From Bryobacterales bacterium (GTDB lineage: Bacteria > Acidobacteriota > Terriglobia > Bryobacterales > Bryobacteraceae), in assembly GCA_027452065.1 (NCBI GenBank), contig DAIDHC010000024.1, forward strand, positions 1 through 64,000: 64,000 nt of DNA. The letters run 5' to 3'. This document shows, one piece after another, positions 1 through 64,000 of this stretch. The notes under the pieces were generated by a model. That model searched no databases. It was not told where the DNA came from and saw nothing but the letters and a program-made list of their open reading frames with translations. The position numbers were made by a program, and so were the translations under genes. The first letter of the stretch is position 1. Every line of letters starts with the position of its first letter.

Positions 1-821
1 TCGGTGAACAAAATGGCGTTGCCCGGAGGCTTGCCCGGGCTGCGAACAACGATCTCCGGCCGCGACCAGTTCCGCGATTCCTTGGGCCTCCGCGAAAGAA
101 ACAGCACCTGATCGTCGGAGGATTCGTAGCTTCCGCCGTACCAGCTCACCAGCAAGTCGCCGTTCGGAGCCTCCGTGATGCTCGAACAGTGATGAACCGG
201 ATAGCCCGGTATCTTGTCGAAAATCAGCTCCGAGGAAAAATCGATGGCGCCATACGGATCGGCGATCGTACGCGGCGGCAGCTTGCGGCCGATCCCGGTG
301 CCCTTCACTTCCGTTTCCGAGGCCGGCATCGCCGAGCCATTCTGGAAAGCCGCCAGCGCGCCTGTCAGTCCCTGCTCGGAGCCGCGAAACAGCAGCGTGC
401 CCTCGTGATCCAGCAGAAAGCCCTCCGGCGTGACGTGAGCGCCAAACCGCCTCGTCGCCTTCAGCTCCGGATCCCGATAGACAGGGAAATTGAATCCGTG
501 GGCCTGGCAGAATACCCGGATTTCCTTCGGGCTCTGATCCGCGTCCGGGAAGATGCCCACAAACAGCACCCGATGATGTTCGTGATGTTGATGGTTGAGC
601 GCGACGATGGCTGCCGCGTCGGCCGTGGTGCCTTCGTCGCGCGTGGACAGAAACAGGACGGCTGTCGCTCGGCGCTCGTCGTAGTTGCTCATTTCCACCC
701 GAAGGCCCTCGGGGGAGAGAAGTTCCACCGTTCCGGCCCGCTCTCCGACCTTCAGACCATCCTGCGTCCATCCCGCGCCTGCAGCCGCCGCCAGCAGAAA
801 ACACAGCGACAATTCCTTCAT
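1..821 (-). CDS. Redoxin-like domain fused to BNR/sialidase-like domain (C-terminus cut by window edge)
   Basis: The reading frame opens at an ATG preceded by GGAGG and stays open to the window edge, giving 273 residues. An N-terminal signal peptide (ELSLCFLLAAAAGAG) is followed by a thioredoxin-like fold: a beta strand VLFLST, then FVGIFPDAD, FNFPVYRDPEL and a final GFLLDHEGTLLFRG, as in AhpC/TSA or ResA-type redoxins. The position where such proteins carry CxxC reads STRDEGTT (about residues 59-66), so no redox cysteine is present. The last 80 residues (NGDLLVSWYGGS, a SRR..SRNWSRPEIV repeat) match the BNR/Asp-box start of sialidase-like proteins. The protein is probably periplasmic or outer-surface and is the last visible gene of the IclR-linked operon, 43 nt after the MFS gene. 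The domain calls come from visible motifs; the substrate is unknown. Confidence 0.75.
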   Translation of the reverse strand, partial: MKELSLCFLLAAAAGAGWTQDGLKVGERAGTVELLSPEGLRVEMSNYDERRATAVLFLSTRDEGTTADAAAIVALNHQHHEHHRVLFVGIFPDADQSPKEIRVFCQAHGFNFPVYRDPELKATRRFGAHVTPEGFLLDHEGTLLFRGSEQGLTGALAAFQNGSAMPASETEVKGTGIGRKLPPRTIADPYGAIDFSSELIFDKIPGYPVHHCSSITEAPNGDLLVSWYGGSYESSDDQVLFLSRRPKESRNWSRPEIVVRSPGKPPGNAILFT

Positions 822-864
822 CGATTCACCCTCCAGAAGTTTCCGGACTCTCGAAGCCGCTGCT

Positions 865-2175
865 CTAGCTCATCAGCGGTATCGCTTCGGCGGCCAACTC
901 CGCCCGCATCCGTTCGGTATCGCGCCGGGCAAATCCCAGGGCCGCGACCATCAGCAGCACACTGGCAATCACATATGCCGAACCCGTGATCGCGATCGCG
1001 TTGCTCAAGCCAAGCCGGTCCGCCAGAATGCCCACCACGACAGGAGCCGAACCGCCGCCGGCCAGCCAACCCATCATGTTCATGAATCCCGTGGCTGTTC
1101 CGCGGGCTTCCGGGCGAATCACGTCGAAAACGGAAGCGAAGATATTGGCCTCGTAAAAGCCCTTGAAGATACCCCAGAACAGCAGGCTGGCGATCAGCCA
1201 TTCGACCGAGCCGGTCAGTGCGCACAGAACGGCGAAAGGAGCTTCAAAAAAGATCCCGATCGATTGGACCAGAATGCGCCCGCCGGGCATCCGCTTTCGC
1301 AGCGTGTCGGCCAGCCATCCTCCCAGCGGGGATCCCAACATGCTTGTGATCTGGATGTAAAGCGTCGCCGTGAGCGCGGCGATGGCCAGACTCATATGAA
1401 ACTTCCGGTAGAGAAACGTGGGCATCCAAGTGAACAGAACCATCGCGGTGAAGTTCTCGCACATGAACGCCGCCATGCACAGCAGAACGGTCGGATTTCG
1501 CCGGATCAGCCTCCAGAAGTCCATGATCGACATCCGGTGTTCCGGCCGAGGCGCGCCGCCGTTGGCGCCGGCTTCTACCAGGTCCGCCAAGTCCGCCGCC
1601 CCGCGCCGCGGTTCGATCAGAAACCGGCGGATCACCAGCCCCAGCACCACGCCGCAGCCGCCGAAGATGAGGAACGAGGATCGCCATCCGAAATGCTCGG
1701 CGATGAGACCGGAAAAATATCCGCCGGCGATGATGCCCACGTACACGCTGGTCTGGTGCGTTCCCATGGCCCGCGAGCGCGTCGCCTTGCCGTGATAATC
1801 GCTCACCAGCGACATCGAAGCCGGAAAATAGACCGTCTCGCCCAGTCCCTCGGCGCCCCGGAACAACAGGAGCTGCACGAAGTTCCGCGAGAATGCCGTC
1901 GCCATGCAAACCAGGCTCCAGATCTGGAGTCCGCTCAGGATCGCCGTTTTCCGCCGCACGCGGTCCACGATGCTGCCCGCCAGCGGCGCCGTGATCCCAT
2001 ACACCCAGGCGAAGGACGACCCGAGCATCCCCAACTGCGTGTCGGTGAGATGGAATTCCCTGGCCAGGAGCGGAAAGACGGAATAAACTGCCTGCCGATC
2101 GGCGTAGTTGAAGAATGCGATCCACCAGAGCATTCCCACCACAAACCATTTGTAGTTCCTGTTGGCGGGGTTCAT
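865..2175 (-). CDS. MFS transporter, anion:cation symporter (hexuronate/sugar acid) type
   Basis: This 436-residue protein has about twelve hydrophobic segments and the MFS loop motif between segments 2 and 3 (GSIVDRVRRKTAI). Near the N-terminus it has the FNYADRQAV signature (compare NYLDR) of the ACS family, which includes hexuronate and glucarate transporters. A long central loop (residues about 195-220) separates the two halves. It is an inner-membrane importer, probably of a sugar acid. It starts 18 nt after the unassigned gene and sits in an operon with an aldolase and KdsB, which fits import of an acidic sugar. The family is clear; the substrate is inferred. Confidence 0.88.
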   Translation of the reverse strand: MNPANRNYKWFVVGMLWWIAFFNYADRQAVYSVFPLLAREFHLTDTQLGMLGSSFAWVYGITAPLAGSIVDRVRRKTAILSGLQIWSLVCMATAFSRNFVQLLLFRGAEGLGETVYFPASMSLVSDYHGKATRSRAMGTHQTSVYVGIIAGGYFSGLIAEHFGWRSSFLIFGGCGVVLGLVIRRFLIEPRRGAADLADLVEAGANGGAPRPEHRMSIMDFWRLIRRNPTVLLCMAAFMCENFTAMVLFTWMPTFLYRKFHMSLAIAALTATLYIQITSMLGSPLGGWLADTLRKRMPGGRILVQSIGIFFEAPFAVLCALTGSVEWLIASLLFWGIFKGFYEANIFASVFDVIRPEARGTATGFMNMMGWLAGGGSAPVVVGILADRLGLSNAIAITGSAYVIASVLLMVAALGFARRDTERMRAELAAEAIPLMS

Positions 2176-2193
2176 GGCGTTGCCTTTTTCGGG

Positions 2194-3420
2194 TCAGGCC
2201 GCCGTCGTCGGTTGCGAATTTGCCGCATCCGGGTTCCGCGAAAATCTGCGGGCGGCCTCGCGATACATCTCCAGCTTGTCCAGACAGCTTACCTCATCGG
2301 CGATCCAGTCCCGCATTCGCTTCCCGTGCTCGGATTCCTGCGGCGCCCCGATGAACTCCAGTTTTACGCCAAGCTGCTCTTCCATCGCCAACCCGATCAG
2401 CGGCCACGCCGAGCCGATGTCGCCTGTCACCGGAATGCTGCTCTCCAGCCGCGCGAACCCCGACATCTCCATGCGAAACGGAATGCCCGTGCGCTTGGTC
2501 TTCGGCAGGCCTTGGTTTACCGCCTCCTGCACCCCCGAGCCGCTCCGCTCCAACTCCCAGGCGCGCTCCAGATTCGCATCCAGATCGATCCGGATCAGCG
2601 TCTTGCCCTCCAGGCTGTAGGTGGGCATATGATCCCACGCCGCCCAGATGCCGTGTCCGGTGTAGGTCTCGAAGGGGCCGTCGTGGATCTCCTGCGAAAG
2701 AGCGATCGCCGATTCGATGATCACGTCGGCGCTCGCCAGCATCCCGGCAATCTGATGAGCCCGGCGCGCCAGCGGAATCGCGTCCCCGATCGCCAGCCCC
2801 ACCGCCCCGCCGCCCACCAGTTGCGGAATGGAAACCAATACCGGAACCCTCCTTCGGGCGCCCGCGCCGATCATTGTCATCCGGCTCGCACCCAGGCCGG
2901 CCATCAGTTCCACCGACACCCCGTACTGGCTCGCGGCATCGCGGATTTCGCGCGCCAGCCGCTCCGTGCGCAGGCCCATCGGCCAGGCCATGTTGCCGGC
3001 CGCTTTCAACACCACGCTGCCTTCGCGGGCCGCCATCGCATCGTAGAGGTCCCAACCCTCTGCGAATTCCCGCTCCATCCGCGCTCTCTCGTCCGGCGTG
3101 AGCATCGTAATTTCGAACGTCCGCCCGCGCGGCAGCAACGATCCGGCAACGGGCAGCTCGCCCTCGTTTTCGACACGAATCCGCTTCACCCGGTCCAACG
3201 TTCCCGCCATTTCGTGCGCCACCACCGCCGAACTCGTGATCACGCCATCCACAAGCCCCTGATGAATCATCGCGGCAATCTGCGTCGTCACACCTTCATG
3301 AATGTTCGGACCACTCCCGGTGATCGCCACCACCTTCCGGCCCGCCTGCTTGGCGATCACCAGCCGCCGTATCGCCTCGTCGAGATGAACCTGGGCGGAC
3401 GGCGACAGCGAGTCCCGCAT
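2194..3420 (-). CDS. Unassigned conserved protein in the aldolase-KdsB operon
   Basis: I do not recognise a characterised family. With the ATG at 3420 the protein has 408 residues. A GTG at 3450, which overlaps the kdsB stop codon as GTGA, would give 418 and is equally plausible. It is cytosolic, with no signal peptide or membrane span. Notable segments are VVAITGSGPNIHEG, GLVDGVITSSAVVAHEMAG, SIPQLVGGGAVGLAIGDAIP and TYTGHGIWAAW. The first two resemble the NAD-binding strand-turn pattern of deoxyhypusine-synthase-like folds (compare VDVIVSTGANLVHD), but this is only a visual similarity. It lies between kdsB and the MFS gene, so a role in handling the same acidic sugar is likely. Confidence 0.6.
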   Translation of the reverse strand: MRDSLSPSAQVHLDEAIRRLVIAKQAGRKVVAITGSGPNIHEGVTTQIAAMIHQGLVDGVITSSAVVAHEMAGTLDRVKRIRVENEGELPVAGSLLPRGRTFEITMLTPDERARMEREFAEGWDLYDAMAAREGSVVLKAAGNMAWPMGLRTERLAREIRDAASQYGVSVELMAGLGASRMTMIGAGARRRVPVLVSIPQLVGGGAVGLAIGDAIPLARRAHQIAGMLASADVIIESAIALSQEIHDGPFETYTGHGIWAAWDHMPTYSLEGKTLIRIDLDANLERAWELERSGSGVQEAVNQGLPKTKRTGIPFRMEMSGFARLESSIPVTGDIGSAWPLIGLAMEEQLGVKLEFIGAPQESEHGKRMRDWIADEVSCLDKLEMYREAARRFSRNPDAANSQPTTAA

Positions 3421-3446
3421 CGCTCGAAAAGCTTCCGGCGCCGGTC

Positions 3447-4187
3447 TCACGCTTTCAGTCCGCCCGAAAGAATCTTCCGCACGCGTTCCAGATCCTCCTG
3501 CGTATCGACCGAAACCAGCTCCCCGGTGCATCTGGTCTCGGCGGCCTGAATCACCATACCGTTTTCCAGAGCCCGCAGTTGCTCCAGCCCTTCCACCCGT
3601 TCGAGCGGCGTTTGCGGAAGCCGGGACAGCTCCTGCAGACACTCGGCTGTATACGCGTACAGCCCGATATGCTCGAAGACCACGAACTCCGCCACCCGGT
3701 ACCGCGGAAACGGTACCAGCGAGCGCGAGAAATACAGGGCGCGGCCACGCAGGTCGCGCACCACTTTCACCACCGCCCGGTCCTCATAGCCCTCTTCGCC
3801 AATCTGCTTGACGATGGTCGATACGCCCGCCCCGCCGCTCTGCCGGAGGGCCTCAACGCATTCGTCGATCATTTTCGGATCGATCAACGGTTCGTCGCCT
3901 TGGATGTTCACTATAATGGCCGCTCCGCTTCCGCCTGCCGCTTCCGCCACTCTCTCGGTGCCGCAGGCGTGACTGCGACTGGTCATCACCGCTTCTCCGC
4001 CGAAGGCGTGCACTGCGTCCATGATCCTTTGGTCGTCGGTCGCCGCCACTACCGAGTCCAGTGTTTGCGCTCTCCGGGCGGCTTCGTAGACGTGCTGGAT
4101 CATCGGCTTGCCGTGAATATCGGCCAGCGGCTTCCCTGCCAGACGCGTCGATTCATACCGCGCCGGAATCACTCCGATCACTCTCAT
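3447..4187 (-). CDS. kdsB: 3-deoxy-manno-octulosonate cytidylyltransferase (CMP-Kdo synthetase)
   Basis: At 246 residues it matches the usual KdsB length. The N-terminus VIGVIPARYESTRLAGKPL is the CTP-binding loop, followed by GTERVAEA and VNIQGDEPLI, the conserved metal and sugar-binding segments of KdsB. The enzyme activates Kdo as CMP-Kdo for lipopolysaccharide synthesis in the cytoplasm. Its place here is odd: it is the second gene of an operon with a DapA-type aldolase and an MFS importer, not with lipopolysaccharide genes. It may be a second copy that works on an imported 3-deoxy-2-keto sugar acid. That role is inference; the family call is firm. Confidence 0.92.
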   Translation of the reverse strand: MRVIGVIPARYESTRLAGKPLADIHGKPMIQHVYEAARRAQTLDSVVAATDDQRIMDAVHAFGGEAVMTSRSHACGTERVAEAAGGSGAAIIVNIQGDEPLIDPKMIDECVEALRQSGGAGVSTIVKQIGEEGYEDRAVVKVVRDLRGRALYFSRSLVPFPRYRVAEFVVFEHIGLYAYTAECLQELSRLPQTPLERVEGLEQLRALENGMVIQAAETRCTGELVSVDTQEDLERVRKILSGGLKA

Positions 4188-4259
4188 CTCAATCCCTCCG
4201 TCGCAACACCGGTGTCTGCGCCGCTCGTTGGCCCGCCGTTGCGCATGCCGGCCGTGGCC

Positions 4260-5183
4260 TCAAATTCGCGACCATACCTCATCGAGTTCCAGGTTCTTTC
4301 CCTCCGCCCACGCGCCCAGCCACCGTTCCAGCCCTTCCATCTGCCGCCGCCGGGCCGGCGATGGCGGCACGTGCATCGGCCCGTTGGGAATCCCTCGCGC
4401 TGCCAGCCCCACACGCACCCCCCACGGAATCGGCAAACGCACTACTTCCTCAATCAGAGCGTCCAAAGCCGCCTGCAAAGCGGCCGCCTCAGCCACTCTT
4501 CCCTCCCGAAAGTTCCGGTAAACCCCCACGATGAGTTCCGGCGCAAAACACGCAATCCCGGAGACCACGCCGTCCCAGCCCGCTTTCAACGCATCCAACA
4601 GCAGGCTGTCGTCTCCGACAAAAAGTGAGAACCGCCGGCCGTCCCGCGCTCGCGCCAGTGGTTCCAGGCTCGAATGCTGCCCGCTACTGTCCTTCATGCC
4701 CACCAGATTGGGCACCGTCCGCAACAGTTCGATTGCCGTGTCCACCTCGATGGGATTAGTAAACGAAGGAAGGTTGTAGAGAAAGCACGGAATCGAAACG
4801 GCGCGGCACACTTCGCGGCAAAATGAGGCCAAGTCCTGTTGCTCGTATTGAAAGAAATACGGCATAGGAATCAGAAGACAATCGCAGCCTGACCCGGCCG
4901 CCCGTTGCGCCAGGGCCACCGTCGTGTGAATCGAGGACGTGCCCACGCAGGCTACGACCTTGCCTCGGCCCCCCATCCGCCGGACCGCCCGTTCCACCAA
5001 CTCCCCGCGGTCTTGCATGCTCAAATGGGGATATTCGGCCGTTCCACCGCCGATCACAACGCCGTCCACGCCGCGCTCGATGACAAATTCAATGACACGG
5101 TCGAAGGTGTTCGTGTCCACTCCGCCGCGTTCGTCAATCGGAGTGATGAGGGCGGCTAGTACGCCCGAGACAAGGTCTGACAT
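4260..5183 (-). CDS. DapA/NanA-family (DHDPS-like) aldolase or dehydratase
   Basis: This 307-residue TIM-barrel enzyme starts ALITPID. It has GGGTAEYP (residues 46-53) where the family has GTTGE, a catalytic Tyr in FLYNLPS (Y136) and the Schiff-base Lys in GMKDSSG (K164). It therefore keeps the class I aldolase machinery. Members make dihydrodipicolinate or cleave sialic acid, 2-keto-3-deoxygluconate and related acids. As first gene of an operon with KdsB, an acid-sugar MFS carrier and a sialidase-like protein, a 2-keto-3-deoxy sugar acid aldolase is likelier than lysine synthesis. It has a good promoter and a palindromic operator upstream. Substrate not determinable from sequence. Confidence 0.87.
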   Translation of the reverse strand: MSDLVSGVLAALITPIDERGGVDTNTFDRVIEFVIERGVDGVVIGGGTAEYPHLSMQDRGELVERAVRRMGGRGKVVACVGTSSIHTTVALAQRAAGSGCDCLLIPMPYFFQYEQQDLASFCREVCRAVSIPCFLYNLPSFTNPIEVDTAIELLRTVPNLVGMKDSSGQHSSLEPLARARDGRRFSLFVGDDSLLLDALKAGWDGVVSGIACFAPELIVGVYRNFREGRVAEAAALQAALDALIEEVVRLPIPWGVRVGLAARGIPNGPMHVPPSPARRRQMEGLERWLGAWAEGKNLELDEVWSRI

Positions 5184-5207
5184 AGGCTGGGCCGTAATTT
5201 CTGGTTT

Positions 5208-5236
5208 ACTGTATCACAGCGTTGGCGGTCAGTCAA
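5208..5236 (-). promoter_or_regulatory. Sigma-70 promoter of the aldolase-kdsB operon
   Basis: On the minus strand there is TTGACT (5236-5231), a 17-nt spacer and TACAGT (5213-5208). The -10 box ends 24 nt before the aldolase ATG. The 16-bp palindrome at 5251-5266 lies 14 nt upstream of the -35 box. Confidence 0.65.
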
Positions 5237-5250
5237 CAAACTAAAACGGT

Positions 5251-5266
5251 GTTTCTTATGTGAAAC
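5251..5266. promoter_or_regulatory. Palindromic operator, probable IclR-family site (copy 1)
   Basis: GTTTCTTATGTGAAAC has perfect 5-bp arms GTTTC/GAAAC around six bases. The same arms and length recur at 6847-6862 upstream of the TonB receptor, and the iclR-type gene lies between the two. GAAAC/GTTTC half-sites are typical of IclR-family regulators such as KdgR. The position about 14 nt upstream of a -35 box suits activation, but this is inference. Confidence 0.65.
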
Positions 5267-5300
5267 GTCGCCGCTTGACGCATCCGCGCCCCGATTCCGG

Positions 5301-5957
5301 CTAAGGCGCAGGCTCGATTCTCAGGTATTCAACTTCAACCCGAAACCCTCCGTCCTGCGGGCTGCAGGCATAGACGCCGCCGAAGCAAGTGCGGTCCGGA
5401 GCGGGTAGGAGATGGGCCAGGCGGAGCAGTTTCCATGCCCGGTCTTCGGTCGGGCGGTATTCGACCGCGAAGTCTTCCCCGGTGCGGCGGATTCGCAGAC
5501 AGTAGGAAAGGACGACACCCGTCGAAGCAGTCGCCCCTGGGGCAGACGCGTTCCCCGCTGCTTTCGGAAGGGTAAAATCCTGCATTGACCAGTCGGAATA
5601 TCCTTGGTTCGTCACCACCGCGCCCAACTGGCTCGTCCCATCAAGCTCGAACTCGACCGACGTTTTCAGCCAGCAGTCGTCGGAAAACCACACCATCAGC
5701 CCCGCCTGATCGTACTGATGGACGGGGTAGGACTGAAACTTGGAGCTGATCACAGCGTCGCCGGGAACCTCCGCCTTCAGCAAATGCCCGCTGCCGGCAC
5801 GAAAACCGTAATGGGTGCGTTGCCAGAAGTCAGTCCGCGCGTCGGGTTCCATCACCAGCCGCGAACGCAAGCGATCGACTCGCCATTGGGCCGGAGGATT
5901 GTGCCAGGACAAAAGTGAGCTGAAGGTTTCACTCCCGAAAGTTTCGTTTATATTCAT
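5301..5957 (-). CDS. DUF1349 (concanavalin-like) protein
   Basis: With the ATG at 5957 (MNINETFG) the protein has 218 residues; a GTG nine bases upstream is possible. It follows the DUF1349 pattern: WHNPPAQWRVD, PDARTDFWQRTHYGF, YDQAGLMVWFSDDCWLKTSVE, YSDWSMQDF and a late YRPTEDRAWKLLRLAHL. This is a beta-sandwich lectin-like fold found in sugar-related operons; the biochemical role is unknown. There is no signal peptide, so it is probably cytosolic. It is divergent from the iclR gene with only about 30 nt between them, so both promoters must overlap. Confidence 0.82.
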   Translation of the reverse strand: MNINETFGSETFSSLLSWHNPPAQWRVDRLRSRLVMEPDARTDFWQRTHYGFRAGSGHLLKAEVPGDAVISSKFQSYPVHQYDQAGLMVWFSDDCWLKTSVEFELDGTSQLGAVVTNQGYSDWSMQDFTLPKAAGNASAPGATASTGVVLSYCLRIRRTGEDFAVEYRPTEDRAWKLLRLAHLLPAPDRTCFGGVYACSPQDGGFRVEVEYLRIEPAP

Positions 5958-5987
5958 GAGCAGCACCGGCCGACATCATCGCATAAT

Positions 5988-6824
5988 ATGAAACGTGCTC
6001 CCGTCGAGCGGGTCAAATCCTCCATGACAACAACAGCGAAGAAATCAGCCAGTCCTTCCTCCGCCAGGGAATTGAGACCGGACCGCTATTACTCTCGTGC
6101 CATCGGCAACGCGCTCCGCGTGCTTGAGTTGTTTCAGCAAAGCTCGCGCCCGCTGGCGCTCGCCGACGTCACGCAGGCCGTGAAACTCCCCAAGAGCTCG
6201 GCCTTCCGGATTCTGCGCACGCTCGAGGTCGCCGGCTATATCCAACGCGTCGAGAACGAGCGATTCGTACTCGCGCGCGCCGCCGCCGCCATGGCCAATC
6301 ATCAGGTCAACCAGGTGGTCGAGGCCGCCCGTCCCATGATGCGCCAGCTTAGCCAGGAATTCCGCGAGACCATCAGCCTCGCCTTTCTCTTCGAAAATCG
6401 TATCGAAGTTGCCGCCGTCATTGACAGCCCGCACCGCGTCAGCATGGGCAATGAAGTGGGCGGATTGATCCCTCCCCACGCCAGTTCTCTCGGCAAATGC
6501 ATCTCCGCATTCCAGGAGGACGGCCTCCGGGAGAAACTGTTCCGCTCTTTTGGCCTCGTGCGCTTCACCCCCAATACTATCGTCGAAGAGATGGCTCTGG
6601 CCAAGGAACTGGAGCTGGTTCGCGCCCAGGGCTTCGCCCGTGATCTGGAGGAAACCACCCTCGGAGGCTGCTGCCTCAGCGCTCCCATTTTCGACAAACA
6701 AGACCGCGCAGTAGCTGCCATCAGTATTTCCATGCCCAAGATGCGCTATGCCAACCAGGACCGTCTGGTAGCCGCCGTTCGCGACGCCGCCGCCGCCATC
6801 ACCAATCAGTTGCACGGCGCCTGA
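5988..6824 (+). CDS. IclR-family transcriptional regulator
   Basis: The 278-residue protein has an N-terminal winged helix-turn-helix (residues about 35-95; NALRVLELFQQS, LADVTQAVKLPKSSAFRILRTLE) and the IclR effector domain (VNQVVEAARPMMRQLSQEF, SLAFLFENRIEVAAVIDS, GNEVGGLIPPHASSLGKC, AISISMP). The ATG at 5988 sits on a GAAAC half-site and has no Shine-Dalgarno, so the ATG at 6024 (MTTTAKK) may be the real start. It lies between two copies of a 16-bp palindrome that flank the aldolase operon and the TonB receptor, which are its likely targets. The ligand is probably a sugar acid or its keto product (inferred). Confidence 0.93.
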   Translation: MKRAPVERVKSSMTTTAKKSASPSSARELRPDRYYSRAIGNALRVLELFQQSSRPLALADVTQAVKLPKSSAFRILRTLEVAGYIQRVENERFVLARAAAAMANHQVNQVVEAARPMMRQLSQEFRETISLAFLFENRIEVAAVIDSPHRVSMGNEVGGLIPPHASSLGKCISAFQEDGLREKLFRSFGLVRFTPNTIVEEMALAKELELVRAQGFARDLEETTLGGCCLSAPIFDKQDRAVAAISISMPKMRYANQDRLVAAVRDAAAAITNQLHGA

Positions 6825-6846
6825 GCCTCTCGATCTCCCGCCTCGC

Positions 6847-6862
6847 GTTTCTCATATGAAAC
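6847..6862. promoter_or_regulatory. Palindromic operator, probable IclR-family site (copy 2)
   Basis: GTTTCTCATATGAAAC has the same arms and spacing as the copy at 5251-5266, and the arms extend by one further C/G pair. It ends 15 nt before the TTGACA box of the TonB-receptor promoter, almost the same geometry as copy 1. Confidence 0.65.
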
Positions 6863-6877
6863 GTGATTTCAACATCG

Positions 6878-6906
6878 TTGACATCCGTTCCGCCCTGTGT
6901 TAATGT
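6878..6906 (+). promoter_or_regulatory. Sigma-70 promoter of the TonB-dependent receptor
   Basis: TTGACA (6878-6883), a 17-nt spacer and TAATGT (6901-6906) form a strong promoter 53 nt before the receptor ATG. The upstream palindrome suggests control by the adjacent IclR-type regulator. Confidence 0.7.
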
Positions 6907-6959
6907 TTCCCTACGTTCGTCACCATCTCTAAAGGACAACGAGGGAAGGGGTGCCGCTT

Positions 6960-9900
6960 ATGAGGAAGAACTACGGCATGGGCAGATTCCTGCTCGCATT
7001 GCTGGCCCTGGTGAGTTTATCCCGGGCCGCCGACGTCAACGGTTCCATCAACGGCGTCGTGAAAGATCAGTCCGGCGCCGCGGCGGCCGGAATCGAAGTG
7101 TCTGTTCTCAACACCGGAACGAACGCCGTCTATCACGCCACTACCGATACGACCGGCGCTTATTTCCTCCGCGAGCTCCCGGTCGGCAATTACACGCTCA
7201 CCGTCGAGCCGAAAGGCTTCAAGAAATTCGTCGCTAAGAATCTTCTCGTCCAGGTCAACGAGGCGATCCGAGTTGACATCAGCCTCCAGGTCGGCGATGT
7301 CGCCGAAACCGTCGACGTCTCCGCCGAGGCCGAAACCGTCGACACGAGCTCCATTACGCTGAAAAACGTCGTCGATCAGCAGCGCATCGAGAATCTCCCG
7401 CTGAACGGGCGCAATCCCACCCAGCTCATGCAACTGGTCGCCGGCGTCGAGCCCGATAACCAGAACGCCAACGTCACTTCCGGCACCACCTACCCTGGTG
7501 TCACTCCCGTGTCGGTCAACGGGGGACGCGCCAATACCACCAACTACATTCTCGACGGCGCTCAGAACAACGACCACTACAGCAACGCTCCCAATCCCAT
7601 GCCCGATCCCGACGCACTCCAGGAATTCAGCGTCCAAACCAACACGTTCAGCGCCGAGTTCGGCCGCAACGTGGGCGCCATCGTCAATGCGGTCACGCGC
7701 TCGGGCACCAATGAGCTTCACGGCTCGGCCTTCGAGTACCTCCGCAACACCGATCTCAACGCCTCGAACTTCTTCACCCCCGGCCAGGGCGACGGATTGA
7801 AGCGCAATCAGTTCGGAGCCACCGTGGGCGGCCCGGTGTTCATCCCGAAACTCTATGACGGCCGGAACAAGACCTTTTTCTTCTTCTCCTACCAGGGAAC
7901 ACGCACCCGCCAGTCGCCCAGCAAGGTAGAACAACCGGTGCCCACCAACGCGGAGCGCGCGGGAGACTTCTCCGCTCTCGGCCAGCCCATCTTGGACCCG
8001 TACTCCAGCCGCACGCCGTACCCGAACAACCAGATTCCCGCCTCCGACATGAACCCCGTCTCCGCGGCCGTTCTGAACAGCTACATCCCGGCCCCCGCCG
8101 CGGGTACCGGCACCATCTCCTACGCGATCCCGAATCGATTGGACGACGACCAGTACATGGTCCGCATCGACCACAACTTCACCGAACGCAATCGCCTCAT
8201 GGGCCGCTTCTTTACTTCGGAAGCCAATCAGGGAGCCTTTCTCGCTCCCGGAAATTACTTCTCCTCCACGCCCGGCGCTGTCTGGCGCAACACCAGCGTC
8301 GCCGCCGACGACACTTACACCTTCAGTCCGACGCTGGTGAACTCCCTTATGTTCTCCTTCAACCGGACCAACAATACGAACAAGCCGATCTACCCCGCCA
8401 AAGGACTCGCCGCCCTGGGGTCTAACATGTACAACGATTCAACGCCCGAAATCTACCTCCAGGTCAACGGCTACTTCCTGCTCGATACCAACGACACCAA
8501 TACGTTCTTCCGCCAGGAAATCGGATTCAACGATACCGCGCGCTGGACCAAGGGCCGCCACCAGATCAGCATGGGCGTCGAATACAGCCACGGCGAAGGC
8601 GACATCAATAACGACTACCGGACCAACGGCTACTTTACCTTCGATGGCTCGGCGCCGTTCACCTCCAATGCCCTCGCCGATTTCATGATCGGAAAGTTCT
8701 ACAGTCTGGAGCAGGGCGTGGGCGAATACAAAAACACCCGCTTCGGCATCATGTCCGTTTTTGCACAGGACACCATCCGCGTCACCCCGAGGCTCACTCT
8801 CGACCTTGGTCTGCGCTGGGACCCGTTCTTCCCCTACACCGACGTGAATGGCAAACTCGCCTCCTATTACCCCGGCCAGCAGTCCGAACGCTATCCCAAC
8901 GCGCCTCCGGGAATCCTCTACGTCGGCGACCCCGGTGTGCCGTCCGGCGGCTATTCCAAGGACTGGGCCAATCTCGGCCCGCGCGTCGGCTTCGGCTGGG
9001 ATGTGTTCGGAGACGGCTCAACCGCCATCCGCGGCGGCTACGGCATCTATTACGACCACCCGAATACAATCTCAACCAACGCCCAGGCCGATCAGGCTCC
9101 TTTCGGAACCGTCGTGATCGCCAACGGCAACGCGGCCAACAATCTCTCCGAGCCTTGGGCCGGCACCACCAACCCCTTCCCGGGCAGCACCAACCCGCCC
9201 AAGAATACCCCCTTCGTCCTCCCTGACGTGGCCTACATGTTCACCACCGGCCTCAAAAACGCCCGCCTGCAAAGCTGGAACTTTACGCTCGAACGCAAAC
9301 TGCCCGGCCAGTTCGTCCTTCGTACCGCCTACGCCGGCTCGAAAGGTTACAACCTGGCAAGCTTGCGGGAAGGCAATGCCGCCGTTTACTACCCCGGCGC
9401 AACCAGTTCCACCACCGATCAACGGCGCCCGCTCTACCCCAACTTTGGCCAGATGACTCTCGTCGAGCCCGGCGATAACTCCAGCTACAACGCTCTCCAG
9501 GTCACCCTCGAGCGCCGGTACATGAGCGGCTTCACCATTCTCGCCGACTACACCTTTTCCAAGTCGATCGATACCAGTTCGCAGAACAAACAGACCGGGC
9601 AGACGGTCACCGACCCGTATAACCGGGCCTTCGACCGCGGTGTTTCCGACTTCAATCAGCCTCACGTCTTCAACCTCTCCGGCCTGTGGGACATTCCTTT
9701 TCACACCGACAGCCGCCTCGTCCATGCGGTTCTGGGCGGATGGCAGCTCTCCGGAATCGTCACCCTGCGATCCGGAGAACCGTTCTCGGTCTATAGCGGC
9801 ACCGATAACTCTTATTCCGGCGTCGGCTCCGACCGCGCCGACATCATTTCCAGCCCCTATTTGTCCGGGAACCGGAATCGCGGGGCCGAAATCGCCCAGT

Positions 9901-10181
9901 ATCTCAATGCCGCTGCCTTCGCTCCCAATGCGATTGGCACCTTCGGCAACTCCGGGCGCAACATGTTCTATGGCCCGGGCTTTGCCAGCACCGACATCGC
10001 GCTCGCCAAGACCTTCCATCCGGTGGAGCGGCTCGGAATCGAGTTCCGCGCCGAATCCTTCAACGCATTCAACCGCGTCAATCTCTACAACCCGGTCAAC
10101 ACTCTCGGGCCGACGTTCATGTCCATCAATACGGCTTTCGACCCGCGCATCTTTCAGTTCGCCCTGCGTCTGAAATTCTGA
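6960..10181 (+). CDS. Oar-like TonB-dependent outer-membrane receptor
   Basis: With the ATG at 6960 (Shine-Dalgarno GAGGGAAGGGG) the protein has 1,073 residues and a signal peptide (GRFLLALLALVSLSRAA). Residues about 25-105 form a carboxypeptidase-regulatory-like beta-sandwich (GSINGVVKDQSGAAAAGIEVSV to LPVGNYTLTVEPKGF). Then come a plug domain (LPLNGRNPTQLMQLVAGV, VNGGRANTTNYILDGA, FSAEFGRNVGAIVNAVTRSGTNELHGSAF) and a large barrel ending in aromatic Phe. These receptors are expanded in Solibacter-type Acidobacteria and take up large glycans or oligosaccharides by TonB energy. It shares an operator with the aldolase operon, so it probably imports the glycan whose acidic sugar that operon handles. 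Confidence 0.93.
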   Translation: MRKNYGMGRFLLALLALVSLSRAADVNGSINGVVKDQSGAAAAGIEVSVLNTGTNAVYHATTDTTGAYFLRELPVGNYTLTVEPKGFKKFVAKNLLVQVNEAIRVDISLQVGDVAETVDVSAEAETVDTSSITLKNVVDQQRIENLPLNGRNPTQLMQLVAGVEPDNQNANVTSGTTYPGVTPVSVNGGRANTTNYILDGAQNNDHYSNAPNPMPDPDALQEFSVQTNTFSAEFGRNVGAIVNAVTRSGTNELHGSAFEYLRNTDLNASNFFTPGQGDGLKRNQFGATVGGPVFIPKLYDGRNKTFFFFSYQGTRTRQSPSKVEQPVPTNAERAGDFSALGQPILDPYSSRTPYPNNQIPASDMNPVSAAVLNSYIPAPAAGTGTISYAIPNRLDDDQYMVRIDHNFTERNRLMGRFFTSEANQGAFLAPGNYFSSTPGAVWRNTSVAADDTYTFSPTLVNSLMFSFNRTNNTNKPIYPAKGLAALGSNMYNDSTPEIYLQVNGYFLLDTNDTNTFFRQEIGFNDTARWTKGRHQISMGVEYSHGEGDINNDYRTNGYFTFDGSAPFTSNALADFMIGKFYSLEQGVGEYKNTRFGIMSVFAQDTIRVTPRLTLDLGLRWDPFFPYTDVNGKLASYYPGQQSERYPNAPPGILYVGDPGVPSGGYSKDWANLGPRVGFGWDVFGDGSTAIRGGYGIYYDHPNTISTNAQADQAPFGTVVIANGNAANNLSEPWAGTTNPFPGSTNPPKNTPFVLPDVAYMFTTGLKNARLQSWNFTLERKLPGQFVLRTAYAGSKGYNLASLREGNAAVYYPGATSSTTDQRRPLYPNFGQMTLVEPGDNSSYNALQVTLERRYMSGFTILADYTFSKSIDTSSQNKQTGQTVTDPYNRAFDRGVSDFNQPHVFNLSGLWDIPFHTDSRLVHAVLGGWQLSGIVTLRSGEPFSVYSGTDNSYSGVGSDRADIISSPYLSGNRNRGAEIAQYLNAAAFAPNAIGTFGNSGRNMFYGPGFASTDIALAKTFHPVERLGIEFRAESFNAFNRVNLYNPVNTLGPTFMSINTAFDPRIFQFALRLKF

Positions 10182-10202
10182 TACCGGGCGGCCACTCCAG
10201 CT

Positions 10203-10234
10203 TGCCGGGGACCTCCGCTTCATCGTCCCCGGCA
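10203..10234. terminator. Probable bidirectional terminator hairpin
   Basis: A perfect 10-bp stem TGCCGGGGAC/GTCCCCGGCA (10203-10212 with 10225-10234) closes a 12-nt loop. It sits in the 64-nt gap between the convergent TonB-receptor and LacI genes. There is no clear T-tract, so termination strength is uncertain. Confidence 0.55.
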
Positions 10235-10245
10235 GGCTCAACCAT

Positions 10246-11319
10246 TCAGGCCCGCCGCGCCGCACCCGCCTTTCCCCCCGCGGAGCGGGTCGCGTCCGCC
10301 GCCAGAGTCCGGGACGACTCGCGCGCAACCAGCCGCACCGGAATCATCACCTGGCGCGCCGCCGTTGGTTGCCGGGCTTCGATCAGCTTCAGCGCAAGCT
10401 GAGCCGCGCGGTTCCCGATCTGATAGCTGTTTTGATCGATGCTCGACAGCGGCACACGAAGCAGGTCGGCATAGCGGATATTATCGACCCCGATGACGGC
10501 GATGTCGGAAGGCACCCGCAGCCCGGCTTCGAGGATCGCCCGCATCGCCCCGATCGCGACCTCGTCGTTGTAACAGAACACCCCGTCCGGCACGGGACGG
10601 GCCGCGAGCAATTGCTTCATGGCCCTGCTCCCGTGTTCCTCGGAGCGGTCGTCGCCGCTCTTCAGCTCCACGACATAGTCCAGCGGAACCACCAGTCCAT
10701 GCCGGCTCAAAGCCTCGCGGTACCCTTTCAGGCGCCCCACGCCCGGGCTCACCTCCGGCCCCCGCAGATGAGCGATCCGCCTGCAGCCGCTGGCGATGAG
10801 GTGCTCGGTGGCTCTGCGCCCCACCTCGGCGTCGTCGACTCCCACGTAGTTCGCATCCAGGCCCGAAAAACTCCGATCGATCAGCACATAAGGAACCTGG
10901 GACTCCACCAGCCGTTGAAAAACGATGCTCTGGGCCGATGTCTGCACCGAAGCGAGCACAATCGCATCCACCTGCCGGCCGAGCAGCCCCTCCACCTCCC
11001 GCCGCTCAATCGCCGGATCCTCCTCCGACGAAGCGATGATCAGACTGTATTCCTTGCTCCGGATGCGCCGCGATATCGCCTTGGCGATCTCGCCGAAAAA
11101 GGGATGCTCGAGATCGGGAACAATCAGCCCGATCGTCGAGCTGCGCCCCGTGGCCAGGCTGCGGGCCGCGCGGTTCGGCTGGTAGTTCAATTCCTTCATC
11201 CGCTTGAGAACCCGCGCCCGGGTCGTGGCGCTGATATCGCTGTGATTGCGAAGGACCTTGGAAACCGTCACCACCGAAACCCCGAGGTCCTGGGCGATCT
11301 CTTTCATCGTTACCGGCAT
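10246..11319 (-). CDS. LacI-family transcriptional repressor
   Basis: This is a 357-residue classic LacI protein. The N-terminal helix-turn-helix is MKEIAQDLGVSVVTVSKVL and the hinge is NYQPNRAARSLATGRSSTIGL. The periplasmic-binding-protein-like effector domain includes VPDLEHPFFGEIAKAI, YVLIDRSFSG, VGVDDAEVGRRATEHL, DGVFCYNDEVAIGAMRAI and VIGVDNIRYADLLRVPLSSI. It is divergent from a seven-gene sugar operon, and two LacI-type operators (11332-11347 and 11421-11436) lie in the shared intergenic region. One is 12 nt from its own ATG, so autoregulation is likely. The inducer is unknown. Confidence 0.95.
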   Translation of the reverse strand: MPVTMKEIAQDLGVSVVTVSKVLRNHSDISATTRARVLKRMKELNYQPNRAARSLATGRSSTIGLIVPDLEHPFFGEIAKAISRRIRSKEYSLIIASSEEDPAIERREVEGLLGRQVDAIVLASVQTSAQSIVFQRLVESQVPYVLIDRSFSGLDANYVGVDDAEVGRRATEHLIASGCRRIAHLRGPEVSPGVGRLKGYREALSRHGLVVPLDYVVELKSGDDRSEEHGSRAMKQLLAARPVPDGVFCYNDEVAIGAMRAILEAGLRVPSDIAVIGVDNIRYADLLRVPLSSIDQNSYQIGNRAAQLALKLIEARQPTAARQVMIPVRLVARESSRTLAADATRSAGGKAGAARRA

Positions 11320-11331
11320 GGGCTTTCATTA

Positions 11332-11347
11332 AAGTAATCGATAACTG
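11332..11347. promoter_or_regulatory. LacI-type operator, regulator-proximal
   Basis: AAGTAATCGATAACTG matches 13 of 16 bases of the stronger site at 11421 and keeps the central CG typical of LacI-family operators. It lies just upstream of the lacI-type start codon. Confidence 0.6.
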
Positions 11348-11390
11348 TAAGTCCGTCAAGTGACGGAATGCTTTCCTGTCGCATTTGCGC

Positions 11391-11420
11391 TTGACTACCC
11401 CGCCCCGAGTCCCGTACACT
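11391..11420 (+). promoter_or_regulatory. Sigma-70 promoter of the LacI-controlled operon
   Basis: TTGACT (11391-11396), an 18-nt spacer and TACACT (11415-11420). The -10 box directly abuts the operator at 11421-11436, so bound repressor would cover the start site. Confidence 0.65.
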
Positions 11421-11436
11421 CAGTTATCGCTAACTG
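11421..11436. promoter_or_regulatory. LacI-type operator, operon-proximal
   Basis: CAGTTATCGCTAACTG has perfect 6-bp arms CAGTTA/TAACTG around TCGC, with the central CG of the LacI/GalR family. It overlaps the predicted transcription start of the operon. Confidence 0.7.
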
Positions 11437-11470
11437 TAGCGAAAACGAAGCGTCCGGTCCCGGTCTTTTT

Positions 11471-12412
11471 TTGAATATTCTTCTTATCGGCGAGGTCAAT
11501 CTCGACATCATTCTCCAGGGCTATCGCTCCTACCCGGCCCCGGGACTCGAAGTCCTCGTCGACGACTTCACCATGACCCTCGGAAGCTCCTGCGCCATCA
11601 CCGGCGCCGGAATGGTTCGGCTCGGCGATCACGGCTCCTTTCTCGGCAAGACGGGCGACGATTTCAGTGGCCGGTTCTGCCTCGAAAGAATGTCCGCGCT
11701 CGGCCTTGACGTCTCCCGAGTAAAGCTCGAACCGTCTCTCAAAACCGGCGTCACCGTTTCCATCACTAGCCCGCGCGATCGCAGCCTCGTGAGCTTCCTT
11801 GGCGCCACCACCGCGCTGACGGCGGCCGAGATTCCCACCGGTATCTTCGCCGGCTTCGATCACCTCCACAGCTCGTCCTACTTTCTTCAGCGCGGCCTCC
11901 ATCCCGGTTTTGAAGACGTTTATTCGCGCGCCAAAACTTCCGGGCTGACCACCTCGCTCGACCCTGCGTGCGACCCCGGCGGCCAATGGACATCGTACCT
12001 GGATCGCGTCCTGCCCCACGTGGACGTCTTCCTGCCCAATGAAACCGAGCTGCAGGCCATCACGGGCCAGGCCGACCGCCTGGCCGCACTGCGTAGCCTC
12101 GAAAACGGGCGGACACTTACGGTCGTCAAACTGGGAGCCGAGGGCGCCATGGCGCTCGATCATGGCGAGCCCGTGTGCGCCGCCGCGCCGGCCATCGAAC
12201 CCGTCGATCCGACGGGCGCCGGGGACTCGTTCAACTCCGGGTTTCTTCACTGCTGGCTGCGTCGCCGCCCCTTGCTCGAAGCCTTGCGCCTGGGCGTCGC
12301 CTGCGGCTCGTATTCGACGCGCGGCCTCGGAGGAACCGGTGCGCAACCCACCGAAGCCGAGGCCTGGGCCTTCCTCGAAGCCTTCGAACGAACGGAGATG
12401 ACATCAACATGA
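11471..12412 (+). CDS. PfkB-family carbohydrate kinase
   Basis: The frame is open from 11360, but the promoter and operator end at 11436, so translation must begin after them. TTG at 11471 (LNILLIGEVNLD) gives 313 residues, the normal family size, although no clear Shine-Dalgarno is seen. Motifs are GEVNLDIIL at the N-terminus, a GKTGDDFSGRF segment, LPNETE, VVKLGAEGA and the catalytic DPTGAGDSFNSGF. It phosphorylates a sugar or sugar derivative with ATP in the cytoplasm. It is the first gene of the LacI-controlled operon and overlaps the next as ATGA. Together with the downstream SIS gene it recalls the FrlD/FrlB fructosamine pair (inference). Confidence 0.85.
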   Translation: MNILLIGEVNLDIILQGYRSYPAPGLEVLVDDFTMTLGSSCAITGAGMVRLGDHGSFLGKTGDDFSGRFCLERMSALGLDVSRVKLEPSLKTGVTVSITSPRDRSLVSFLGATTALTAAEIPTGIFAGFDHLHSSSYFLQRGLHPGFEDVYSRAKTSGLTTSLDPACDPGGQWTSYLDRVLPHVDVFLPNETELQAITGQADRLAALRSLENGRTLTVVKLGAEGAMALDHGEPVCAAAPAIEPVDPTGAGDSFNSGFLHCWLRRRPLLEALRLGVACGSYSTRGLGGTGAQPTEAEAWAFLEAFERTEMTST

Positions 12413-13263
12413 AGGGCGGAATCGACTTCCATACCCACCCGGTGCTTGTCAGAGAAATGGTCGAGCGCTATCCGGATCTCGCCAAAGCGGCGCGCGATAC
12501 CTTTCATTGCGGCAACAATTTTCAGCCCCTCGAGGTCATGCTGGCCGAGATGGATATCGCCGGCATCGACAAAGCCGTCGTCCTCCCGATCGATGCCACC
12601 ACCAGCAGAAACGCCACCGTCTACACCAACGAACAGATTGTCGAGTTGTGCTCCCTGTCCGACCGTCTGATCGGCTTCGCCAGCGTCGATCCGCACCAAA
12701 ATTCCGCGCCGGCGACTCTGGAGACCGCCATTAACATGCTCGGGCTGCATGGCCTGAAGCTTGCCCCGGCCATGCAGGAGTTCTTTCCGGACGACCGGAT
12801 GGCCTATCCGGTCTACGAATGCGCCCAAGCGCTGGGGATTCCGATTCTCTTCCACGCCGGCCTGAGTTGGGAGCCGGGCAGCCGCCTCAAATATGGACAC
12901 CCGCTCCGGTTTGAGGACGTCGCCGCGGACTTCCCGAAGCTCAACATCGTGCTGGCCCACCTCGCCTGGCCGTGGGTGGTCGATGCCGTTGCTCTGGCGT
13001 TGAAATATCCGAATGTGCATCTCGACGTCTCGGCCCTCTACTTCGACAATCCCCGGGACTTCCTCCGCTACGCCATGACCCAACAGGTCCCGCTCACCGT
13101 GTTCGAGCGCAGCCTCCGCCGCCAGGTCTTGTTCGGGTCCGACAACCCGCGCATCGAGATCAAATCCATGGCCCGGGCCGTCCGTTCCCTCGGCTTCTCG
13201 GACGAATGCCTGGAGCTGATCTTCCGCATCAATGCCGAACGTCTCCTGGGAGAACGGTCGTGA
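12409..13263 (+). CDS. Amidohydrolase-2 family metal-dependent hydrolase
   Basis: This 284-residue TIM-barrel protein begins GGIDFHTHPV (the HxH metal site) and has ILFHAGLSW, VLAHLAWP and the final GSDNPR aspartate. That is the order His-His / His / His / Asp of the amidohydrolase-2 family, whose members include lactonases and decarboxylases. The long upstream extension of the frame overlaps the kinase and is rejected; the ATG at 12409 overlaps the kinase stop. Translationally coupled to both neighbours. The reaction is not known; lactone or amide hydrolysis of a sugar intermediate is possible. Confidence 0.82.
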   Translation: MKGGIDFHTHPVLVREMVERYPDLAKAARDTFHCGNNFQPLEVMLAEMDIAGIDKAVVLPIDATTSRNATVYTNEQIVELCSLSDRLIGFASVDPHQNSAPATLETAINMLGLHGLKLAPAMQEFFPDDRMAYPVYECAQALGIPILFHAGLSWEPGSRLKYGHPLRFEDVAADFPKLNIVLAHLAWPWVVDAVALALKYPNVHLDVSALYFDNPRDFLRYAMTQQVPLTVFERSLRRQVLFGSDNPRIEIKSMARAVRSLGFSDECLELIFRINAERLLGERS

Positions 13264-13715
13264 TCATTCAGTTGCACCGCATCGAAGTCATTTCGCGAAA
13301 AGACATGGAGATGATCGACATCACTCCGGAGGTCGACAGGCTGGTCGAACAAAGCCGCGTCGCTCAGGGCATGGTCTTCGTCATGACCGCTCACACCACC
13401 TCGGGCATCGTGGTCACCGAAGGCGTGGAGTGCCTGGAGCGCGACATCCCCGCCCATCTCGAGCGGCTCGCGCCCAAGGATCCTCCCGAAGGCTCGTATG
13501 GCTACTACCACAACCGCCTGCTCGACTTCGACGGCCGTCTCGGCTACAACGCCGCCGACCATCTGAAGAGCGTCATCGGCGGCATCAATACCTTCTTCCC
13601 CATCGAGCTCGGGAAGGTAGTCCGCGGCGGTCGGCAGCGCGTCTATTTCGTCGAGTACGACGGGCCGCTGGCGCGCACCGTCTTTATTCAAATCATCGGC
13701 GCGGAGGCCGCATGA
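13260..13715 (+). CDS. YjbQ/UPF0047 family protein
   Basis: This 151-residue protein uses a GTG start overlapping the previous stop codon. It has the full UPF0047 pattern: MVFVMTAHTTSGIVVTEG, RDIPAHLERLAP, YHNRLLDFDGRLGYNAADHLKSVI and GRQRVYFVEYDGP. YjbQ proteins were named for secondary thiamine-phosphate synthase activity in vitro, and their true role is unclear. Here the gene is embedded, with start-stop overlaps on both sides, in a sugar catabolic operon, which suggests a carbohydrate-related reaction instead. Cytosolic. Confidence 0.85.
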   Translation: MIIQLHRIEVISRKDMEMIDITPEVDRLVEQSRVAQGMVFVMTAHTTSGIVVTEGVECLERDIPAHLERLAPKDPPEGSYGYYHNRLLDFDGRLGYNAADHLKSVIGGINTFFPIELGKVVRGGRQRVYFVEYDGPLARTVFIQIIGAEAA

Positions 13716-14638
13716 AACGCATTCTGGTCACCGGAGCCACCGGACGTATCGGACGCCTCGTCGTCCCGCTTCTGCTCGATCGTGGTTACCTCGTACGCGT
13801 CTCGCTGCACCGGACCCCTCTCAAAGCCAACTGGGCCAGCCTCGTCGAAGCCGTTCCCGGCGGCCTCGCCAAACCGGCCGTGCAGGACGTCGATGCCGTC
13901 ATTCATCTGGCCGGCATCATGCCCCCGGCCTCCGACGACGTCGTCTTCCGAACCAATATCGAAGGCACCTTCCAGCTTCTTCGCGCCATGGCTGCGCTGA
14001 AACACAAACCACGGCTTGTGTTTGCCAGTTCCGATGCCACTTACTGCACCGGTTGGAGTCTCTCCTCCTATTCGGCGCCCATCGACGAGAACACGCCTCA
14101 CCACCCTTCTGTCTTTTACGGACTCTCGAAAGTGCTGGGCGAGCGCATGTGTACCTTCTTCGAGGAGACTCAAAACATTCCCGCCGTGCGCCTGCGCTTC
14201 GTCTGGACTCTCGATCCCCCCGAGATCCTCGATCTTTTCACCCAGGCTCCCTACAAGGAATTCCTGATGGACAGCGGCAAGTGGGACGAGCCCGGCGTGG
14301 TCGCGGTTCCCCTCGAAGCCGATGGCCGCCCGTTCACCGAACACATCTGCGATGCTCGCGACGCCGCCGAGGCCGTCGTGCTGGCGCTCGAGAGCGACAA
14401 CGCGCCCGGGCACGCCTTCAACATCGCCGGCCCCGAGCCGTTCCAATATACCGTCGTGGGCCCCCGCGTCGCCGGCCGGCTGGGAACGGTGGCCGTCGAA
14501 GGACGCTGCCGGGGAATCCATTCCTATTCCATGAATATTGAGAAGGCCCGAAATGTGCTCGGCTACCGGCCCCGCTACCACGTCATGGATTCGCTCGAAA
14601 CCACGCTCTCCGCCGTCGCCACTGCTCCGCCGCGCTGA
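13712..14638 (+). CDS. NAD-dependent epimerase/dehydratase (extended SDR)
   Basis: This 308-residue protein starts at an ATG overlapping the YjbQ stop, with GGAGG upstream. The Rossmann motif is VTGATGRIGRLV, followed by VIHLAGIMPP, a Ser in FASSDATYC and YxxxK as YGLSKVLGE. The N-terminal half is clearly extended-SDR; the segment after the first strand is short. It probably oxidises or epimerises a sugar or sugar acid, like uronate dehydrogenase. Fourth gene of the LacI-controlled operon. The exact substrate cannot be read. Confidence 0.85.
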   Translation: MKRILVTGATGRIGRLVVPLLLDRGYLVRVSLHRTPLKANWASLVEAVPGGLAKPAVQDVDAVIHLAGIMPPASDDVVFRTNIEGTFQLLRAMAALKHKPRLVFASSDATYCTGWSLSSYSAPIDENTPHHPSVFYGLSKVLGERMCTFFEETQNIPAVRLRFVWTLDPPEILDLFTQAPYKEFLMDSGKWDEPGVVAVPLEADGRPFTEHICDARDAAEAVVLALESDNAPGHAFNIAGPEPFQYTVVGPRVAGRLGTVAVEGRCRGIHSYSMNIEKARNVLGYRPRYHVMDSLETTLSAVATAPPR

Positions 14639-14693
14639 GCCGCGCACTGGATTGGCTAGGTAGCAACAGAACTCTTAAAAATCGGACTTGATT

Positions 14694-15752
14694 ATGCTTC
14701 AATCACAAACCCTCGAAGAGAAGAACCTGAATGCCGAAATCTTTTCGGCGCCCGTCGTCGCCCCCGAACTGGAGCGCATGTGGACCGAAAAGCGCCACGC
14801 CATCCGCCAGATCGCCGGCGAAATCGCCGCCCGCAAGCCGCGCAACATCGTCTTTTTCGGAAGCGGCGGCTCCTCGGCCGCGCTCTACAGCGGCTACTGG
14901 GCGGCCCTGCACTATCTGAAGCTGCCGGTGAACTATCTGCTCGGCCCCGATCTCGTCAGCGCTCAACCCGCCATTCTCGACTCCGGCTGCGTCGCCATCG
15001 GAGCCAGTTATTCCGGCAAGACGGTCGACACCATTCGCGCCAAAGAATATTTGATGAGCCGCAACGTGCCGGTGTTTGCCATCACTCGCCGGCCCGACGC
15101 CCTTCTCGCCGCAGGCGCCCACTGGTCGGTTACCTATGAGTCCATCGCTCTCTACAGCTCGCCTGCTTTCCTGACCATGTTGCTGGTGGTCGAACTGGCG
15201 CGCGCGCGCGGAGAATGGTCGGCCGAACTCGAACAATTCGAAGCCGCGCTCCAGGGCCTCCCCGCACTTCTGGCCGGAATCTCGGAAGCCAGCCGCGCCA
15301 TGGCGGAGCGCCTGGCGCCCCAACTCGATTCCGGCAAGCTGCTCGTGCTCTCCGGCGGCTCAGCCTACACGCTCGGCTATATGATGGCGTACGACATGTT
15401 CGGCGAGTTCCTCAAAGAATACTCCGCCTATATCCACTACGGTGAATTCCGGCATGGCCCGCTGGAAATCGTGCGTCCCGGCGAGCCGACGATGCTGTTC
15501 CTGACGGGCAACGATCCGTCGCGGCCGTTCGCCGAAGCCGGCATCGCCTTCGCATCCGGCAACGGAGCCAAGGTTGTCGTCTTCGACGGCAAGGAACTCG
15601 CTCCCCACGCCCACCCGATGTTCGACGCCCTGGTTCTCTACCAATCTCAGATCTGGCTGCTCTATTACATGGCCTGCCGCCGCGGCGTCGATCTGGATAA
15701 CTACAAATACATGCACGTCGTGCCGTACGCTGCCGGCGACACCTATTTCTAA
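14694..15752 (+). CDS. SIS-domain sugar isomerase/deglycase (FrlB-like)
   Basis: This 352-residue protein has two SIS domains: the first with NIVFFGSGGSSAALYSGYWA and AIGASYSGKTVDT, the second with LLVLSGGSAYTLGYMMAYDMF and GEFRHGPLEIV. The HGP/E signature and the following LTGNDPSRPFAEAG resemble fructosamine-6-phosphate deglycase (FrlB) more than GlmS. It lacks the GlmS glutaminase domain. ATG at 14694 is preferred over a TTG at 14688; no good ribosome site is visible. With the PfkB kinase upstream it could form a kinase-deglycase pair for Amadori compounds. Confidence 0.8.
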   Translation: MLQSQTLEEKNLNAEIFSAPVVAPELERMWTEKRHAIRQIAGEIAARKPRNIVFFGSGGSSAALYSGYWAALHYLKLPVNYLLGPDLVSAQPAILDSGCVAIGASYSGKTVDTIRAKEYLMSRNVPVFAITRRPDALLAAGAHWSVTYESIALYSSPAFLTMLLVVELARARGEWSAELEQFEAALQGLPALLAGISEASRAMAERLAPQLDSGKLLVLSGGSAYTLGYMMAYDMFGEFLKEYSAYIHYGEFRHGPLEIVRPGEPTMLFLTGNDPSRPFAEAGIAFASGNGAKVVVFDGKELAPHAHPMFDALVLYQSQIWLLYYMACRRGVDLDNYKYMHVVPYAAGDTYF

Positions 15753-15759
15753 ACGCTCC

Positions 15760-16770
15760 ATGCTTGCCCTACAAATCCACGAGGTCGGATCGCTCGGCCT
15801 CGTCAACACACCGAAACCCGAACTCCGCCCGCACGGCCTGCTCGTGCGCGTTGCGGCCTCGGGCATCTGCGGCACCGATCCGCACATTCTCCACGGCCTC
15901 TATCCCGCCAACCTGCCGCTCATCCCGGGCCACGAGTACGCCGGCGTCGTCGAGGCCGTCGGCGACGGCATCGACGGCTTCGCTCCCGGCGATCATGTCG
16001 CCGTCGATCCGAACATCGTTTGTGGAGTATGCGATTTCTGCCGCCGCGGCAAAGTGCACCTCTGCAAGAATCTCGTGGCACTGGGCGTCAATATCCCCGG
16101 TGGCTTCGCCGAGTTCTGCCTGGTCCCGGTTTCGCAGGCGTATAAAATCCCCAAGAGTCTCCCGCTCGCTCACGCCGCCCTTGCCGAACCCGTTGCCTGC
16201 TGCCTGCGCGGCGTTGATCTCTCCGGCATCGTCTCCGGGGACGTCGTCCTCATCTTCGGCGCCGGACCGATGGGAGCGATCATTCTGCAGCTCGCCCGCA
16301 TGCAGGGCGCCAGTCATGTCATTGTCGTCGACCCCCAGGAGCGCCGCCGGAAACGGGCCTCCGCGCTTGGTGCTTCCTGGACTATCGATCCCGGCAAACA
16401 AGACGCCGTGCAAGCCGTCCGGGACCAGTATCCGGATGGCGTCAACGTGGTCTTCGATTGCTCCGGCAACATCGCGGCCGTCCGCCAGACCCTCCAGGCC
16501 GTCATGCGCGGCGGAACCGTAATGCTCTACGGTGTCTGCCACAAGGATGCCAATCTCGAAGTCAATCCCTTCTGGGTCAACGACAACGAGATCACGATCC
16601 GCGGCTCCTACAACAACCCGAACACAATGGCGCGCGCCCTCGATCTCCTGGTGAGCGGCCGCCTCGATGCCGGTGCCGTGGTCACCCATCGAATTCCGCT
16701 CGAAAAAGGTCTCGAGGCGTTTCAATTGAATGGTGGTGAAGAATGTCTGAAGGTCATGGTCGAACCATAA
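15760..16770 (+). CDS. Zinc-dependent medium-chain alcohol/polyol dehydrogenase
   Basis: This 336-residue protein starts at ATG 15760, seven bases after the SIS stop. The catalytic zinc ligands are C37, H58 and E59 (GICGTD, GHEYAG). The structural zinc cysteines are C88, C91, C94 and C102. The Rossmann segment VLIFGAGPMGAIILQ follows, then a DCSGN motif. It belongs to the sorbitol/threonine dehydrogenase branch and likely oxidises a sugar alcohol or hydroxyl of a sugar with NAD. Sixth gene of the LacI-controlled operon; it overlaps the next gene by 28 nt. Confidence 0.9.
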   Translation: MLALQIHEVGSLGLVNTPKPELRPHGLLVRVAASGICGTDPHILHGLYPANLPLIPGHEYAGVVEAVGDGIDGFAPGDHVAVDPNIVCGVCDFCRRGKVHLCKNLVALGVNIPGGFAEFCLVPVSQAYKIPKSLPLAHAALAEPVACCLRGVDLSGIVSGDVVLIFGAGPMGAIILQLARMQGASHVIVVDPQERRRKRASALGASWTIDPGKQDAVQAVRDQYPDGVNVVFDCSGNIAAVRQTLQAVMRGGTVMLYGVCHKDANLEVNPFWVNDNEITIRGSYNNPNTMARALDLLVSGRLDAGAVVTHRIPLEKGLEAFQLNGGEECLKVMVEP

Positions 16771-17936
16771 CAGCGTTCAACGGCGAGTCCGGCGCGTCGT
16801 TCCCCTCGCTATGCCGGCGGCGGAACTATTGGGTGCCTCTGCTTCTTGCCATATCGATGCTCGGTCTCAGCGTCGCGGCCTACGCTGCCGGCCGCACAGT
16901 CGTCGTCTATCACCTGCCCGGCCGCTTCGCCGGTTGGCCGGCCAATCACGGCATCTGGTCCTGGGGCAATGAGATCGTAGTCGGCTTCGAGGCCGGTTAC
17001 TTTCACATGCGCCAGCCCGGTGAGCACGAGCACTCCATCGAGTATCGCCGTCCGGCCGAGCACCTGCTCGCGCGAAGCCTCGACGGTGGCGAAACCTGGA
17101 CTATCGAGAACCCTCAGGGCCTGCTCGCTCCGCCCGGCACCAAGGTGGCCGGCGTTCCCACCGAGCCCGGCGGAAAGGCCGCCGCACCATGTCCCGGCGG
17201 TCTCGATTTCACCACCCCCGGCTTCGCCATCACCTTCCGCATGGCCGACATCCACATCGGCCCGTCCCGCTTCTACGATTCCATGGACCGCGGGAAAACC
17301 TGGGACGGCCCTTATCTCCTCCCGGACTTCGGACAGAAGGGCATCGCCGCGCGCACCGATTACCTGATCAACGGCCCGCACGACATGACCGTGTTCCTCA
17401 CGGCCGCCAAGTCCAACGGCCGCGAAGGCCGTGTCATCTGTGTCCGCACCACCGACGGCGCCAAAACCTGGAAGTTCCTTTCCTACCTCACCCCGGAACC
17501 GCAGGGCAACGATCACGCCATCATGCCGTCCTCCGTTCGCCTTTCCCCTTCCACGATTCTCACCGCTGTCCGCTACCGGAACTGGATCGATCTCTACCGC
17601 TCCGACGACGATGGAAACACCTGGAAGTACGTCAGCCGTCCCGCCCCCGGCACGGATAATCCTCCGAGCCTCGTCCATCTCCGCGATCGCCGCCTCGTCC
17701 TCACCTACGGCCGCCGCACCGCGCCCTTCGGCATTCGCGCCCGGCTGAGTTCCGACGAAGGCCGATCCTGGAGCGACGAGATCATCCTTCGCAATGATGG
17801 CGGCTCATGGGACCTCGGCTACACCCGCAGCGTCCAGCGCCCCGACGGCAAGATCGTCACCGTCTACTATTTCAACGATTCCCCCGACCACGAGCGGCAG
17901 ATCAACGCCACCATCTGGGACCCCAGCGCGCCATAA
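16743..17936 (+). CDS. Exported sialidase/BNR-repeat family protein
   Basis: This 397-residue protein has an N-terminal hydrophobic segment (WVPLLLAISMLGLSVAAYAAG, residues about 30-50) acting as signal or anchor. Asp-box repeats follow: LDGGETWT, MDRGKTWDG, TDGAKTWKF, SDDDGNTWKYV and SDEGRSWSDE. These mark a six-bladed propeller of the sialidase superfamily. True sialidases need an Arg triad, which I cannot confirm, so the substrate may be any glycoside. The ATG overlaps the dehydrogenase gene; a later ATG at 16857 would shorten the leader. Last gene of the LacI operon. Confidence 0.82.
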   Translation: MSEGHGRTITAFNGESGASFPSLCRRRNYWVPLLLAISMLGLSVAAYAAGRTVVVYHLPGRFAGWPANHGIWSWGNEIVVGFEAGYFHMRQPGEHEHSIEYRRPAEHLLARSLDGGETWTIENPQGLLAPPGTKVAGVPTEPGGKAAAPCPGGLDFTTPGFAITFRMADIHIGPSRFYDSMDRGKTWDGPYLLPDFGQKGIAARTDYLINGPHDMTVFLTAAKSNGREGRVICVRTTDGAKTWKFLSYLTPEPQGNDHAIMPSSVRLSPSTILTAVRYRNWIDLYRSDDDGNTWKYVSRPAPGTDNPPSLVHLRDRRLVLTYGRRTAPFGIRARLSSDEGRSWSDEIILRNDGGSWDLGYTRSVQRPDGKIVTVYYFNDSPDHERQINATIWDPSAP

Positions 17937-18114
17937 CCGCCTGCGTTCCCAACGCCCGCCCGCGTCTCCCGCACACGCATCAACGGCCCCGCCCCGGCCG
18001 CGCTCCTGTTCCGCCGCCGGCCCTCGCCGGATCCCAACCGCTCCTCCATCCCAAGCCAGCGCCGAAAACCAGGAACCACGACTCAAAAACAGACCTAAAA
18101 CACACCAAAAGCCA
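17937..18114. other. Intergenic spacer, no gene seen
   Basis: The stretch after the sialidase-like gene is C-rich and holds no convincing frame or hairpin terminator. It leads into the promoter of the oxidoreductase operon. Confidence 0.5.
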
Positions 18115-18143
18115 TTGACCCTCGCCCCAAACGGGTTTATCCT
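18115..18143 (+). promoter_or_regulatory. Sigma-70 promoter of the CoA-transferase/oxidoreductase operon
   Basis: TTGACC (18115-18120), a 17-nt spacer and TATCCT (18138-18143). It is about 73 nt upstream of the CoA-transferase ATG, leaving a leader that contains an inverted repeat. Confidence 0.6.
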
Positions 18144-18164
18144 TTGATTGGGTGGATATATAAG

Positions 18165-18182
18165 CACCACACAGAAGTGGTG
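18165..18182 (+). promoter_or_regulatory. Inverted repeat in the oxidoreductase operon leader
   Basis: CACCAC and GTGGTG flank six bases (ACAGAA). The repeat begins about 22 nt after the -10 box, so it is either an operator just downstream of the start site or a small leader hairpin. No regulator gene is adjacent. Confidence 0.4.
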
Positions 18183-18215
18183 TTAATGTACTAGGCCCCC
18201 GGGAGGACTGTGGCA

Positions 18216-19529
18216 ATGGCCTGGCAGGACGACTTCGAAGCAAAAAAGAAGACCGCCCGCGACGCCCTGCGCATCGTCCGCTCAGGAGACCGCGTCTGGG
18301 TCCAGCAGGGCAACTCCACGCCTCAACCGCTGGTCGAAGCCCTCGTCGCCCGCGCCCCGGAGCTGCACAACGTAGAAGTCGCCAGCATGCTCACCCTCGG
18401 CAATGCCGCCTACGTCCGCCCGCAATATGAGTGCGTCTTCCGCCACAACGCGCTCTTCCTCGGCTCCAACGTGCGCGAAGCCGTCCAGAGCGGCCGTGCC
18501 GATTACACGCCCATCTTCCTCAGCGAGATCGAGGACCTGATCGACGGCGGCGAGCTCCCGCTTGACGTGGTCTTGATCCAGGTGACGCCTCCGGACCGCC
18601 ACGGCTATTTGAGCTTCGGCGTCGCCGTCGATTGTTCGCTCACCGCCGCCCGCTCGGCCAAATACGTCATCGCCGAAGTCAACGAACAAATGCCGCGCAC
18701 CTACGGCGACTGCTTCCTCCACGTCACGGAGGTCGACGCCGTCGTCGAAACCTCACGCCCCCTGCTCGAGATCGAGCGCGAACCCTACACCGAAGTCCAT
18801 CACAAAATCGCCGAGCGTGTGGCCGCCCTGGTCCCCGACGGAGCGACGCTCCAGTTGGGCATCGGCGGCATTCCCGATGCCGTCCTCACCTGTCTTGAGG
18901 ACCATCGCGATCTCGGCATTCATTCCGAACTGGTCTCCGACGGCGTCATCCCCCTCATCGAAAAAGGCGTCATCAACGGAGCGCGCAAATCCATCCACAC
19001 CGGCAAAGCGGTCGTCGGCTTCGTGCTCGGCACAGGCAAGCTGTTCGATTTCCTGCGGGAGAATCCGTTCTTCGAATTCCATCCCATCCGCTATGTGAAC
19101 GACCCCTTCGTGATAGCGAGAAATGACCGCATGGTGGCCATCAACTCCGCCATTCAAGTCGATCTCACCGGCCAGGTCTGCTCGGACTCCATCGGCACCC
19201 GCCCCTATAGCGGCTTCGGCGGCCAGGTGGATTTTCTCCGGGGCGCGGCCCGCTCCCATGGCGGCCTGCCCATCATCGCTCTGCCGGCCACCGCCAAGGG
19301 CGGCACGATATCCCGCATCGTGCCGTCGCCCGACACCGGGACCGGCGTTGTCACTTCCCGCGCCGACGTTCACTACGTCGTCACCGAGTTCGGCGCGGCA
19401 TACCTTCACGGCAAGACGCTGAGGCAAAGAGCCGAGGCATTGATCGCGATCGCGCACCCGCGCTTCCGCGACGAATTGTGCGACTACGCTTCGAAGGCCA
19501 ACTACCTGGCCCGGACGTTGGTTGTGTGA
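18216..19529 (+). CDS. Acetyl-CoA hydrolase/transferase family CoA-transferase
   Basis: This 437-residue protein starts at ATG 18216, nine bases after GGGAGG. It has the two-domain family I CoA-transferase architecture of the 4-hydroxybutyrate/acetyl-CoA transferase group. Visible parts are [15 protein letters not shown], the catalytic glutamate in [10 protein letters not shown] (about residue 238), [28 protein letters not shown] and [14 protein letters not shown]. It moves CoA between acids such as acetate and a branched acyl-CoA. First gene of a cluster with a ferredoxin-linked 2-oxoacid oxidoreductase and an aminotransferase, so it may release the acid or recapture CoA at the end of that pathway. 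Confidence 0.9.
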
Positions 19530-19540
19530 GAGGAGGAGAC

Positions 19541-19780
19541 ATGGCAGCCGAAAAACCCGAACGCGGCTACGTCACCATCGACGACGAGGAGTGCAAAGGC
19601 TGCGGGTTGTGCGTCGAGTCCTGCGTGCCCAAGCTTCTGCGGCTCGGCGACGCGCTGAACCGCTCTGGCTACCATGCCGCTACTTACGCCGGCCGCGGCT
19701 GCACCGGCTGCGGGCTCTGCTTCCTCGTCTGCCCGGAGCCCGGCGCCATCCGGGTCTACAAGCGTTTGCAGGCCGCCTGA
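19541..19780 (+). CDS. 2[4Fe-4S] ferredoxin-type delta subunit of the 2-oxoacid oxidoreductase
   Basis: A 79-residue protein with AGGAGG eight bases before its ATG. Two CxxCxxCxxxC motifs (C18, C21, C24, C28 and C54, C57, C60, C64) bind two [4Fe-4S] clusters. Length and spacing match the delta subunit (VorD/KorD) of four-subunit 2-oxoacid:ferredoxin oxidoreductases. It passes electrons from the thiamine-diphosphate centre to ferredoxin. It lies 8 nt before the alpha subunit gene. Confidence 0.9.
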
Positions 19781-19788
19781 GGTCAACC

Positions 19789-20883
19789 ATGGCCAGACAA
19801 CTCATCAAAGGCAACGAAGCGATTCTGAAGAGCGCCGTTCTCGCCGGCTGCCGGGCCTTCTACGGCTATCCCATCACCCCGGCGAGCGAAATCACCGAAG
19901 CCGCCGCCAAATACCTGCCCCGCGTCGGCGGCGTCTTCCTCCAGGCCGAAAGCGAAACCGCCGCCATCAACATGATTTACGGCGCCGCCTCGGCCGGCGT
20001 CCGCGTCATGACAGCCTCCTCCGGCCCTGGCATCAGTCTCATGCAGGAAGGGCTCAGCTATCTCGCCGGCGCCGAACTCCCCTGCGTCGTCGCCGACATC
20101 ATGCGCGGTGGCCCCGGCCTCGGCAACATCGCCCCCGAGCAGTCCGACTACTTTCAGGTCGTGAAAGGCGGCGGACACGGTAGCTATCGCACCATCGTCC
20201 TGGCCCCGGACTCTGCCCAGGAAATGGCCGACCTCACCGCGCTCGCCTTCGAGCTCGCCGATAAGTACCGCAATCCCGTCTTCGTTCTCGCCGACGGCAC
20301 CATCGGCCAGATGATGGAGCCGGTCGAGTTCATGGCCCGCCCCGTCGCGCCCCCGCGATTCCCCTGGGCCGTCGAGGGTAACGCCGCCACGCGCAACAAT
20401 CTCGTCTCCTCCATCTACCTCGAGCCTGACGCCCTCGAAGCCCATGTGAACAAGCTCGAAGAGAAATACCGCCGCTGCGAGCGCGAAGAAGTCCGCTGCG
20501 AACAATACCGCACCGAAGACGCCGAACTCGTGCTCGTCGGCTACGGCATCGTGGCGCGTCTCCTCAAGTCCGTGGTCGAAGAGCTGCGCTCTGAGGGCTG
20601 GCCCATCGGCCTGCTCCGCCCCATCACGCTCTATCCCTTCCCCACCGCCGCCGTTCGCCGCCTCGCCGGTCAGGCCTCCTTGTTCGCCGTCGTCGAATTG
20701 AGCACTGGCCAGATGGTGGACGACGTCCGCCTCGCGGTCGAGGGCCGCTGTCCTGTCGAGTTCCACGGCCGCACCGGCGGCAACATCCCTTCCACCGACG
20801 AGATCATCCGGTTCTTGAAAAATGTCTGGGGCCGCCGCCGCGCCGCGCCCCGCGTCGACGAGTTGGAGGTGCTGCATGCCTGA
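19789..20883 (+). CDS. vorB: 2-oxoacid:ferredoxin oxidoreductase alpha subunit (VorB-like)
   Basis: This 364-residue protein begins with the family pattern [54 protein letters not shown] and a C-terminal transketolase-like domain ([32 protein letters not shown]) follow. It matches the VorB (3-methyl-2-oxobutanoate) and KorA groups. The branched-chain aminotransferase at the end of the operon favours branched-chain keto acids. The enzyme converts a 2-oxoacid, CoA and ferredoxin to acyl-CoA, carbon dioxide and reduced ferredoxin, and is oxygen-sensitive. Its stop overlaps the start of the next gene by eight bases. Confidence 0.88.
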
Positions 20884-22348
20884 GCCCAACGTCTCCGCGC
20901 CGCCCGAAGGCCTCACCCTCATCCACAGCAAGGCCGCCGCCTTCTACGATCATTACGAGCGCAAATCGGAACTGCAAAACCAGACCCACTACTGTCCCGG
21001 TTGCGGCCACGGCGTCGCGCACAAACTGCTCGCCCGCGCCATCGATGAGCTCGGCGTCCAGGACCGCACCGTTCTCGTCAGCCCCGTCGGATGCTCCGTC
21101 TTCGCCTATTACTATTTCGATGTCGGCAACGTTCAGGCGGCCCACGGACGCGCACCCGCGGTGGCCACGGGCATCAAGCGCGCACGCCCCGAGGCTATCG
21201 TCATTAGCTATCAGGGCGACGGCGATCTCGCCGCCATCGGCACCGCCGAAATTCTCCACGCCGCCAACCGCGGCGAAGCCATTACGGTCATCTTCATCAA
21301 CAACGCGATTTACGGCATGACCGGCGGCCAACTCGCCCCCACCACCCCGGTCGGCTGCTGGAGCACCACCAGCCCGTACGGCCGCAATATCTGGAACGAA
21401 GGCTATCCGCTCCATGTTGTCGAAACCCTCGCCTCGCTCGAAGCTCCCGTCTATCTCGAGCGCGTCGCGCTCGGCAACTCCAAGCAGGTGATGCAGGCCG
21501 CCAAGGCGATCCGCCGCGGCGTCGAGAACCAGGTCAAAGGCCTTGGCTTCTCCCTCATCGAAGTCCTCTCGCCCTGCCCCACCATCTGGAAAGAAACTCC
21601 GGTCGAGGCCCAGCGCCGGGTGCGCGAAGAACTGGCGCAGCTCTATCCTCTCGGCGTCGTCCGCGACAAGACGAAAGACGCCCCGCGGCGCCCCGCGCCT
21701 TCCTTCCCGCCCCCGCTCACCGCGCTGCCGGAGCTGCTCGATATCGAGGAATCGGAAACGCTCGCGCCGCCCGTGCCCGCCTCGCACGACCACGCCGACT
21801 GGCGCATCAAGGTCGCCGGCTTCGGCGGCCAGGGCGTCCTCATGCTCGGCGAAGTGCTGGCCGAGGCCGGTCTCGCCGCCGGCCTCGAAGTCTCCTGGCT
21901 GCCCTCCTACGGCCCCGAAATGCGCAGCGGCACGTCGAACTGCCACGTCCGTCTGTCGGCCCGCCCCGTCGATTCGCCCCTCGTCACCCAGCCGAACGTC
22001 CTCGTCGCTCTCAACGAGCCGTCGCTCCGTAAATTCCTCCCCGAGGTCGCCCCCGGCGGCTACGTCCTCTATAACGGCCCCGAACCCCCCGCCGATTGCC
22101 GCCGCCCCGATGTGCGGCTGCTGGCGCGTGAGTTCGTCGCTCTCGCCGACCGCCTGGGCGATGCCCGCGTCGGCAACATTGTCACCCTCGGCGCGCTGCT
22201 GGAAGCCGCCGGCGTGGTGGAAGAACAGTTCGTCGACCGCGCTCTGGCCCGTCTCGTCAAACAAGCCCGATTGCTCGATCTCGACCGCAAAGCTCTCGCG
22301 GCGGGCAGGGAAGCGGTTCACCAGGAGGCACCACATGATATCCCATGA
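20876..22348 (+). CDS. 2-oxoacid:ferredoxin oxidoreductase, fused beta (TPP) and gamma subunits
   Basis: This 490-residue protein joins two subunits. Residues 1 to about 280 are the thiamine-diphosphate beta subunit: HYCPGCGHG (39-46), [23 protein letters not shown] (from 114) and [14 protein letters not shown] Pro-rich linker (about 285-310) leads to the gamma subunit: [42 protein letters not shown] and [17 protein letters not shown]. In most organisms these are separate proteins of about 280 and 180 residues. The frame is continuous and no internal start with a ribosome site is evident, so this is a genuine fusion. It overlaps vorB and ilvE. Confidence 0.9.
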
Positions 22349-23285
22349 GCCCGATCCGCAAACGATCGTCTACTTCAAGAACCGGTATATGCCGCTCGCC
22401 GGCGCCCAGGTCGGCATTCTCACCCACGCCCTCAACTACGGCACCGGCGTGTTCGAAGGCATTCGCGGCTACTGGAACGCGGCCGAAGACGCCATGATGC
22501 TTGTCCGCCCCTTCGAGCACTACGAGCGCTGGCGAAGCAACGCCCGCATTCTGGGCATCGACATCCCGGCATTGCCCGAAGCCCTCTGCGACATCACTGC
22601 CGAGCTCTGCCTGCGCAACGGCTTCACCACCGACATCTACGTCCGCCCGCTCGCCTTCAAAGCAGCCCAGAGGGTGGGCGTCAGCCCCGATGGCAACGAC
22701 GCCTTCGCCATTGCCGCCATGCCCTTCGGCGTTTACCTCGATTCGGAAAAAGGTCTGCACGCCGGCGTCTCGGCCTGGCGCCGCGTCGAGGACAACGCCA
22801 TCCCTGGCCGCGCCAAAATCTGCGGCGCTTACGTCAACAGCGCTCTCGCCACCGCCGACGCCAAACGCTCCGGCTTCGATGAAGCCATTTTCCTGAGCGA
22901 GAACGGCCACGTCGCCGAGGGCGCCACTTGCAACATCTTCCTCGTCCGAGGCGGCCGCCTCATCACTCCGGGCGCCTCCGACAACATCCTCGAGGGCATC
23001 ACCCGCGCAAGCGTCATGACGCTGGCCCACGATCTCGGCATCCCCGTCATCGAACGCTCCATCGACCGCAGCGAGCTCTACATCGCCGACGAAATCTTCT
23101 TCACCGGCACCGCCGTCGAAATCGCTCCCGTCACCAAAGTCGACCACCGCCCCGTCGGCGACGCCTCCATCGGCCCCATTACCGGTACCCTCCGCCAGCT
23201 CTACCACGACGCCACCCGCGGCTCCCTCCGCGCTTACCGGCACTGGATCCACCCCGTCCCCGTCCACGAGCCGGCGCTGCGCTGA
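22335..23285 (+). CDS. ilvE: Branched-chain amino acid aminotransferase
   Basis: This 316-residue class IV PLP enzyme has GGAGG before its ATG, which lies 14 nt inside the previous gene. Motifs are LNYGTGVFEGIRGY, YVRPLAFKAAQRVGV, the PLP lysine in AKICGAYVNSALA (K161), LSENGHVAEGATCNIFLV, ITRASVMTLAHDLG and DEIFFTGTAVEIAPV. It interconverts valine, leucine and isoleucine with their 2-keto acids. Co-transcription with the ferredoxin oxidoreductase and a CoA-transferase suggests catabolism through the keto acid, or the reverse reductive synthesis from short branched acids. Confidence 0.93.
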   Translation: MISHEPDPQTIVYFKNRYMPLAGAQVGILTHALNYGTGVFEGIRGYWNAAEDAMMLVRPFEHYERWRSNARILGIDIPALPEALCDITAELCLRNGFTTDIYVRPLAFKAAQRVGVSPDGNDAFAIAAMPFGVYLDSEKGLHAGVSAWRRVEDNAIPGRAKICGAYVNSALATADAKRSGFDEAIFLSENGHVAEGATCNIFLVRGGRLITPGASDNILEGITRASVMTLAHDLGIPVIERSIDRSELYIADEIFFTGTAVEIAPVTKVDHRPVGDASIGPITGTLRQLYHDATRGSLRAYRHWIHPVPVHEPALR

Positions 23286-23330
23286 GGCCCGCCGTCGCCT
23301 CCCGCGCGGCCCTGCCGATACCGCCCGCGC

Positions 23331-24110
23331 TCACTTCTTCGTACGCGCCGCCCGCGCGCGGCCGATCGCTCCCTTCTTGCTCTTGAGCGGATCGGCGGGC
23401 GTGTAATTCAGTGCGTTCGACAGCGTTTCCACCAACCGGCTCAGCGCTTTCACCCTCGCCCAATATTTGTCGTTGCCCTCCACCAGGTTCCACGGCACCG
23501 TCCGCGTGCTGGTCTTCAGCAGCGTCTCTTCAACCGCCGTTTCGTATGCCGGCCACTTCTCGCGGTTCCGCCAGTCCTCATCGGTGAGCTTCCAGGCTTT
23601 GTAGCCGATGCGCTTGCGCTCCTCGAAGCGCCGCAGTTGCTCGTCGCGCGAAATGTGCAGCCAGAATTTCACTACGATCGTCCCGAAATCCACCAATTGC
23701 CGCTCGAACGAATTGATTTCCTTGTAAGCGCGCCGCCACTCCTTCTCGCTTGCGAAGCCCTCCACCCGCTCCACCAGCACCCTTCCGTACCAGGAGCGGT
23801 CGAAGATCGCGATCTGCCCCTGCTCCGGCAGCCGCCGCCAGAATCGATAAAGATAGTGCCGTGTCTTGTCTTCGCCCTGCGGCGCGCTGATAGGATAGAC
23901 CACATAGCCGCGCGGATCGATCTTTTCCGTGATCCGCTTGATCACGCCGCCCTTGCCGGCCGCGTCCCATCCTTCAAAGGCGATCACCACCGGTCGCTTC
24001 TGCGCATACACCTGCCAGGCCAGCTCGCGAAGCTGAACCTGCCGCCGCGTAATCTCAGCGATGTACTTTTCCCGCGGAAGCGCGAGAGACAGGTCCAGCG
24101 TTTCGAGCAT
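23331..24110 (-). CDS. PPK2-family polyphosphate kinase (second of a tandem pair)
   Basis: With the ATG at 24110 the protein has 259 residues. The PPK2 core is intact: Walker A as FEGWDAAGKGG, VVYPISAPQGEDKTRHYLYRFWRRLP, Walker B as IFDRSWYGRVLVERVEGF, and RIGYKAWKLTDEDWRNREKW in the lid. Such enzymes move phosphate between polyphosphate and nucleotides. The frame extends further upstream but that part is Arg-rich shadow of the neighbour. Its ATG overlaps the stop of the paralogous gene, so the two are translationally coupled. Cytosolic. Confidence 0.9.
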   Translation of the reverse strand: MLETLDLSLALPREKYIAEITRRQVQLRELAWQVYAQKRPVVIAFEGWDAAGKGGVIKRITEKIDPRGYVVYPISAPQGEDKTRHYLYRFWRRLPEQGQIAIFDRSWYGRVLVERVEGFASEKEWRRAYKEINSFERQLVDFGTIVVKFWLHISRDEQLRRFEERKRIGYKAWKLTDEDWRNREKWPAYETAVEETLLKTSTRTVPWNLVEGNDKYWARVKALSRLVETLSNALNYTPADPLKSKKGAIGRARAARTKK

Positions 24111-24916
24111 CAGTTCTCTGCCTCCGGGGCTTCCAGCGATTCCATCGCGGTGCGCAGGTCCGCGTCCTTGCCCACCGCTTCCTCGGAGGCGCGCCGCGGC
24201 GACGCCCGTCCTCCCAGCCTTTGCTCGAGCGCGGCGATGATCGTCTCGAGGGTCTTCTTCGTCGCCCAACGCCGCGAGGTCGCCTCAACGATTGTCCAGG
24301 GCGCATACTCGGACTCCGTCCGCTCCAGCATCTCTTCGGTCGCCTCCAGATACCGGTCGTACTTCTTGTGCCGGGCCCAATCCTCTTTCGTCAGGCGCCA
24401 GGCCTCGAGCGGACTGGCCGCGATGGCCTCGAAGCGCCTCTTCTGTTCCTTCCGCGAAATGTGGAAAAACAACTTCACGATCACTGCGCCATCATCGGCC
24501 AGCATGCGCTCGAAATCGAGAATGTCGCTATAGGCCTCGCGGCACGCGTTCGCCGGAATCCGGCTCTCCACCCGCTCCCGGAGAACCCGCTGATACCAGC
24601 TCTGGTCGAAAATTACCATCTCGCCGCGATTCGGCACGCGGAGCCAGAAGCGCCACAGCCAGGGACGGCTCTGCTCGAAGGTGCGGGGAAGGTTGATCGA
24701 ATGAAGCTTGAAGCCGCGGGGATCCAGTCTCTGCGTCAGGATCGCAATTGCGCTGCCCTTGCCGGCCGCGTCCCACCCCTCAAATGCGATCACGCTCGGA
24801 ACCTTGTGATCCCAACAGTCCTTCTCGAGATCGTAGAGGCGGCTTTGCAGCAGGGGCAGAAGCCCGTCATATTCCTCCCGCGAAAGCTTGCGTTTCAGAT
24901 TTACGTTTTCCAGCAT
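24110..24916 (-). CDS. PPK2-family polyphosphate kinase/phosphotransferase (first of a tandem pair)
   Basis: This 268-residue paralogue of its downstream neighbour has Walker A as FEGWDAAGKGSAI, LHSINLPRTFEQSRPWLWRFW and EAWRLTKEDWARHKKYDRY. The Walker B segment reads IFDQSWYQRVL, with Gln where the partner has Arg. Two PPK2 domains in a row are usually fused in class II PPK2 enzymes (polyphosphate:AMP phosphotransferase). Here they are separate genes joined by an ATGA overlap, which suggests a heteromeric equivalent. Function by family; the division of labour is inferred. Confidence 0.88.
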   Translation of the reverse strand: MLENVNLKRKLSREEYDGLLPLLQSRLYDLEKDCWDHKVPSVIAFEGWDAAGKGSAIAILTQRLDPRGFKLHSINLPRTFEQSRPWLWRFWLRVPNRGEMVIFDQSWYQRVLRERVESRIPANACREAYSDILDFERMLADDGAVIVKLFFHISRKEQKRRFEAIAASPLEAWRLTKEDWARHKKYDRYLEATEEMLERTESEYAPWTIVEATSRRWATKKTLETIIAALEQRLGGRASPRRASEEAVGKDADLRTAMESLEAPEAEN

Positions 24917-24992
24917 CGGCCCACGAAAACACCAGCCTACCGAATTTCGCCCCGTCCGGCGGGCCGCCCCTCGCGAGCACGGAGCAACACCG

Positions 24993-25883
24993 CTATGGGC
25001 AGGACTCGGCGCATGCTCCCGCCCCCACCAGCGTCGCCCTCCAACCCAACTCCGCCCTCACAACGCGCGCCCGCGCTGAGGCAAACGGACTCGCGTTCTC
25101 CCGAAATGTCCTCCGGCATGGCTCCAGCAGCAGTTCTCCCGCCTCCGACAGCCCTCCGGCAATCGCGATCCGATCCGGAAACAGAATGTTTCCCAGCGTC
25201 GCCAGCGCCAGCCCGAGCCACCGCCCCGCATCCTCAATTGCCCGCATTGCCCGCCCGTCGCCCGCGCGCGCCTGCTCAATCACCTTCCGCAGATCCTCCG
25301 CGCTTCCTCCCGCTTTCCGGAACCGCGTCGTGACAGCTTCGGCCCCCACCATCGCCTCCGCGCATCCCAAGCCGCCACAGGTGCACCGCGGCCCGCCCGG
25401 CTCCACAATCACATGTCCGACGTCACCCAAGCACTCGTAGGCGTAGCGCAGTATTTTTCCGTCCACCATCATTCCGCCGCCCAGCCCCGTGCCCGCCGTC
25501 AGACACAGAAAGCGATCCGACCCTCGCCCCGCTCCAAATCGCCACTCGGCCAACGCCGCCGCATTGGAATCCACTTCGAGCACCACCGGCAGCCCCAGCC
25601 GCTGTTCCAGCGCATCCCGCAGCGGGTAGTGTTGAAGCCAGGGAAGGTTGGGATTATATTCCAGACGATCGTGAGCCGCATTCACGAAGCCCGCCACCGC
25701 CACGCCCACCCGATCGACGCGCCAGGCAGCCTCCTGCACCGCACAGCGCAGCCGCTCGACGAATTCGCCCGCGGTCGCGCTCTCCGTCGGGATCGAGCGC
25801 AGCCCCTCCACCTCCCCGCCGCTGTCAATCAAGGCCAGCTTCGTGGTGGTTCCGCCGATGTCCACGCCGGCTACCGGCTTCAT
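24993..25883 (-). CDS. ROK-family sugar kinase
   Basis: This 296-residue protein has the ATP-binding N-terminus VAGVDIGGTTTKLALID, then NAAALAEWRFGAGRG, TAGTGLGGGMMVDGKI and GHVIVEPGGPRCTCGGLGCAE, the CxCGxxGCxE zinc motif of ROK kinases. The catalytic Asp is in VLEVDSN. It lacks a helix-turn-helix, so it is a kinase and not a ROK repressor. It begins one base after the SIS gene stop, within a Gfo/Idh-SIS-ROK operon that looks devoted to one sugar or amino sugar. Confidence 0.92.
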   Translation of the reverse strand: MKPVAGVDIGGTTTKLALIDSGGEVEGLRSIPTESATAGEFVERLRCAVQEAAWRVDRVGVAVAGFVNAAHDRLEYNPNLPWLQHYPLRDALEQRLGLPVVLEVDSNAAALAEWRFGAGRGSDRFLCLTAGTGLGGGMMVDGKILRYAYECLGDVGHVIVEPGGPRCTCGGLGCAEAMVGAEAVTTRFRKAGGSAEDLRKVIEQARAGDGRAMRAIEDAGRWLGLALATLGNILFPDRIAIAGGLSEAGELLLEPCRRTFRENASPFASARARVVRAELGWRATLVGAGACAESCP

Positions 25884-25884
25884 G

Positions 25885-26943
25885 TCACGTCCGCGCGAAC
25901 CCTGTTTCGTTCAACGTCACCGGCGCGGCCGTCCGGAAAACACCCGGCACGAATCCCTGCCACTCCGCCAGACGCATCGCTGCGCACTGAACCGGCACGA
26001 TCTCGATGAGCGGCGCCAGCTCTTCGCGCACTTCATCCGCCGCCCACGACAGCGCCCCCTCCGCATACGGTCCAATCGCGAAAATGCCCCCGCCCAACTG
26101 CCTCAAGTCCTTCGCCAGGGCCCCGTCGATCTCAGCCGTCTTCTTTTGCGACGCGAACACGACAGCCCGAAAATCCCGATCCACCACTTCCACCGGCCCG
26201 TGACGGAAATGTGAGCCCGTCATCCCCACCGCCGGCGTCTTCGCCGCTTCATGAAATAGCAGCGCTCCCTCGACAACCGACGCAATCGAAGCGCCCCGCC
26301 CTAACAGATAAACCGCCCTCGCCGGCTCGAATACGTCGCGCCATCCCTCGCTCGCCGCCATGCACTCCTCCACGAACGCGGCCAACGCATCCGCCGCGCG
26401 GTCCAGTGCCGTCCTCCATCCCTCCAGCTCCCCGCACATCGCCGCGCCCAGCAGCAGCAGCGTCGCCAACGTCCCGCTATAAGTCTGCACGGCGATCAGT
26501 TCGTCCCGGGCGCTCCCGATCAAAATCGCCCGGCCTGATTCCCGCTCGAGCGTTGTCCCGGCCTCGTTTGTCACGCCGATCACCGCCGCGCCCGACCCCT
26601 TCAGCTTGGCCAGAAGCTTTACCGCTTCCACCGTCTCGCCCGACCGCGAGACCAGCACCACCACCGTCCCCAGATCGCAGATTTCGTGCTTGTAATGCAG
26701 AAGCTCCGAGGTTTCGATCGCCACCGCCGGTATTCCGCGGGCGTTGAGGTAGCTTTCGAGTGGCAGGCAGGCGAACAGCGAGCTCCCCATCCCGCTCAGC
26801 ACGATCCGGCTCGCCCCGCGCAGCAATTTTGCCGCCTCGCCCAGCGCCGCCGCGCCTTCGCCGAATTGATAACCGGCCACCGCGCTCAGCGAAGCCGGCT
26901 GGCCGAAAATATTAGCGCGCACCGCGTCCGATCCACCCATCAA
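25885..26943 (-). CDS. SIS-domain sugar isomerase/deaminase (AgaS/GlmS-C-like)
   Basis: This 352-residue protein has two SIS domains: IVLSGMGSSLFACLPLESYL with VVVLVSRSGETVEAVKLL, then AVYLLGRGASIASVVEGALLFHEAAKTP with GSHFRHGPVEVV. This is the isomerase half of GlmS without the glutaminase domain, as in AgaS and related phosphosugar isomerases. It overlaps the Gfo/Idh gene by 32 nt and is followed after one base by the ROK kinase. A role in interconverting or deaminating an amino-sugar phosphate is likely. Confidence 0.85.
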   Translation of the reverse strand: MMGGSDAVRANIFGQPASLSAVAGYQFGEGAAALGEAAKLLRGASRIVLSGMGSSLFACLPLESYLNARGIPAVAIETSELLHYKHEICDLGTVVVLVSRSGETVEAVKLLAKLKGSGAAVIGVTNEAGTTLERESGRAILIGSARDELIAVQTYSGTLATLLLLGAAMCGELEGWRTALDRAADALAAFVEECMAASEGWRDVFEPARAVYLLGRGASIASVVEGALLFHEAAKTPAVGMTGSHFRHGPVEVVDRDFRAVVFASQKKTAEIDGALAKDLRQLGGGIFAIGPYAEGALSWAADEVREELAPLIEIVPVQCAAMRLAEWQGFVPGVFRTAAPVTLNETGFART

Positions 26944-28015
26944 TCGGCTTGCTCACGCCTTTCGGCCGGTAGGGCAGCTTCACCTTGCTCCCCGAGCCCG
27001 CCGATGCATAACCCGCGTACAGCGCTTCCATCACCACGCGGCCGTCCTCGCCGGTCGCCTGAGGCGTCTCCTTGCCTCGCACACAGCGCGCGAAGTGCCG
27101 CATCTCCTGCGGAAAGCCGTAGTTCCACAGTTCCTCAAACACCGGATACGTCCACCCCTTTGTCGTCGGCGCCTTCTCCACCGCGTAACCGAATCCATAC
27201 TCGCTGTAAGTCGGCAGCGCATTCCCCATGTGCAGATTCGCGTACGTCACGCCCCCCTCGCCGTACACCTCGATCCGGTCGTCCATGCCGCCCCGCCTCG
27301 CCCAACTGTCCTCCACAATCCCCACAGCGCCATTCTCGAACTCCAGAATGCAAACCGAATCGTCTTCCCCGATCGTCTTGTTGCCGTGAACGTAGGTGCC
27401 CATCTGCGCGTACACCGACTGAATCTTCGGCCGGCCCAAAAACCAATAGCAGAACGCGATGCCGTGGCAGCCCATGTCCATGAACACGCCGCCGCCCGAG
27501 CTGTTCACGTCCCAGAACCAATCCGCGTGCGGGCCAAAATGCTTTTCGCTCTGCTTCACCTGGTAGATCTTCCCGAACGCCCCCTGGTCCGCCATTTCTT
27601 TCGCCTTCACGTATTTCGGCGTGAAGAAGAGCTCCTCGGCATACATCAACAACACGCCCTTCTTCTTGCAGACGTCGATCATCCCGTCGGCTTCCTCGAT
27701 CGTCATGCACAGCGGCTTCTCGCACACCACGTGTTTGCCGGTCCCGGCAATATCCTTCGTCATCTGAGCATGCAGCCGGTTCGGCGCCGTAATCGTGATC
27801 ATCTCAATATCCGGTTCCTTCAGCATGTCCCGGTAATCGCCAAACACTCGCGGAATCCGGTAGCGTTGCGCCAGTTCCTCCGCATGCCCCGGCGTCGGCG
27901 ACGCCACCGCGACGACCTCCGCCTCCTCCGGCATGATCTGGAACGAAGCCGCGTGAATGTCCGCCTCGAACCCCGACCCGATGATCCCGACTTTTACCTT
28001 GCTTGTATTCGCCAT
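26912..28015 (-). CDS. Gfo/Idh/MocA-family oxidoreductase
   Basis: With ATG 28015 (MANTSKVKVGIIGSGFEADIH) the protein has 367 residues. The nucleotide-binding GIIGSGFEADIHAASF is followed by the EKP motif (KHVVCEKPLCMT), GGGVFMDMGCHGIAFCYWF and a C-terminal alpha/beta substrate domain. An upstream in-frame ATG at 28039 is possible. No Tat signal is present, so it acts in the cytoplasm, oxidising or epimerising a sugar with NAD(P). First gene of the three-gene operon with SIS isomerase and ROK kinase. Confidence 0.92.
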   Translation of the reverse strand: MANTSKVKVGIIGSGFEADIHAASFQIMPEEAEVVAVASPTPGHAEELAQRYRIPRVFGDYRDMLKEPDIEMITITAPNRLHAQMTKDIAGTGKHVVCEKPLCMTIEEADGMIDVCKKKGVLLMYAEELFFTPKYVKAKEMADQGAFGKIYQVKQSEKHFGPHADWFWDVNSSGGGVFMDMGCHGIAFCYWFLGRPKIQSVYAQMGTYVHGNKTIGEDDSVCILEFENGAVGIVEDSWARRGGMDDRIEVYGEGGVTYANLHMGNALPTYSEYGFGYAVEKAPTTKGWTYPVFEELWNYGFPQEMRHFARCVRGKETPQATGEDGRVVMEALYAGYASAGSGSKVKLPYRPKGVSKPIDGWIGRGAR

Positions 28016-28142
28016 ATCTTCTTGTGCCGCCCCTATCATACTAAGACCCCGCCCCCGCACTCGCACCTGCCCGGCTCAACCCGTCTGCGGAAGCTCAAAG
28101 CCCATCCTTCCGAGGCCAACCAGGGGCCGCGGATGCCCTGAC

Positions 28143-29534
28143 TCACCGGCGCCGGTATACGACGACATCGTCGCCGAATTCCCCCTTCGATGTGTACGCC
28201 GTGGGCCGCCGGCCGAGATAGATCAGGTCCGGCGTGTGCTGCGCCGGAAGAACCGTGTTGGCCAGGAAGAATCCACCCTCATTCATCATCCTCGCGATGT
28301 TGGCCATCGCCAGCGTTTGTTCCAGACGGTCGTAGTACACCAGTATGTTTGTGGCAATCACCAGATCGAATCCTTGTCCCGGCGCAAAGTCCCGGGTCTG
28401 CGCCACGATGTCCAGATCCAAGCCCCGCATCGGTGCCGCGAACTGCGGGCGAATTCTCACTGCGCGCGACGTCACGCCGCCCAACGCGGCCGGCACCGGC
28501 AACGGTTTCACCGGCGATCCGAGAATCTCGCCAAAATGTTCCCAGTACGAAATCGCCGCCGGGCTCCAGCCGGCGTCCGCCTGCCGTGGGAGTTGCACCG
28601 TGTAGCCGCGCCCCGCGCGCCCGGCCGCTGCCAGCGTCTCGACGTGGTGAAGCACCGCCGGATTGAGATCCAGGCAGACGAGCTGAACTCCGGACTTGCT
28701 CGCCAGTCCCAACCGCTCCACCGCCTCCATCACCGCGAACGGCTGCAGCGTCTGCAGAGGATAGAAATCGTAGCCGTCGCGCTTGTCCGTGAAATCCAAT
28801 CCCGGCCCGACGATGGCGATGCGCGCCACCGCGCCCTGAGCCACCGCCCCCTTCACTGACATCGCCCGCAATGTTTGTTCGAGAGCGAAATTCGGCAGCA
28901 GCGAAGTGTCCACCGACAGGCCGCGCCTCTGATACAAGTCTCCGCGCGCAAGAAAAACGGTGGTCGGATCGCCGGCGCTGGCGGCCTCCCTTAGCCTCGC
29001 CTCATAGCTGCGCTGTTCCGCAAGGAAGCGCCGCAAATTCGCGGCGAGAAAAGGGCCCGAGGAATCGGCGCGAATTTGCTTCCTTGCCAGGAAGTCGCGC
29101 ACATATTTGAGCCGGTCGTTCGCCCCGCCCGACCTTAGCGCGGTTTCGAGCGCACCGATCCGGGCCCGGGCCGCCTCGCTCAGTTCCCCCAACTCGGTCG
29201 CTGCGCTTTCCAGACTGTCCACCCGCGGCAGACTCGTAAACGACGTCCCGTACAAAATCAGATTGCTGATCGTATCTTCGATTCCGCGGTCGACGCGCGC
29301 GCGAATTTCCGCGTCGCGCTTGCGGATCCATTTGTCCCACTTTCCCGGCTCGCGAATCTCGCTCTCCGCGAGGCCCGAGCCCTCTTGGAGCAGCAACGTG
29401 TCGCGCACCTCCCGCAATTCCAGAAAACGAACCCCGTCTTGCGCCGCGACAGGCCAAATCGCAAGGAAAACCGCCAGCGCTGCACCGCAAGCGCTAGCGA
29501 GAGCCTGAAGAGTGCCTCCGCGGAGATGAATCAT
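28143..29534 (-). CDS. Exported protein with C-terminal SAM-methyltransferase-like domain
   Basis: With ATG 29534 (MIHLRGG) the protein has 463 residues. Residues about 10-32 (LASACGAALAVFLAIWPVAA) are a signal peptide ending before QDGVRF. A mostly helical region with ARVDRGIEDTISNLILYG follows. The last ~240 residues look like a class I methyltransferase: ARIAIVGPGLDF for strand one, LVCLDLNPAVLHHVE for the acidic loop, and FDLVIATNILVYYDRLEQTLAMANIARMMNEGGFFLANTVL as in CheR-type enzymes. A SAM-dependent enzyme behind a signal peptide is unusual because SAM is cytosolic. The fold call is from motifs; the activity is uncertain. Confidence 0.75.
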   Translation of the reverse strand: MIHLRGGTLQALASACGAALAVFLAIWPVAAQDGVRFLELREVRDTLLLQEGSGLAESEIREPGKWDKWIRKRDAEIRARVDRGIEDTISNLILYGTSFTSLPRVDSLESAATELGELSEAARARIGALETALRSGGANDRLKYVRDFLARKQIRADSSGPFLAANLRRFLAEQRSYEARLREAASAGDPTTVFLARGDLYQRRGLSVDTSLLPNFALEQTLRAMSVKGAVAQGAVARIAIVGPGLDFTDKRDGYDFYPLQTLQPFAVMEAVERLGLASKSGVQLVCLDLNPAVLHHVETLAAAGRAGRGYTVQLPRQADAGWSPAAISYWEHFGEILGSPVKPLPVPAALGGVTSRAVRIRPQFAAPMRGLDLDIVAQTRDFAPGQGFDLVIATNILVYYDRLEQTLAMANIARMMNEGGFFLANTVLPAQHTPDLIYLGRRPTAYTSKGEFGDDVVVYRRR

Positions 29535-29962
29535 GGGAGCGCGAACCCCCGATTGAGACTTCAAGGTTCTGAGTGCCGAGTCCAATGTGAATTGTAAAAC
29601 GCGCCCCGTGCCGGGTCCCACTCCGCCCCCGGCGGCGTCCCCATCCAATCGCCGGCGCCGGCCGATCCGCGGAACTGCGGGATCTCCCAAACCCGAATGC
29701 CGGCCATCGCCGGCCATTCACCTGACGACCGCCCCGGCCCAGACGCCACCGTTCCCCTGCATGGATGGCGCCGTCTGGCTTCGGAAGCCTGCTGTTGCTG
29801 CGATTCAGTTCAATCAGCCAAGGGCGTCGCGGTATACTCACTATCGACGTTGTACAACTCGCCGGTCGGGTCGAATCGCTGAGAGAAGCCGGCCGCGAAA
29901 CCATCCTCGAATTGTGGAAACTTTGAGGACGGACAGGGGAAACACTGCGGGTCCGACGCGCG
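29535..29962. other. Intergenic region between divergent genes
   Basis: No convincing gene is seen on either strand in these 428 bases. A TATACT box near 29832 could serve the downstream plus-strand gene, but no matching -35 is visible. A short plus-strand frame ending near 29926 (GILTIDVVQLAGRVESLREA and so on) looks coding-like but has no evident start, and may be a gene remnant. Confidence 0.45.
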
Positions 29963-30880
29963 ATGCCGCTGAAAACGTCCATAGCTGTTTGCCTGATCGG
30001 GCTGGTGGTGGGAGCAGGCCGTGCTCAGGATCTCGCTCCGCGCGCCTACCTCATCACGCCTTCCGGATCGAACGCTGTCGTCCTTTCGTATTCCTTTTTT
30101 GATGGCTCCGTATTCACCGACCCAACCCTGCCCATCGAGGATTTCAAGGCCCGCTACCACGCCGAAATCTTGAGCTACTATCATTCCTTCAGCTTTTTCG
30201 GCCGCTCTGCGAACGTGACTGGTTCGCTTCCTTACGCGATCGGGAACTTTCAAGCCACTGTCGTCGGCGTCCCGCGCCACGCGTACAAGTCCGGTTTGGC
30301 CGATTCCAAAGTCCGGGTCTCCGTAAATCTCAAAGGTGGTCCCGCGATGTCCTTGCAAGAGTATCGGAACTGGCGGGAGAAAATCGTGATTGGCGCCAGT
30401 CTCACCGTTGTCGCTCCCACCGGTCAATACGACCCTGCGGTCGTGCTGAATCCGGGCATCAATCGCTGGGCCTTTAAGCCCGAAGTCGGATTCTCCCGCC
30501 GCTGGCGGAATCGCTGGGCTTTGGACCTCTACGCCGGCGGTTGGTTCTTTACGGCGAACAACCAGTATTTTCCGGGAACCTCCATTCGCACTCAGCAGCC
30601 CATCGCCGTCGGAGAGTCTCACCTGAACTACTATGTGAAGCCCCGGCTGTGGGTATCGCTGGACGCGAATTTCTGGGCCGGCGGACAGTCCGCCATCAAC
30701 GGGTTCCCCAGGGCCGACTACCAACGGAACTCCCGCGCGGGAGGGACCGTTGCGATCCCAATCGATCGACACCAGGCTTTGAAATTTAGCTACAGCAGGG
30801 GCGCGTATATCTCCATCGGCGGAAACTACCAGAATGTCTCTGCCGCGTGGCAATATTCGTGGCTCGGCCCTCAACCCTGA
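29963..30880 (+). CDS. Outer-membrane porin-like protein (phenol_MetA_deg-like)
   Basis: This 305-residue protein has a signal peptide (SIAVCLIGLVVGAGRAQ). A beta-barrel-like sequence of alternating hydrophobic strands follows: SYYHSFSFFGRSANVTGSLP, ASLTVVAPTGQYDPAVVLNPG, RWAFKPEVGFSRRW, ALDLYAGGWFFTANNQYFPG and a terminal strand ending in an aromatic. VVAPTGQYDP..VVNPG is characteristic of the MetA-pathway phenol-degradation outer-membrane family (transporter-like). It ends 19 nt before the tRNA-derived repeat that marks the left end of the integrative element. Confidence 0.78.
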   Translation: MPLKTSIAVCLIGLVVGAGRAQDLAPRAYLITPSGSNAVVLSYSFFDGSVFTDPTLPIEDFKARYHAEILSYYHSFSFFGRSANVTGSLPYAIGNFQATVVGVPRHAYKSGLADSKVRVSVNLKGGPAMSLQEYRNWREKIVIGASLTVVAPTGQYDPAVVLNPGINRWAFKPEVGFSRRWRNRWALDLYAGGWFFTANNQYFPGTSIRTQQPIAVGESHLNYYVKPRLWVSLDANFWAGGQSAINGFPRADYQRNSRAGGTVAIPIDRHQALKFSYSRGAYISIGGNYQNVSAAWQYSWLGPQP

Positions 30881-30898
30881 TTGGCTCGCTCTTGATCA

Positions 30899-30945
30899 AT
30901 GGTGCGCCCGGACAGATTCGAACTGCCGACCTTCTGGTTCGTAGC
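30899..30945. repeat. Left attachment repeat (partial tRNA-Arg 3' half)
   Basis: Identical over 47 bp to 35360-35406. It carries the complement of the CCA end, T arm, variable loop and 3' anticodon stem of tRNA-Arg and stops inside the anticodon loop/stem, the usual crossover place for tRNA-specific integrases. The 5' half of a tRNA is missing, so this is not a gene. Confidence 0.9.
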
Positions 30946-31091
30946 TTTTGTTCGACGGAATTACGGATCGCTGAGCGGAACTGAGGCTGCCTCCGGGTGC
31001 TTTCCATAAGTACTGCAAATAGAGTAGGATAGAGGCGAGTCGAGAGATAACCGCTGGACCTGCTGAGGGTACGGCCCGCGCCGGAGTTCGT

Positions 31092-31118
31092 CCCAATTCC
31101 GTTTCGCAACCCGTTTCG
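31092..31118. repeat. Arm-type integrase-site repeat, left copy
   Basis: A 27-bp motif with two GTTTCG boxes (31101-31106 and 31113-31118) matches 35277-35303 with one mismatch, in the same orientation. It lies about 146 nt inside the left attachment repeat and 67 nt before the integrase ATG. Such end-proximal repeats are typical arm sites for integrase or excisionase. Confidence 0.6.
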
Positions 31119-31185
31119 CGGTACGCGCTAAAAGGTCTTCCGTTCGCCCGGAGACCCCGCGCGCCTCACCTCAGGAAGGGACGCA

Positions 31186-32508
31186 ATGGCCTCGAAACGG
31201 ATCACACAGGAAGCCGCCGAACGCGCAAAGCCCGGCATTGGTAAAGATGGGAAGCCCAAGGACTCGATCCTATGGGACTCGGGCCTCAAGGGATTCGGCC
31301 TGATATGCCGGAAGAACGGCGTAACGAAAACCTGGATTATGCAGCGGTGGGTGGCCCGGAAGACGGCCCGCGAAACCATTGGCCATTACCCTGCGATGAG
31401 CGCCAGCGAAGCCCGGACCAAGGCCGAAGGTTCGAGCGCCAAGATGAAGAAGGGCTTCAACCCCCACGACGCCCGCGCCGCTGACCCCACGCTGGGTGTT
31501 GGCTTCGAGAAGTACTTGGCCGTCCGCGTCGATATCGGCGAATCGACCAAGCGCCTCTACCGGGACAACTTCGACCGATACCTAGGCGGGTTCAATGCAG
31601 GCGGCACGACGCGGACCTTCACAGAGACGCCGCTATTCGAGCTAGCGAAGAACGCCGGGCGCGCGGAGGAGATGTTCGCCTCCGTGACGCGGGAGTTCGG
31701 GAAGGGCGCGGCGAACGGAGCGGCACAGATCGTCCGCGCCGTCTACCGTCACCACGCCAAGTACCACGACGAATGGCCCCGCCATCCAGTCCGGTTCAAA
31801 CTTCATAAGCTGAAGCCCCGTAAGAAGGTTATTCCTTACGACCAATACGAGCAGTGGGCGCGGGCCGTGATGACGATTGAGAACCCGGTACGGCGCTGCG
31901 GCCAACTCTTCATCTTGCTGTCGGGGATGCGCGTGGACGCTACCCGCAAGATGCGATGGGAGCACATCGACTGGAAGCGCCGAACGCTGCTGGTGCCTGA
32001 GCCGAAGGGCGGCGAACTCTTCGAGTTCACGTTACCGCTCAGTACACAAATGGTCGCAATCCTCGAACGCCTCAAGGTCTACCGCGATGCGGAGCGGGCC
32101 TTCGGCGATAACCCGCAGTGCAAACAGTGGTGCTTCCCTTCGGTCGATAGTGAGAGTGGCCATGTGATCGAGTTCAAAGAGCAGCGCCGCGAAGCCCTGG
32201 TGAACCCGCACGCCCTGCGCCGGACCTTCATGACTCGCGCGGCGGACATGGTCCCGAAGAAACACATCAGCTTCCTCGTCAACCATGCCATCGAGGAGGA
32301 GAACGTAACGGACGATTACATCGTTGCCGAGGACGCCCCGCTGCGCGAGAGCCAGCAGAAGATATCCGACTACATCATAAAGATGCTGGCGGTTCCGCTC
32401 GAAGATACAAGACCCGGCCCGTCGCCATTCGCGAGAGCAAAGGCGTTGCTGAAATCGAATGGAGCGGACGGAGGCCGAAGGCGTTCCGGGATCGGATGGT
32501 GCTGGTGA
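31186..32508 (+). CDS. Tyrosine recombinase (P4-like integrase)
   Basis: This 440-residue protein has an N-terminal arm-binding region like DUF4102 (residues about 1-90; SILWDSGLKGFGLICRKNG, ARETIGHYPAMSASEART) and a core-binding middle. The C-terminal catalytic domain has R249 (LSGMRVDATR), H342 and R345 (PHALRRTF), H367 and the nucleophile candidate Y378 (DDYIV). It integrates the element into the tRNA-Arg 3' end. It faces away from the left attachment repeat and converges with the cargo operon. Confidence 0.93.
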   Translation: MASKRITQEAAERAKPGIGKDGKPKDSILWDSGLKGFGLICRKNGVTKTWIMQRWVARKTARETIGHYPAMSASEARTKAEGSSAKMKKGFNPHDARAADPTLGVGFEKYLAVRVDIGESTKRLYRDNFDRYLGGFNAGGTTRTFTETPLFELAKNAGRAEEMFASVTREFGKGAANGAAQIVRAVYRHHAKYHDEWPRHPVRFKLHKLKPRKKVIPYDQYEQWARAVMTIENPVRRCGQLFILLSGMRVDATRKMRWEHIDWKRRTLLVPEPKGGELFEFTLPLSTQMVAILERLKVYRDAERAFGDNPQCKQWCFPSVDSESGHVIEFKEQRREALVNPHALRRTFMTRAADMVPKKHISFLVNHAIEEENVTDDYIVAEDAPLRESQQKISDYIIKMLAVPLEDTRPGPSPFARAKALLKSNGADGGRRRSGIGWCW

Positions 32509-32569
32509 TCTCGGAAGGTCAGCACGTCGATTGCTTTCAGGTGGCTGCTGCGTAGACCCTTTGAGTGGA

Positions 32570-33388
32570 TTAGCTCGAAGATGGCGTGGACTTCTCGCGG
32601 CTCCCCCTCAAGCGAAGTGGTCTTGGGGGAGGGAAGCCCGCCTCCATGCATAAGTGATGCATCACCCGTTCGGAATGGCGAAGGTAGTCTCTTAGCTCGT
32701 TGTACTGCTCGTGGGAGGGCGCTTTCACCTCGTCGTCAATGAGCCGCGCCATTCGCTCCCAAATCATCGCCATCTCCTCAAGCGCTCGTGGGTGGATTCT
32801 AGGTCCGCGTGGCCCCTCCCGCATCTCCAAGATCATGCTTCTCATGTCCTGAAGCATCGTGATGATTTCCGCGCTGCTCTTTTCGAGCGGATTGTCGCTC
32901 TGTCTGAGCGATTGAAGTTCAACAGCCACTGAGATCGGGGTGTCAACCTCGCCGGGGTTCTTCTCGACCGCTTTGATCTGCTTGACAATCTCCTCTTTTG
33001 CTCTCGCCGCACTATCGAGATCGTGATGATCTACATGAATCGTTCTGCTTGCTGCAACGTCGAAGGGTATAGTCTCGGACGCATTAATAATCTGTACGAC
33101 TGGCTTCTTTACAGCATGACGGAGAGCGAGTTCATAGAAGACGTTGGGATTCCAGCCGGTGAGGTCGGCGATAACCAGGGGATCGTCTACGACATGCTGG
33201 ATGACCTGTGATGTGATGAGCCCAGGCTCCGATATTTGATCGGCTCGAATTTTCTCGTAGCCGCAATCCTTTGCTGCGGGGCCGATGATGTGCTTGAGAA
33301 CCTGATCAGAACGAAGGCGGACGTCACTGCCCTCTTTGCCGATAGGTGCTATTACAAAACAGGTTGTGTTGTTCTTCTCTTTAGCCAT
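32570..33388 (-). CDS. Nucleoside 2-deoxyribosyltransferase-like (NDT/TIR-like fold) protein
   Basis: This 272-residue cytosolic protein begins with CFVIAPIGKEGSD (residues 10-22). It has ISEPGLITSQVIQHVVDDPLVIADLTG and the signature NPNVFYELALRHAVKKPVV (about 80-98), in which E86 is the candidate catalytic glutamate. This is the fold of nucleoside deoxyribosyltransferases and of related N-glycosidase/NAD-cleaving or nucleotide-sensing proteins seen in phage-defence settings. The C-terminal 150 residues are helical and charged, with no recognised domain. It is the last gene of the element's three-gene operon, 47 nt after the PIN gene. Enzymatic role inferred only. Confidence 0.75.
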   Translation of the reverse strand: MAKEKNNTTCFVIAPIGKEGSDVRLRSDQVLKHIIGPAAKDCGYEKIRADQISEPGLITSQVIQHVVDDPLVIADLTGWNPNVFYELALRHAVKKPVVQIINASETIPFDVAASRTIHVDHHDLDSAARAKEEIVKQIKAVEKNPGEVDTPISVAVELQSLRQSDNPLEKSSAEIITMLQDMRSMILEMREGPRGPRIHPRALEEMAMIWERMARLIDDEVKAPSHEQYNELRDYLRHSERVMHHLCMEAGFPPPRPLRLRGSREKSTPSSS

Positions 33389-33435
33389 CAGATCTCAGGC
33401 ATCATACCAAGATTTCTGTGGCCTAGGGGACTTAT

Positions 33436-33906
33436 CTAGCGGAACTTCCAGCCCTCATTCTTCATTAATTCCAGAAGCGATAGACATTTGATCCCGTACG
33501 CATCGCACACATCCGGTATCTTTGGGCGAGAGGGATTGCCCTTGCGCTTCTCACCGGTCACCACAGAAAGCTTGCGAGCCTTGGCGACGGCGATGACAAA
33601 CGGATCGGCAATACTCCGGTTACGCTCGTTGTTTACAAGTTTGGGGAAAGCCCCAAGAATCTCCGCCGTTGCGAGTTGGACGTCATCTTCCAGGGGGCAA
33701 AACAGCCCGTCTTGAAGTCGCGCCCATTCATGAAGGTCATCATCATTCTTGGAGAGTTCTTTGAGAACTTCGTCCGGCGCAACCAGCCGTCCTCCCGCAA
33801 TCATCTTCTCCAACCTATCCCACAGGGTCGGGAAAACGTCGCGTGGGTAGTAGCGCACCCAGCCGTCCAAAATGGCACTCGTATCGATACAGTAGGCCAT
33901 CTTCAT
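33436..33906 (-). CDS. PIN-domain (DUF4411-type) ribonuclease, probable toxin
   Basis: This 156-residue protein has the PIN pattern: D8 in YCIDTSAILDGW, E46 in VAPDEVLKEL, D101 in SIADPFVIAVAKA and a late VVTGEK strand. The sequence SIADPFVIAVA..VVTGE..N plus IPDVCDAYGIKCLSLLELM is typical of DUF4411 proteins, which pair with XRE-ImmA/IrrE partners. It starts inside the stop of the upstream gene (4-bp ATGA overlap), so the two are translationally coupled like toxin-antitoxin pairs. Probable RNA endonuclease. Confidence 0.85.
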   Translation of the reverse strand: MKMAYCIDTSAILDGWVRYYPRDVFPTLWDRLEKMIAGGRLVAPDEVLKELSKNDDDLHEWARLQDGLFCPLEDDVQLATAEILGAFPKLVNNERNRSIADPFVIAVAKARKLSVVTGEKRKGNPSRPKIPDVCDAYGIKCLSLLELMKNEGWKFR

Positions 33907-35075
33907 TCGGCACCTTTGAAGACCAGTTGTTCGACCCTCGGCAAGTGCTTAAGCTTCATCCCGAGGTAGTTCGATAAATCGGCGGATGTGATGGCCTCCT
34001 GATGATAGGCCGTTACCATCGTTCGGACGTACAGCTTACCCAAGTCCCGAACCCGCATGGTTGCGGGCGGCGCGAAGCCGCCTTCACGTTGCGACTCTTG
34101 ACGATAGGCAGCCAGGTATTGGTCCCGTTTCGTTTGGTAGAAGCTGAGCGGCACCCGGCCCGTTGCCAGCAGTCGCCGCACGATTACTTCGCGGCTTACT
34201 GAGAATCGCTTAGAAAGCGTCTCGATGTCGGACTCGGCGGGATTCCTTGATCCCCACCTCAACGCCTCGACCTCGGTCTCAAGCGCGGATGCGGGCACAA
34301 GAATGTTTCCCGCCACCTCGTTGCAGAAGACCTCTGTACGGCCTTCCTCGGTCGATGCAGCGCGCTCCTCATGAAGGTCGCACAGAGGGCTTTGGCGAAG
34401 GAGAATGTGGGCTAGCTCGTGAAGGAGCGTGAAGACGCGCCCCCGAGGAGAGTCTCTGGCGTTCGCGACTATGACGGGCAGCGGTCGCTCGTAGATCGCG
34501 AAGCCCCGCGCCTCATCCAACTCGGTCTCTCCGGTTTGGAAGACTAGGACGCCGATACCCTCCAACGCCTTCACCCAGTTATTGAGAGCCTCATAGGGCT
34601 GCCGCCATGAGTACTGCGCTCCGAGCGATACGCCCAGTAGTTTACGGGCAGCTTCGGCGAAGTCTTGGGGCGAATCTTGCCAGCGACGGAAGTCAGCTTC
34701 GATGGCCGGCAACTCAATCCCGGAGTCCTCGGCAACTTCCAGCAGGAGTTCGCGTTGAGACCGCGCAAGCCGAATCGCTAGGCTCAGGTCCGGTGATTGC
34801 GTGGGCTTCGCGGTTGCCGGAAGACGGCGGTAGTCCCGTAGGGCGTCGAACTTCTTTGGAGGCTCGGCAAGGAAGAATACGGCTAACGGCCTCTTGTAGA
34901 CTTCTGCGGCCTTCCTAAGCTGAGCTATCGTCGGGGACTCATCTCCCGCTTCCCACTCCGCAAGCCGGTCACTCGACACACCAATCTTCTGGGCTGCCGT
35001 CTCGATGCTGAAGTTCATCGATTCGCGAGCCCATACAAGTAACGCCGGTTTTACGATTGCGCGTATCGAAGGCAC
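33903..35075 (-). CDS. XRE helix-turn-helix protein with ImmA/IrrE metallopeptidase domain
   Basis: This 390-residue protein uses a GTG start with GGGAAAGAG upstream. The HTH lies at about residues 22-50 (FSIETAAQKIGVSSDRLAEWEAGD). The ImmA/IrrE zinc peptidase motif is HELAH (219-223) with a downstream CNEVAGNILVPASAL glutamate. Such proteins cleave or displace a repressor, or act as antitoxins that regulate their own operon. It is first gene of the cargo operon, overlaps the PIN gene, and has a long interrupted palindrome upstream (35110-35137). Confidence 0.9.
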   Translation of the reverse strand: MPSIRAIVKPALLVWARESMNFSIETAAQKIGVSSDRLAEWEAGDESPTIAQLRKAAEVYKRPLAVFFLAEPPKKFDALRDYRRLPATAKPTQSPDLSLAIRLARSQRELLLEVAEDSGIELPAIEADFRRWQDSPQDFAEAARKLLGVSLGAQYSWRQPYEALNNWVKALEGIGVLVFQTGETELDEARGFAIYERPLPVIVANARDSPRGRVFTLLHELAHILLRQSPLCDLHEERAASTEEGRTEVFCNEVAGNILVPASALETEVEALRWGSRNPAESDIETLSKRFSVSREVIVRRLLATGRVPLSFYQTKRDQYLAAYRQESQREGGFAPPATMRVRDLGKLYVRTMVTAYHQEAITSADLSNYLGMKLKHLPRVEQLVFKGAE

Positions 35076-35109
35076 AACTCTTTCCCGTCCCGAGTCCCTA
35101 TTATAGATG

Positions 35110-35137
35110 CGATACCCTCTATACCAGGGAGGTATCG
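35110..35137. promoter_or_regulatory. Interrupted palindrome upstream of the XRE-ImmA gene
   Basis: Arms CGATACC (35110-35116) and GGTATCG (35131-35137) flank 14 bases, and another ATACC copy lies inside. It is about 35 nt upstream of the GTG start, a likely operator for autoregulation by the XRE domain. Confidence 0.5.
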
Positions 35138-35276
35138 GTCCGGCCTGAAAATCGGCAGTTCTGAGTTCATACGAGAGGCTTCGCTGAAGGCGGCTTGCGT
35201 CCGCTTACACTCGCTGGGATTAACTACGGACGTACCGAAACCAGCGCGCAGATATCCGCGAAACGGGGCGTTTCAA

Positions 35277-35303
35277 CCCAATCCCGTTTCGCAACCCGTT
35301 TCG
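35277..35303. repeat. Arm-type integrase-site repeat, right copy
   Basis: Same 27-bp motif as 31092-31118 with one mismatch, 56 nt inside the right attachment repeat. Additional CGAAAC/CGTTTC boxes occur just before it (35235-35275). Confidence 0.6.
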
Positions 35304-35359
35304 AGTGCCTACACCTCCGGCTCGGAGGGTCTCGGAAAGTGTGTTTTTATTGGGATTTT

Positions 35360-35406
35360 ATGGTGCGCCCGGACAGATTCGAACTGCCGACCTTCTGGTT
35401 CGTAGC
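35360..35406. repeat. Right attachment repeat (element-borne tRNA 3' half)
   Basis: The 47-bp copy that joins the chromosomal 5' half of tRNA-Arg at 35407-35437 to rebuild an intact gene. Identical to 30899-30945. Confidence 0.9.
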
Positions 35407-35437
35407 CAGACGCTCTATCCAACTGAGCTACGGGCGC
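35361..35437 (-). tRNA. tRNA-Arg (anticodon ACG)
   Basis: Read on the minus strand, a 7-bp acceptor stem GCGCCCG/CGGGCGC with discriminator A and encoded CCA encloses a D arm (GCTC/GAGC), an anticodon stem TCTGG/CCAGA with loop CTACGAA (anticodon ACG), a 5-base variable loop and a T arm with TTCGAAT. The gene is intact and serves as insertion site of the adjacent element, which supplies its 3' half. Confidence 0.95.
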
Positions 35438-35471
35438 AACTTTCTCATTATACCAACGCCTCGCCCCGCCT

Positions 35472-36587
35472 TCACCCTGCGATCCTTCCCCCCCGGTTCA
35501 GCCTCAACCGCCGCCCGCCCCACTCCACCTCGTTCCCCACCAGCCCCGCCGCCCACACCGCCAGGCCGTGCAAATCCCGCGCCGGAATCAACCACCACAA
35601 CCGCCCCACATCCTCGCTCTCCAGCAGCCTCCCCGCCGCCATCGCCGCCCCATACCGCAGCGCCATCAACCCCGCCGCCATCCACCACGCCCCCGCCGCC
35701 GCCGCCCCGATCGCCCACACCGTCGCGCACGTCACCGGCAGCCCCGCATACCCGCCCCCGCGCGACACGCGGATCGTCCGCGCCCATCTCACCTGGTGCC
35801 TCCACACCGCCCCCCAACTCTCCGCCTCCAGCCTCGTCGCCACCACCGTCCGCGCAATCTCGTTCCGCCGTCCGAGCCCGTGGATCCGCGCCCCAATCTG
35901 ATAATCGTCGGCCAGATACTCGCTCACCGCCTCGAACCCCCCGATCGCCTCCAGGTCCGCCGTCCGGAACCCCAGCGTCGATCCCAGCCCGAATTCGTTC
36001 ACTCCCATCATCGGCGCCACCAGCGTGCTCGCCGCGAAATCCGTCGCCACTCCGAGCCCCTCGAACCGCGCCGCGAAACTCCCTCCCTCGGCCCGGTACA
36101 AACACGTCACAACACCCGTCCCCGCTTCCCCCAACGCCCCAACCACGTCCTCCAGATACCCTTCCGGAGCCACAATATCGGCGTCGTTCACCACCAGCAC
36201 GCTCCCCCGCGCCGCGCGCGCCAGATCGATCAGCGTCCCCACTTTCGCGTTCGCCGCCACGCTGCTGCACTCCACCACCCGCACCCGCCCCTCCGGATAC
36301 CGCCCCCTCCCGGCCGCCTCCTCCGCCGAAGCCGCGTCCTCCTTCCCCCTCACCCCCACCAATACTTCGAACTTCCCTCCATACCTCTGCCCCGCCTGCG
36401 ACCGGATCGCCTCTCCGATCCTCTCCGTCATCGCCCGCACCGGTTTCAGGATCGACACCACGGGCAATTCACCCTCCGCCCGCCGTTTCCGTTTTCCCAT
36501 CTGCCGCGCCACCGCCGCCAGCGCCATCGCCTGGTACGCCGCCGCCGCCGCGCACATCCCCGCCAGCCCCACGCCCCAATAAGTCAC
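35472..36587 (-). CDS. hpnI: Hopanoid-associated glycosyltransferase HpnI
   Basis: With a GTG start at 36587 that overlaps the stop of the SMR-type gene, the protein has 371 residues. An N-terminal membrane helix (WGVGLAGMCAAAAAYQAMAL) is followed by a GT2 domain like ceramide glucosyltransferase: LPVVSILKPV, VVNDADIVAPEGYLEDVV, GSTLGFRTADLEAIGGF, LADDYQIGARI and RHQVRWARTIR. C-terminal membrane helices follow. HpnI transfers an N-acetylglucosamine unit to bacteriohopanetetrol. The upstream 80-residue frame extension is a shadow of the neighbour. Confidence 0.87.
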   Translation of the reverse strand: MTYWGVGLAGMCAAAAAYQAMALAAVARQMGKRKRRAEGELPVVSILKPVRAMTERIGEAIRSQAGQRYGGKFEVLVGVRGKEDAASAEEAAGRGRYPEGRVRVVECSSVAANAKVGTLIDLARAARGSVLVVNDADIVAPEGYLEDVVGALGEAGTGVVTCLYRAEGGSFAARFEGLGVATDFAASTLVAPMMGVNEFGLGSTLGFRTADLEAIGGFEAVSEYLADDYQIGARIHGLGRRNEIARTVVATRLEAESWGAVWRHQVRWARTIRVSRGGGYAGLPVTCATVWAIGAAAAGAWWMAAGLMALRYGAAMAAGRLLESEDVGRLWWLIPARDLHGLAVWAAGLVGNEVEWGGRRLRLNRGGRIAG

Positions 36588-36943
36588 AACGCCAGCAGCG
36601 CAACCCCGCAGGCCACCAGGCACGCCCCGGCCCACCGCCGCGCCTCCACCCGCTCCTTCAACACCACCTTCGCCAGCATCGTCTCCACCACCACGCTTCC
36701 CGCCGTCGCCGGCACCGCGAAGCTCAGCTCCGCTATCGACAGCAGCTTCAGAAACGCGAAGAACGATACCGCCATGAACCCAACCGCCGCCACTATATAG
36801 GGCCGCCTCAACACCGCCGCCGCTTCCCGCACCCATCCCCCGCCCAGACGCACTTCGCCGTGCCTCCGCATTTCCATTGTCTGCAGCAGGTCCGCCGCAA
36901 TCGTCGCCCCCGCCACCACCCCCACCAGAACCCAGCGCGTCAA
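36584..36943 (-). CDS. SMR/EamA-type four-helix membrane protein (subunit 1)
   Basis: With a TTG start at 36943 overlapping the previous stop (TTGA) the protein has 119 residues and four hydrophobic segments, as in small multidrug resistance proteins: WVLVGVVAGATIAADLL, PYIVAAVGFMAVSFFAFLKLL, LSFAVPATAGSVVVETMLAKVVL and WAGACLVACGVALL. The pair with the next gene recalls ArnE/ArnF, the heterodimeric lipid-linked aminoarabinose flippase. Between hpnJ and hpnI it may flip a glycosylated hopanoid intermediate. That role is inference. Confidence 0.78.
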   Translation of the reverse strand: MTRWVLVGVVAGATIAADLLQTMEMRRHGEVRLGGGWVREAAAVLRRPYIVAAVGFMAVSFFAFLKLLSIAELSFAVPATAGSVVVETMLAKVVLKERVEARRWAGACLVACGVALLAL

Positions 36944-37326
36944 TCCGTCTCCCCCACCGCGCTCCCCGTCCGCTCCCGCGTCGTGCTCACCAGCGCCACG
37001 CCCGCCGCAATCAGCGCCGTCCCCGCCCATCTCACCCCTGCCACCCTCTCTCCGAACACATACCGCCCCACCAGCGCCGTCGCAACGTACCCGGCCGAGG
37101 TCACCGGCAGCACAAAGCTCAGGTCCGCCCAGCTCAATAGCGTCATCCGCGTTAGCATCCACAGCGCCAGCAGTCCGATCCCCAGCCCCACCCATGGATT
37201 GAATACCGCCCGCGCCAGCGCCCACGGCGCCAGCCGGATTCCCCCCGGCAGTCCCTTCACTCCCCAGTCCAGCGCCGCGTTCCCCAACGCGTTGCTCGCC
37301 ACCACCACCACCGTCAGCGCCCGCAT
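36940..37326 (-). CDS. SMR/EamA-type four-helix membrane protein (subunit 2)
   Basis: With the ATG at 37326 (Shine-Dalgarno GGAGGCGGGG upstream) the protein has 128 residues and about four membrane helices: VVVVASNALGNAALDWG, VGLGIGLLALWMLTRMTLL, ADLSFVLPVTSAGYVATALVGRYVF and RWAGTALIAAGVALVS. It is a diverged partner of the following gene. It starts 26 nt after hpnJ, in the same operon. The fold is clear; the substrate is not. Confidence 0.78.
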   Translation of the reverse strand: MRALTVVVVASNALGNAALDWGVKGLPGGIRLAPWALARAVFNPWVGLGIGLLALWMLTRMTLLSWADLSFVLPVTSAGYVATALVGRYVFGERVAGVRWAGTALIAAGVALVSTTRERTGSAVGETD

Positions 37327-37352
37327 CCGCAGCCGCCGCGCCCCGCCTCCGC

Positions 37353-38825
37353 TCAAGAAACCCGCTCTCCCGCTTCGCTCAACACCCCCGCCGCCTGCTT
37401 GTCGTGTTGCTCTTTCACAAACCGCTTCCGCTTGCTCCGCAGCGCCAGATACTCTCGCGCTTCCTTGTACAGCCGCGGAATGTCGTTGTTCACCACCGCG
37501 TGCTTCACAACACGCCACGCAGCCTTCGGCCGGAAATAATACTCTCCGTAAAACCGCTCCACCCACTCCACCAGCTCGCCCCGGTTCAGCCCGGGATAAA
37601 TGATGTTCGGTAACTGGTGTCCGCTCTCGTCCGTCATCGAGTCGATCGTGATCAGATTGTTCTTCTTGACGTAGTCGTAAAACTCCGTCCCCGGATACGG
37701 ATGCGCGATCGATACCTGGATCGTCTCCACGTCCAGCCGCTTGGCAAAGTCGATCGTGTTCCGCAGCGTCTGCCGCGACTCCCCCGGCAGCCCCACAATG
37801 AAGTCCCCGTGAATCGTCAGCCCCAGCTTGTGCGCGTTCTCGGTGAACCGCCGCGCCATATCCACCGTCGCGCCCTTTTTGATGTTCTTCAGAACCTGGG
37901 TGTCCCCGGATTCATAGCCCACGATCAACAGCCGCCCCCCGGCTTCCTTCATCGCCTTCAGCGTCTCGTAGTCCGTCGTCACCCTCGACGTGCAAGACCA
38001 TGTGAAGTTCAGCTTCTTCAGCTCCTTGCACAGCTCGATCGTCCGCTCTTTTTTGTAATTGAACGTATCGTCGTCGAAGAAGATCTCCTTCAACCCCGGA
38101 AACGTCTCCAGCGCATACCGGCACTCGTTCACAATGTCCGGAATCGATCGCAGCCGCCACCGGTGCCCCGAGTGCGTCTGCGGCCACAAACAGAACGTAC
38201 ACATCGCCGGACATCCCCGCGAGGTGTAAAACGCCACAAACGGGTTCAGCAGAAACGGCACGTTGTATCGCCGGAAATCCAGGTCCCTCTGGTAGACCTT
38301 CGTCACCCACGGCAGCTCGTCCAGGTTCTCAATCACCCCGCCGTCCGGGTTGTGCGTCACGCTCCCGCCGTTGCGCCAGCTCACCCCAGGCAGTTCGCTC
38401 AGCGGCTTGCCCTGCGCGTAACCCGCAATCTGGTAGTCGAACTCCTTCCGCACAATGAAGTCGATCGCCTTGGAATCCTTGAACGCCTTCTCCGGCTCCA
38501 CCGTCACCGGCGGCCCCACAAACGCCACCTTCAGCTTCGGATTGACGTCCTTCATCATCTCCGCAATCCGCACGTCCACGTGAAATCCCGGCGTCGAGGT
38601 GAAAAGCACCAGCAGCTCGAAATCCCCCGCCATCGCCACCGTCTGCTCGATCGATACCTTGTGCGGCGGCGCGTCCACCACCTTGCTGTCCGCCAGCATC
38701 CCCGCCGGATAACACAGCCACACGGGATACCAATACGACTCGATCTCCCTTGACGCCGGCCATCGCGACCCCGCGCCTCCATCGAAGCCTTCAAACGATG
38801 GCGGATTCAGGAACAGTGTTCTCAT
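37353..38825 (-). CDS. hpnJ: Hopanoid-associated radical SAM protein HpnJ
   Basis: This 490-residue protein begins MRTLFLNPPSFEGFDGGAG, an N-terminus characteristic of HpnJ. A B12-binding-like domain follows (residues about 60-150), then a radical SAM core with CxxxCxxC in TSRGCPAMCTFCLWP and DDDTFNYKKERTIELCKEL. HpnJ acts late in hopanoid side-chain synthesis, converting the sugar attached by HpnI into the cyclitol ether. First gene of the hpnJ-SMR-SMR-hpnI operon. HpnK, HpnH and squalene-hopene cyclase are not in this window. Confidence 0.93.
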   Translation of the reverse strand: MRTLFLNPPSFEGFDGGAGSRWPASREIESYWYPVWLCYPAGMLADSKVVDAPPHKVSIEQTVAMAGDFELLVLFTSTPGFHVDVRIAEMMKDVNPKLKVAFVGPPVTVEPEKAFKDSKAIDFIVRKEFDYQIAGYAQGKPLSELPGVSWRNGGSVTHNPDGGVIENLDELPWVTKVYQRDLDFRRYNVPFLLNPFVAFYTSRGCPAMCTFCLWPQTHSGHRWRLRSIPDIVNECRYALETFPGLKEIFFDDDTFNYKKERTIELCKELKKLNFTWSCTSRVTTDYETLKAMKEAGGRLLIVGYESGDTQVLKNIKKGATVDMARRFTENAHKLGLTIHGDFIVGLPGESRQTLRNTIDFAKRLDVETIQVSIAHPYPGTEFYDYVKKNNLITIDSMTDESGHQLPNIIYPGLNRGELVEWVERFYGEYYFRPKAAWRVVKHAVVNNDIPRLYKEAREYLALRSKRKRFVKEQHDKQAAGVLSEAGERVS

Positions 38826-38858
38826 GCAGTCTCCGGACCGATCTCTTTTTTTGTCTGT

Positions 38859-39632
38859 CTACTCGTCGCCGGCGGCCGGCTCAGCCTCGGCCGAATCCGC
38901 GGTCTTTGCCGGATTCGCAAACCGGATGCTCAACTGCACCGGACCCACCAGGCGCGTGTCCACCAGCGACTCGATATGCCTCGGTACCGCCACCCCGTCG
39001 TTCATCCCGTACTCGCGCACGAATTCCATCTTCTTGAAGAATATCGACGGCGATTTCACAAATCGCCCCGACTCGCGCACCGGCATGCACGTCTCCGGGT
39101 CCAGCCACAGCTCACCCTTGAACAAACCAACCTTCTTGTGACGCGGCGCAAGATGAAATACGTACACTTGCTTTCCGTTTCTTTCTTCCAGCCCCCGGTA
39201 CCGGAACTTGTAGTTCGCCGCCGTGATCGCCATGTCCTGCTGCGAACCCTGCGCCTGAACCTCTGCGGTCAAATACCGTGCGATGACGTCTTTCTTCACC
39301 GTGCTGTCTCCGCTGAAGCCCAGCATGTGATACGTCACTTTCCCTACCTTGGAAATGTTTCTCAGTGCGTGTAACTTCCCGTGTTTCTTCAGCTTCGGCA
39401 GCTCGGCGTCGATGTCCACTTCCATCGTCACCCCGCGCAGAGCCTGCTTCTGCTGCTCGGTCGCCGCAAAGTACCGGTTCAGAATCTGCGTGTCCTGCGC
39501 GTCCGGCTTTCCGAAAAAGCCCAAACCCGCCGTTGCGTCCAATCCCCCCGCCTGCAGATTCGACGCGCTTCCTCCGGCCACCGCCAGCGCCACCCACACT
39601 GCCCTAGTTATGATTCCTGAAAGTCTCTTCAC
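38859..39632 (-). CDS. Exported LolA-fold-like (outer-membrane lipoprotein-sorting) protein
   Basis: A GTG at 39632 (VKRLSGIITRAVWVALAVAGG) gives 257 residues with a signal peptide. An AGGAGG lies about 22 nt further up, so the true start is uncertain. The body has the curved-sheet pattern of LolA-like proteins: GVTMEVDIDAELPKLKKHG, KVTYHMLGFSGDSTVKKDVIARYL, YKFRYRGLEERNGKQVYVFHLAPRHKKVGLFKGELWLDPETCMPVRESG. It is probably periplasmic and lipid-handling. It lies 33 nt upstream of hpnJ on the same strand, which is suggestive for hopanoid trafficking but not proof. Confidence 0.7.
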   Translation of the reverse strand: MKRLSGIITRAVWVALAVAGGSASNLQAGGLDATAGLGFFGKPDAQDTQILNRYFAATEQQKQALRGVTMEVDIDAELPKLKKHGKLHALRNISKVGKVTYHMLGFSGDSTVKKDVIARYLTAEVQAQGSQQDMAITAANYKFRYRGLEERNGKQVYVFHLAPRHKKVGLFKGELWLDPETCMPVRESGRFVKSPSIFFKKMEFVREYGMNDGVAVPRHIESLVDTRLVGPVQLSIRFANPAKTADSAEAEPAAGDE

Positions 39633-39757
39633 TATAATGACCCAGCGAAAGCGAACCTCCTGCCATTGTAGCTCACCCCTGGCAGCCACCTGGCGGAGGA
39701 CTCTTCCGTGCTCCTATATCTACGATGCTCTCCGGCATCTGAAATGTTCGTTCAAAA

Positions 39758-40051
39758 CTATCCTGTTTGCTTCAGCTTAGCTTCCGCCCTCATCTTGTCC
39801 ATCACTTCCGCCACCAGTTCCTTCGCCTCCTCCAGGCACTGCATTACCACCTGCACGTCCATTGCCGGTCTCCCCGGCTGCCGCGCGCTCTGGCAATAAA
39901 CCCCATGTTGTCCTACCAGTACCAGTGCGTCGGTCAACAGGTCCAGCGTCACCGCCAGCCGCCCCCTCTCCGGCCCCATTGCGAATTCCAGCTTCTCCAA
40001 CTCCTCCCGCCGCCCGCCTGAAAGCAATCCCTTTCCTCCCTCTCGCTTCAC
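39758..40051 (-). CDS. Small conserved-looking hypothetical protein
   Basis: A 97-residue protein with a GTG start overlapping the stop of the preceding TPR-like gene (GTGA). It is helical and charged, with no signal peptide, Cys motif or recognised domain (EELEKLEFAMGPERGRL, VVMQCLEEAKELVAEVMDKM). The overlap supports translation. Function unknown. Confidence 0.6.
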   Translation of the reverse strand: MKREGGKGLLSGGRREELEKLEFAMGPERGRLAVTLDLLTDALVLVGQHGVYCQSARQPGRPAMDVQVVMQCLEEAKELVAEVMDKMRAEAKLKQTG

Positions 40052-40971
40052 TTCTTCCTCGTCGCCGGCCCCAACTCGCCCTTGATCGCCTTTACGTTCG
40101 CCGCCGCCTGCTGCTGCAGCGGACTCTTGATTGCCGCCGACTGCGTCGAATACTTCAATGCGTCCTGCAACAACGCCCGGTTCGGCTTCCCCGTTCCCGC
40201 CTTCGCCATCTTGTAGTCCGCCAGCCCCAGATTGAACAGCCCCATACCCAGCACCGAACTCCCCGGCGGCAGCAGCGGCACCGCCGCCCGCAGCGATTTA
40301 TCCGCCGCCTCGAGCTGGTTCTCGCTGATCTGCGCCAGCCCCAGATACCAGTAGCCCAGCCCCAGCGTCGTGTTCTTCCTCTTCGTCCAGTCCTCGTCGC
40401 TCATCCCCTCCGGCTTCGCCTTCCCCTGCATCAGCGCCACCAGCTTCCCCGCATAGTCCAGCACCTTCTGCTGCCTCTGCTTGCCCTGGTTATAATCGCA
40501 GGCCACCAGCAGAGCGTCCTCGCTGTCCGGATAATCCGCCGCCAGCTTCTCCGCCTCCGCGCCCGCCTTCTCTCCCGGCCCGCTCTGCTGCATCGCGCGC
40601 AGATACGGCCCGATGGCCTGCGCCACATACGGGCTCTTCGGATTCTGCTCCCGCAACTGGTCCACTAACGCCACCGTATCGGCCGGATTCTGCGACTGCA
40701 CCGCCGTCGAAAACAGCGAATACTCGGTGTAGGTGTCCACCTGCTTCGCATATTCGGCCGTCGCCCTCCCGTCCACATCGTCCTTGGCGCTCTTCACCGC
40801 TTCCCGCGCCAGCTTCGACGTCTCCGCCGCCCACTGCTTCACCCCCGCGGCGTCTTTCTTCGCCTCCGCGGCTTTCAAATTGTCATAAGCCTGCTTCACC
40901 GCGTCCGTCCCCTGCCCAAACAACCCGGCCGCGGCCAGCGCCATCCCCAATCCCCATGTCAGTGCTCGCAT
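40048..40971 (-). CDS. Exported TPR-like repeat protein
   Basis: This 307-residue protein has a signal peptide (ALTWGLGMALAAAGLFGQ). Helical repeats resembling degenerate TPRs follow (AYDNLKAAEAKKDAAGVKQWAAET, NTTLGLGYWYLGLAQISENQLEAADKSLRAAVPLLP). The GYWYLGLAQ..L..A segment is TPR-like. It is probably periplasmic and protein-binding. Upstream of and overlapping a 97-residue gene. Function unknown. Confidence 0.72.
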   Translation of the reverse strand: MRALTWGLGMALAAAGLFGQGTDAVKQAYDNLKAAEAKKDAAGVKQWAAETSKLAREAVKSAKDDVDGRATAEYAKQVDTYTEYSLFSTAVQSQNPADTVALVDQLREQNPKSPYVAQAIGPYLRAMQQSGPGEKAGAEAEKLAADYPDSEDALLVACDYNQGKQRQQKVLDYAGKLVALMQGKAKPEGMSDEDWTKRKNTTLGLGYWYLGLAQISENQLEAADKSLRAAVPLLPPGSSVLGMGLFNLGLADYKMAKAGTGKPNRALLQDALKYSTQSAAIKSPLQQQAAANVKAIKGELGPATRKK

Positions 40972-41053
40972 CGCACCCTCCTGTCACGCGGTACTCTACC
41001 ACAGCCGCCCCTCCCCTGTGCTACCCTCGGGCCAGCCGCCGCATCTAACCCCC

Positions 41054-42208
41054 ATGGCTTTCCTCGCCGCCCTTGCCGGCGCCGTCCTCATCGCCCTCGT
41101 CCTCATCGATGCTTTCGAGGCCATCGTCCTTCCCCGCCGCGCCACCCGCCGCTACCGCTTCAGCCGCGTCTTCTATATCTCCTCCTGGAACGCCTGGTCC
41201 TTCGCCGCCCGTCGCATCCGCTCCCCCAAGTCCCGCGACGCCTATTTCAGCGTCTTCGGCCCCTTCTCCCTCCTCCTCCTGCTCGGCCTCTGGGCCCTCG
41301 CCCTCATCGTCGGCTTCGCCCTCCTCCAATCCGCCCTCGGCTCTTCTGTCTCCCCCTCCGCTCCTCCCCCCGGCTTCCTCACCGATCTTTATTTCAGCGG
41401 CACAACATTTTTCACCCTCGGCTTCGGCGACGTCGTCCCCGTCTCACTCCCGGCCCGCGCCCTCGCCGTCGCCGAGGCCGGCATGGGCTTCGGCTTCCTC
41501 GCCGTCATCATCGGCTACCTACCCGTCATCTACTCCGCCTTCTCCCGCCGCGAGCTCGCCATCACCCTCCTCGATTCCCGCGCCGGCTCTCCTCCCAGCG
41601 CCGGCGAGCTCCTCCGCCGCTTCGCCCAGCGCCGCCAACTCGCCCTCCTCGATCCCTTCTTCTCCCAATGGGAGCAGTGGGCCGCCGAGCTCCTCGAAAG
41701 CCACCTCTCCTACCCCGTCCTGGCCTACTACCGCTCCCAGCACGACAACCAGTCCTGGCTCGCCTCCGTCACCGCCGTCCTCGACTCCTGCTCCCTCGTC
41801 CTCGCCGGCATCGTCGATGTCCCCTCATGGCAAGCCAGCCTCACCTTCGCCATCGCCCGCCACGCCGTCGTCGATCTCGCCCAGGTCTTCTTCGCCAAGC
41901 CCAGCCAATCGTGCCCCTCGCGCCTGCCCCCGGAAGACCTCGCCCGCCTCCGCGATCTCCTCCAATCCGCCTCCGCCCCGGTGCGCTGGTGCGATGACTC
42001 CGCCTCCCGCCTCCAGGAACTCCGCGATCTCTACGAGCCCTACGTCTCCTCCCTCGCCCGCCGCTTCCACCTCACGCTGCCCCACTGGCTCCCCTCCGAC
42101 CGCCAGGTTTCCAACTGGCAAACCTCCGCCTGGGGCCGCGCCTCCCAGCACGCCTCCCAAACCGCCCTCGGCCTCTCTTCCCCTACCTCCGCCGACGACG
42201 TCCACTAA
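41054..42208 (+). CDS. Two-pore-helix potassium-type ion channel with long cytoplasmic domain
   Basis: This 384-residue protein starts at ATG 41054. Helices are near residues 2-22 (FLAALAGAVLIALVLIDAF), 70-92 (FGPFSLLLLLGLWALALIVGFALL) and 140-165. The pore loop TTFFTLGFGDVVP carries a TLGFGD filter, a variant of TVGYGD. The C-terminal ~220 residues have no RCK signature I can recognise and contain PFFSQWEQWAAELLESHLSYPVLAYYRSQHDNQSWLASV. Inner-membrane cation channel. No adjacent gene suggests its partner. Confidence 0.82.
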   Translation: MAFLAALAGAVLIALVLIDAFEAIVLPRRATRRYRFSRVFYISSWNAWSFAARRIRSPKSRDAYFSVFGPFSLLLLLGLWALALIVGFALLQSALGSSVSPSAPPPGFLTDLYFSGTTFFTLGFGDVVPVSLPARALAVAEAGMGFGFLAVIIGYLPVIYSAFSRRELAITLLDSRAGSPPSAGELLRRFAQRRQLALLDPFFSQWEQWAAELLESHLSYPVLAYYRSQHDNQSWLASVTAVLDSCSLVLAGIVDVPSWQASLTFAIARHAVVDLAQVFFAKPSQSCPSRLPPEDLARLRDLLQSASAPVRWCDDSASRLQELRDLYEPYVSSLARRFHLTLPHWLPSDRQVSNWQTSAWGRASQHASQTALGLSSPTSADDVH

Positions 42209-42286
42209 TTTCCGCACCCGCTCATCCCCGCGCCCGGTTGCGCCCGGCGCCCGAAAGCGCCGGACGCGGAACCCGTCCCATCCCCG

Positions 42287-44428
42287 CTACCGCACCGCAG
42301 CCGCCCCCAGCGCCACTTTGCTGAAATCCAGCAGCATATCGAGCGCCTTCAGCCTGGCCGGCGTCAACACCCCGCTCACCGCCGTCCCCGTCCGCACCTC
42401 GAACAGCGTCCACGCCAGCCCCACGTCCAGCCCGTCGGCCGCTTTCCCCACATACGGGCTCGTCGGAAGCAGTTGATAATCCCCCGCCGCCGCGTTCGTG
42501 TACCCAACATCCGCGCTCGTCCGCGGAAACCAGTTCCCCGCGGGCGATGTCGCCGGATTGTCCCCGACCGACACTGAATTCGTCATCACCGCCTGCGAAA
42601 AGATCTGCGTCAACGTCTCATCGATCGTCGCCGCCGAGTCCCCGCGAATGCTGGCGCCGTCAAAAATCGTGTTGACGAGCGACAACGTCCCTTCCATCGG
42701 CTCACAGAATACCGAAAACGAGAAACTCTGGATCGTGTTGTGGTCGAACGCCAGGTCGGTCGAGCCCGGCTTCAGACCCGGCGTAATCAAGACTCCCCAC
42801 CCGGTCGACCCGTTGTTGTTCATCCCATGGATGTCGGTCACAAGGTTGTTCCGGAACAACAGCCGCTGCGTCCGCACCGCCGTCGTCACCTCCGGGTGGT
42901 CGTAGTCCAGTCCCATGATGTTGATGCCCGATGTCGAGTGCTGAACGATATTATCGGTGAACATCGCATCCGTCACCCGGTTCTGCGTCATCTCCGGCTG
43001 ATTCGGCCCGCCCACCTCGATCCGCGGCGTAAACAGCACCGCATAGCCGTCCTGCGCCTGGTACCAGTTGTTCTCGATCACGTTCCCGTCCACCCACACC
43101 CGCTCCACGTTTTTGAACTCCAGCAGGTTCTTCACTGTCCAAACCGGGCCCGACGGCGTGCTCGTGTGCGTCCACGCCGGCCACGCGCTCCCGTTGTCGG
43201 TGAACGAATACTGGCTCTGGTTGGCCACCGCCGGCACAATCGCATACTGCCAATGCCGCGCCGTCGCCGTCGGCGGGTCCGGCGTCCGCAGAATCATATA
43301 CTGCGTCGCCGCCCTCCAGTCGCTCGCGTCCCCGTAGCTCACACTCTGCCAGGAAAGCGCCGCGCTCTGCTCGCCCGCCGTCGCCGCTATCGCCGCCTCC
43401 TGCGACATCAGCCCCGGAACTCCCGGCGCGCTGATATATCCGATCGTCCCGTACGCCGACACGCCATAGTAATACGTCACCCCAGGCGTCAGGTTTCCCC
43501 CGCTCGCCACCTGCGCGTCCGTCCACGCCGGAGCCGGAATCACGCTCGACTGCCACGACGGCGGCTTGTATAAATGGTTGTTCCGGATCTCGACATCCGA
43601 CTGCACCACCCCCGGCAGCGCCGCATACGCTCCGCCGAAAAGTATGTTCTCTCCCGCTCCGTCCAGCTCGTTGTTCACGATCTTCAGCGGCCCCGGCGCC
43701 CCCCAAGCCGCCACCGCCTGCGCCTCCTGCCCCAGCCCGTGAAACTCCGTCACCGTGCTGTCCACCAGCGAGAGCCGCACCCCGTTCATCTGCACCCCCC
43801 TCTTGCAATGGCACAGCACCTCGCCGTGGATATAGACCCGGTCCAAAATGATGTCCGAAGGCAACTCCGCCACCGTCGTTTCTGTCCCGTCCCCGTACAT
43901 CACCAGACCGTAGTTTTGTTGTGTCCCAACCGGAACAGTCATCTCCAATCCCATCAGCCGGTATTGATGAGCCCCGCGCTCGGTCTGAAAAGCCGGCGCG
44001 ACACCCGCCGCCACGATTTTTGCCAGCCCCGCCGTCCCCGGTCCGACCCTCGTCCCCGGCCGTGGCAGTTGCCCCATCGCCGACGTCCGGATCCGGATCC
44101 ATCCCGTGCCGCCTTTGTTCCGCAACTTGTAATTGCCCGTATACGTCGCCCCGGCCGTCAGCACAATTTCATCGCCCGGGTTCGCCGCGTCGATCGCTCC
44201 CTGCAGATCGCCCGACGGCGGAACCGGAATCGACTTCCCCGTCATCGGCGTAGCTTTCAAGCTTGTATTGATATACACCTGCGGCGGCACCGGCAGCTCC
44301 GACACGTAAAACATCCCGCTGCCGGTGCCGCTCGTAGTTCCCTGCGCCATCAACGTGGCGCCCGCCCCCATCCCTGTCAACAACTCAAGACATACCACTC
44401 CCACCAGTCCCGCTTGCGCTCGACTCAT
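42287..44428 (-). CDS. Secreted right-handed beta-helix (pectate-lyase-like) protein
   Basis: With ATG 44428 the protein has 713 residues and a signal peptide (AQAGLVGVVCLELLTGMGAGATLMAQ). GDLQGAIDAANPGDEIVLTAGATYTGNYKL is the cap of parallel beta-helix proteins. Repeated NNxL strands follow (LKIVNNELDGAGENILFGGAYA, DVEIRNNHLYKPP, VWVDGNVIENNWYQ, LLFRNNLVTDIHGMNNNG). A fibronectin-like insertion lies at about residues 295-415 (LTPGVTYYYGVSAYG). Probably a polysaccharide lyase or glycan-binding surface protein; no catalytic residues could be assigned. Confidence 0.78.
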   Translation of the reverse strand: MSRAQAGLVGVVCLELLTGMGAGATLMAQGTTSGTGSGMFYVSELPVPPQVYINTSLKATPMTGKSIPVPPSGDLQGAIDAANPGDEIVLTAGATYTGNYKLRNKGGTGWIRIRTSAMGQLPRPGTRVGPGTAGLAKIVAAGVAPAFQTERGAHQYRLMGLEMTVPVGTQQNYGLVMYGDGTETTVAELPSDIILDRVYIHGEVLCHCKRGVQMNGVRLSLVDSTVTEFHGLGQEAQAVAAWGAPGPLKIVNNELDGAGENILFGGAYAALPGVVQSDVEIRNNHLYKPPSWQSSVIPAPAWTDAQVASGGNLTPGVTYYYGVSAYGTIGYISAPGVPGLMSQEAAIAATAGEQSAALSWQSVSYGDASDWRAATQYMILRTPDPPTATARHWQYAIVPAVANQSQYSFTDNGSAWPAWTHTSTPSGPVWTVKNLLEFKNVERVWVDGNVIENNWYQAQDGYAVLFTPRIEVGGPNQPEMTQNRVTDAMFTDNIVQHSTSGINIMGLDYDHPEVTTAVRTQRLLFRNNLVTDIHGMNNNGSTGWGVLITPGLKPGSTDLAFDHNTIQSFSFSVFCEPMEGTLSLVNTIFDGASIRGDSAATIDETLTQIFSQAVMTNSVSVGDNPATSPAGNWFPRTSADVGYTNAAAGDYQLLPTSPYVGKAADGLDVGLAWTLFEVRTGTAVSGVLTPARLKALDMLLDFSKVALGAAAVR

Positions 44429-44594
44429 GTTTTTCTTTTCCTTTTGCTGAATGAATGCAGGCCGCTGGTAAGTCCCGTTACCGGCAGCCTCCACCCCAAA
44501 TAGCAAGGCTCGAGCGTCTACGGCTCGGGCATCTGCCCCTCCCCGCGCACACCCGTAGCACTTGCCGAAGCAAATAGGTAAGAACTCGTAACGA

Positions 44595-45140
44595 ATGCTC
44601 TGGGAAAAACGCAAAAAGATCGCATTTTCCCGCGATCTCGAATCGAGGCCCCCCGCCCGCGCGGCATCCGCCCCCAACCCCGCGCCCGCCGCCCCTTCCC
44701 CTCGACATTCTGCGCATCGCCGCTCAAAATATCGAAAAAGACACAGAGCGCCCCGTGCCTCCCGAAAAATCCGGCCTCATCCGCCAGTTCTGCCGCGAAA
44801 TCCTCCGGGTCCATCAGCGCTCCCCCGCCCCGGCTCTCCATCGTTGGGAAAAGCGCGGCTCGCTCGAAGCCTCCTGGAGCGAATCCGGCAATATCCGTCA
44901 GGCCCCCGTCTACAAGCTCTCCACCAAAGACCCCAAGCAACTCGCCGCGGAAGAAGCCAACGGGGCGCGTCTGTCCGATGCCGTCCGCCTGATTCTCGCC
45001 ACCGCCCGCTCAGGAACCCGCCCCGCCCTGGTGGAATCCCTCCGCCGCCGCCGCCCGAGCGATGAAAAACGCGATTCCGAGCTCGCCCTCGACTTCGATC
45101 ACCTCACCCGCGGCAAAAATCGCCTCGGGCCTCCCAAACC
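44595..45140 (+). pseudogene. Frameshifted hypothetical gene
   Basis: From ATG 44595 the frame reads MLWEKRKKIAFSRDLESR and then turns Pro/Ala-rich. From about 44701 coding character moves to the +1 frame (LDILRIAAQNIEKDTERP, then CREILRVHQRS and NIRQAPVYKLSTKDPKQL), with C-rich third positions until about 45140. After that the frame runs antisense through a real minus-strand gene. A one-base change in the C-run near 44690-44701 would join the parts. It is either a decayed gene or a sequencing error. No family recognised. Confidence 0.4.
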
Positions 45141-45273
45141 GCCCTCGGCCTCTCCTCGCTCCGCTACAAGCTTCGCGCACCCGGTCAACGGCCCGCGCTG
45201 CGCCTGCCCGTCAGCCCCTGCGGGAAGCGCGCACGCCACTCCCCGACGCCCCCACAACTCCCCCTCCGCGCCC

Positions 45274-45465
45274 TTACGCCGTGCGCCCGTTCAGCGATGG
45301 CCATCGCAAAAGGAAAAAATGGTGGCCGCAAAGCGAGCACCGGTAGGGTTGAAGAAGCCAATGGAACGCCGTCTCCAACGCATTTCGCACGCCCACGATT
45401 CTAAAATCGATCGATCTGCAATGCGGGCAGCGCGTCGAAAAGAGCCCTATCGCGGCCCGGATCAT
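45274..45465 (-). CDS. Small zinc-ribbon protein
   Basis: A 63-residue protein with CPHC (C13, C16) and CSLC (C43, C46) pairs, followed by GHHFFLLR. The paired CxxC knuckles indicate a structural zinc site. Its ATG overlaps the stop of the upstream small gene (ATGA). Unknown role, possibly nucleic-acid or protein binding. Confidence 0.65.
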   Translation of the reverse strand: MIRAAIGLFSTRCPHCRSIDFRIVGVRNALETAFHWLLQPYRCSLCGHHFFLLRWPSLNGRTA

Positions 45466-45692
45466 GAGCCGGCGTCACCTTTCATCGCACCGGTCGCGCC
45501 TCGGCCCGCCGGATGTTGGGCCGGCGTCGAGTAATGCGGCCGCGCGTCGGTCCGCCGTTCGGCCACAGCCTGGCTTGCCTCTCGCGCCGCCTTGATCTCT
45601 TCCGGTGTCCTGAGGTCCGGCTCGGACACCTTGATCCGGCTCTTGGCGCGCGATACCTGGCGCTTGTGCCGCTTCGCTAATCTCTTATCCAT
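45462..45692 (-). CDS. Small basic hypothetical protein
   Basis: A 76-residue protein rich in Lys and Arg at the N-terminus (DKRLAKRHKRQVSRAKSRIKVSEPDLRTPEEIKAAREA). It is translationally coupled to the zinc-ribbon gene and follows groEL by 33 nt on the same strand. No domain recognised; probably nucleic-acid associated by its charge. Confidence 0.6.
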   Translation of the reverse strand: MDKRLAKRHKRQVSRAKSRIKVSEPDLRTPEEIKAAREASQAVAERRTDARPHYSTPAQHPAGRGATGAMKGDAGS

Positions 45693-45725
45693 GCTTGTCC
45701 TTTCCCCGGCCGCCGCGCTCGGCGG

Positions 45726-47659
<1,934 letters not shown>

Positions 47660-47719
47660 GATGCCGTTAGCCTCCCTCTCAATCTTTCGGTGAAAACACC
47701 GCCGGCCCGGACTCCGCCG

Positions 47720-48100
47720 TCAACCGGAGAAATACATGCCCTTTTGAAGATGCCGTGCGTGCGCGGTCACGCTCACATACGGAACGCTCAGGAACGTTCT
47801 CATCGCCATCTCCGTGATCTCGAGACTGTTGCAGTGCTGCGATTTCACGTTGGCGATCAGCCGCCCCACCGCGACGCTCAGCGCCTTTTGCCCGTCAAAT
47901 CCAAACACTGTGGTCCTGATCCGCCCCGCCATGTAGAAGAACGTCCATCCGGCCGCCTGAATCATCCTCTCGAAGCCGGGATCCGCGCCGTTCACCGAGG
48001 CCCATCCATTCGAATCGGACTCGCTCGAGAGCAGAAACGCGCCCGGGAAACGGATATCTCTCTCCACCAGAATGCTCCCCACTGCGATTGCATTTGTCAT
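47720..48100 (-). CDS. Hypothetical protein upstream of groES
   Basis: A 126-residue protein with ATG 48100 and TTGAGG upstream. No signal peptide or recognised domain; it has a mixed alpha/beta character (AGWTFFYMAGRIRTTVFGFDGQKALSVAVGRLIANVKSQHCNSLEITEMAMRTFLSVPYVSVTAHARH). It lies 60 nt upstream of groES on the same strand, so co-transcription is possible, but a short hairpin (47688-47701) lies between. Function unknown. Confidence 0.65.
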   Translation of the reverse strand: MTNAIAVGSILVERDIRFPGAFLLSSESDSNGWASVNGADPGFERMIQAAGWTFFYMAGRIRTTVFGFDGQKALSVAVGRLIANVKSQHCNSLEITEMAMRTFLSVPYVSVTAHARHLQKGMYFSG

Positions 48101-48460
48101 TTCAGCCTCAATTTACCCGGCCGGCCACGTCAACCGGCCGCTCGCGTACCTCGCGCGCTGCGACTCCTCGAATTCAAATCTCGTCGGCATGCCCTGCCCT
48201 CGTTTCTTCAACAGTTGGCGGCCGGCGTCCCGGAAGGCTCGATTCGACTCCCGGACTTCGCGGCATCCCTGGTTGCAGGGTGGACTAAGGGAACTGTGAT
48301 CAGATCGCCTGACTTAGCTCAGATGATCTGCGAGTGGGCAAAAGCGCTCAGGCATTCACTATTGTCAGTTAAGTGAGCTTGCTTGTCAAGCGTCCGTATG
48401 GGAAGATGGACTAGTGACTTGACCAAATATGGTTAAGTTTGACCGCGATAGGACCACCCC
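48101..48460. other. Intergenic region with regulator-type palindromes
   Basis: No gene is convincing in these 360 bases between divergent genes. It holds an 11-bp palindrome GCTTGTCAAGC (48381-48391) and the near-palindrome at 48418-48437, both probably regulatory for the XRE gene. Confidence 0.5.
48418..48437. promoter_or_regulatory. Near-palindromic operator before the XRE gene
   Basis: CTTGACC and GGTTAAG flank AAATAT with one mismatch between arms. A further TTGACC copy follows at 48439-48444. The position 24 nt before the GTG start suits autorepression by the XRE protein. Confidence 0.45.
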
Positions 48461-49339
48461 GTGGACGTATCCCTCTTGATCAGGCACCGCTTAAAGGAAC
48501 TCGGCCTCGAGCAGAAAGACCTCGCCGAAGCCGCCGAAGTGACCGAATCCTACATCTCGCAACTCCTGGCCGGGAAGAAGGCTCCGCCCTCGCCCGGGCG
48601 TACCGATATTTACGACAAGATCGGCAGGGCGTTGAAGCTGCCGGGCGACGAACTCCAAAGACTCGCCGGCCTGCAGCGCAAGGAAGAACTAAGGAAGAGC
48701 GTAGCCGATCTCCCGCGGCCCCTGTTCAAAGAGTGCCGCGAGTTGATTCTGCGCAAATGCCACCCCGCCCGGCAGAAAGAAGTGCGCCGGATTTTTGAGA
48801 AGGAGCCGTTCGGCGAGCTCGAACGCCTGGTCACGCAAAAACTTCTCGATGTCGCCCAGGGTGTGGCCAGGGAGGAGCTGCAAAACGAAGAGTGGCTCCG
48901 CCGCATGGCCCAGCTCAACGGCGGCAGCTACGAGGAAGTGCGCGTTTCCATTCTCGAGTTTCTGGACACCGACGTTTTCCACGTCTCGGTGGAAAACCGC
49001 ATCTCCTTCCTCGATCCCATCATCGACTCGTGGGATATCGACCTCAAGAGCTTCGCCATGGAAGTCGTCCCCAACCGCCATCTCACGGCCGGCAGCCTGA
49101 AGCGATTCGAGTTTGCCGAACAGTTGCCCGCCGCGCCCGCCTTCATGGAACCCGGGCTGGAACAATTCCTGAAGGATGCGTCCTTGAGCGGCGACGCCAC
49201 CGAAGAGGAAATCGAGTTTCTGAAATCTCTGAGGTTGAGAGGACGGCGCCCTTCCCCGATTTATTACTACCGGGAGCTGCAAAACCTCCGGGATCCGCTC
49301 CATTTTCCGTCCGCGGCGCAACCCGGACCATCAGCTTGA
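48461..49339 (+). CDS. XRE-family transcriptional regulator
   Basis: This 292-residue protein has a GTG start with AGGA eight bases upstream. The N-terminal HTH is LIRHRLKELGLEQKDLAEAAEVTESYISQLLAGKKAP (residues about 5-41), followed by DIYDKIGRALKLPGDELQRLAG. A long C-terminal region (residues 85-292) has no recognised domain and contains VRVSILEFLDTDVFHVSVENRISFLDPIIDSW. It lies 54 nt upstream of the glycan cluster in the same direction, so it may regulate that cluster. Confidence 0.85.
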   Translation: MDVSLLIRHRLKELGLEQKDLAEAAEVTESYISQLLAGKKAPPSPGRTDIYDKIGRALKLPGDELQRLAGLQRKEELRKSVADLPRPLFKECRELILRKCHPARQKEVRRIFEKEPFGELERLVTQKLLDVAQGVAREELQNEEWLRRMAQLNGGSYEEVRVSILEFLDTDVFHVSVENRISFLDPIIDSWDIDLKSFAMEVVPNRHLTAGSLKRFEFAEQLPAAPAFMEPGLEQFLKDASLSGDATEEEIEFLKSLRLRGRRPSPIYYYRELQNLRDPLHFPSAAQPGPSA

Positions 49340-49393
49340 CAGACGCGGTGCTGGCAACCAGGCGGCGCCGCGGGGCAGCAAAGGAATGCCGGC

Positions 49394-51682
49394 ATGAAAA
49401 GTAATTCAAAAATCCGTAAGATCGCTTTCGTGGGCGACCACCTGCCGCGCAAGTGCGGTATCGCCACTTTCACCACAGACCTGCTTGCCGCCGTCGCCGG
49501 CGCGTATTCCCAAAGCCAGTGCCTGGCCGTCTCGGTCAACGACATCGCCGGAGGCTACGAGTACCCCGAGGTCGTGCGCTTCGAGATCGAGGAGCAGGAC
49601 CTGTCGTCCTATCTGCGCGCGGCGGATTTCCTCAATATCAGCAACGTTGACATCGTCTGCCTCCAGCACGAGTTCGGAATCTATGGCGGCCCGGCCGGCG
49701 GTCACATCCTCGCTCTCCTGCGCGAGTTGAGAATGCCCGTCGTCACAACGCTTCATACCGTCCTCCAGGAGCCCAGGCCCGACCAGCGGCGCGTCATGAA
49801 CGGGTTAATCGCACTCTCGACCAGGCTCGTCGTGATGGCCGACCGCGGACGGCGGATGCTCGAAGAGATCTACCACGCACCGCCCGCCAAGATCGATCTC
49901 ATCGCGCACGGTATTCCCGACGTGGGCTTCGTCGATCCGACTTTCTTCAAGGATCAGTTCGGGGTCGAAGGGAAAGTAGTGCTCCTCACCTTCGGCCTGC
50001 TTTCGCCGAACAAGGGCATCGAGCATGTGCTCAACGCGCTGCCGGAAATTCTGGCGGAATTTCCCGGCGTCGTCTATATCGTCCTCGGTGCCACCCATCC
50101 CAACGAGCTGCGGGAGCACGGGGAAGCTTACCGGCTCAGCCTGGAGATTCTCGCCACCCGGAACAAGATTGACAAAAACGTCATCTTCTACAACCAGTTC
50201 GTGGATATCGAGAATCTGAAGGAGTTCATCGGCGCGGCGGACCTTTACATCACTCCCTACCTGAACGAAGCGCAGATTACTTCCGGCACGCTGGCCTACG
50301 CGTTTGGCTCCGGCAAAGCCGTCGTCTCCACACCCTACTGGCACGCGGCCGAACTGCTCGCCGAAGACCGCGGCGTGCTGGTGCCCTTCGGAGACGCGCC
50401 GGCGGTAGCCCGCGAGGTCATCGCGCTGCTGGGCGACGACACGCGCCGCAATGCCATTCGGAAGAACGCCTACAAACTCGGCCGCGAAATGGTCTGGAGC
50501 AACGTCGCGCAGCTCTACATGCGCAGCTTCGAGTGTGCCCGCCTGGAAGTGGCGGCGCTGTCTCGAAAATTCCTGGCCGCCAGGACGCTCGACCAAAAGC
50601 CCCGCGAGCTGCCGCCGATGAAGCTGAATCATCTTTCCCGGATGACCGACTCCACCGGCGTCTTTCAACATGCCGTTTTCAGCGTGCCGAATTTTTCCGA
50701 AGGCTATTGCACCGACGATAACGCCCGCGCCTTCATCCTGGCTGTGCTGTTGAGTGAACTGGGTGAGGATCCCGAGGCGGCGCGCACGCTCGCCACCACC
50801 TCCGCGGCGTTCCTCCATCATGCATTCGATCTCACGACCAAGCGCTTTCACAACCACATGAGTTTTGACCGCCGCTGGCTCGATGAGCAGGGGTCGGAGG
50901 ACTCGCAAGGCAGGGCGCTCTGGGCCTTAGGCATCGGCGTCGGACGCTCTCCGTTTCGCAGCTTCCAGATGCTGGCCGGTCAGCTTTTCGCCCTCGCATT
51001 GCCTGCTCTCACCGGCTTCACCTCGCCCCGCGCCTGGGCCTTCGGCCTCATCGGCATCCATGAGTATCTGCGCCGGTTGGACGGCGACAGCCTCGTCAAC
51101 CAGACTCGGGAGACACTCACCTCCCGGCTCATGGATCTGTTTGATGCCAGTTCCCATCCGGACTGGCGGTGGTTCGAAGAAGAACTGTCCTACGACAACG
51201 CCAAACTCGCCCAGGCCCTGATCGTGAGCGGACAGGCCATGGGACGCGAGCCCGTCCTCCAGCGCGGTCTGGAAGCCCTGCGCTGGCTGACTGAAATGCA
51301 GATGTCGGACAAGGGGCACTTCCGCCCCATCGGCAGCAATGGCTTCTACCGCCGCGGAGGCGTGCGCGCCGCCTTCGACCAGCAGCCGATTGAAGCCCAC
51401 GCCACGCTCTCGGCCTGTCTGGACGCCTATCGCGCCACATCGGACCCCTGGTGGTATGAACACGCCCAGCGCGCCTTCGACTGGTTCATCGGCTGGAACG
51501 ATCTCGGCCGCGAACTCTACTCACCCGAAACCGGCGGTTGCCACGACGGCTTGCATGTCGATCGCGTCAATGCGAACCAGGGCGCCGAATCGACCCTCGC
51601 CTTCCTGCTCTCCCTGGCCGAAATGCAACTGGCGCAAAACATAGTGACCAGTTTCAGAGCGCCGATCGCCATCACAGGGTAG
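49394..51682 (+). CDS. GT4 glycosyltransferase with C-terminal helical domain
   Basis: This 762-residue protein has a GT-B glycosyltransferase (residues 1 to about 395): KIAFVGDHLPRKCGIATFTTDLL, VCLQHEFGIYGGPAGGHILALL, LTFGLLSPNKGIEHVLNALPEI and ITSGTLAYAFGSGKAVVSTPYWHAAELL. From about 400 to 762 a helical domain like a six-hairpin barrel follows (FSEGYCTDDNARAFILAVLL, DSQGRALWALG, YETGGCHDGLH-like pattern). It is followed after 12 nt by a GH130 phosphorylase and then another GT4, together a mannoside or oligosaccharide synthesis/turnover unit. Confidence 0.87.
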   Translation: MKSNSKIRKIAFVGDHLPRKCGIATFTTDLLAAVAGAYSQSQCLAVSVNDIAGGYEYPEVVRFEIEEQDLSSYLRAADFLNISNVDIVCLQHEFGIYGGPAGGHILALLRELRMPVVTTLHTVLQEPRPDQRRVMNGLIALSTRLVVMADRGRRMLEEIYHAPPAKIDLIAHGIPDVGFVDPTFFKDQFGVEGKVVLLTFGLLSPNKGIEHVLNALPEILAEFPGVVYIVLGATHPNELREHGEAYRLSLEILATRNKIDKNVIFYNQFVDIENLKEFIGAADLYITPYLNEAQITSGTLAYAFGSGKAVVSTPYWHAAELLAEDRGVLVPFGDAPAVAREVIALLGDDTRRNAIRKNAYKLGREMVWSNVAQLYMRSFECARLEVAALSRKFLAARTLDQKPRELPPMKLNHLSRMTDSTGVFQHAVFSVPNFSEGYCTDDNARAFILAVLLSELGEDPEAARTLATTSAAFLHHAFDLTTKRFHNHMSFDRRWLDEQGSEDSQGRALWALGIGVGRSPFRSFQMLAGQLFALALPALTGFTSPRAWAFGLIGIHEYLRRLDGDSLVNQTRETLTSRLMDLFDASSHPDWRWFEEELSYDNAKLAQALIVSGQAMGREPVLQRGLEALRWLTEMQMSDKGHFRPIGSNGFYRRGGVRAAFDQQPIEAHATLSACLDAYRATSDPWWYEHAQRAFDWFIGWNDLGRELYSPETGGCHDGLHVDRVNANQGAESTLAFLLSLAEMQLAQNIVTSFRAPIAITG

Positions 51683-51694
51683 TCCCCGACTTTC

Positions 51695-53149
51695 ATGTCT
51701 CTCAACGTCAAACGCTCAGACACCATCCTCATTCCCGACCAGACCCGCGTTCTTCTCCGGCCCTTGAGTCCGGGCGGCCCCGAGAGGGTCGCCGCGATCG
51801 TCGCCCGAATCATGGCGCTGCCGGAAAACGAGGTGGGCCGCCTGCTCGAACAGGTGTGCGCCGAGTTCTCTCAGCGCCACCAGCACATCCGCGATCTGTT
51901 CCTGGATCGCTTCGAACACGTCAGCGAATCCTTGCCGGACTCTGCCGAAGTGTCCCTCCAGCGCCGCCTCTTGATCGGGTCGTATTTCCTGGCTGAGTAT
52001 TCCCTCGAATCCGCCGCCCTGTTCAATCCCTCCATTGTTCCGCACCCGGACCAGACCGCTCTGCCGGCCGGTGCGCTGCGGTTCATCCTCAGCCTGCGCG
52101 CTACCGGGGAAGGACATATTTCCTCGATTACGTTTCGAACCGGAATCATTCATGCCAACCTGCGGATCGAGGTCTTCCCCGCTACCGGATTTCTCACCGA
52201 GCCTCGTCAGATCCCGAACCCGCTTTACGAAAAGGCCCTGTTCGGACGGAAACTCTCCGAGCTCGGATTGGCCGGCGAATTCACGCGCCGCCTCATGCAC
52301 AAACTCGGCGTCTCGTTCTCCCTCGAAGATCTTCGAGCCGCGCTCCAGGCAGAACAGTTCATCCAGCCCGACGGCATGTCGCAGATCGATCAGGACGCCT
52401 CCCAGGGCATCTGGATTCTGGCCCGCTCCAACTACGAGGTCCAGTTCCAGCCCGATCAGCCCATCTCCGAACGCATCATCTTTCCCGCCACCCCCTCCCA
52501 GCGCAACGGCATCGAGGACGCCCGCTTCACCCGCTTCCTCGACGGAGATGGCTCCCACAATTACTACGCCACGTTCACCGCCTACGACGGCCGGCTCGTT
52601 GTGCCGGAACTGGTCGAGACTTCCGACTTCCTCAACTTTCGCTTCATCACCCTGAATGGTCCCGCCGCCGTCAACAAAGGCATGGCCATGTTCCCGCGCA
52701 AGATCGACGGCCGTTATGCCATGCTCTCCCGTCAGGACAACGAAAACATCTTTCTGATGTATTCCGACAATGTCCACTTCTGGAACGAGTGCACGCTCCT
52801 CCTCAAACCCGCTTTTCCCTGGGAACTCGTGCAGATCGGCAATTGCGGATCTCCCATCGAGACCTCCGCGGGCTGGCTCGTCCTCAGCCACGGCGTCGGC
52901 CCCATGCGCCAGTACTCCGTCGGCGCGTTCCTCCTCGATCGTGATGACCCGTCGAAAGTGATTGGACGTCTCCGCGAACCCCTGCTCAAACCGAACCGCA
53001 ACGAGCGCGAAGGTTATGTCCCCAACGTCGTCTACACCTGCGGCGCTCTCGTCCACAACGGCGAACTGATCATGCCCTATGGCCTCGCCGATCACGCCAC
53101 CGGCTTCGCCACCGTCCCGCTCGATGAGGTCCTGGCGGCGATGGAATGA
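51695..53149 (+). CDS. GH130-family glycoside phosphorylase
   Basis: This 484-residue protein has an N-terminal extension of about 140 residues and a five-bladed propeller core. NPSIVPHPDQ, SQGIWILARSNYEVQF, NGIEDARFTRF (the GxED signature with the catalytic Asp), FITLNGPAAVNKGMAMFPRKIDGRYAMLSRQDNENIF, LVQIGNCGSPIETSAGWLVLSHGVG and YVPNVVYTCGALVHNGELIMPYGLAD match GH130. The family phosphorolyses or synthesises beta-mannosides. Its place between two GT4 genes suggests making or recycling of a mannose-containing intracellular glycan. Confidence 0.87.
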   Translation: MSLNVKRSDTILIPDQTRVLLRPLSPGGPERVAAIVARIMALPENEVGRLLEQVCAEFSQRHQHIRDLFLDRFEHVSESLPDSAEVSLQRRLLIGSYFLAEYSLESAALFNPSIVPHPDQTALPAGALRFILSLRATGEGHISSITFRTGIIHANLRIEVFPATGFLTEPRQIPNPLYEKALFGRKLSELGLAGEFTRRLMHKLGVSFSLEDLRAALQAEQFIQPDGMSQIDQDASQGIWILARSNYEVQFQPDQPISERIIFPATPSQRNGIEDARFTRFLDGDGSHNYYATFTAYDGRLVVPELVETSDFLNFRFITLNGPAAVNKGMAMFPRKIDGRYAMLSRQDNENIFLMYSDNVHFWNECTLLLKPAFPWELVQIGNCGSPIETSAGWLVLSHGVGPMRQYSVGAFLLDRDDPSKVIGRLREPLLKPNRNEREGYVPNVVYTCGALVHNGELIMPYGLADHATGFATVPLDEVLAAME

Positions 53150-54177
53150 GCCTCACCAACAGAAGAATCGCTGTCCTGTCGCCCGTAGCCTGGCGAACCC
53201 CTCCCCGCCAATACGGAGCCTGGGAAACCGTTGCCGGCAACATCGCCGAAGGCCTGGTCTCCCGTGGCTGGGATGTGACGCTATTCGCCACCGGCGATTC
53301 CGTCACCCGCGCCCGCCTCCATGCTGTCGTGCCCCGCGGTTATGAAGAGGATTCCTCCATCGATCCCAAAGTAGCCGAATACCTCCACATCTCCGAAGCC
53401 TTCGAGCACGCCGCCGAGTTTGACCTCATCCACAGCCACTACGATTTCATGGCCCTCGCTTTTACCCGCTTGGTGAAGACGCCCGTCCTCACCACCATCC
53501 ACGGTTTCTCCTCTCCCAAAATCATGCCCGTGTATGAGAAATACCGCGACGGATACTTTGTCTCCATCAGCGATTCCGATCGCGCGCCGGGCTTGAACTA
53601 TCTCGCGACGGTCTACAACGGAATCGATCTTTCGCTCTACCCTTTTCAGGAGCGCGGCGGAGATCACCTCGTCTTCCTCGGCCGCATTCACCCCGACAAG
53701 GGCGTCCATCTGGCCATCCAGGCCGCTCGCCTGTCCGGCTTGCCGCTGCTCATCGCCGGCATCATCCAGGATCGGTCCTACTTCCGCGAGCAGGTCGAAC
53801 CCCACCTCAATGAAACCATCCGCTACATCGGGCCGGTGGACGTGGCCGGCAAAAACGAATTGTTCGCCCGCGCCCGCGCCCTGCTGCACCTGAACACCAT
53901 CCCGGAACGCTTCGGCCTCGTTCTCGCCGAAGCCAATGCCGCCGGCGTGCCCGTCATCGCCATGGACCTCGGCTCGTGCCGCGAAGTCATCCAGGACGGG
54001 CAAACCGGGTTCCTCGTCCAGAGCGTCGATCAGGCCGTAGAAGTCCTGAAGCGCCTCGGTGAAATCGACAGGTACGCCTGCCGCCAACGCGTCCGGCAGC
54101 GCTTCTCCGTTGACACAATGGTCCAGGCCTACGAGCGCGTTTACCAAACGATCTTCGAACGCCAGGCGGCGCGATAA
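53146..54177 (+). CDS. GT4 glycosyltransferase
   Basis: This 343-residue protein overlaps the GH130 stop (ATGA). GT-B pattern: IAVLSPVAWRTPPRQYGAWETVAGNIAEGL, DLIHSHYDFMALAFTRL, LVFLGRIHPDKGVHLAIQAA and the EX7E motif PERFGLVLAEANAAGVPVIA. Single-domain, cytosolic or membrane-associated, using a nucleotide sugar. It is the third gene of the GT4-GH130-GT4 cluster. Confidence 0.92.
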   Translation: MSLTNRRIAVLSPVAWRTPPRQYGAWETVAGNIAEGLVSRGWDVTLFATGDSVTRARLHAVVPRGYEEDSSIDPKVAEYLHISEAFEHAAEFDLIHSHYDFMALAFTRLVKTPVLTTIHGFSSPKIMPVYEKYRDGYFVSISDSDRAPGLNYLATVYNGIDLSLYPFQERGGDHLVFLGRIHPDKGVHLAIQAARLSGLPLLIAGIIQDRSYFREQVEPHLNETIRYIGPVDVAGKNELFARARALLHLNTIPERFGLVLAEANAAGVPVIAMDLGSCREVIQDGQTGFLVQSVDQAVEVLKRLGEIDRYACRQRVRQRFSVDTMVQAYERVYQTIFERQAAR

Positions 54178-54192
54178 AACCGCCTCCGCCCC

Positions 54193-54915
54193 TCACTCTC
54201 CTCCCAACACCTCCAGCCCCTTCCCGCCCTCCATCGCCCGCCACACCTCGTTGTACTCCTCCTCGCTCATCTCCCGCTTCAGTTGAAACCGGTATTCCCT
54301 TGGCCCCGCATGCAGCCGCGCCGATTTCTCCCCGCTCGTGATCGCCAGCCCCCGTGGCCCCTCCCGGCTGATGTTCTCAATGTCCCTCCTCCGCCACGTC
54401 CTCGATCCATCCTTCGCCCCGCTCCGGAACACGATCCTCTCCGCCCCGATCTCCAGCTCTCCTTGCACGCCCGCCCACCCGCGCAGCATCTTCGCCCCCG
54501 TCCTCCACACCGGCTTCCCATCCCCCTCCGCCACCCACGCCACCAGCCTTCCATCCATCCGCGCCCCCAACACCGCGTACAGTTTCCGCGCCGCCCCGTC
54601 TTCCTTCAACCGGTACACATACTCCCGGTCCCGCCCCAGCTCCCACTTTCTGTCCTCATATGTCACCACCGTCACCGCCTCCGGCGTCAGCGTCAACTGC
54701 TCAATGTCCCCATAGCGCCACGTCCGCCCGTGCTCCGCCTTCCCTCCCTCCTCGCGATACACAATCCCATCCGCGCCCGCCTCCAGCGTCCCGTTCGCTC
54801 CGCCGTGCCCGTGCACATGCCGCACCGCCACCCGCGCCGTCTCCGCGCAGAAGGCCGGCGCCGCCACCAGCGCCATCACGGCCGCGCCAATTCCCGCTTC
54901 AATTCGAAATGCCAT
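54193..54915 (-). CDS. Exported hypothetical protein downstream of cusA
   Basis: With ATG 54915 the protein has 240 residues and a signal peptide (FRIEAGIGAAVMALVAAPAFCA). The body repeats a PH-like beta pattern twice: LEAGADGIVYREEGG..TWRYGDIEQLTLTPEAVTVVTYED and LEIGAERIVFRSGAKDGSRTWRRRDIENISREG. It overlaps the 3' end of cusA by about 40 nt, so it belongs to the efflux operon. Function unknown. Confidence 0.72.
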   Translation of the reverse strand: MAFRIEAGIGAAVMALVAAPAFCAETARVAVRHVHGHGGANGTLEAGADGIVYREEGGKAEHGRTWRYGDIEQLTLTPEAVTVVTYEDRKWELGRDREYVYRLKEDGAARKLYAVLGARMDGRLVAWVAEGDGKPVWRTGAKMLRGWAGVQGELEIGAERIVFRSGAKDGSRTWRRRDIENISREGPRGLAITSGEKSARLHAGPREYRFQLKREMSEEEYNEVWRAMEGGKGLEVLGGE

Positions 54916-57900
54916 TTCCACACCTCATAAATTGCCGGATATACCACCAGCTCGAGCACGAACGACGTGAAGATCCCTCCGATCATCGGCGCCGCAATCC
55001 GTCTCATCACGTCCGCACCTGCCCCGTTCGACCACAAAATCGGCGCCAGCCCGAAAAACATGCACGCCACCGTCATGAACTTCGGCCGGATCCGCTTCAC
55101 CGCCCCGTGCAGAATCGCTTCCCGCAGATCCCGCGCGTTCCTCAGTCTCCCCTCCGCCCTCGCCTCCCCGTACGACAGGTCCAGATAGAGCAGCATGAAT
55201 ACCGCCGTCTCCGCGTCCACCCCCATCAACGCGATCAATCCCACCCACACTCCCACGCTCATGTTGTAGCCCAGCGCGTACAGCAGCCACACCGCGCCAA
55301 CGGCCGAAAACGGCGCCGCCAGCAGGATGATCATCGTCTTCGCCGCCGACTTCGTGTTCCAATACAGCAGAACCACTATCGCGATCAGCGTCACCGGCAG
55401 CACCAGCTCCAGCCTCTGCTTCACTCTCTCCATCCCCTCGAACTGCCCGCTCCAGGCCAGCGTGTATCCCGGCGGCAGCTTTACCATCCGCGCCACCGCC
55501 TTCTTTGCCTCCTCCACATACCCTCCGATGTCCCGCCCCGCCACGTCCACATACACATACCCGTTCAACATCCCGTTCTCGTCCCGCAGCATCGACGGCC
55601 CCGCCGCCACCCGCACCCGCCCCAGCTCCGACACCGGCACCTGCGCCCGCCCTCCCATCGCCGGCAGCAGAACTTTCTCCATCGTTTCCACCCGGCTCCG
55701 GAAGTCCCGCGCATACCGCACGTCCACCGGATACCTCTCCCGCCCCTCCACCGTCGTCGTCACGTTCTCTCCGCCCACCGCGCTCATCAGCGCCGCCTGT
55801 GCCTCCTCCATCGACAGCCCGTATCTCGCCAGCTCGTCCCTGTTCCACTCGAAGTCCACAAAATATCCCCCGCCCGTCCTCTCGGCAAACGCGTTCCTCG
55901 TCCCCCGCACCCCCGGCAGCACTCCCTCCAGCTCTCTCCCGAGCCTGTCGATCTCCGCGATGTCCGGCCCGTAAATCTTGATCCCCACCGGCGTCCTCAC
56001 CCCCGTCGTCAACATATCGATCCGCGCCTTGATCGGCATCGTCCACGCGTTGGCAACACCCGGCAGCCGCAGCGCCGCGTCCATCTTCCCGATCAGCTCG
56101 TCCACGCTCGCGTGCTCCGGCCACACCCGCCCCAGCGCTCCCGCCAGCCATCGCGGCGCCCACTCCGAATACCACCGCCCCACCTTCGGCCACTCCGCCT
56201 CCGGCTTCAACGCCACCACGGTCTCGGTCATCGACAGCGGCGCCGGGTCCGTCGGCGTCTCCGCCCTCCCCGCCTTCCCCAGCACCGTCGCCACTTCCGG
56301 AAATCCCCGCAGAATCCGGTCCTGCGTCTGCAGCAGCCTCTGCGCCTCCCCGATCGGCACCCCAGGCAGCGTCGACGGCATGTACATCAGCGTCCCTTCG
56401 TCCAGCGGCGGCATGAACTCCGTCCCCAGCCTCTCGTACACCGGCACCGTCGCCGCCACCACCACCGCCGCCCCGCCAATCACCACCCACTTCCACCTCA
56501 GCGCCCACTCGCACACCGGCTCGTACACCCGGATCAGCACTCTGCTGATCGGATGCTCCTCCTCCGCCCGGATCTTCCCCACCACCACCGCGTTCGCCAC
56601 CCTCCTCAGCCACCGCGGCCGGAACTCGAACTCCCGCGCCCGCGTCACCATCAGCCGCAGCGCCGGGTCCAGCGTCACCGCCAGCACCGCCGCGATGATC
56701 ATCGCCAGCGTTTTGGTATAAGCCAGCGGCCGGAACAGCCGCCCCTCCTGCTCCTCCAGCGTCAGCACCGGAAGAAACGACACCGCGATCACCAGCAGCG
56801 CGAAGAAACTCGGCCCCGCCACTTCCTTCACCGCCTCGATCACCACTCTCCGGTAATCCCCCTGCCTCCCTCCCTTCTCCCACTGCTCCAGCCTCTTGTG
56901 CGCCTGCTCCACCACCACGATCGAAGCATCCACCATCGCCCCGATCGCAATCGCAATCCCCCCCAGCGACATGATGTTCGACGTCATCCCCATCGCCTTC
57001 ATCGGCACAAACGCAATCAGGATCGCCATCGGTATCGTCAGCACCGGTATCAACGCGCTCGGAATGTGCCACAGGAAAACCAGAATCACTCCCGACACAA
57101 TCGCCATCTCCTCCATCAGCGTGTGCCGCAAATTCTCAATCGACCGCAGAATCAGGTCCGACCGGTCGTACCCACTCACCACCTTCACCCCCGCCGGCAG
57201 CCCCGGCCCGATCTCGCCCAGCTTCGCCTTCACCCTCTCAATCACTCTCAGCGCGTTCTCCCCCTGCCTCATCACGACAATCCCCGCCACCGCGTCCCCG
57301 TCTCCGTTCCAGTCCGCTATCCCCCTCCTCATGTCCGGCCCCAGCCCGACACTCCCCACATCCCTCACCCGCACCGGCACTCCCCCCACGCCGTCCCCCA
57401 CTCCGATCCGTCCAATGTCCTCCACGCTTCGCGCGTATCCCCGCCCCCGCACCATGTACTCGGTCCCGTTCATCTCCACCACCCTCGCCCCCGCGTCCTC
57501 GTTGCCCGCTCTCACCGCCTCCGCCACCTTCCCGATCCCCACGTTGTACGCCTGCAGCTTCACCGGATCCACGTTCACCTGGTACTGCCGCACGAACCCT
57601 CCCACACCCGCCACCTCCGCCACCCCCGGCACCGACAAAAGCTGGTATCGCAGAAACCAGTCCTGGATCGATCGCAACTGCGCCAGGCTCTGCCTCCCGC
57701 TCTCATCCACCAGCGCGTACTCATACACCCAGCCAACACCCGTCGCGTCCGGCCCCATCTCCGTCCTCACCCCCGCCGGCAGCTTCGGCAGCACCGCCGA
57801 CAAATACTCGAGCGTCCTCGACCTCGCCCAGTAAATATCCGTCCCTTCCTCGAAAATGATGTACACATACGAGTAGCCGAAGTCCGAATATCCCCGCACG

Positions 57901-58139
57901 TCCTTCACCCGCGGCGCCCCCAGCATCGCCGTCACAATTGGATACGTCACCTGATCTTCCACAATGTCCGGGCTCCGGTCCCACCGCGAATACACGATCA
58001 CCTGCGTATCGCTTAAGTCCGGAATCGCATCCAGCGGGATGTGCGCCAGCGACCACGCCCCCGCCGCCGCCGCGCCCAATGCCGCCAGCACCACCGCAAC
58101 CCCGTGCCGCGCGCAGTACTCGATCACCCGGTTAATCAT
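54876..58139 (-). CDS. cusA: CusA-type heavy-metal RND efflux pump
   Basis: A 1,087-residue inner-membrane RND transporter with twelve helices and two large periplasmic loops. CusA-type segments are MGPDATGVGWVYEYALVDESG, SIQDWFLRYQLLSVPGVAEVAGVGGFVRQYQV, MPPLDEGTLMYMPSTLPGVP and MPIKARIDMLTTGVRTPVGIKIYGPD. These mark the copper/silver subgroup of HME-RND pumps. Proton-driven export across both membranes with CusB and a TolC-like partner. It overlaps cusB by eight bases and the PH-like gene at its end. Confidence 0.93.
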   Translation of the reverse strand: MINRVIEYCARHGVAVVLAALGAAAAGAWSLAHIPLDAIPDLSDTQVIVYSRWDRSPDIVEDQVTYPIVTAMLGAPRVKDVRGYSDFGYSYVYIIFEEGTDIYWARSRTLEYLSAVLPKLPAGVRTEMGPDATGVGWVYEYALVDESGRQSLAQLRSIQDWFLRYQLLSVPGVAEVAGVGGFVRQYQVNVDPVKLQAYNVGIGKVAEAVRAGNEDAGARVVEMNGTEYMVRGRGYARSVEDIGRIGVGDGVGGVPVRVRDVGSVGLGPDMRRGIADWNGDGDAVAGIVVMRQGENALRVIERVKAKLGEIGPGLPAGVKVVSGYDRSDLILRSIENLRHTLMEEMAIVSGVILVFLWHIPSALIPVLTIPMAILIAFVPMKAMGMTSNIMSLGGIAIAIGAMVDASIVVVEQAHKRLEQWEKGGRQGDYRRVVIEAVKEVAGPSFFALLVIAVSFLPVLTLEEQEGRLFRPLAYTKTLAMIIAAVLAVTLDPALRLMVTRAREFEFRPRWLRRVANAVVVGKIRAEEEHPISRVLIRVYEPVCEWALRWKWVVIGGAAVVVAATVPVYERLGTEFMPPLDEGTLMYMPSTLPGVPIGEAQRLLQTQDRILRGFPEVATVLGKAGRAETPTDPAPLSMTETVVALKPEAEWPKVGRWYSEWAPRWLAGALGRVWPEHASVDELIGKMDAALRLPGVANAWTMPIKARIDMLTTGVRTPVGIKIYGPDIAEIDRLGRELEGVLPGVRGTRNAFAERTGGGYFVDFEWNRDELARYGLSMEEAQAALMSAVGGENVTTTVEGRERYPVDVRYARDFRSRVETMEKVLLPAMGGRAQVPVSELGRVRVAAGPSMLRDENGMLNGYVYVDVAGRDIGGYVEEAKKAVARMVKLPPGYTLAWSGQFEGMERVKQRLELVLPVTLIAIVVLLYWNTKSAAKTMIILLAAPFSAVGAVWLLYALGYNMSVGVWVGLIALMGVDAETAVFMLLYLDLSYGEARAEGRLRNARDLREAILHGAVKRIRPKFMTVACMFFGLAPILWSNGAGADVMRRIAAPMIGGIFTSFVLELVVYPAIYEVWKWHFELKRELARP

Positions 58140-59475
58140 GTTCCGGCCCCATCCCCGGCATCGCCGGCATCTTCTTCCCCTTCTCCGGTGGCGCCGCTTT
58201 CCCCGCCGCCCCCATCCCCGGCATCCCCGCCATCGCGCCCGCCGCCGCTTTCAACTGGCTCTCCGAGTCCACCAGAAACGTCCCCGACGTCACGATCCTC
58301 TCGCCCCTCTTCAGCCCCTTCACAATCTCCACCCTCTCCCCCAGCGCCTGTCCCGTCTCCACCTGCCGCGGCTCCAGGTACCCGTTGCCCCGGTCCACGA
58401 ACACCGTCTTGCGCTCGCCCGAGTCCAGCACCGCCTCCGCCGGCACCGTCAGCCTCTCGCCCGTCCCCGTGGCGAAGTCCACGTCCACATACATCTCCGG
58501 CTTCAGCCTCATCCCCGGGTTCGCCAGCTCCAGCCGCACCTGCAGCGTCCGCGTCGCCGCGTTCACCTCCGGCTGGATGTAGCTCACCCGCGCCGCTTGC
58601 GTCCGCCCGCCCTCGTAGGGCAGCCGCACCACCGCGCTCTGCCCCATCCGGATCTCGGCCGCGTCGGCTTCAAACACGTCCGCCATCACCCACACCCGGC
58701 TCAGATCCGCCACCGTGTACAGCTCCGTCTCCGGCGTCACCTTCTGCCCCGGAAACGCGTTCCGCGCCAGCACGTATCCGCTCACCGGCGCTCCCATCTC
58801 CACCGCCCGCACCGTCCGCCCCGTCCTCTCGATCTCCTCAATCTGCGCCCCGCTCAGCTCCCACAGCTCCAGCCTCTTCCGCGCCGCCGCCACCAGCGTC
58901 TCGCTGTCCGCCGCCGTCCCCGCCATCGTGCTGCCCTTCAGAATTCCCCTCGCCTTCACCGCCAGCAGCAGCTCTTCCTCGCTCGCCAGCATCTCCGGGC
59001 TGTAGATCGTCAGCAGCGCCTGCCCCTTCTCCACCCGCGCCCCGGTGAAGTCCGCCCGCACCTTCTCAATCCATCCCTCAACACGCGGATGGATCTTCGT
59101 CACCCTCGTCTCATCCACCGCCACCTTCCCTACCGCCCGCACCGTTCCGCCGCCGCTGGTCATTTCCACTTCCCCGTACCTCACCCCGATCAACTGCTGC
59201 CTCCCCTGGTCGATCCGCACCGTCCCCTCCGCCATCCCCGCCGGCGCCCCGGCCTCTTTCTCTCCCTCGTACACCGGCACCAGCTTCATCCCGCAGTCCG
59301 GCGCCACGCCCGGTTTGTCGGCTTTGTACGCCGGGTGCATCGGATCCTGCCAGTACAAAATCCTCCTCGCCTCCCGCCCCGCCGGCCCCGCCCGCCGCGC
59401 CGAATATTGGAGCCCCGCCCCGAATCCCGCCGCCACCAGCGCCGCCATCCCCACCGCCATCAAGATCTTTTTCAT
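58132..59475 (-). CDS. cusB: CusB-type periplasmic adaptor with N-terminal heavy-metal-binding domain
   Basis: This 447-residue protein has a signal/anchor (KKILMAVGMAALVAAGFGAGL). A heavy-metal-binding domain is at residues about 38-70 (YWQDPMHPAYKADKPGVAPDCGMKLVPVYE). Lipoyl/hairpin and barrel domains follow (GKVAVDETRVTKIHPRVEGWIEKV, GAPVSGYVLARNAFPGQKVTPETELYTVADLSRVWVMADVFE). The tail is Met/Gly/Pro-rich (MAGMPGMGAAG, MPAMPGMGPEHD), a further likely metal-binding stretch. It links CusA to the outer-membrane channel. Confidence 0.93.
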   Translation of the reverse strand: MKKILMAVGMAALVAAGFGAGLQYSARRAGPAGREARRILYWQDPMHPAYKADKPGVAPDCGMKLVPVYEGEKEAGAPAGMAEGTVRIDQGRQQLIGVRYGEVEMTSGGGTVRAVGKVAVDETRVTKIHPRVEGWIEKVRADFTGARVEKGQALLTIYSPEMLASEEELLLAVKARGILKGSTMAGTAADSETLVAAARKRLELWELSGAQIEEIERTGRTVRAVEMGAPVSGYVLARNAFPGQKVTPETELYTVADLSRVWVMADVFEADAAEIRMGQSAVVRLPYEGGRTQAARVSYIQPEVNAATRTLQVRLELANPGMRLKPEMYVDVDFATGTGERLTVPAEAVLDSGERKTVFVDRGNGYLEPRQVETGQALGERVEIVKGLKRGERIVTSGTFLVDSESQLKAAAGAMAGMPGMGAAGKAAPPEKGKKMPAMPGMGPEHD

Positions 59476-59485
59476 ACGCTCGTCC

Positions 59486-60739
59486 TCACTCGCTCAACTT
59501 CATCCCCGTCAGCTCCTCCAGCCGGCTCAGCGCCGTGTGGAAGCCCTGCATCTGCTCGTGGTAGCCCATCTCCAGTTCCACCACCCCGTCCGCGTTCGTC
59601 AGCACCGACATCATGTCCACCGCCCCGGTCTGATACGCGATCAGCGACGAGTTCAGCGCCAGCTTCGCCTGCGGAATCACCGTCCCCTCGTAGGCCGTCA
59701 GAATCTCGTACGCCGTCGTCGCCGCCAGATACTGCTCCCGGATCCGGAACCCGATCTCCCGCGCGTCCGCCTCCAGCGTGTGCCGCGCCTCGGCCACTCC
59801 GTCGCCGCGCTCGGCCAGCGCCGCCCTCTGCTTCCGGAAAAAGTACAACGGCACGTTGACGTCCGCCCGGAACACATACATCGGCGCCATCGGATGCTGG
59901 TTGAAATACCCCGCCGTGATTGTCGTGTCCGGGTAGTAATCCCTTCCCGCCAGGTTCCACTTGAGCTCCGAGCTCTGCAGCAGTTTTTCGTCCCTCTTCA
60001 GCTCTGGCGCGTCCTTCCGCCCGCGCGTCTCCAGCTCATCCAGCCTCAGCGCCGGCGCGTGCGCGTGCGGTTCGGCCGGCCTCCCCAGCTCCGCTTCCGC
60101 CGGCCGGTCCAGCAGAGCGTTGATCTCCGCCGCCTCCGTCGCCTGCTCCTGCCGCAGTTGCATCAGCTTCGTCTCAATCAGCGACACCCTCGTCTGCGAC
60201 TTGAAAACGTCTTGCTGCGCCGCCTTCCCCGCCGCATACCGCGCCTCGGCCACCTCGAGCAGCCTCCGGTAAATGTCCCGCCCTTCCTCCAGCACCGCCT
60301 CCGCTGCATACGAATGCTGATACCGGTAAAACGCCTGCTTCACCCGCGACACCACGTTCAGCTCCACCGCTTGGTAGTTTTCGAATTCCGCCTCCGCGTC
60401 TTTCCCCGCCGCCTCCTCCCTCAACCTCCTCTTGCCCGGATAAAAAAACTGCTGCGACACCTGCACCCCGATGTTGCTCGTCGGATACACCCCCAGCCCC
60501 GCCCCCGGCAGCGGATTCCCGTTGCTCGTGTACCCCATCGACACCACCGGATCCGGCAAACTCCCCGCCTGCGCCGGCCTCTGCCGCATCCCCTCATACC
60601 TCTTCTGCGCCGCCAGAATCTCCGGATTCCTCTTCAACGCCTCCGCCACCACCTCATCCAGATCCAGCTCCCCCGCGGCCCGCACAATCCCCGGACCCAT
60701 CACCACCGCCAACCCCACCGCCGCCAAAATACTCCGCAT
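59486..60739 (-). CDS. TolC-family outer-membrane efflux channel (CusC-like)
   Basis: With ATG 60739 (GGTGGAGAG upstream) the protein has 417 residues and a signal peptide (RSILAAVGLAVVMGPGIVRAA). Two OEP repeats of long helices are visible: LDEVVAEALKRNPEILAAQKRYEGMRQRP..GSLPDPVVSMGY, and FRADVNVPLYFFRKQRAALAE with YLAATTAYEILTAYEGTVIPQAKLALNSSLIAYQTGAVDMM. First gene of the cus operon. The upstream frame extension has the composition of the repeat region and is rejected. Confidence 0.92.
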   Translation of the reverse strand: MRSILAAVGLAVVMGPGIVRAAGELDLDEVVAEALKRNPEILAAQKRYEGMRQRPAQAGSLPDPVVSMGYTSNGNPLPGAGLGVYPTSNIGVQVSQQFFYPGKRRLREEAAGKDAEAEFENYQAVELNVVSRVKQAFYRYQHSYAAEAVLEEGRDIYRRLLEVAEARYAAGKAAQQDVFKSQTRVSLIETKLMQLRQEQATEAAEINALLDRPAEAELGRPAEPHAHAPALRLDELETRGRKDAPELKRDEKLLQSSELKWNLAGRDYYPDTTITAGYFNQHPMAPMYVFRADVNVPLYFFRKQRAALAERGDGVAEARHTLEADAREIGFRIREQYLAATTAYEILTAYEGTVIPQAKLALNSSLIAYQTGAVDMMSVLTNADGVVELEMGYHEQMQGFHTALSRLEELTGMKLSE

Positions 60740-61261
60740 CGCTCTCCACCTGCCTTCCCAGTCACACAACCAAGCCCACCGTGCGCCACTGCCTTCCGCG
60801 CACCCCACGGCCAACCGCGCCCCGCGCCGCAAACGGCGAGCCGCCCGCGCCACGTTCCGCGCACCCCGTGTCCGCCGCCGCGGTCGAGCGTCCCGGCCCG
60901 GCCGCGCTCAGTGAGCCCGAAGCCCCAAGCCGCAGACGCGCCGCCGCTTCCGTCACGCTCCGCGCGCTCTACGCCCGGCGCCGCACTCGAGCGTCCCCAG
61001 CCACGCCGCGCTCAGCCAGCGAAGCCCAGCCGCACCCGCCGCGCCCGCGTCCCACTGAATTCAGCCAGCGAAGCCCAGCCGCACCCGGCGCGCCCGCGTC
61101 CCACTGAATTCAGCAAGCGAAGTCCAGCCGCACCCGGCGCGCCCGCGCCCCACTGAATTCAGCCAGCGAAGCCCAGCCGCACGCACGGCGCACGAAGCCC
61201 CGCAAACGCGCAGCCGCGCCCCGGCGCACGCGGCGCCGCAAGTGCGCGCCCCGCCCGCGCC
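60740..61261. other. Intergenic region with tandem repeat and extreme C-richness
   Basis: No gene is seen in these 522 bases. It contains short degenerate copies of a GCCCAGCCGC-like motif and the 49-bp tandem repeat at 61013-61182. The promoter of the cus operon must lie near its left end, but no clear -35/-10 pair stands out. Confidence 0.55.
61013..61182. repeat. 49-bp tandem repeat (three copies plus a partial)
   Basis: Units start at 61013, 61062, 61111 and 61160, exactly 49 bp apart. Each begins CAGCCAGCGAAG (CAGCAAGCGAAG in the third) and ends CCCACTGAATT. Junctions create GAATTC three times. A few substitutions separate the copies. There are no variable spacers, so this is a minisatellite and not a CRISPR array. 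Confidence 0.9.
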
Positions 61262-61633
61262 TCAGACGCGAAGTATCGTTGTTTGGAAAGAAAGGATCGG
61301 AGGAGGATCTCCGTCCCGGAAATCGAAAACCACGCCGGCCGTTACGGCCGTCGCCCCTGCCACGTTCGCCGCCACCGGCGCTACCACCGCCCCCGCGGCC
61401 CCCGGACCACTCAAGCCCGCCCCATCCGCCGGCACAACCGCCTGCTCAATCCCCTGCAGCCTGCACTGCCCCCGCGCCGGACTCTTCGGCACCGGCAAAC
61501 GGCAGTTCGTCTTCGGCGGACAGCACTCCTTCGATTGCGCCGCCCCGGCCAGACCGGCGCATCCCATGCAGCCGCCCACACCGGTCACGAGAAAGATTAC
61601 CGCCGCCAGTAATTGGGGAAGCAAGCGTCTCAT
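61262..61633 (-). CDS. Exported Cys-rich hypothetical protein
   Basis: A 123-residue protein with a signal peptide that could be a lipoprotein leader (LLPQLLAAVIFLVTGVGGCMGCAG). A Cys cluster follows (residues about 35-60: KECCPPKTNCRLPVPKSPARGQC). The C-terminal half is Ala/Val/Gly-rich with low complexity. It is upstream of, and on the same strand as, the copper-type efflux genes across the repeat region, so a periplasmic metal-binding role is possible. No family recognised. Confidence 0.55.
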   Translation of the reverse strand: MRRLLPQLLAAVIFLVTGVGGCMGCAGLAGAAQSKECCPPKTNCRLPVPKSPARGQCRLQGIEQAVVPADGAGLSGPGAAGAVVAPVAANVAGATAVTAGVVFDFRDGDPPPILSFQTTILRV

Positions 61634-61921
61634 TCCCGGCTCTCAGCCCCAGTATGCCAGAGAAACAACCCTCCGGCGCATCTTTCTTCGCCGCCCCGCG
61701 TATCCGCCAGCTCTCCCACGATGTCCTTGCTCGCCAGACCCGCCTCTACATACTCTCCCCCGAAGACCGAACGCCACTCGACTCCGCGCCCCGCTTCCAA
61801 ATCGATCAGCTCACCCATGACAACATCGCCGCCGGCTACTCGCCCCCTCCCGCGCTCCGCGCCTCAACGCTCAATCCCATGCAGGCTCTCCGCGACGAGG
61901 GACGCCGCCTCCCGGCGTCAT
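61634..61921 (+). other. Possible plus-strand gene fragment
   Basis: From ATG 61654 a plus-strand frame reads MPEKQPSGASFFAAPRIRQL and on through LARQTRLYILSPEDRTPLD and QIDQLTHDNIAAGY, with coding-like third positions for about 85 codons. It then runs into the hydrolase remnant on the other strand. It could be a 5' gene fragment or chance. No family recognised. Confidence 0.3.
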
Positions 61922-62188
61922 TCACACAAAAAACGCCGCCGCCGTGTTCAAAAATTCCGGCCACCGCTCGCCCGGCACCACCCCGTGCCCGCCCCACCGA
62001 AAGCTCAATCGGGTACAGCGGATCGCGGTCCCCCTGCACATTCAACGTCCGCGCCCGAATCGTCTCCAGCAGCGGACGCGTTCTCATCCCCGCCCGCGCC
62101 TGTGACGGAAAACACGGCGTCGCGCCGACTGCCACTATCGCCCTCACCCGCCGCGGCGCCATCCTCGTCACCGGGTTGAAGAGCGCCG
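61922..62188 (-). pseudogene. Alpha/beta-hydrolase C-terminal remnant
   Basis: Read from the methyltransferase stop onward, the minus strand encodes ALFNPVTRMAPRRVRAIVAVGATPCFP, then LNVQGDRDPLYPIELSV, the catalytic-Asp region of an alpha/beta hydrolase. After a frameshift and an apparent loss of about 15-20 codons it ends GHGVVPGERWPEFLNTAAAFFV and a stop at 61922-61924. The N-terminal two thirds, including the nucleophile elbow, is missing; it was probably lost by a deletion that abuts the methyltransferase gene. Confidence 0.6.
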
Positions 62189-63037
62189 CTACACCCTCGC
62201 ATGCACCAGGTGCGCCAGCCCCGCCGAAACCCGCAGCCCGTCGCTCCGCCCGTCAAAATACATCCCGTCGATCGCCTCCGGCCCCAGATCTTCCATCGAC
62301 CGGAACCCCGCCGCCCGCAGCATCGCCGCCAGCGCCCTCGGGTCGATGAACAATCGGAACGGCTCCCCGGCCCTCGCCACTCGGCTCGCCAGCGCGTCCA
62401 TCGCCAGCCGCTCGTCTTCGCCCAGCCGCTCCCGCTCCACCGCGTAGTCGAACACCACCCCGCTGCCCTGCGGCATTGACCCGATGAACCCCAGCGTCGC
62501 CATCGCCGCCTCCGCCGTCAGATATTGCGTCACGCCGAGCCACGAAAAAAAACTGATCGCCTCCCGGCGGAATTCCGCGCCTTCGAGCGCCTCCCTGAGC
62601 GACTGCTGCTCGAAATCCACCGGCACAAACTGCAACGACTCCGGCGCCTCAATCCCAGCCGCCTCCAGACGCCTCCGCTTCCAGGCCTGCGTTGCCGGGT
62701 GGTCCACTTCAAACACCTTCGCCCGTCCCCACCGGTTGCGGTACGCGTACGTATCCAATCCCGCGCCCAGCACAACGTACTGCTCCGCTCCCGCCTCCAT
62801 CGCCTCCGCCAGCCTGTCCTCGGCAAAACGGTTCCGTGCCGCCATGAAAGCCCGGATATGCCTCGATCCCGCCGCCTCCAACCGCTCCAGTCCCGAACTC
62901 AGCGTTCTCTCCGCTTCTTTCCCGATCACCGCCACCGCCAGCGGATCGTCGAACACCCTCGGCTGGTCCAATATCTGGTGCGCCGCCCGATGCATGGCCA
63001 CCCTCTGCGCCGTCACACTCGGTTCTTCCGCCCTCAT
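62189..63037 (-). CDS. Class I SAM-dependent methyltransferase (LCM/TIGR00027-like)
   Basis: This 282-residue protein has the leucine-carboxyl-methyltransferase-like pattern: SVTAQRVAMHRAAHQILDQPRVFDDPLA, RHIRAFMAARNRFAEDRLAEAMEAG, YVVLGAGLDTYAYR, VFEVDHPATQAWKRRRL, FVPVDFEQQSL and FFSWLGVTQYLT. Members methylate small metabolites or polyketide acids. It is isolated here from biosynthetic genes. The stop directly abuts the hydrolase remnant. Confidence 0.9.
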   Translation of the reverse strand: MRAEEPSVTAQRVAMHRAAHQILDQPRVFDDPLAVAVIGKEAERTLSSGLERLEAAGSRHIRAFMAARNRFAEDRLAEAMEAGAEQYVVLGAGLDTYAYRNRWGRAKVFEVDHPATQAWKRRRLEAAGIEAPESLQFVPVDFEQQSLREALEGAEFRREAISFFSWLGVTQYLTAEAAMATLGFIGSMPQGSGVVFDYAVERERLGEDERLAMDALASRVARAGEPFRLFIDPRALAAMLRAAGFRSMEDLGPEAIDGMYFDGRSDGLRVSAGLAHLVHARV

Positions 63038-63071
63038 GCCGCCGCTCCTTTCCTCCCAATACGCAATTCCG

Positions 63072-63422
63072 TCACTCCGCGTTCGCCGCCCGCGCCGGCC
63101 CCTCTTCCATTTCCTTCCCGCCGCACCGCGCCGCCATAGTGTGCCGGAATTTCTCCCGCTCCTCCGGCGTCATCCGCTCCCACCGCGCCCGCATCCGCCG
63201 CTTCCAGTGCCCGCTGCCGCCGTGCCCCCCGTGAAATCCACCGAACAGGATTTTGCTGAGGATCAGAATCCCCAACGCCTGCCAGATCGTTATCGTCCGC
63301 CCTCCGAACACCGCCGGCGCCAGCCAGTTCCAAAGGCTCATCACCAGGAAGCCGAACAACGCTAACGCCGCGGCTCCCAACAGCGCAATCTTAAACGCCC
63401 GCCACTTCCAACTCCGATTCAT
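63072..63422 (-). CDS. Small membrane protein downstream of the sigma factor
   Basis: With ATG 63422 (GGTGAGAG upstream) the protein has 116 residues. Two hydrophobic helices (FKIALLGAAALALFGFLVMSLWNWLA and TIWQALGILILSKILFG) are followed by a His/Gly hinge (GGFHGGHGGSGHW) and a charged helix RMRARWERMTPEEREKFRHTMAARC. It begins 10 nt after the sigma factor stop, so it may take part in its signalling, like small anti-sigma or metal-sensing partners. That role is inference. Confidence 0.72.
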   Translation of the reverse strand: MNRSWKWRAFKIALLGAAALALFGFLVMSLWNWLAPAVFGGRTITIWQALGILILSKILFGGFHGGHGGSGHWKRRMRARWERMTPEEREKFRHTMAARCGGKEMEEGPARAANAE

Positions 63423-63432
63423 TTCTCTCACC

Positions 63433-64000
63433 TCACGCCCTTTTGAACTCGTCGTAAATTGCCTGCAGCCGCTCCCGCAGATGGAGCACCGCGTATCGCT
63501 TTCTCCCCAACAGCGTGTTCACGCTTACACCCGTCTCCGCCGCCATCTCGGAAAAGCTCCGCCCCTCGATCTCGTGCGCCACGAAAACTTCGCGCTGCGC
63601 CGCCGGCAGTTCCTCCAGCGCCGCTTCCAATTCATCCAGCAGTACGCCCCGCGCGTACGCCGCTTCCGGTCCCGCCTCCGGCGACGGCAGCAGTTCGTCC
63701 AGCCTCAGCCACACCTCATCGCCCGTATCCGCCGCCCCCTCGCCCAAAGCCTCGGGCCGCTTCCTGCGAAACCGGTCGATAATCCGGTTCCGCGCCACTC
63801 GGTACAGCCACGCTCCCGCCTGCTCCACCGGCTTCATCATCCGGTACGCTTCGGTCAGCTCGTAGAAGACGTCCTGCAGAATGTCCTCGGCGTCTCCCTG
63901 GTCGTCCACTCGCTTGCGGATGAACTCGAACAGACGCCTGCGCTCGCGCTCGATGATGTCCGAGATTCGCCGGTTCTGCTCGCCGCGCTTGTCCGCCTCG
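63433..64000 (-). CDS. Sigma-70 family (ECF-like) RNA polymerase sigma factor, N-terminus cut by window edge
   Basis: The frame is open to the right edge (189 residues visible). Region 2 is RRRLFEFIRKRVDDQGDAEDILQDVFYELTEAYRM with AWLYRVARNRIIDRFRRKRP. Region 4 is LDELEAALEELPAAQREVFVAHEIEGRSFSEMAAETGVSVNTLLGRKRYAVLHLRERL. An in-frame GTG at 63909 would leave region 2 incomplete, so the true start lies upstream. It directs polymerase to a stress regulon; the co-directional small membrane gene may encode its partner. Confidence 0.9.
   Translation of the reverse strand, partial: EADKRGEQNRRISDIIERERRRLFEFIRKRVDDQGDAEDILQDVFYELTEAYRMMKPVEQAGAWLYRVARNRIIDRFRRKRPEALGEGAADTGDEVWLRLDELLPSPEAGPEAAYARGVLLDELEAALEELPAAQREVFVAHEIEGRSFSEMAAETGVSVNTLLGRKRYAVLHLRERLQAIYDEFKRA

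Follow-up and report, generated by a model that had tools for sequence, protein, structure and literature searches.

The locus described here lies in a stretch of 64 kb from a Bryobacterales bacterium (GCA_027452065.1, contig DAIDHC010000024.1, positions 1-64,000 of the forward strand), which we refer to as the window. Five genes follow one another on its minus strand, in the order LolA-like, hpnJ, SMR-A, SMR-B and hpnI-like:

38859..39632, minus strand: exported LolA-like protein, 33 nt upstream of hpnJ
37353..38825, minus strand: hpnJ, a B12-binding radical SAM protein of the BHT cyclitol ether synthase family (TIGR03471 749.9 bits, cut-off 577.6)
36940..37326, minus strand: SMR-A, a 4-TM half-transporter subunit of 128 aa, with an alternative TTG start at 37356
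36584..36943, minus strand: SMR-B, a 4-TM half-transporter subunit of 119 aa, whose TTG start overlaps the SMR-A stop
35472..36587, minus strand: hpnI-like GT21/GT2 glycosyltransferase, whose GTG start overlaps the SMR-B stop

The preliminary description of this DNA had placed hpnJ, two 4-helix membrane proteins and hpnI in a single operon at 35472-38825, with overlapping stop and start codons. The coordinates are correct and all four genes lie on the minus strand. The overlaps hold for SMR-A/SMR-B (4 nt, TTGA) and SMR-B/hpnI (4 nt, GTGA), but for hpnJ and SMR-A only if the TTG start at 37356 is used; with the ATG at 37326 these two genes are separated by a gap of 26 nt. Besides scoring over the curated TIGR03471 cut-off, the window HpnJ has both the radical SAM (PF04055) and the B12 (PF02310) domains, a CxxxCxxC motif at residue 205, and 78% and 46% identity to a relative (L104) and to Paraburkholderia HpnJ, respectively. 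The hpnI label needs some qualification: the protein scores 265.9 bits against TIGR03472, under the cut-off of 310, but HpnI is nonetheless its best family by far, and it has a Glyco_transf_21 match of 131 bits, a DAD motif and 49% identity to its relative in L063.

An involvement of the LolA-like protein in trafficking, as had been suggested, is a weak link. Its match to PF17131 (Pfam LolA_like) is below the cut-off (22.9 versus 30 bits) and, while the gene is placed and oriented alike in L063 and L104, which belong to the same family as the window, it is co-directional with the operon only in that family (three genomes). The protein is a candidate periplasmic partner. The divergently transcribed exported proteins found beside hpnJ in families f32 and f77 were also considered as homologues of the window protein, and hhalign gave no support for this.

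Both SMR proteins match the EamA family in Pfam, SMR-B above the cut-off (29.9 versus 28.2 bits) and SMR-A below threshold (22.9 bits). AF2 models show four TM helices in each, with pLDDT values of 88 (SMR-A) and 80 (SMR-B); helix number and length agree with SMR subunits, which have about 100-130 aa. The top Foldseek matches of SMR-A are EmrE and Gdx-Clo, and SMR-B matches EmrE with TM values of 0.67/0.74. The best matches are SMR proteins throughout, with probabilities of 0.91-1.00 and TM values of 0.48-0.74 for the top five per model; as their E-values are all at least 0.17, it is the rank and the probability, and not the E-value, that support the assignment. The predicted structures thus support an SMR (EmrE/Gdx-like) fold for the two proteins. 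Direct profile comparison with solved SMR structures gave no match, and picked up only NIPA2, weakly. Among the profiles compared with hhalign, the nearest to the pair is ArnE (probability 92-94), rather than EmrE or ArnF. The resemblance to ArnE/ArnF proposed earlier therefore stands in so far as ArnE is the nearest characterised relative, but the two proteins fall far under the cut-off of the curated ArnE model (21.7 and 19.0 bits versus 92) and have no detectable match to ArnF. By the curated cut-off, the pair is not a member of ArnE/ArnF.

The likeness to ArnE/ArnF also extends to organisation: in both cases, the genes for two small 4-TM subunits overlap and share their operon with a lipid glycosyltransferase gene, a deacylase is found in the operon (for our pair, at other loci), and there is no EmrE-type glutamate. 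The pair differs in its association with hopanoid rather than arn genes, and in the fusion of one subunit to a glycosyltransferase in one family (see below). EmrE and Gdx-Clo share the fold, but they are proton-coupled cation exporters that work through a central glutamate. At the column of EmrE E14, no glutamate was seen in any of 24 A or 25 B sequences; four residues further on, an N/D is conserved in A and a D/E in B, with the reservation that the TM1 alignment is weak. Lipid-type SMRs often lack this central glutamate (PMC9574504). The charge bias, averaged over 58 pairs, is -8.2 for B and -0.2 for A, compared to +4/-4 in typical pairs.

A search for HpnJ in 396 Acidobacteriota genomes found it in 65, in 62 of them over the cut-off, and 66 hpnJ loci were counted once three sub-cut-off paralogues had been set aside. 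At 57 of these 66 loci, hpnJ has downstream of it, on its own strand, an A gene and then a B gene, within 300 nt in 38 cases and within 1.2 kb in 51, with the gene orders hpnJ-A-B, hpnJ-hpnK-A-B-hpnI and hpnJ-A-B-hpnI. Four more genomes have the pair elsewhere: in G123 it is 8.5 kb away, and in G187, G259 and G283 it lies on a different contig. In whole-genome searches, the B profile scored at least 117 bits in 60 of the 396 genomes, all 60 of which encode HpnJ, and in none of the 331 Acidobacteriota genomes that lack HpnJ. If the pairs were placed at random in a 4.5-Mb genome, each would fall on the same strand and no more than 7 kb downstream with a probability of about 0.0008; as the genomes are related, we give no p-value. 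The linkage is nevertheless displayed by several families in the sample. These data support the view that the SMR pair is a conserved and nearly obligatory companion of hpnJ, hpnK and hpnI in Acidobacteriota, and on the strength of the survey we reject a chance neighbour or a drug exporter. The order hpnJ-hpnK-A-B-hpnI was also seen in genomes that we presume to be those of Chloracidobacterium from their size (3.7 Mb) and their two chromosomes of ~2.7 and 1.0 Mb (PMC8245765); C. thermophilum has been reported to produce BHT cyclitol ether (PMC5462960). The pair does not correspond to gene ug2 of the latter study, which is an alcohol dehydrogenase.

The window genome itself has three SMR pairs beside hpn genes, two at hpnJ and one at an hpnI homologue, and in all three the A subunits resemble A and the B subunits resemble B. 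The second hpnJ, on contig C8, scores 767 bits, is only 44% identical to the window HpnJ and has an A-B pair of its own after it; the third pair, on C130, is convergent to the hpnI homologue. Elsewhere in this genome are an HpnI paralogue of 351 bits (TIGR03472, on C105), two squalene-hopene cyclases over the cut-off, and a cluster ispH-shc-hpnA-hpnG-dehydrogenases-hpnC-hpnD, in which all names except shc come from reading the translations.

Six genomes without hpnJ were examined (G064, G188, G195, G227, G250 and G290). Five of them have a single A-like SMR gene beside hpnI and/or hpnK, and in G195 the SMR gene adjoins an aminotransferase gene that is also present at the other five loci. G064 has shc-hpnH-hpnA-hpnG-hpnI-hpnK-SMR in a row, with Shc, HpnH, HpnI and HpnK over their cut-offs. 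The SMR gene thus tracks the hopanoid sugar step, and not HpnJ alone. A radical SAM gene in L015 was considered as hpnH and ruled out (47 bits). A few related pairs lie away from hpn genes (L205-L209); the related SMR genes of L206-L209 match the B profile at about 100 bits and belong to genomes that lack hpnJ (G207, G161, G071 and G193).

A physical connection between the pair and HpnI is provided by G283, where SMR-B and HpnI form a single protein of 540 aa (B at residues 5-122, HpnI at 166-533), encoded downstream of hpnK and A in the order hpnK-A-B::I. The same fusion, with 63-73% identity, is found in G449 and in G452, where it runs off the contig, and its occurrence in three genomes makes an assembly artefact unlikely. 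It is confined to one family, different from that of the window; in G448, G451 and G453, the SMR-B and HpnI genes are separate and adjacent. The topology of the fusion is consistent: by its charge bias, SMR-B has its C-terminus outside, and a cytoplasmic catalytic domain in HpnI would place the N-terminus of the first HpnI helix on that side too.

The synteny survey of hpnI/hpnJ loci, which brought out the pair so clearly in Acidobacteriota, gave a different result outside this phylum: no A/B pair was found near hpnJ in 80 named loci from Proteobacteria, Gemmatimonadota and Rokubacteria. The linkage is therefore limited to one phylum and is not a common feature of hpn loci. In 50 of these outside genomes, no match to the B profile exceeded 68 bits. 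Such relatives score 58-68 bits, and the three best that were read lie in arnT-SMR-arnB-arnC-like operons (names from translations). An HpnL-type protein is encoded within the stretch read at roughly 40% of the 80 loci, and many Acetobacteraceae hpnJ loci have neither an SMR pair nor an HpnL-type protein in the stretch read. Within the Acidobacteriota, the pair is missing from the HpnJ-positive genomes G028, G270 and G184, as well as from G200, which is truncated, and G029, whose protein is not HpnJ. G028, G270 and G184 all have HpnL relatives (72-152 bits), two of them in the operon, the G184 match being a contig-end fragment; in G257, the pair and an HpnL relative occur together. The HpnJ tree separates an SMR clade from an HpnL-type clade that includes G028, G270 and G184. 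Because this is one change on the tree, the reciprocal presence of SMR and HpnL is close to a single ancient event rather than many, and the case for a strong statistical mutual exclusion is weakened accordingly. The HpnJ encoded on C8, the second in the window genome, is closer to the HpnL clade (56-61% identity) and yet adjoins an SMR pair; this hints at independent coupling, with the caution that long branches call for.

HpnL is a protein of about 330 aa, unrelated in family to the SMR pair, but like it is a membrane protein encoded beside hpnI, hpnJ and hpnK, and fills the same place in the operons of Proteobacteria and of the Acidobacteriota without the pair. Its family is LPG_synthase_TM (TIGR03476), the superfamily to which, as far as we know, the flippase domain of MprF belongs. 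HpnL may fill the same gap elsewhere, which would make the pair its non-orthologous counterpart; no function has been established for HpnL (PMC12583986).

What this gap might be is suggested by the biochemistry of composite hopanoids. The HpnI, HpnK and HpnJ reactions use cytoplasmic cofactors, HpnN works from the periplasmic side, and ArnE/ArnF flip undecaprenyl-phosphate-L-Ara4N. The composite hopanoids have to be flipped across the inner membrane, and we know of no protein named for this step. HpnN, an RND protein that takes hopanoids to the outer membrane, resembles the pair in acting on hopanoid localisation, but belongs to a different superfamily and acts later; none of 45 HpnJ-positive Acidobacteriota genomes has an HpnN over the cut-off. 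HpnI, HpnK and HpnJ convert BHT successively to BHT-GlcNAc, BHT-GlcN and BHT cyclitol ether (PMC12583986). We propose that, at the cytoplasmic face, bacteriohopanetetrol would receive its amino sugar from HpnI, that a deacetylase and HpnJ would remodel the sugar head, and that SMR-A and SMR-B would form an antiparallel SMR-type heterodimer which docks on HpnI and flips the composite hopanoid across the inner membrane, from its cytoplasmic leaflet to its periplasmic one. The preliminary description had seen in the gene arrangement a pointer to a dedicated flippase. With the nearly obligatory linkage, the fusion, the SMR fold and the kinship to ArnE now taken together, a dedicated composite-hopanoid flippase coupled to HpnI is the best explanation, and probably the right one, although we infer dimerisation, substrate, direction and transport itself. 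Several observations count against it: the strong charge bias of B has no counterpart in A, some related pairs lie away from hpn genes, the pair and HpnL occur together in G257, their reciprocal presence goes back to about one change on the HpnJ tree, and the ArnT-like transferases at some hpnI-SMR loci (L202, L211 and L213) would also suit an undecaprenyl-linked sugar.

In the closest alternative, the substrate flipped by the pair would be an amino sugar linked to undecaprenyl phosphate, the HpnI-like enzyme charging the carrier and a periplasmic ArnT-like enzyme passing the sugar to a hopanoid or to lipid A. ArnE being the nearest characterised relative speaks for such a route, as do the outside-phylum relatives in apparent arn operons. 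ArnT-like transferases are encoded near hpnI homologues and SMR genes at L202-L204, L211 and L213 (L202 also has a UDP-sulfoquinovose synthase-like gene); those of L202, L211 and L213, at 108-131 bits, are far under the ArnT cut-off. However, there is no ArnT-like gene in the window operon, nor beside most of the hpnJ-A-B loci read, and HpnI of other bacteria uses BHT directly (PMC12583986), HpnJ then modifying the BHT-bound sugar. We consider this route unlikely.

The fusion proteins, the adjacency to HpnI and the missing central glutamate would also be accommodated if the pair were a scaffold or activator without transport activity, anchoring HpnI or presenting BHT to HpnI and HpnJ. This is quite improbable, in view of the retention of two distinct subunits with the SMR fold, and of the class-mates of family f2 that have the pair with hpnJ and no hpnI within the stretch read; moreover, the HpnL genes found in the pair's place presumably belong to a flippase superfamily. 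Finally, export of guanidinium or drugs is the commonest role of SMR proteins (PMC9574504). That the pair is a generic exporter of small molecules or drugs, tied to the operon by nothing more than co-transcription, is barely credible given the presence of HpnJ in every genome with a strong B match, the lack of E14 and the fusion to HpnI.

We thus return to the composite-hopanoid flippase, and give an even chance to its broader form, a hopanoid synthase-flippase complex in which the pair, docked on HpnI, would export composite hopanoids in step with their synthesis, with HpnL as its unrelated counterpart elsewhere. On this reading, hopanoids would have their first named inner-membrane flippases, and the orphan HpnL would gain a function. 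In our search of the open-access literature, no paper connected hopanoids with SMR or EamA proteins, and the pair at hpn loci is real, strongly conserved and, it would seem, undescribed so far. A conserved pair and a natural fusion to the glycosyltransferase make the question of inner-membrane crossing testable, and the answer bears on the source of the composite hopanoids that serve as biomarkers.

The survey also provided information on the deacetylation step. According to PMC5462960, hpnK is missing from Acidobacteria of SD1 and SD3. Where a genome with HpnJ has no canonical HpnK, it encodes a divergent protein resembling HpnK (L248-L267), and five such proteins that were tested have HpnK as their best match (177-208 bits, under the 232.6 cut-off), and not chitin disaccharide deacetylase. 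We regard the divergent protein as a candidate for the missing deacetylase. In the window genome (G000, contig C145; L235, 4988-8462), a divergent protein of this kind is encoded at an mlaE-mlaF-mlaD-like operon, its gene overlapping the end of the MCE/MlaD-like one. An HpnK-Mla operon as a general hopanoid export system was rejected, as no mla gene was seen within 1.5 kb of the divergent HpnK gene in 20 other genomes.

Two further features of the window lie outside the operon. Directly downstream of hpnI is a tRNA-Arg(acg) gene (35361-35437, minus strand), which is adjoined by genes for a tyrosine recombinase (31186-32508), a DUF4411/PIN protein and an XRE/IrrE protein, so that the segment 31186-35437 looks like an island integrated in the tRNA-Arg gene. 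At 54876-60739, a Cus-like RND efflux operon encodes an AcrB-family pump, a probable outer-membrane factor and an HlyD/CusB-type fusion protein that has a domain for binding heavy metals.
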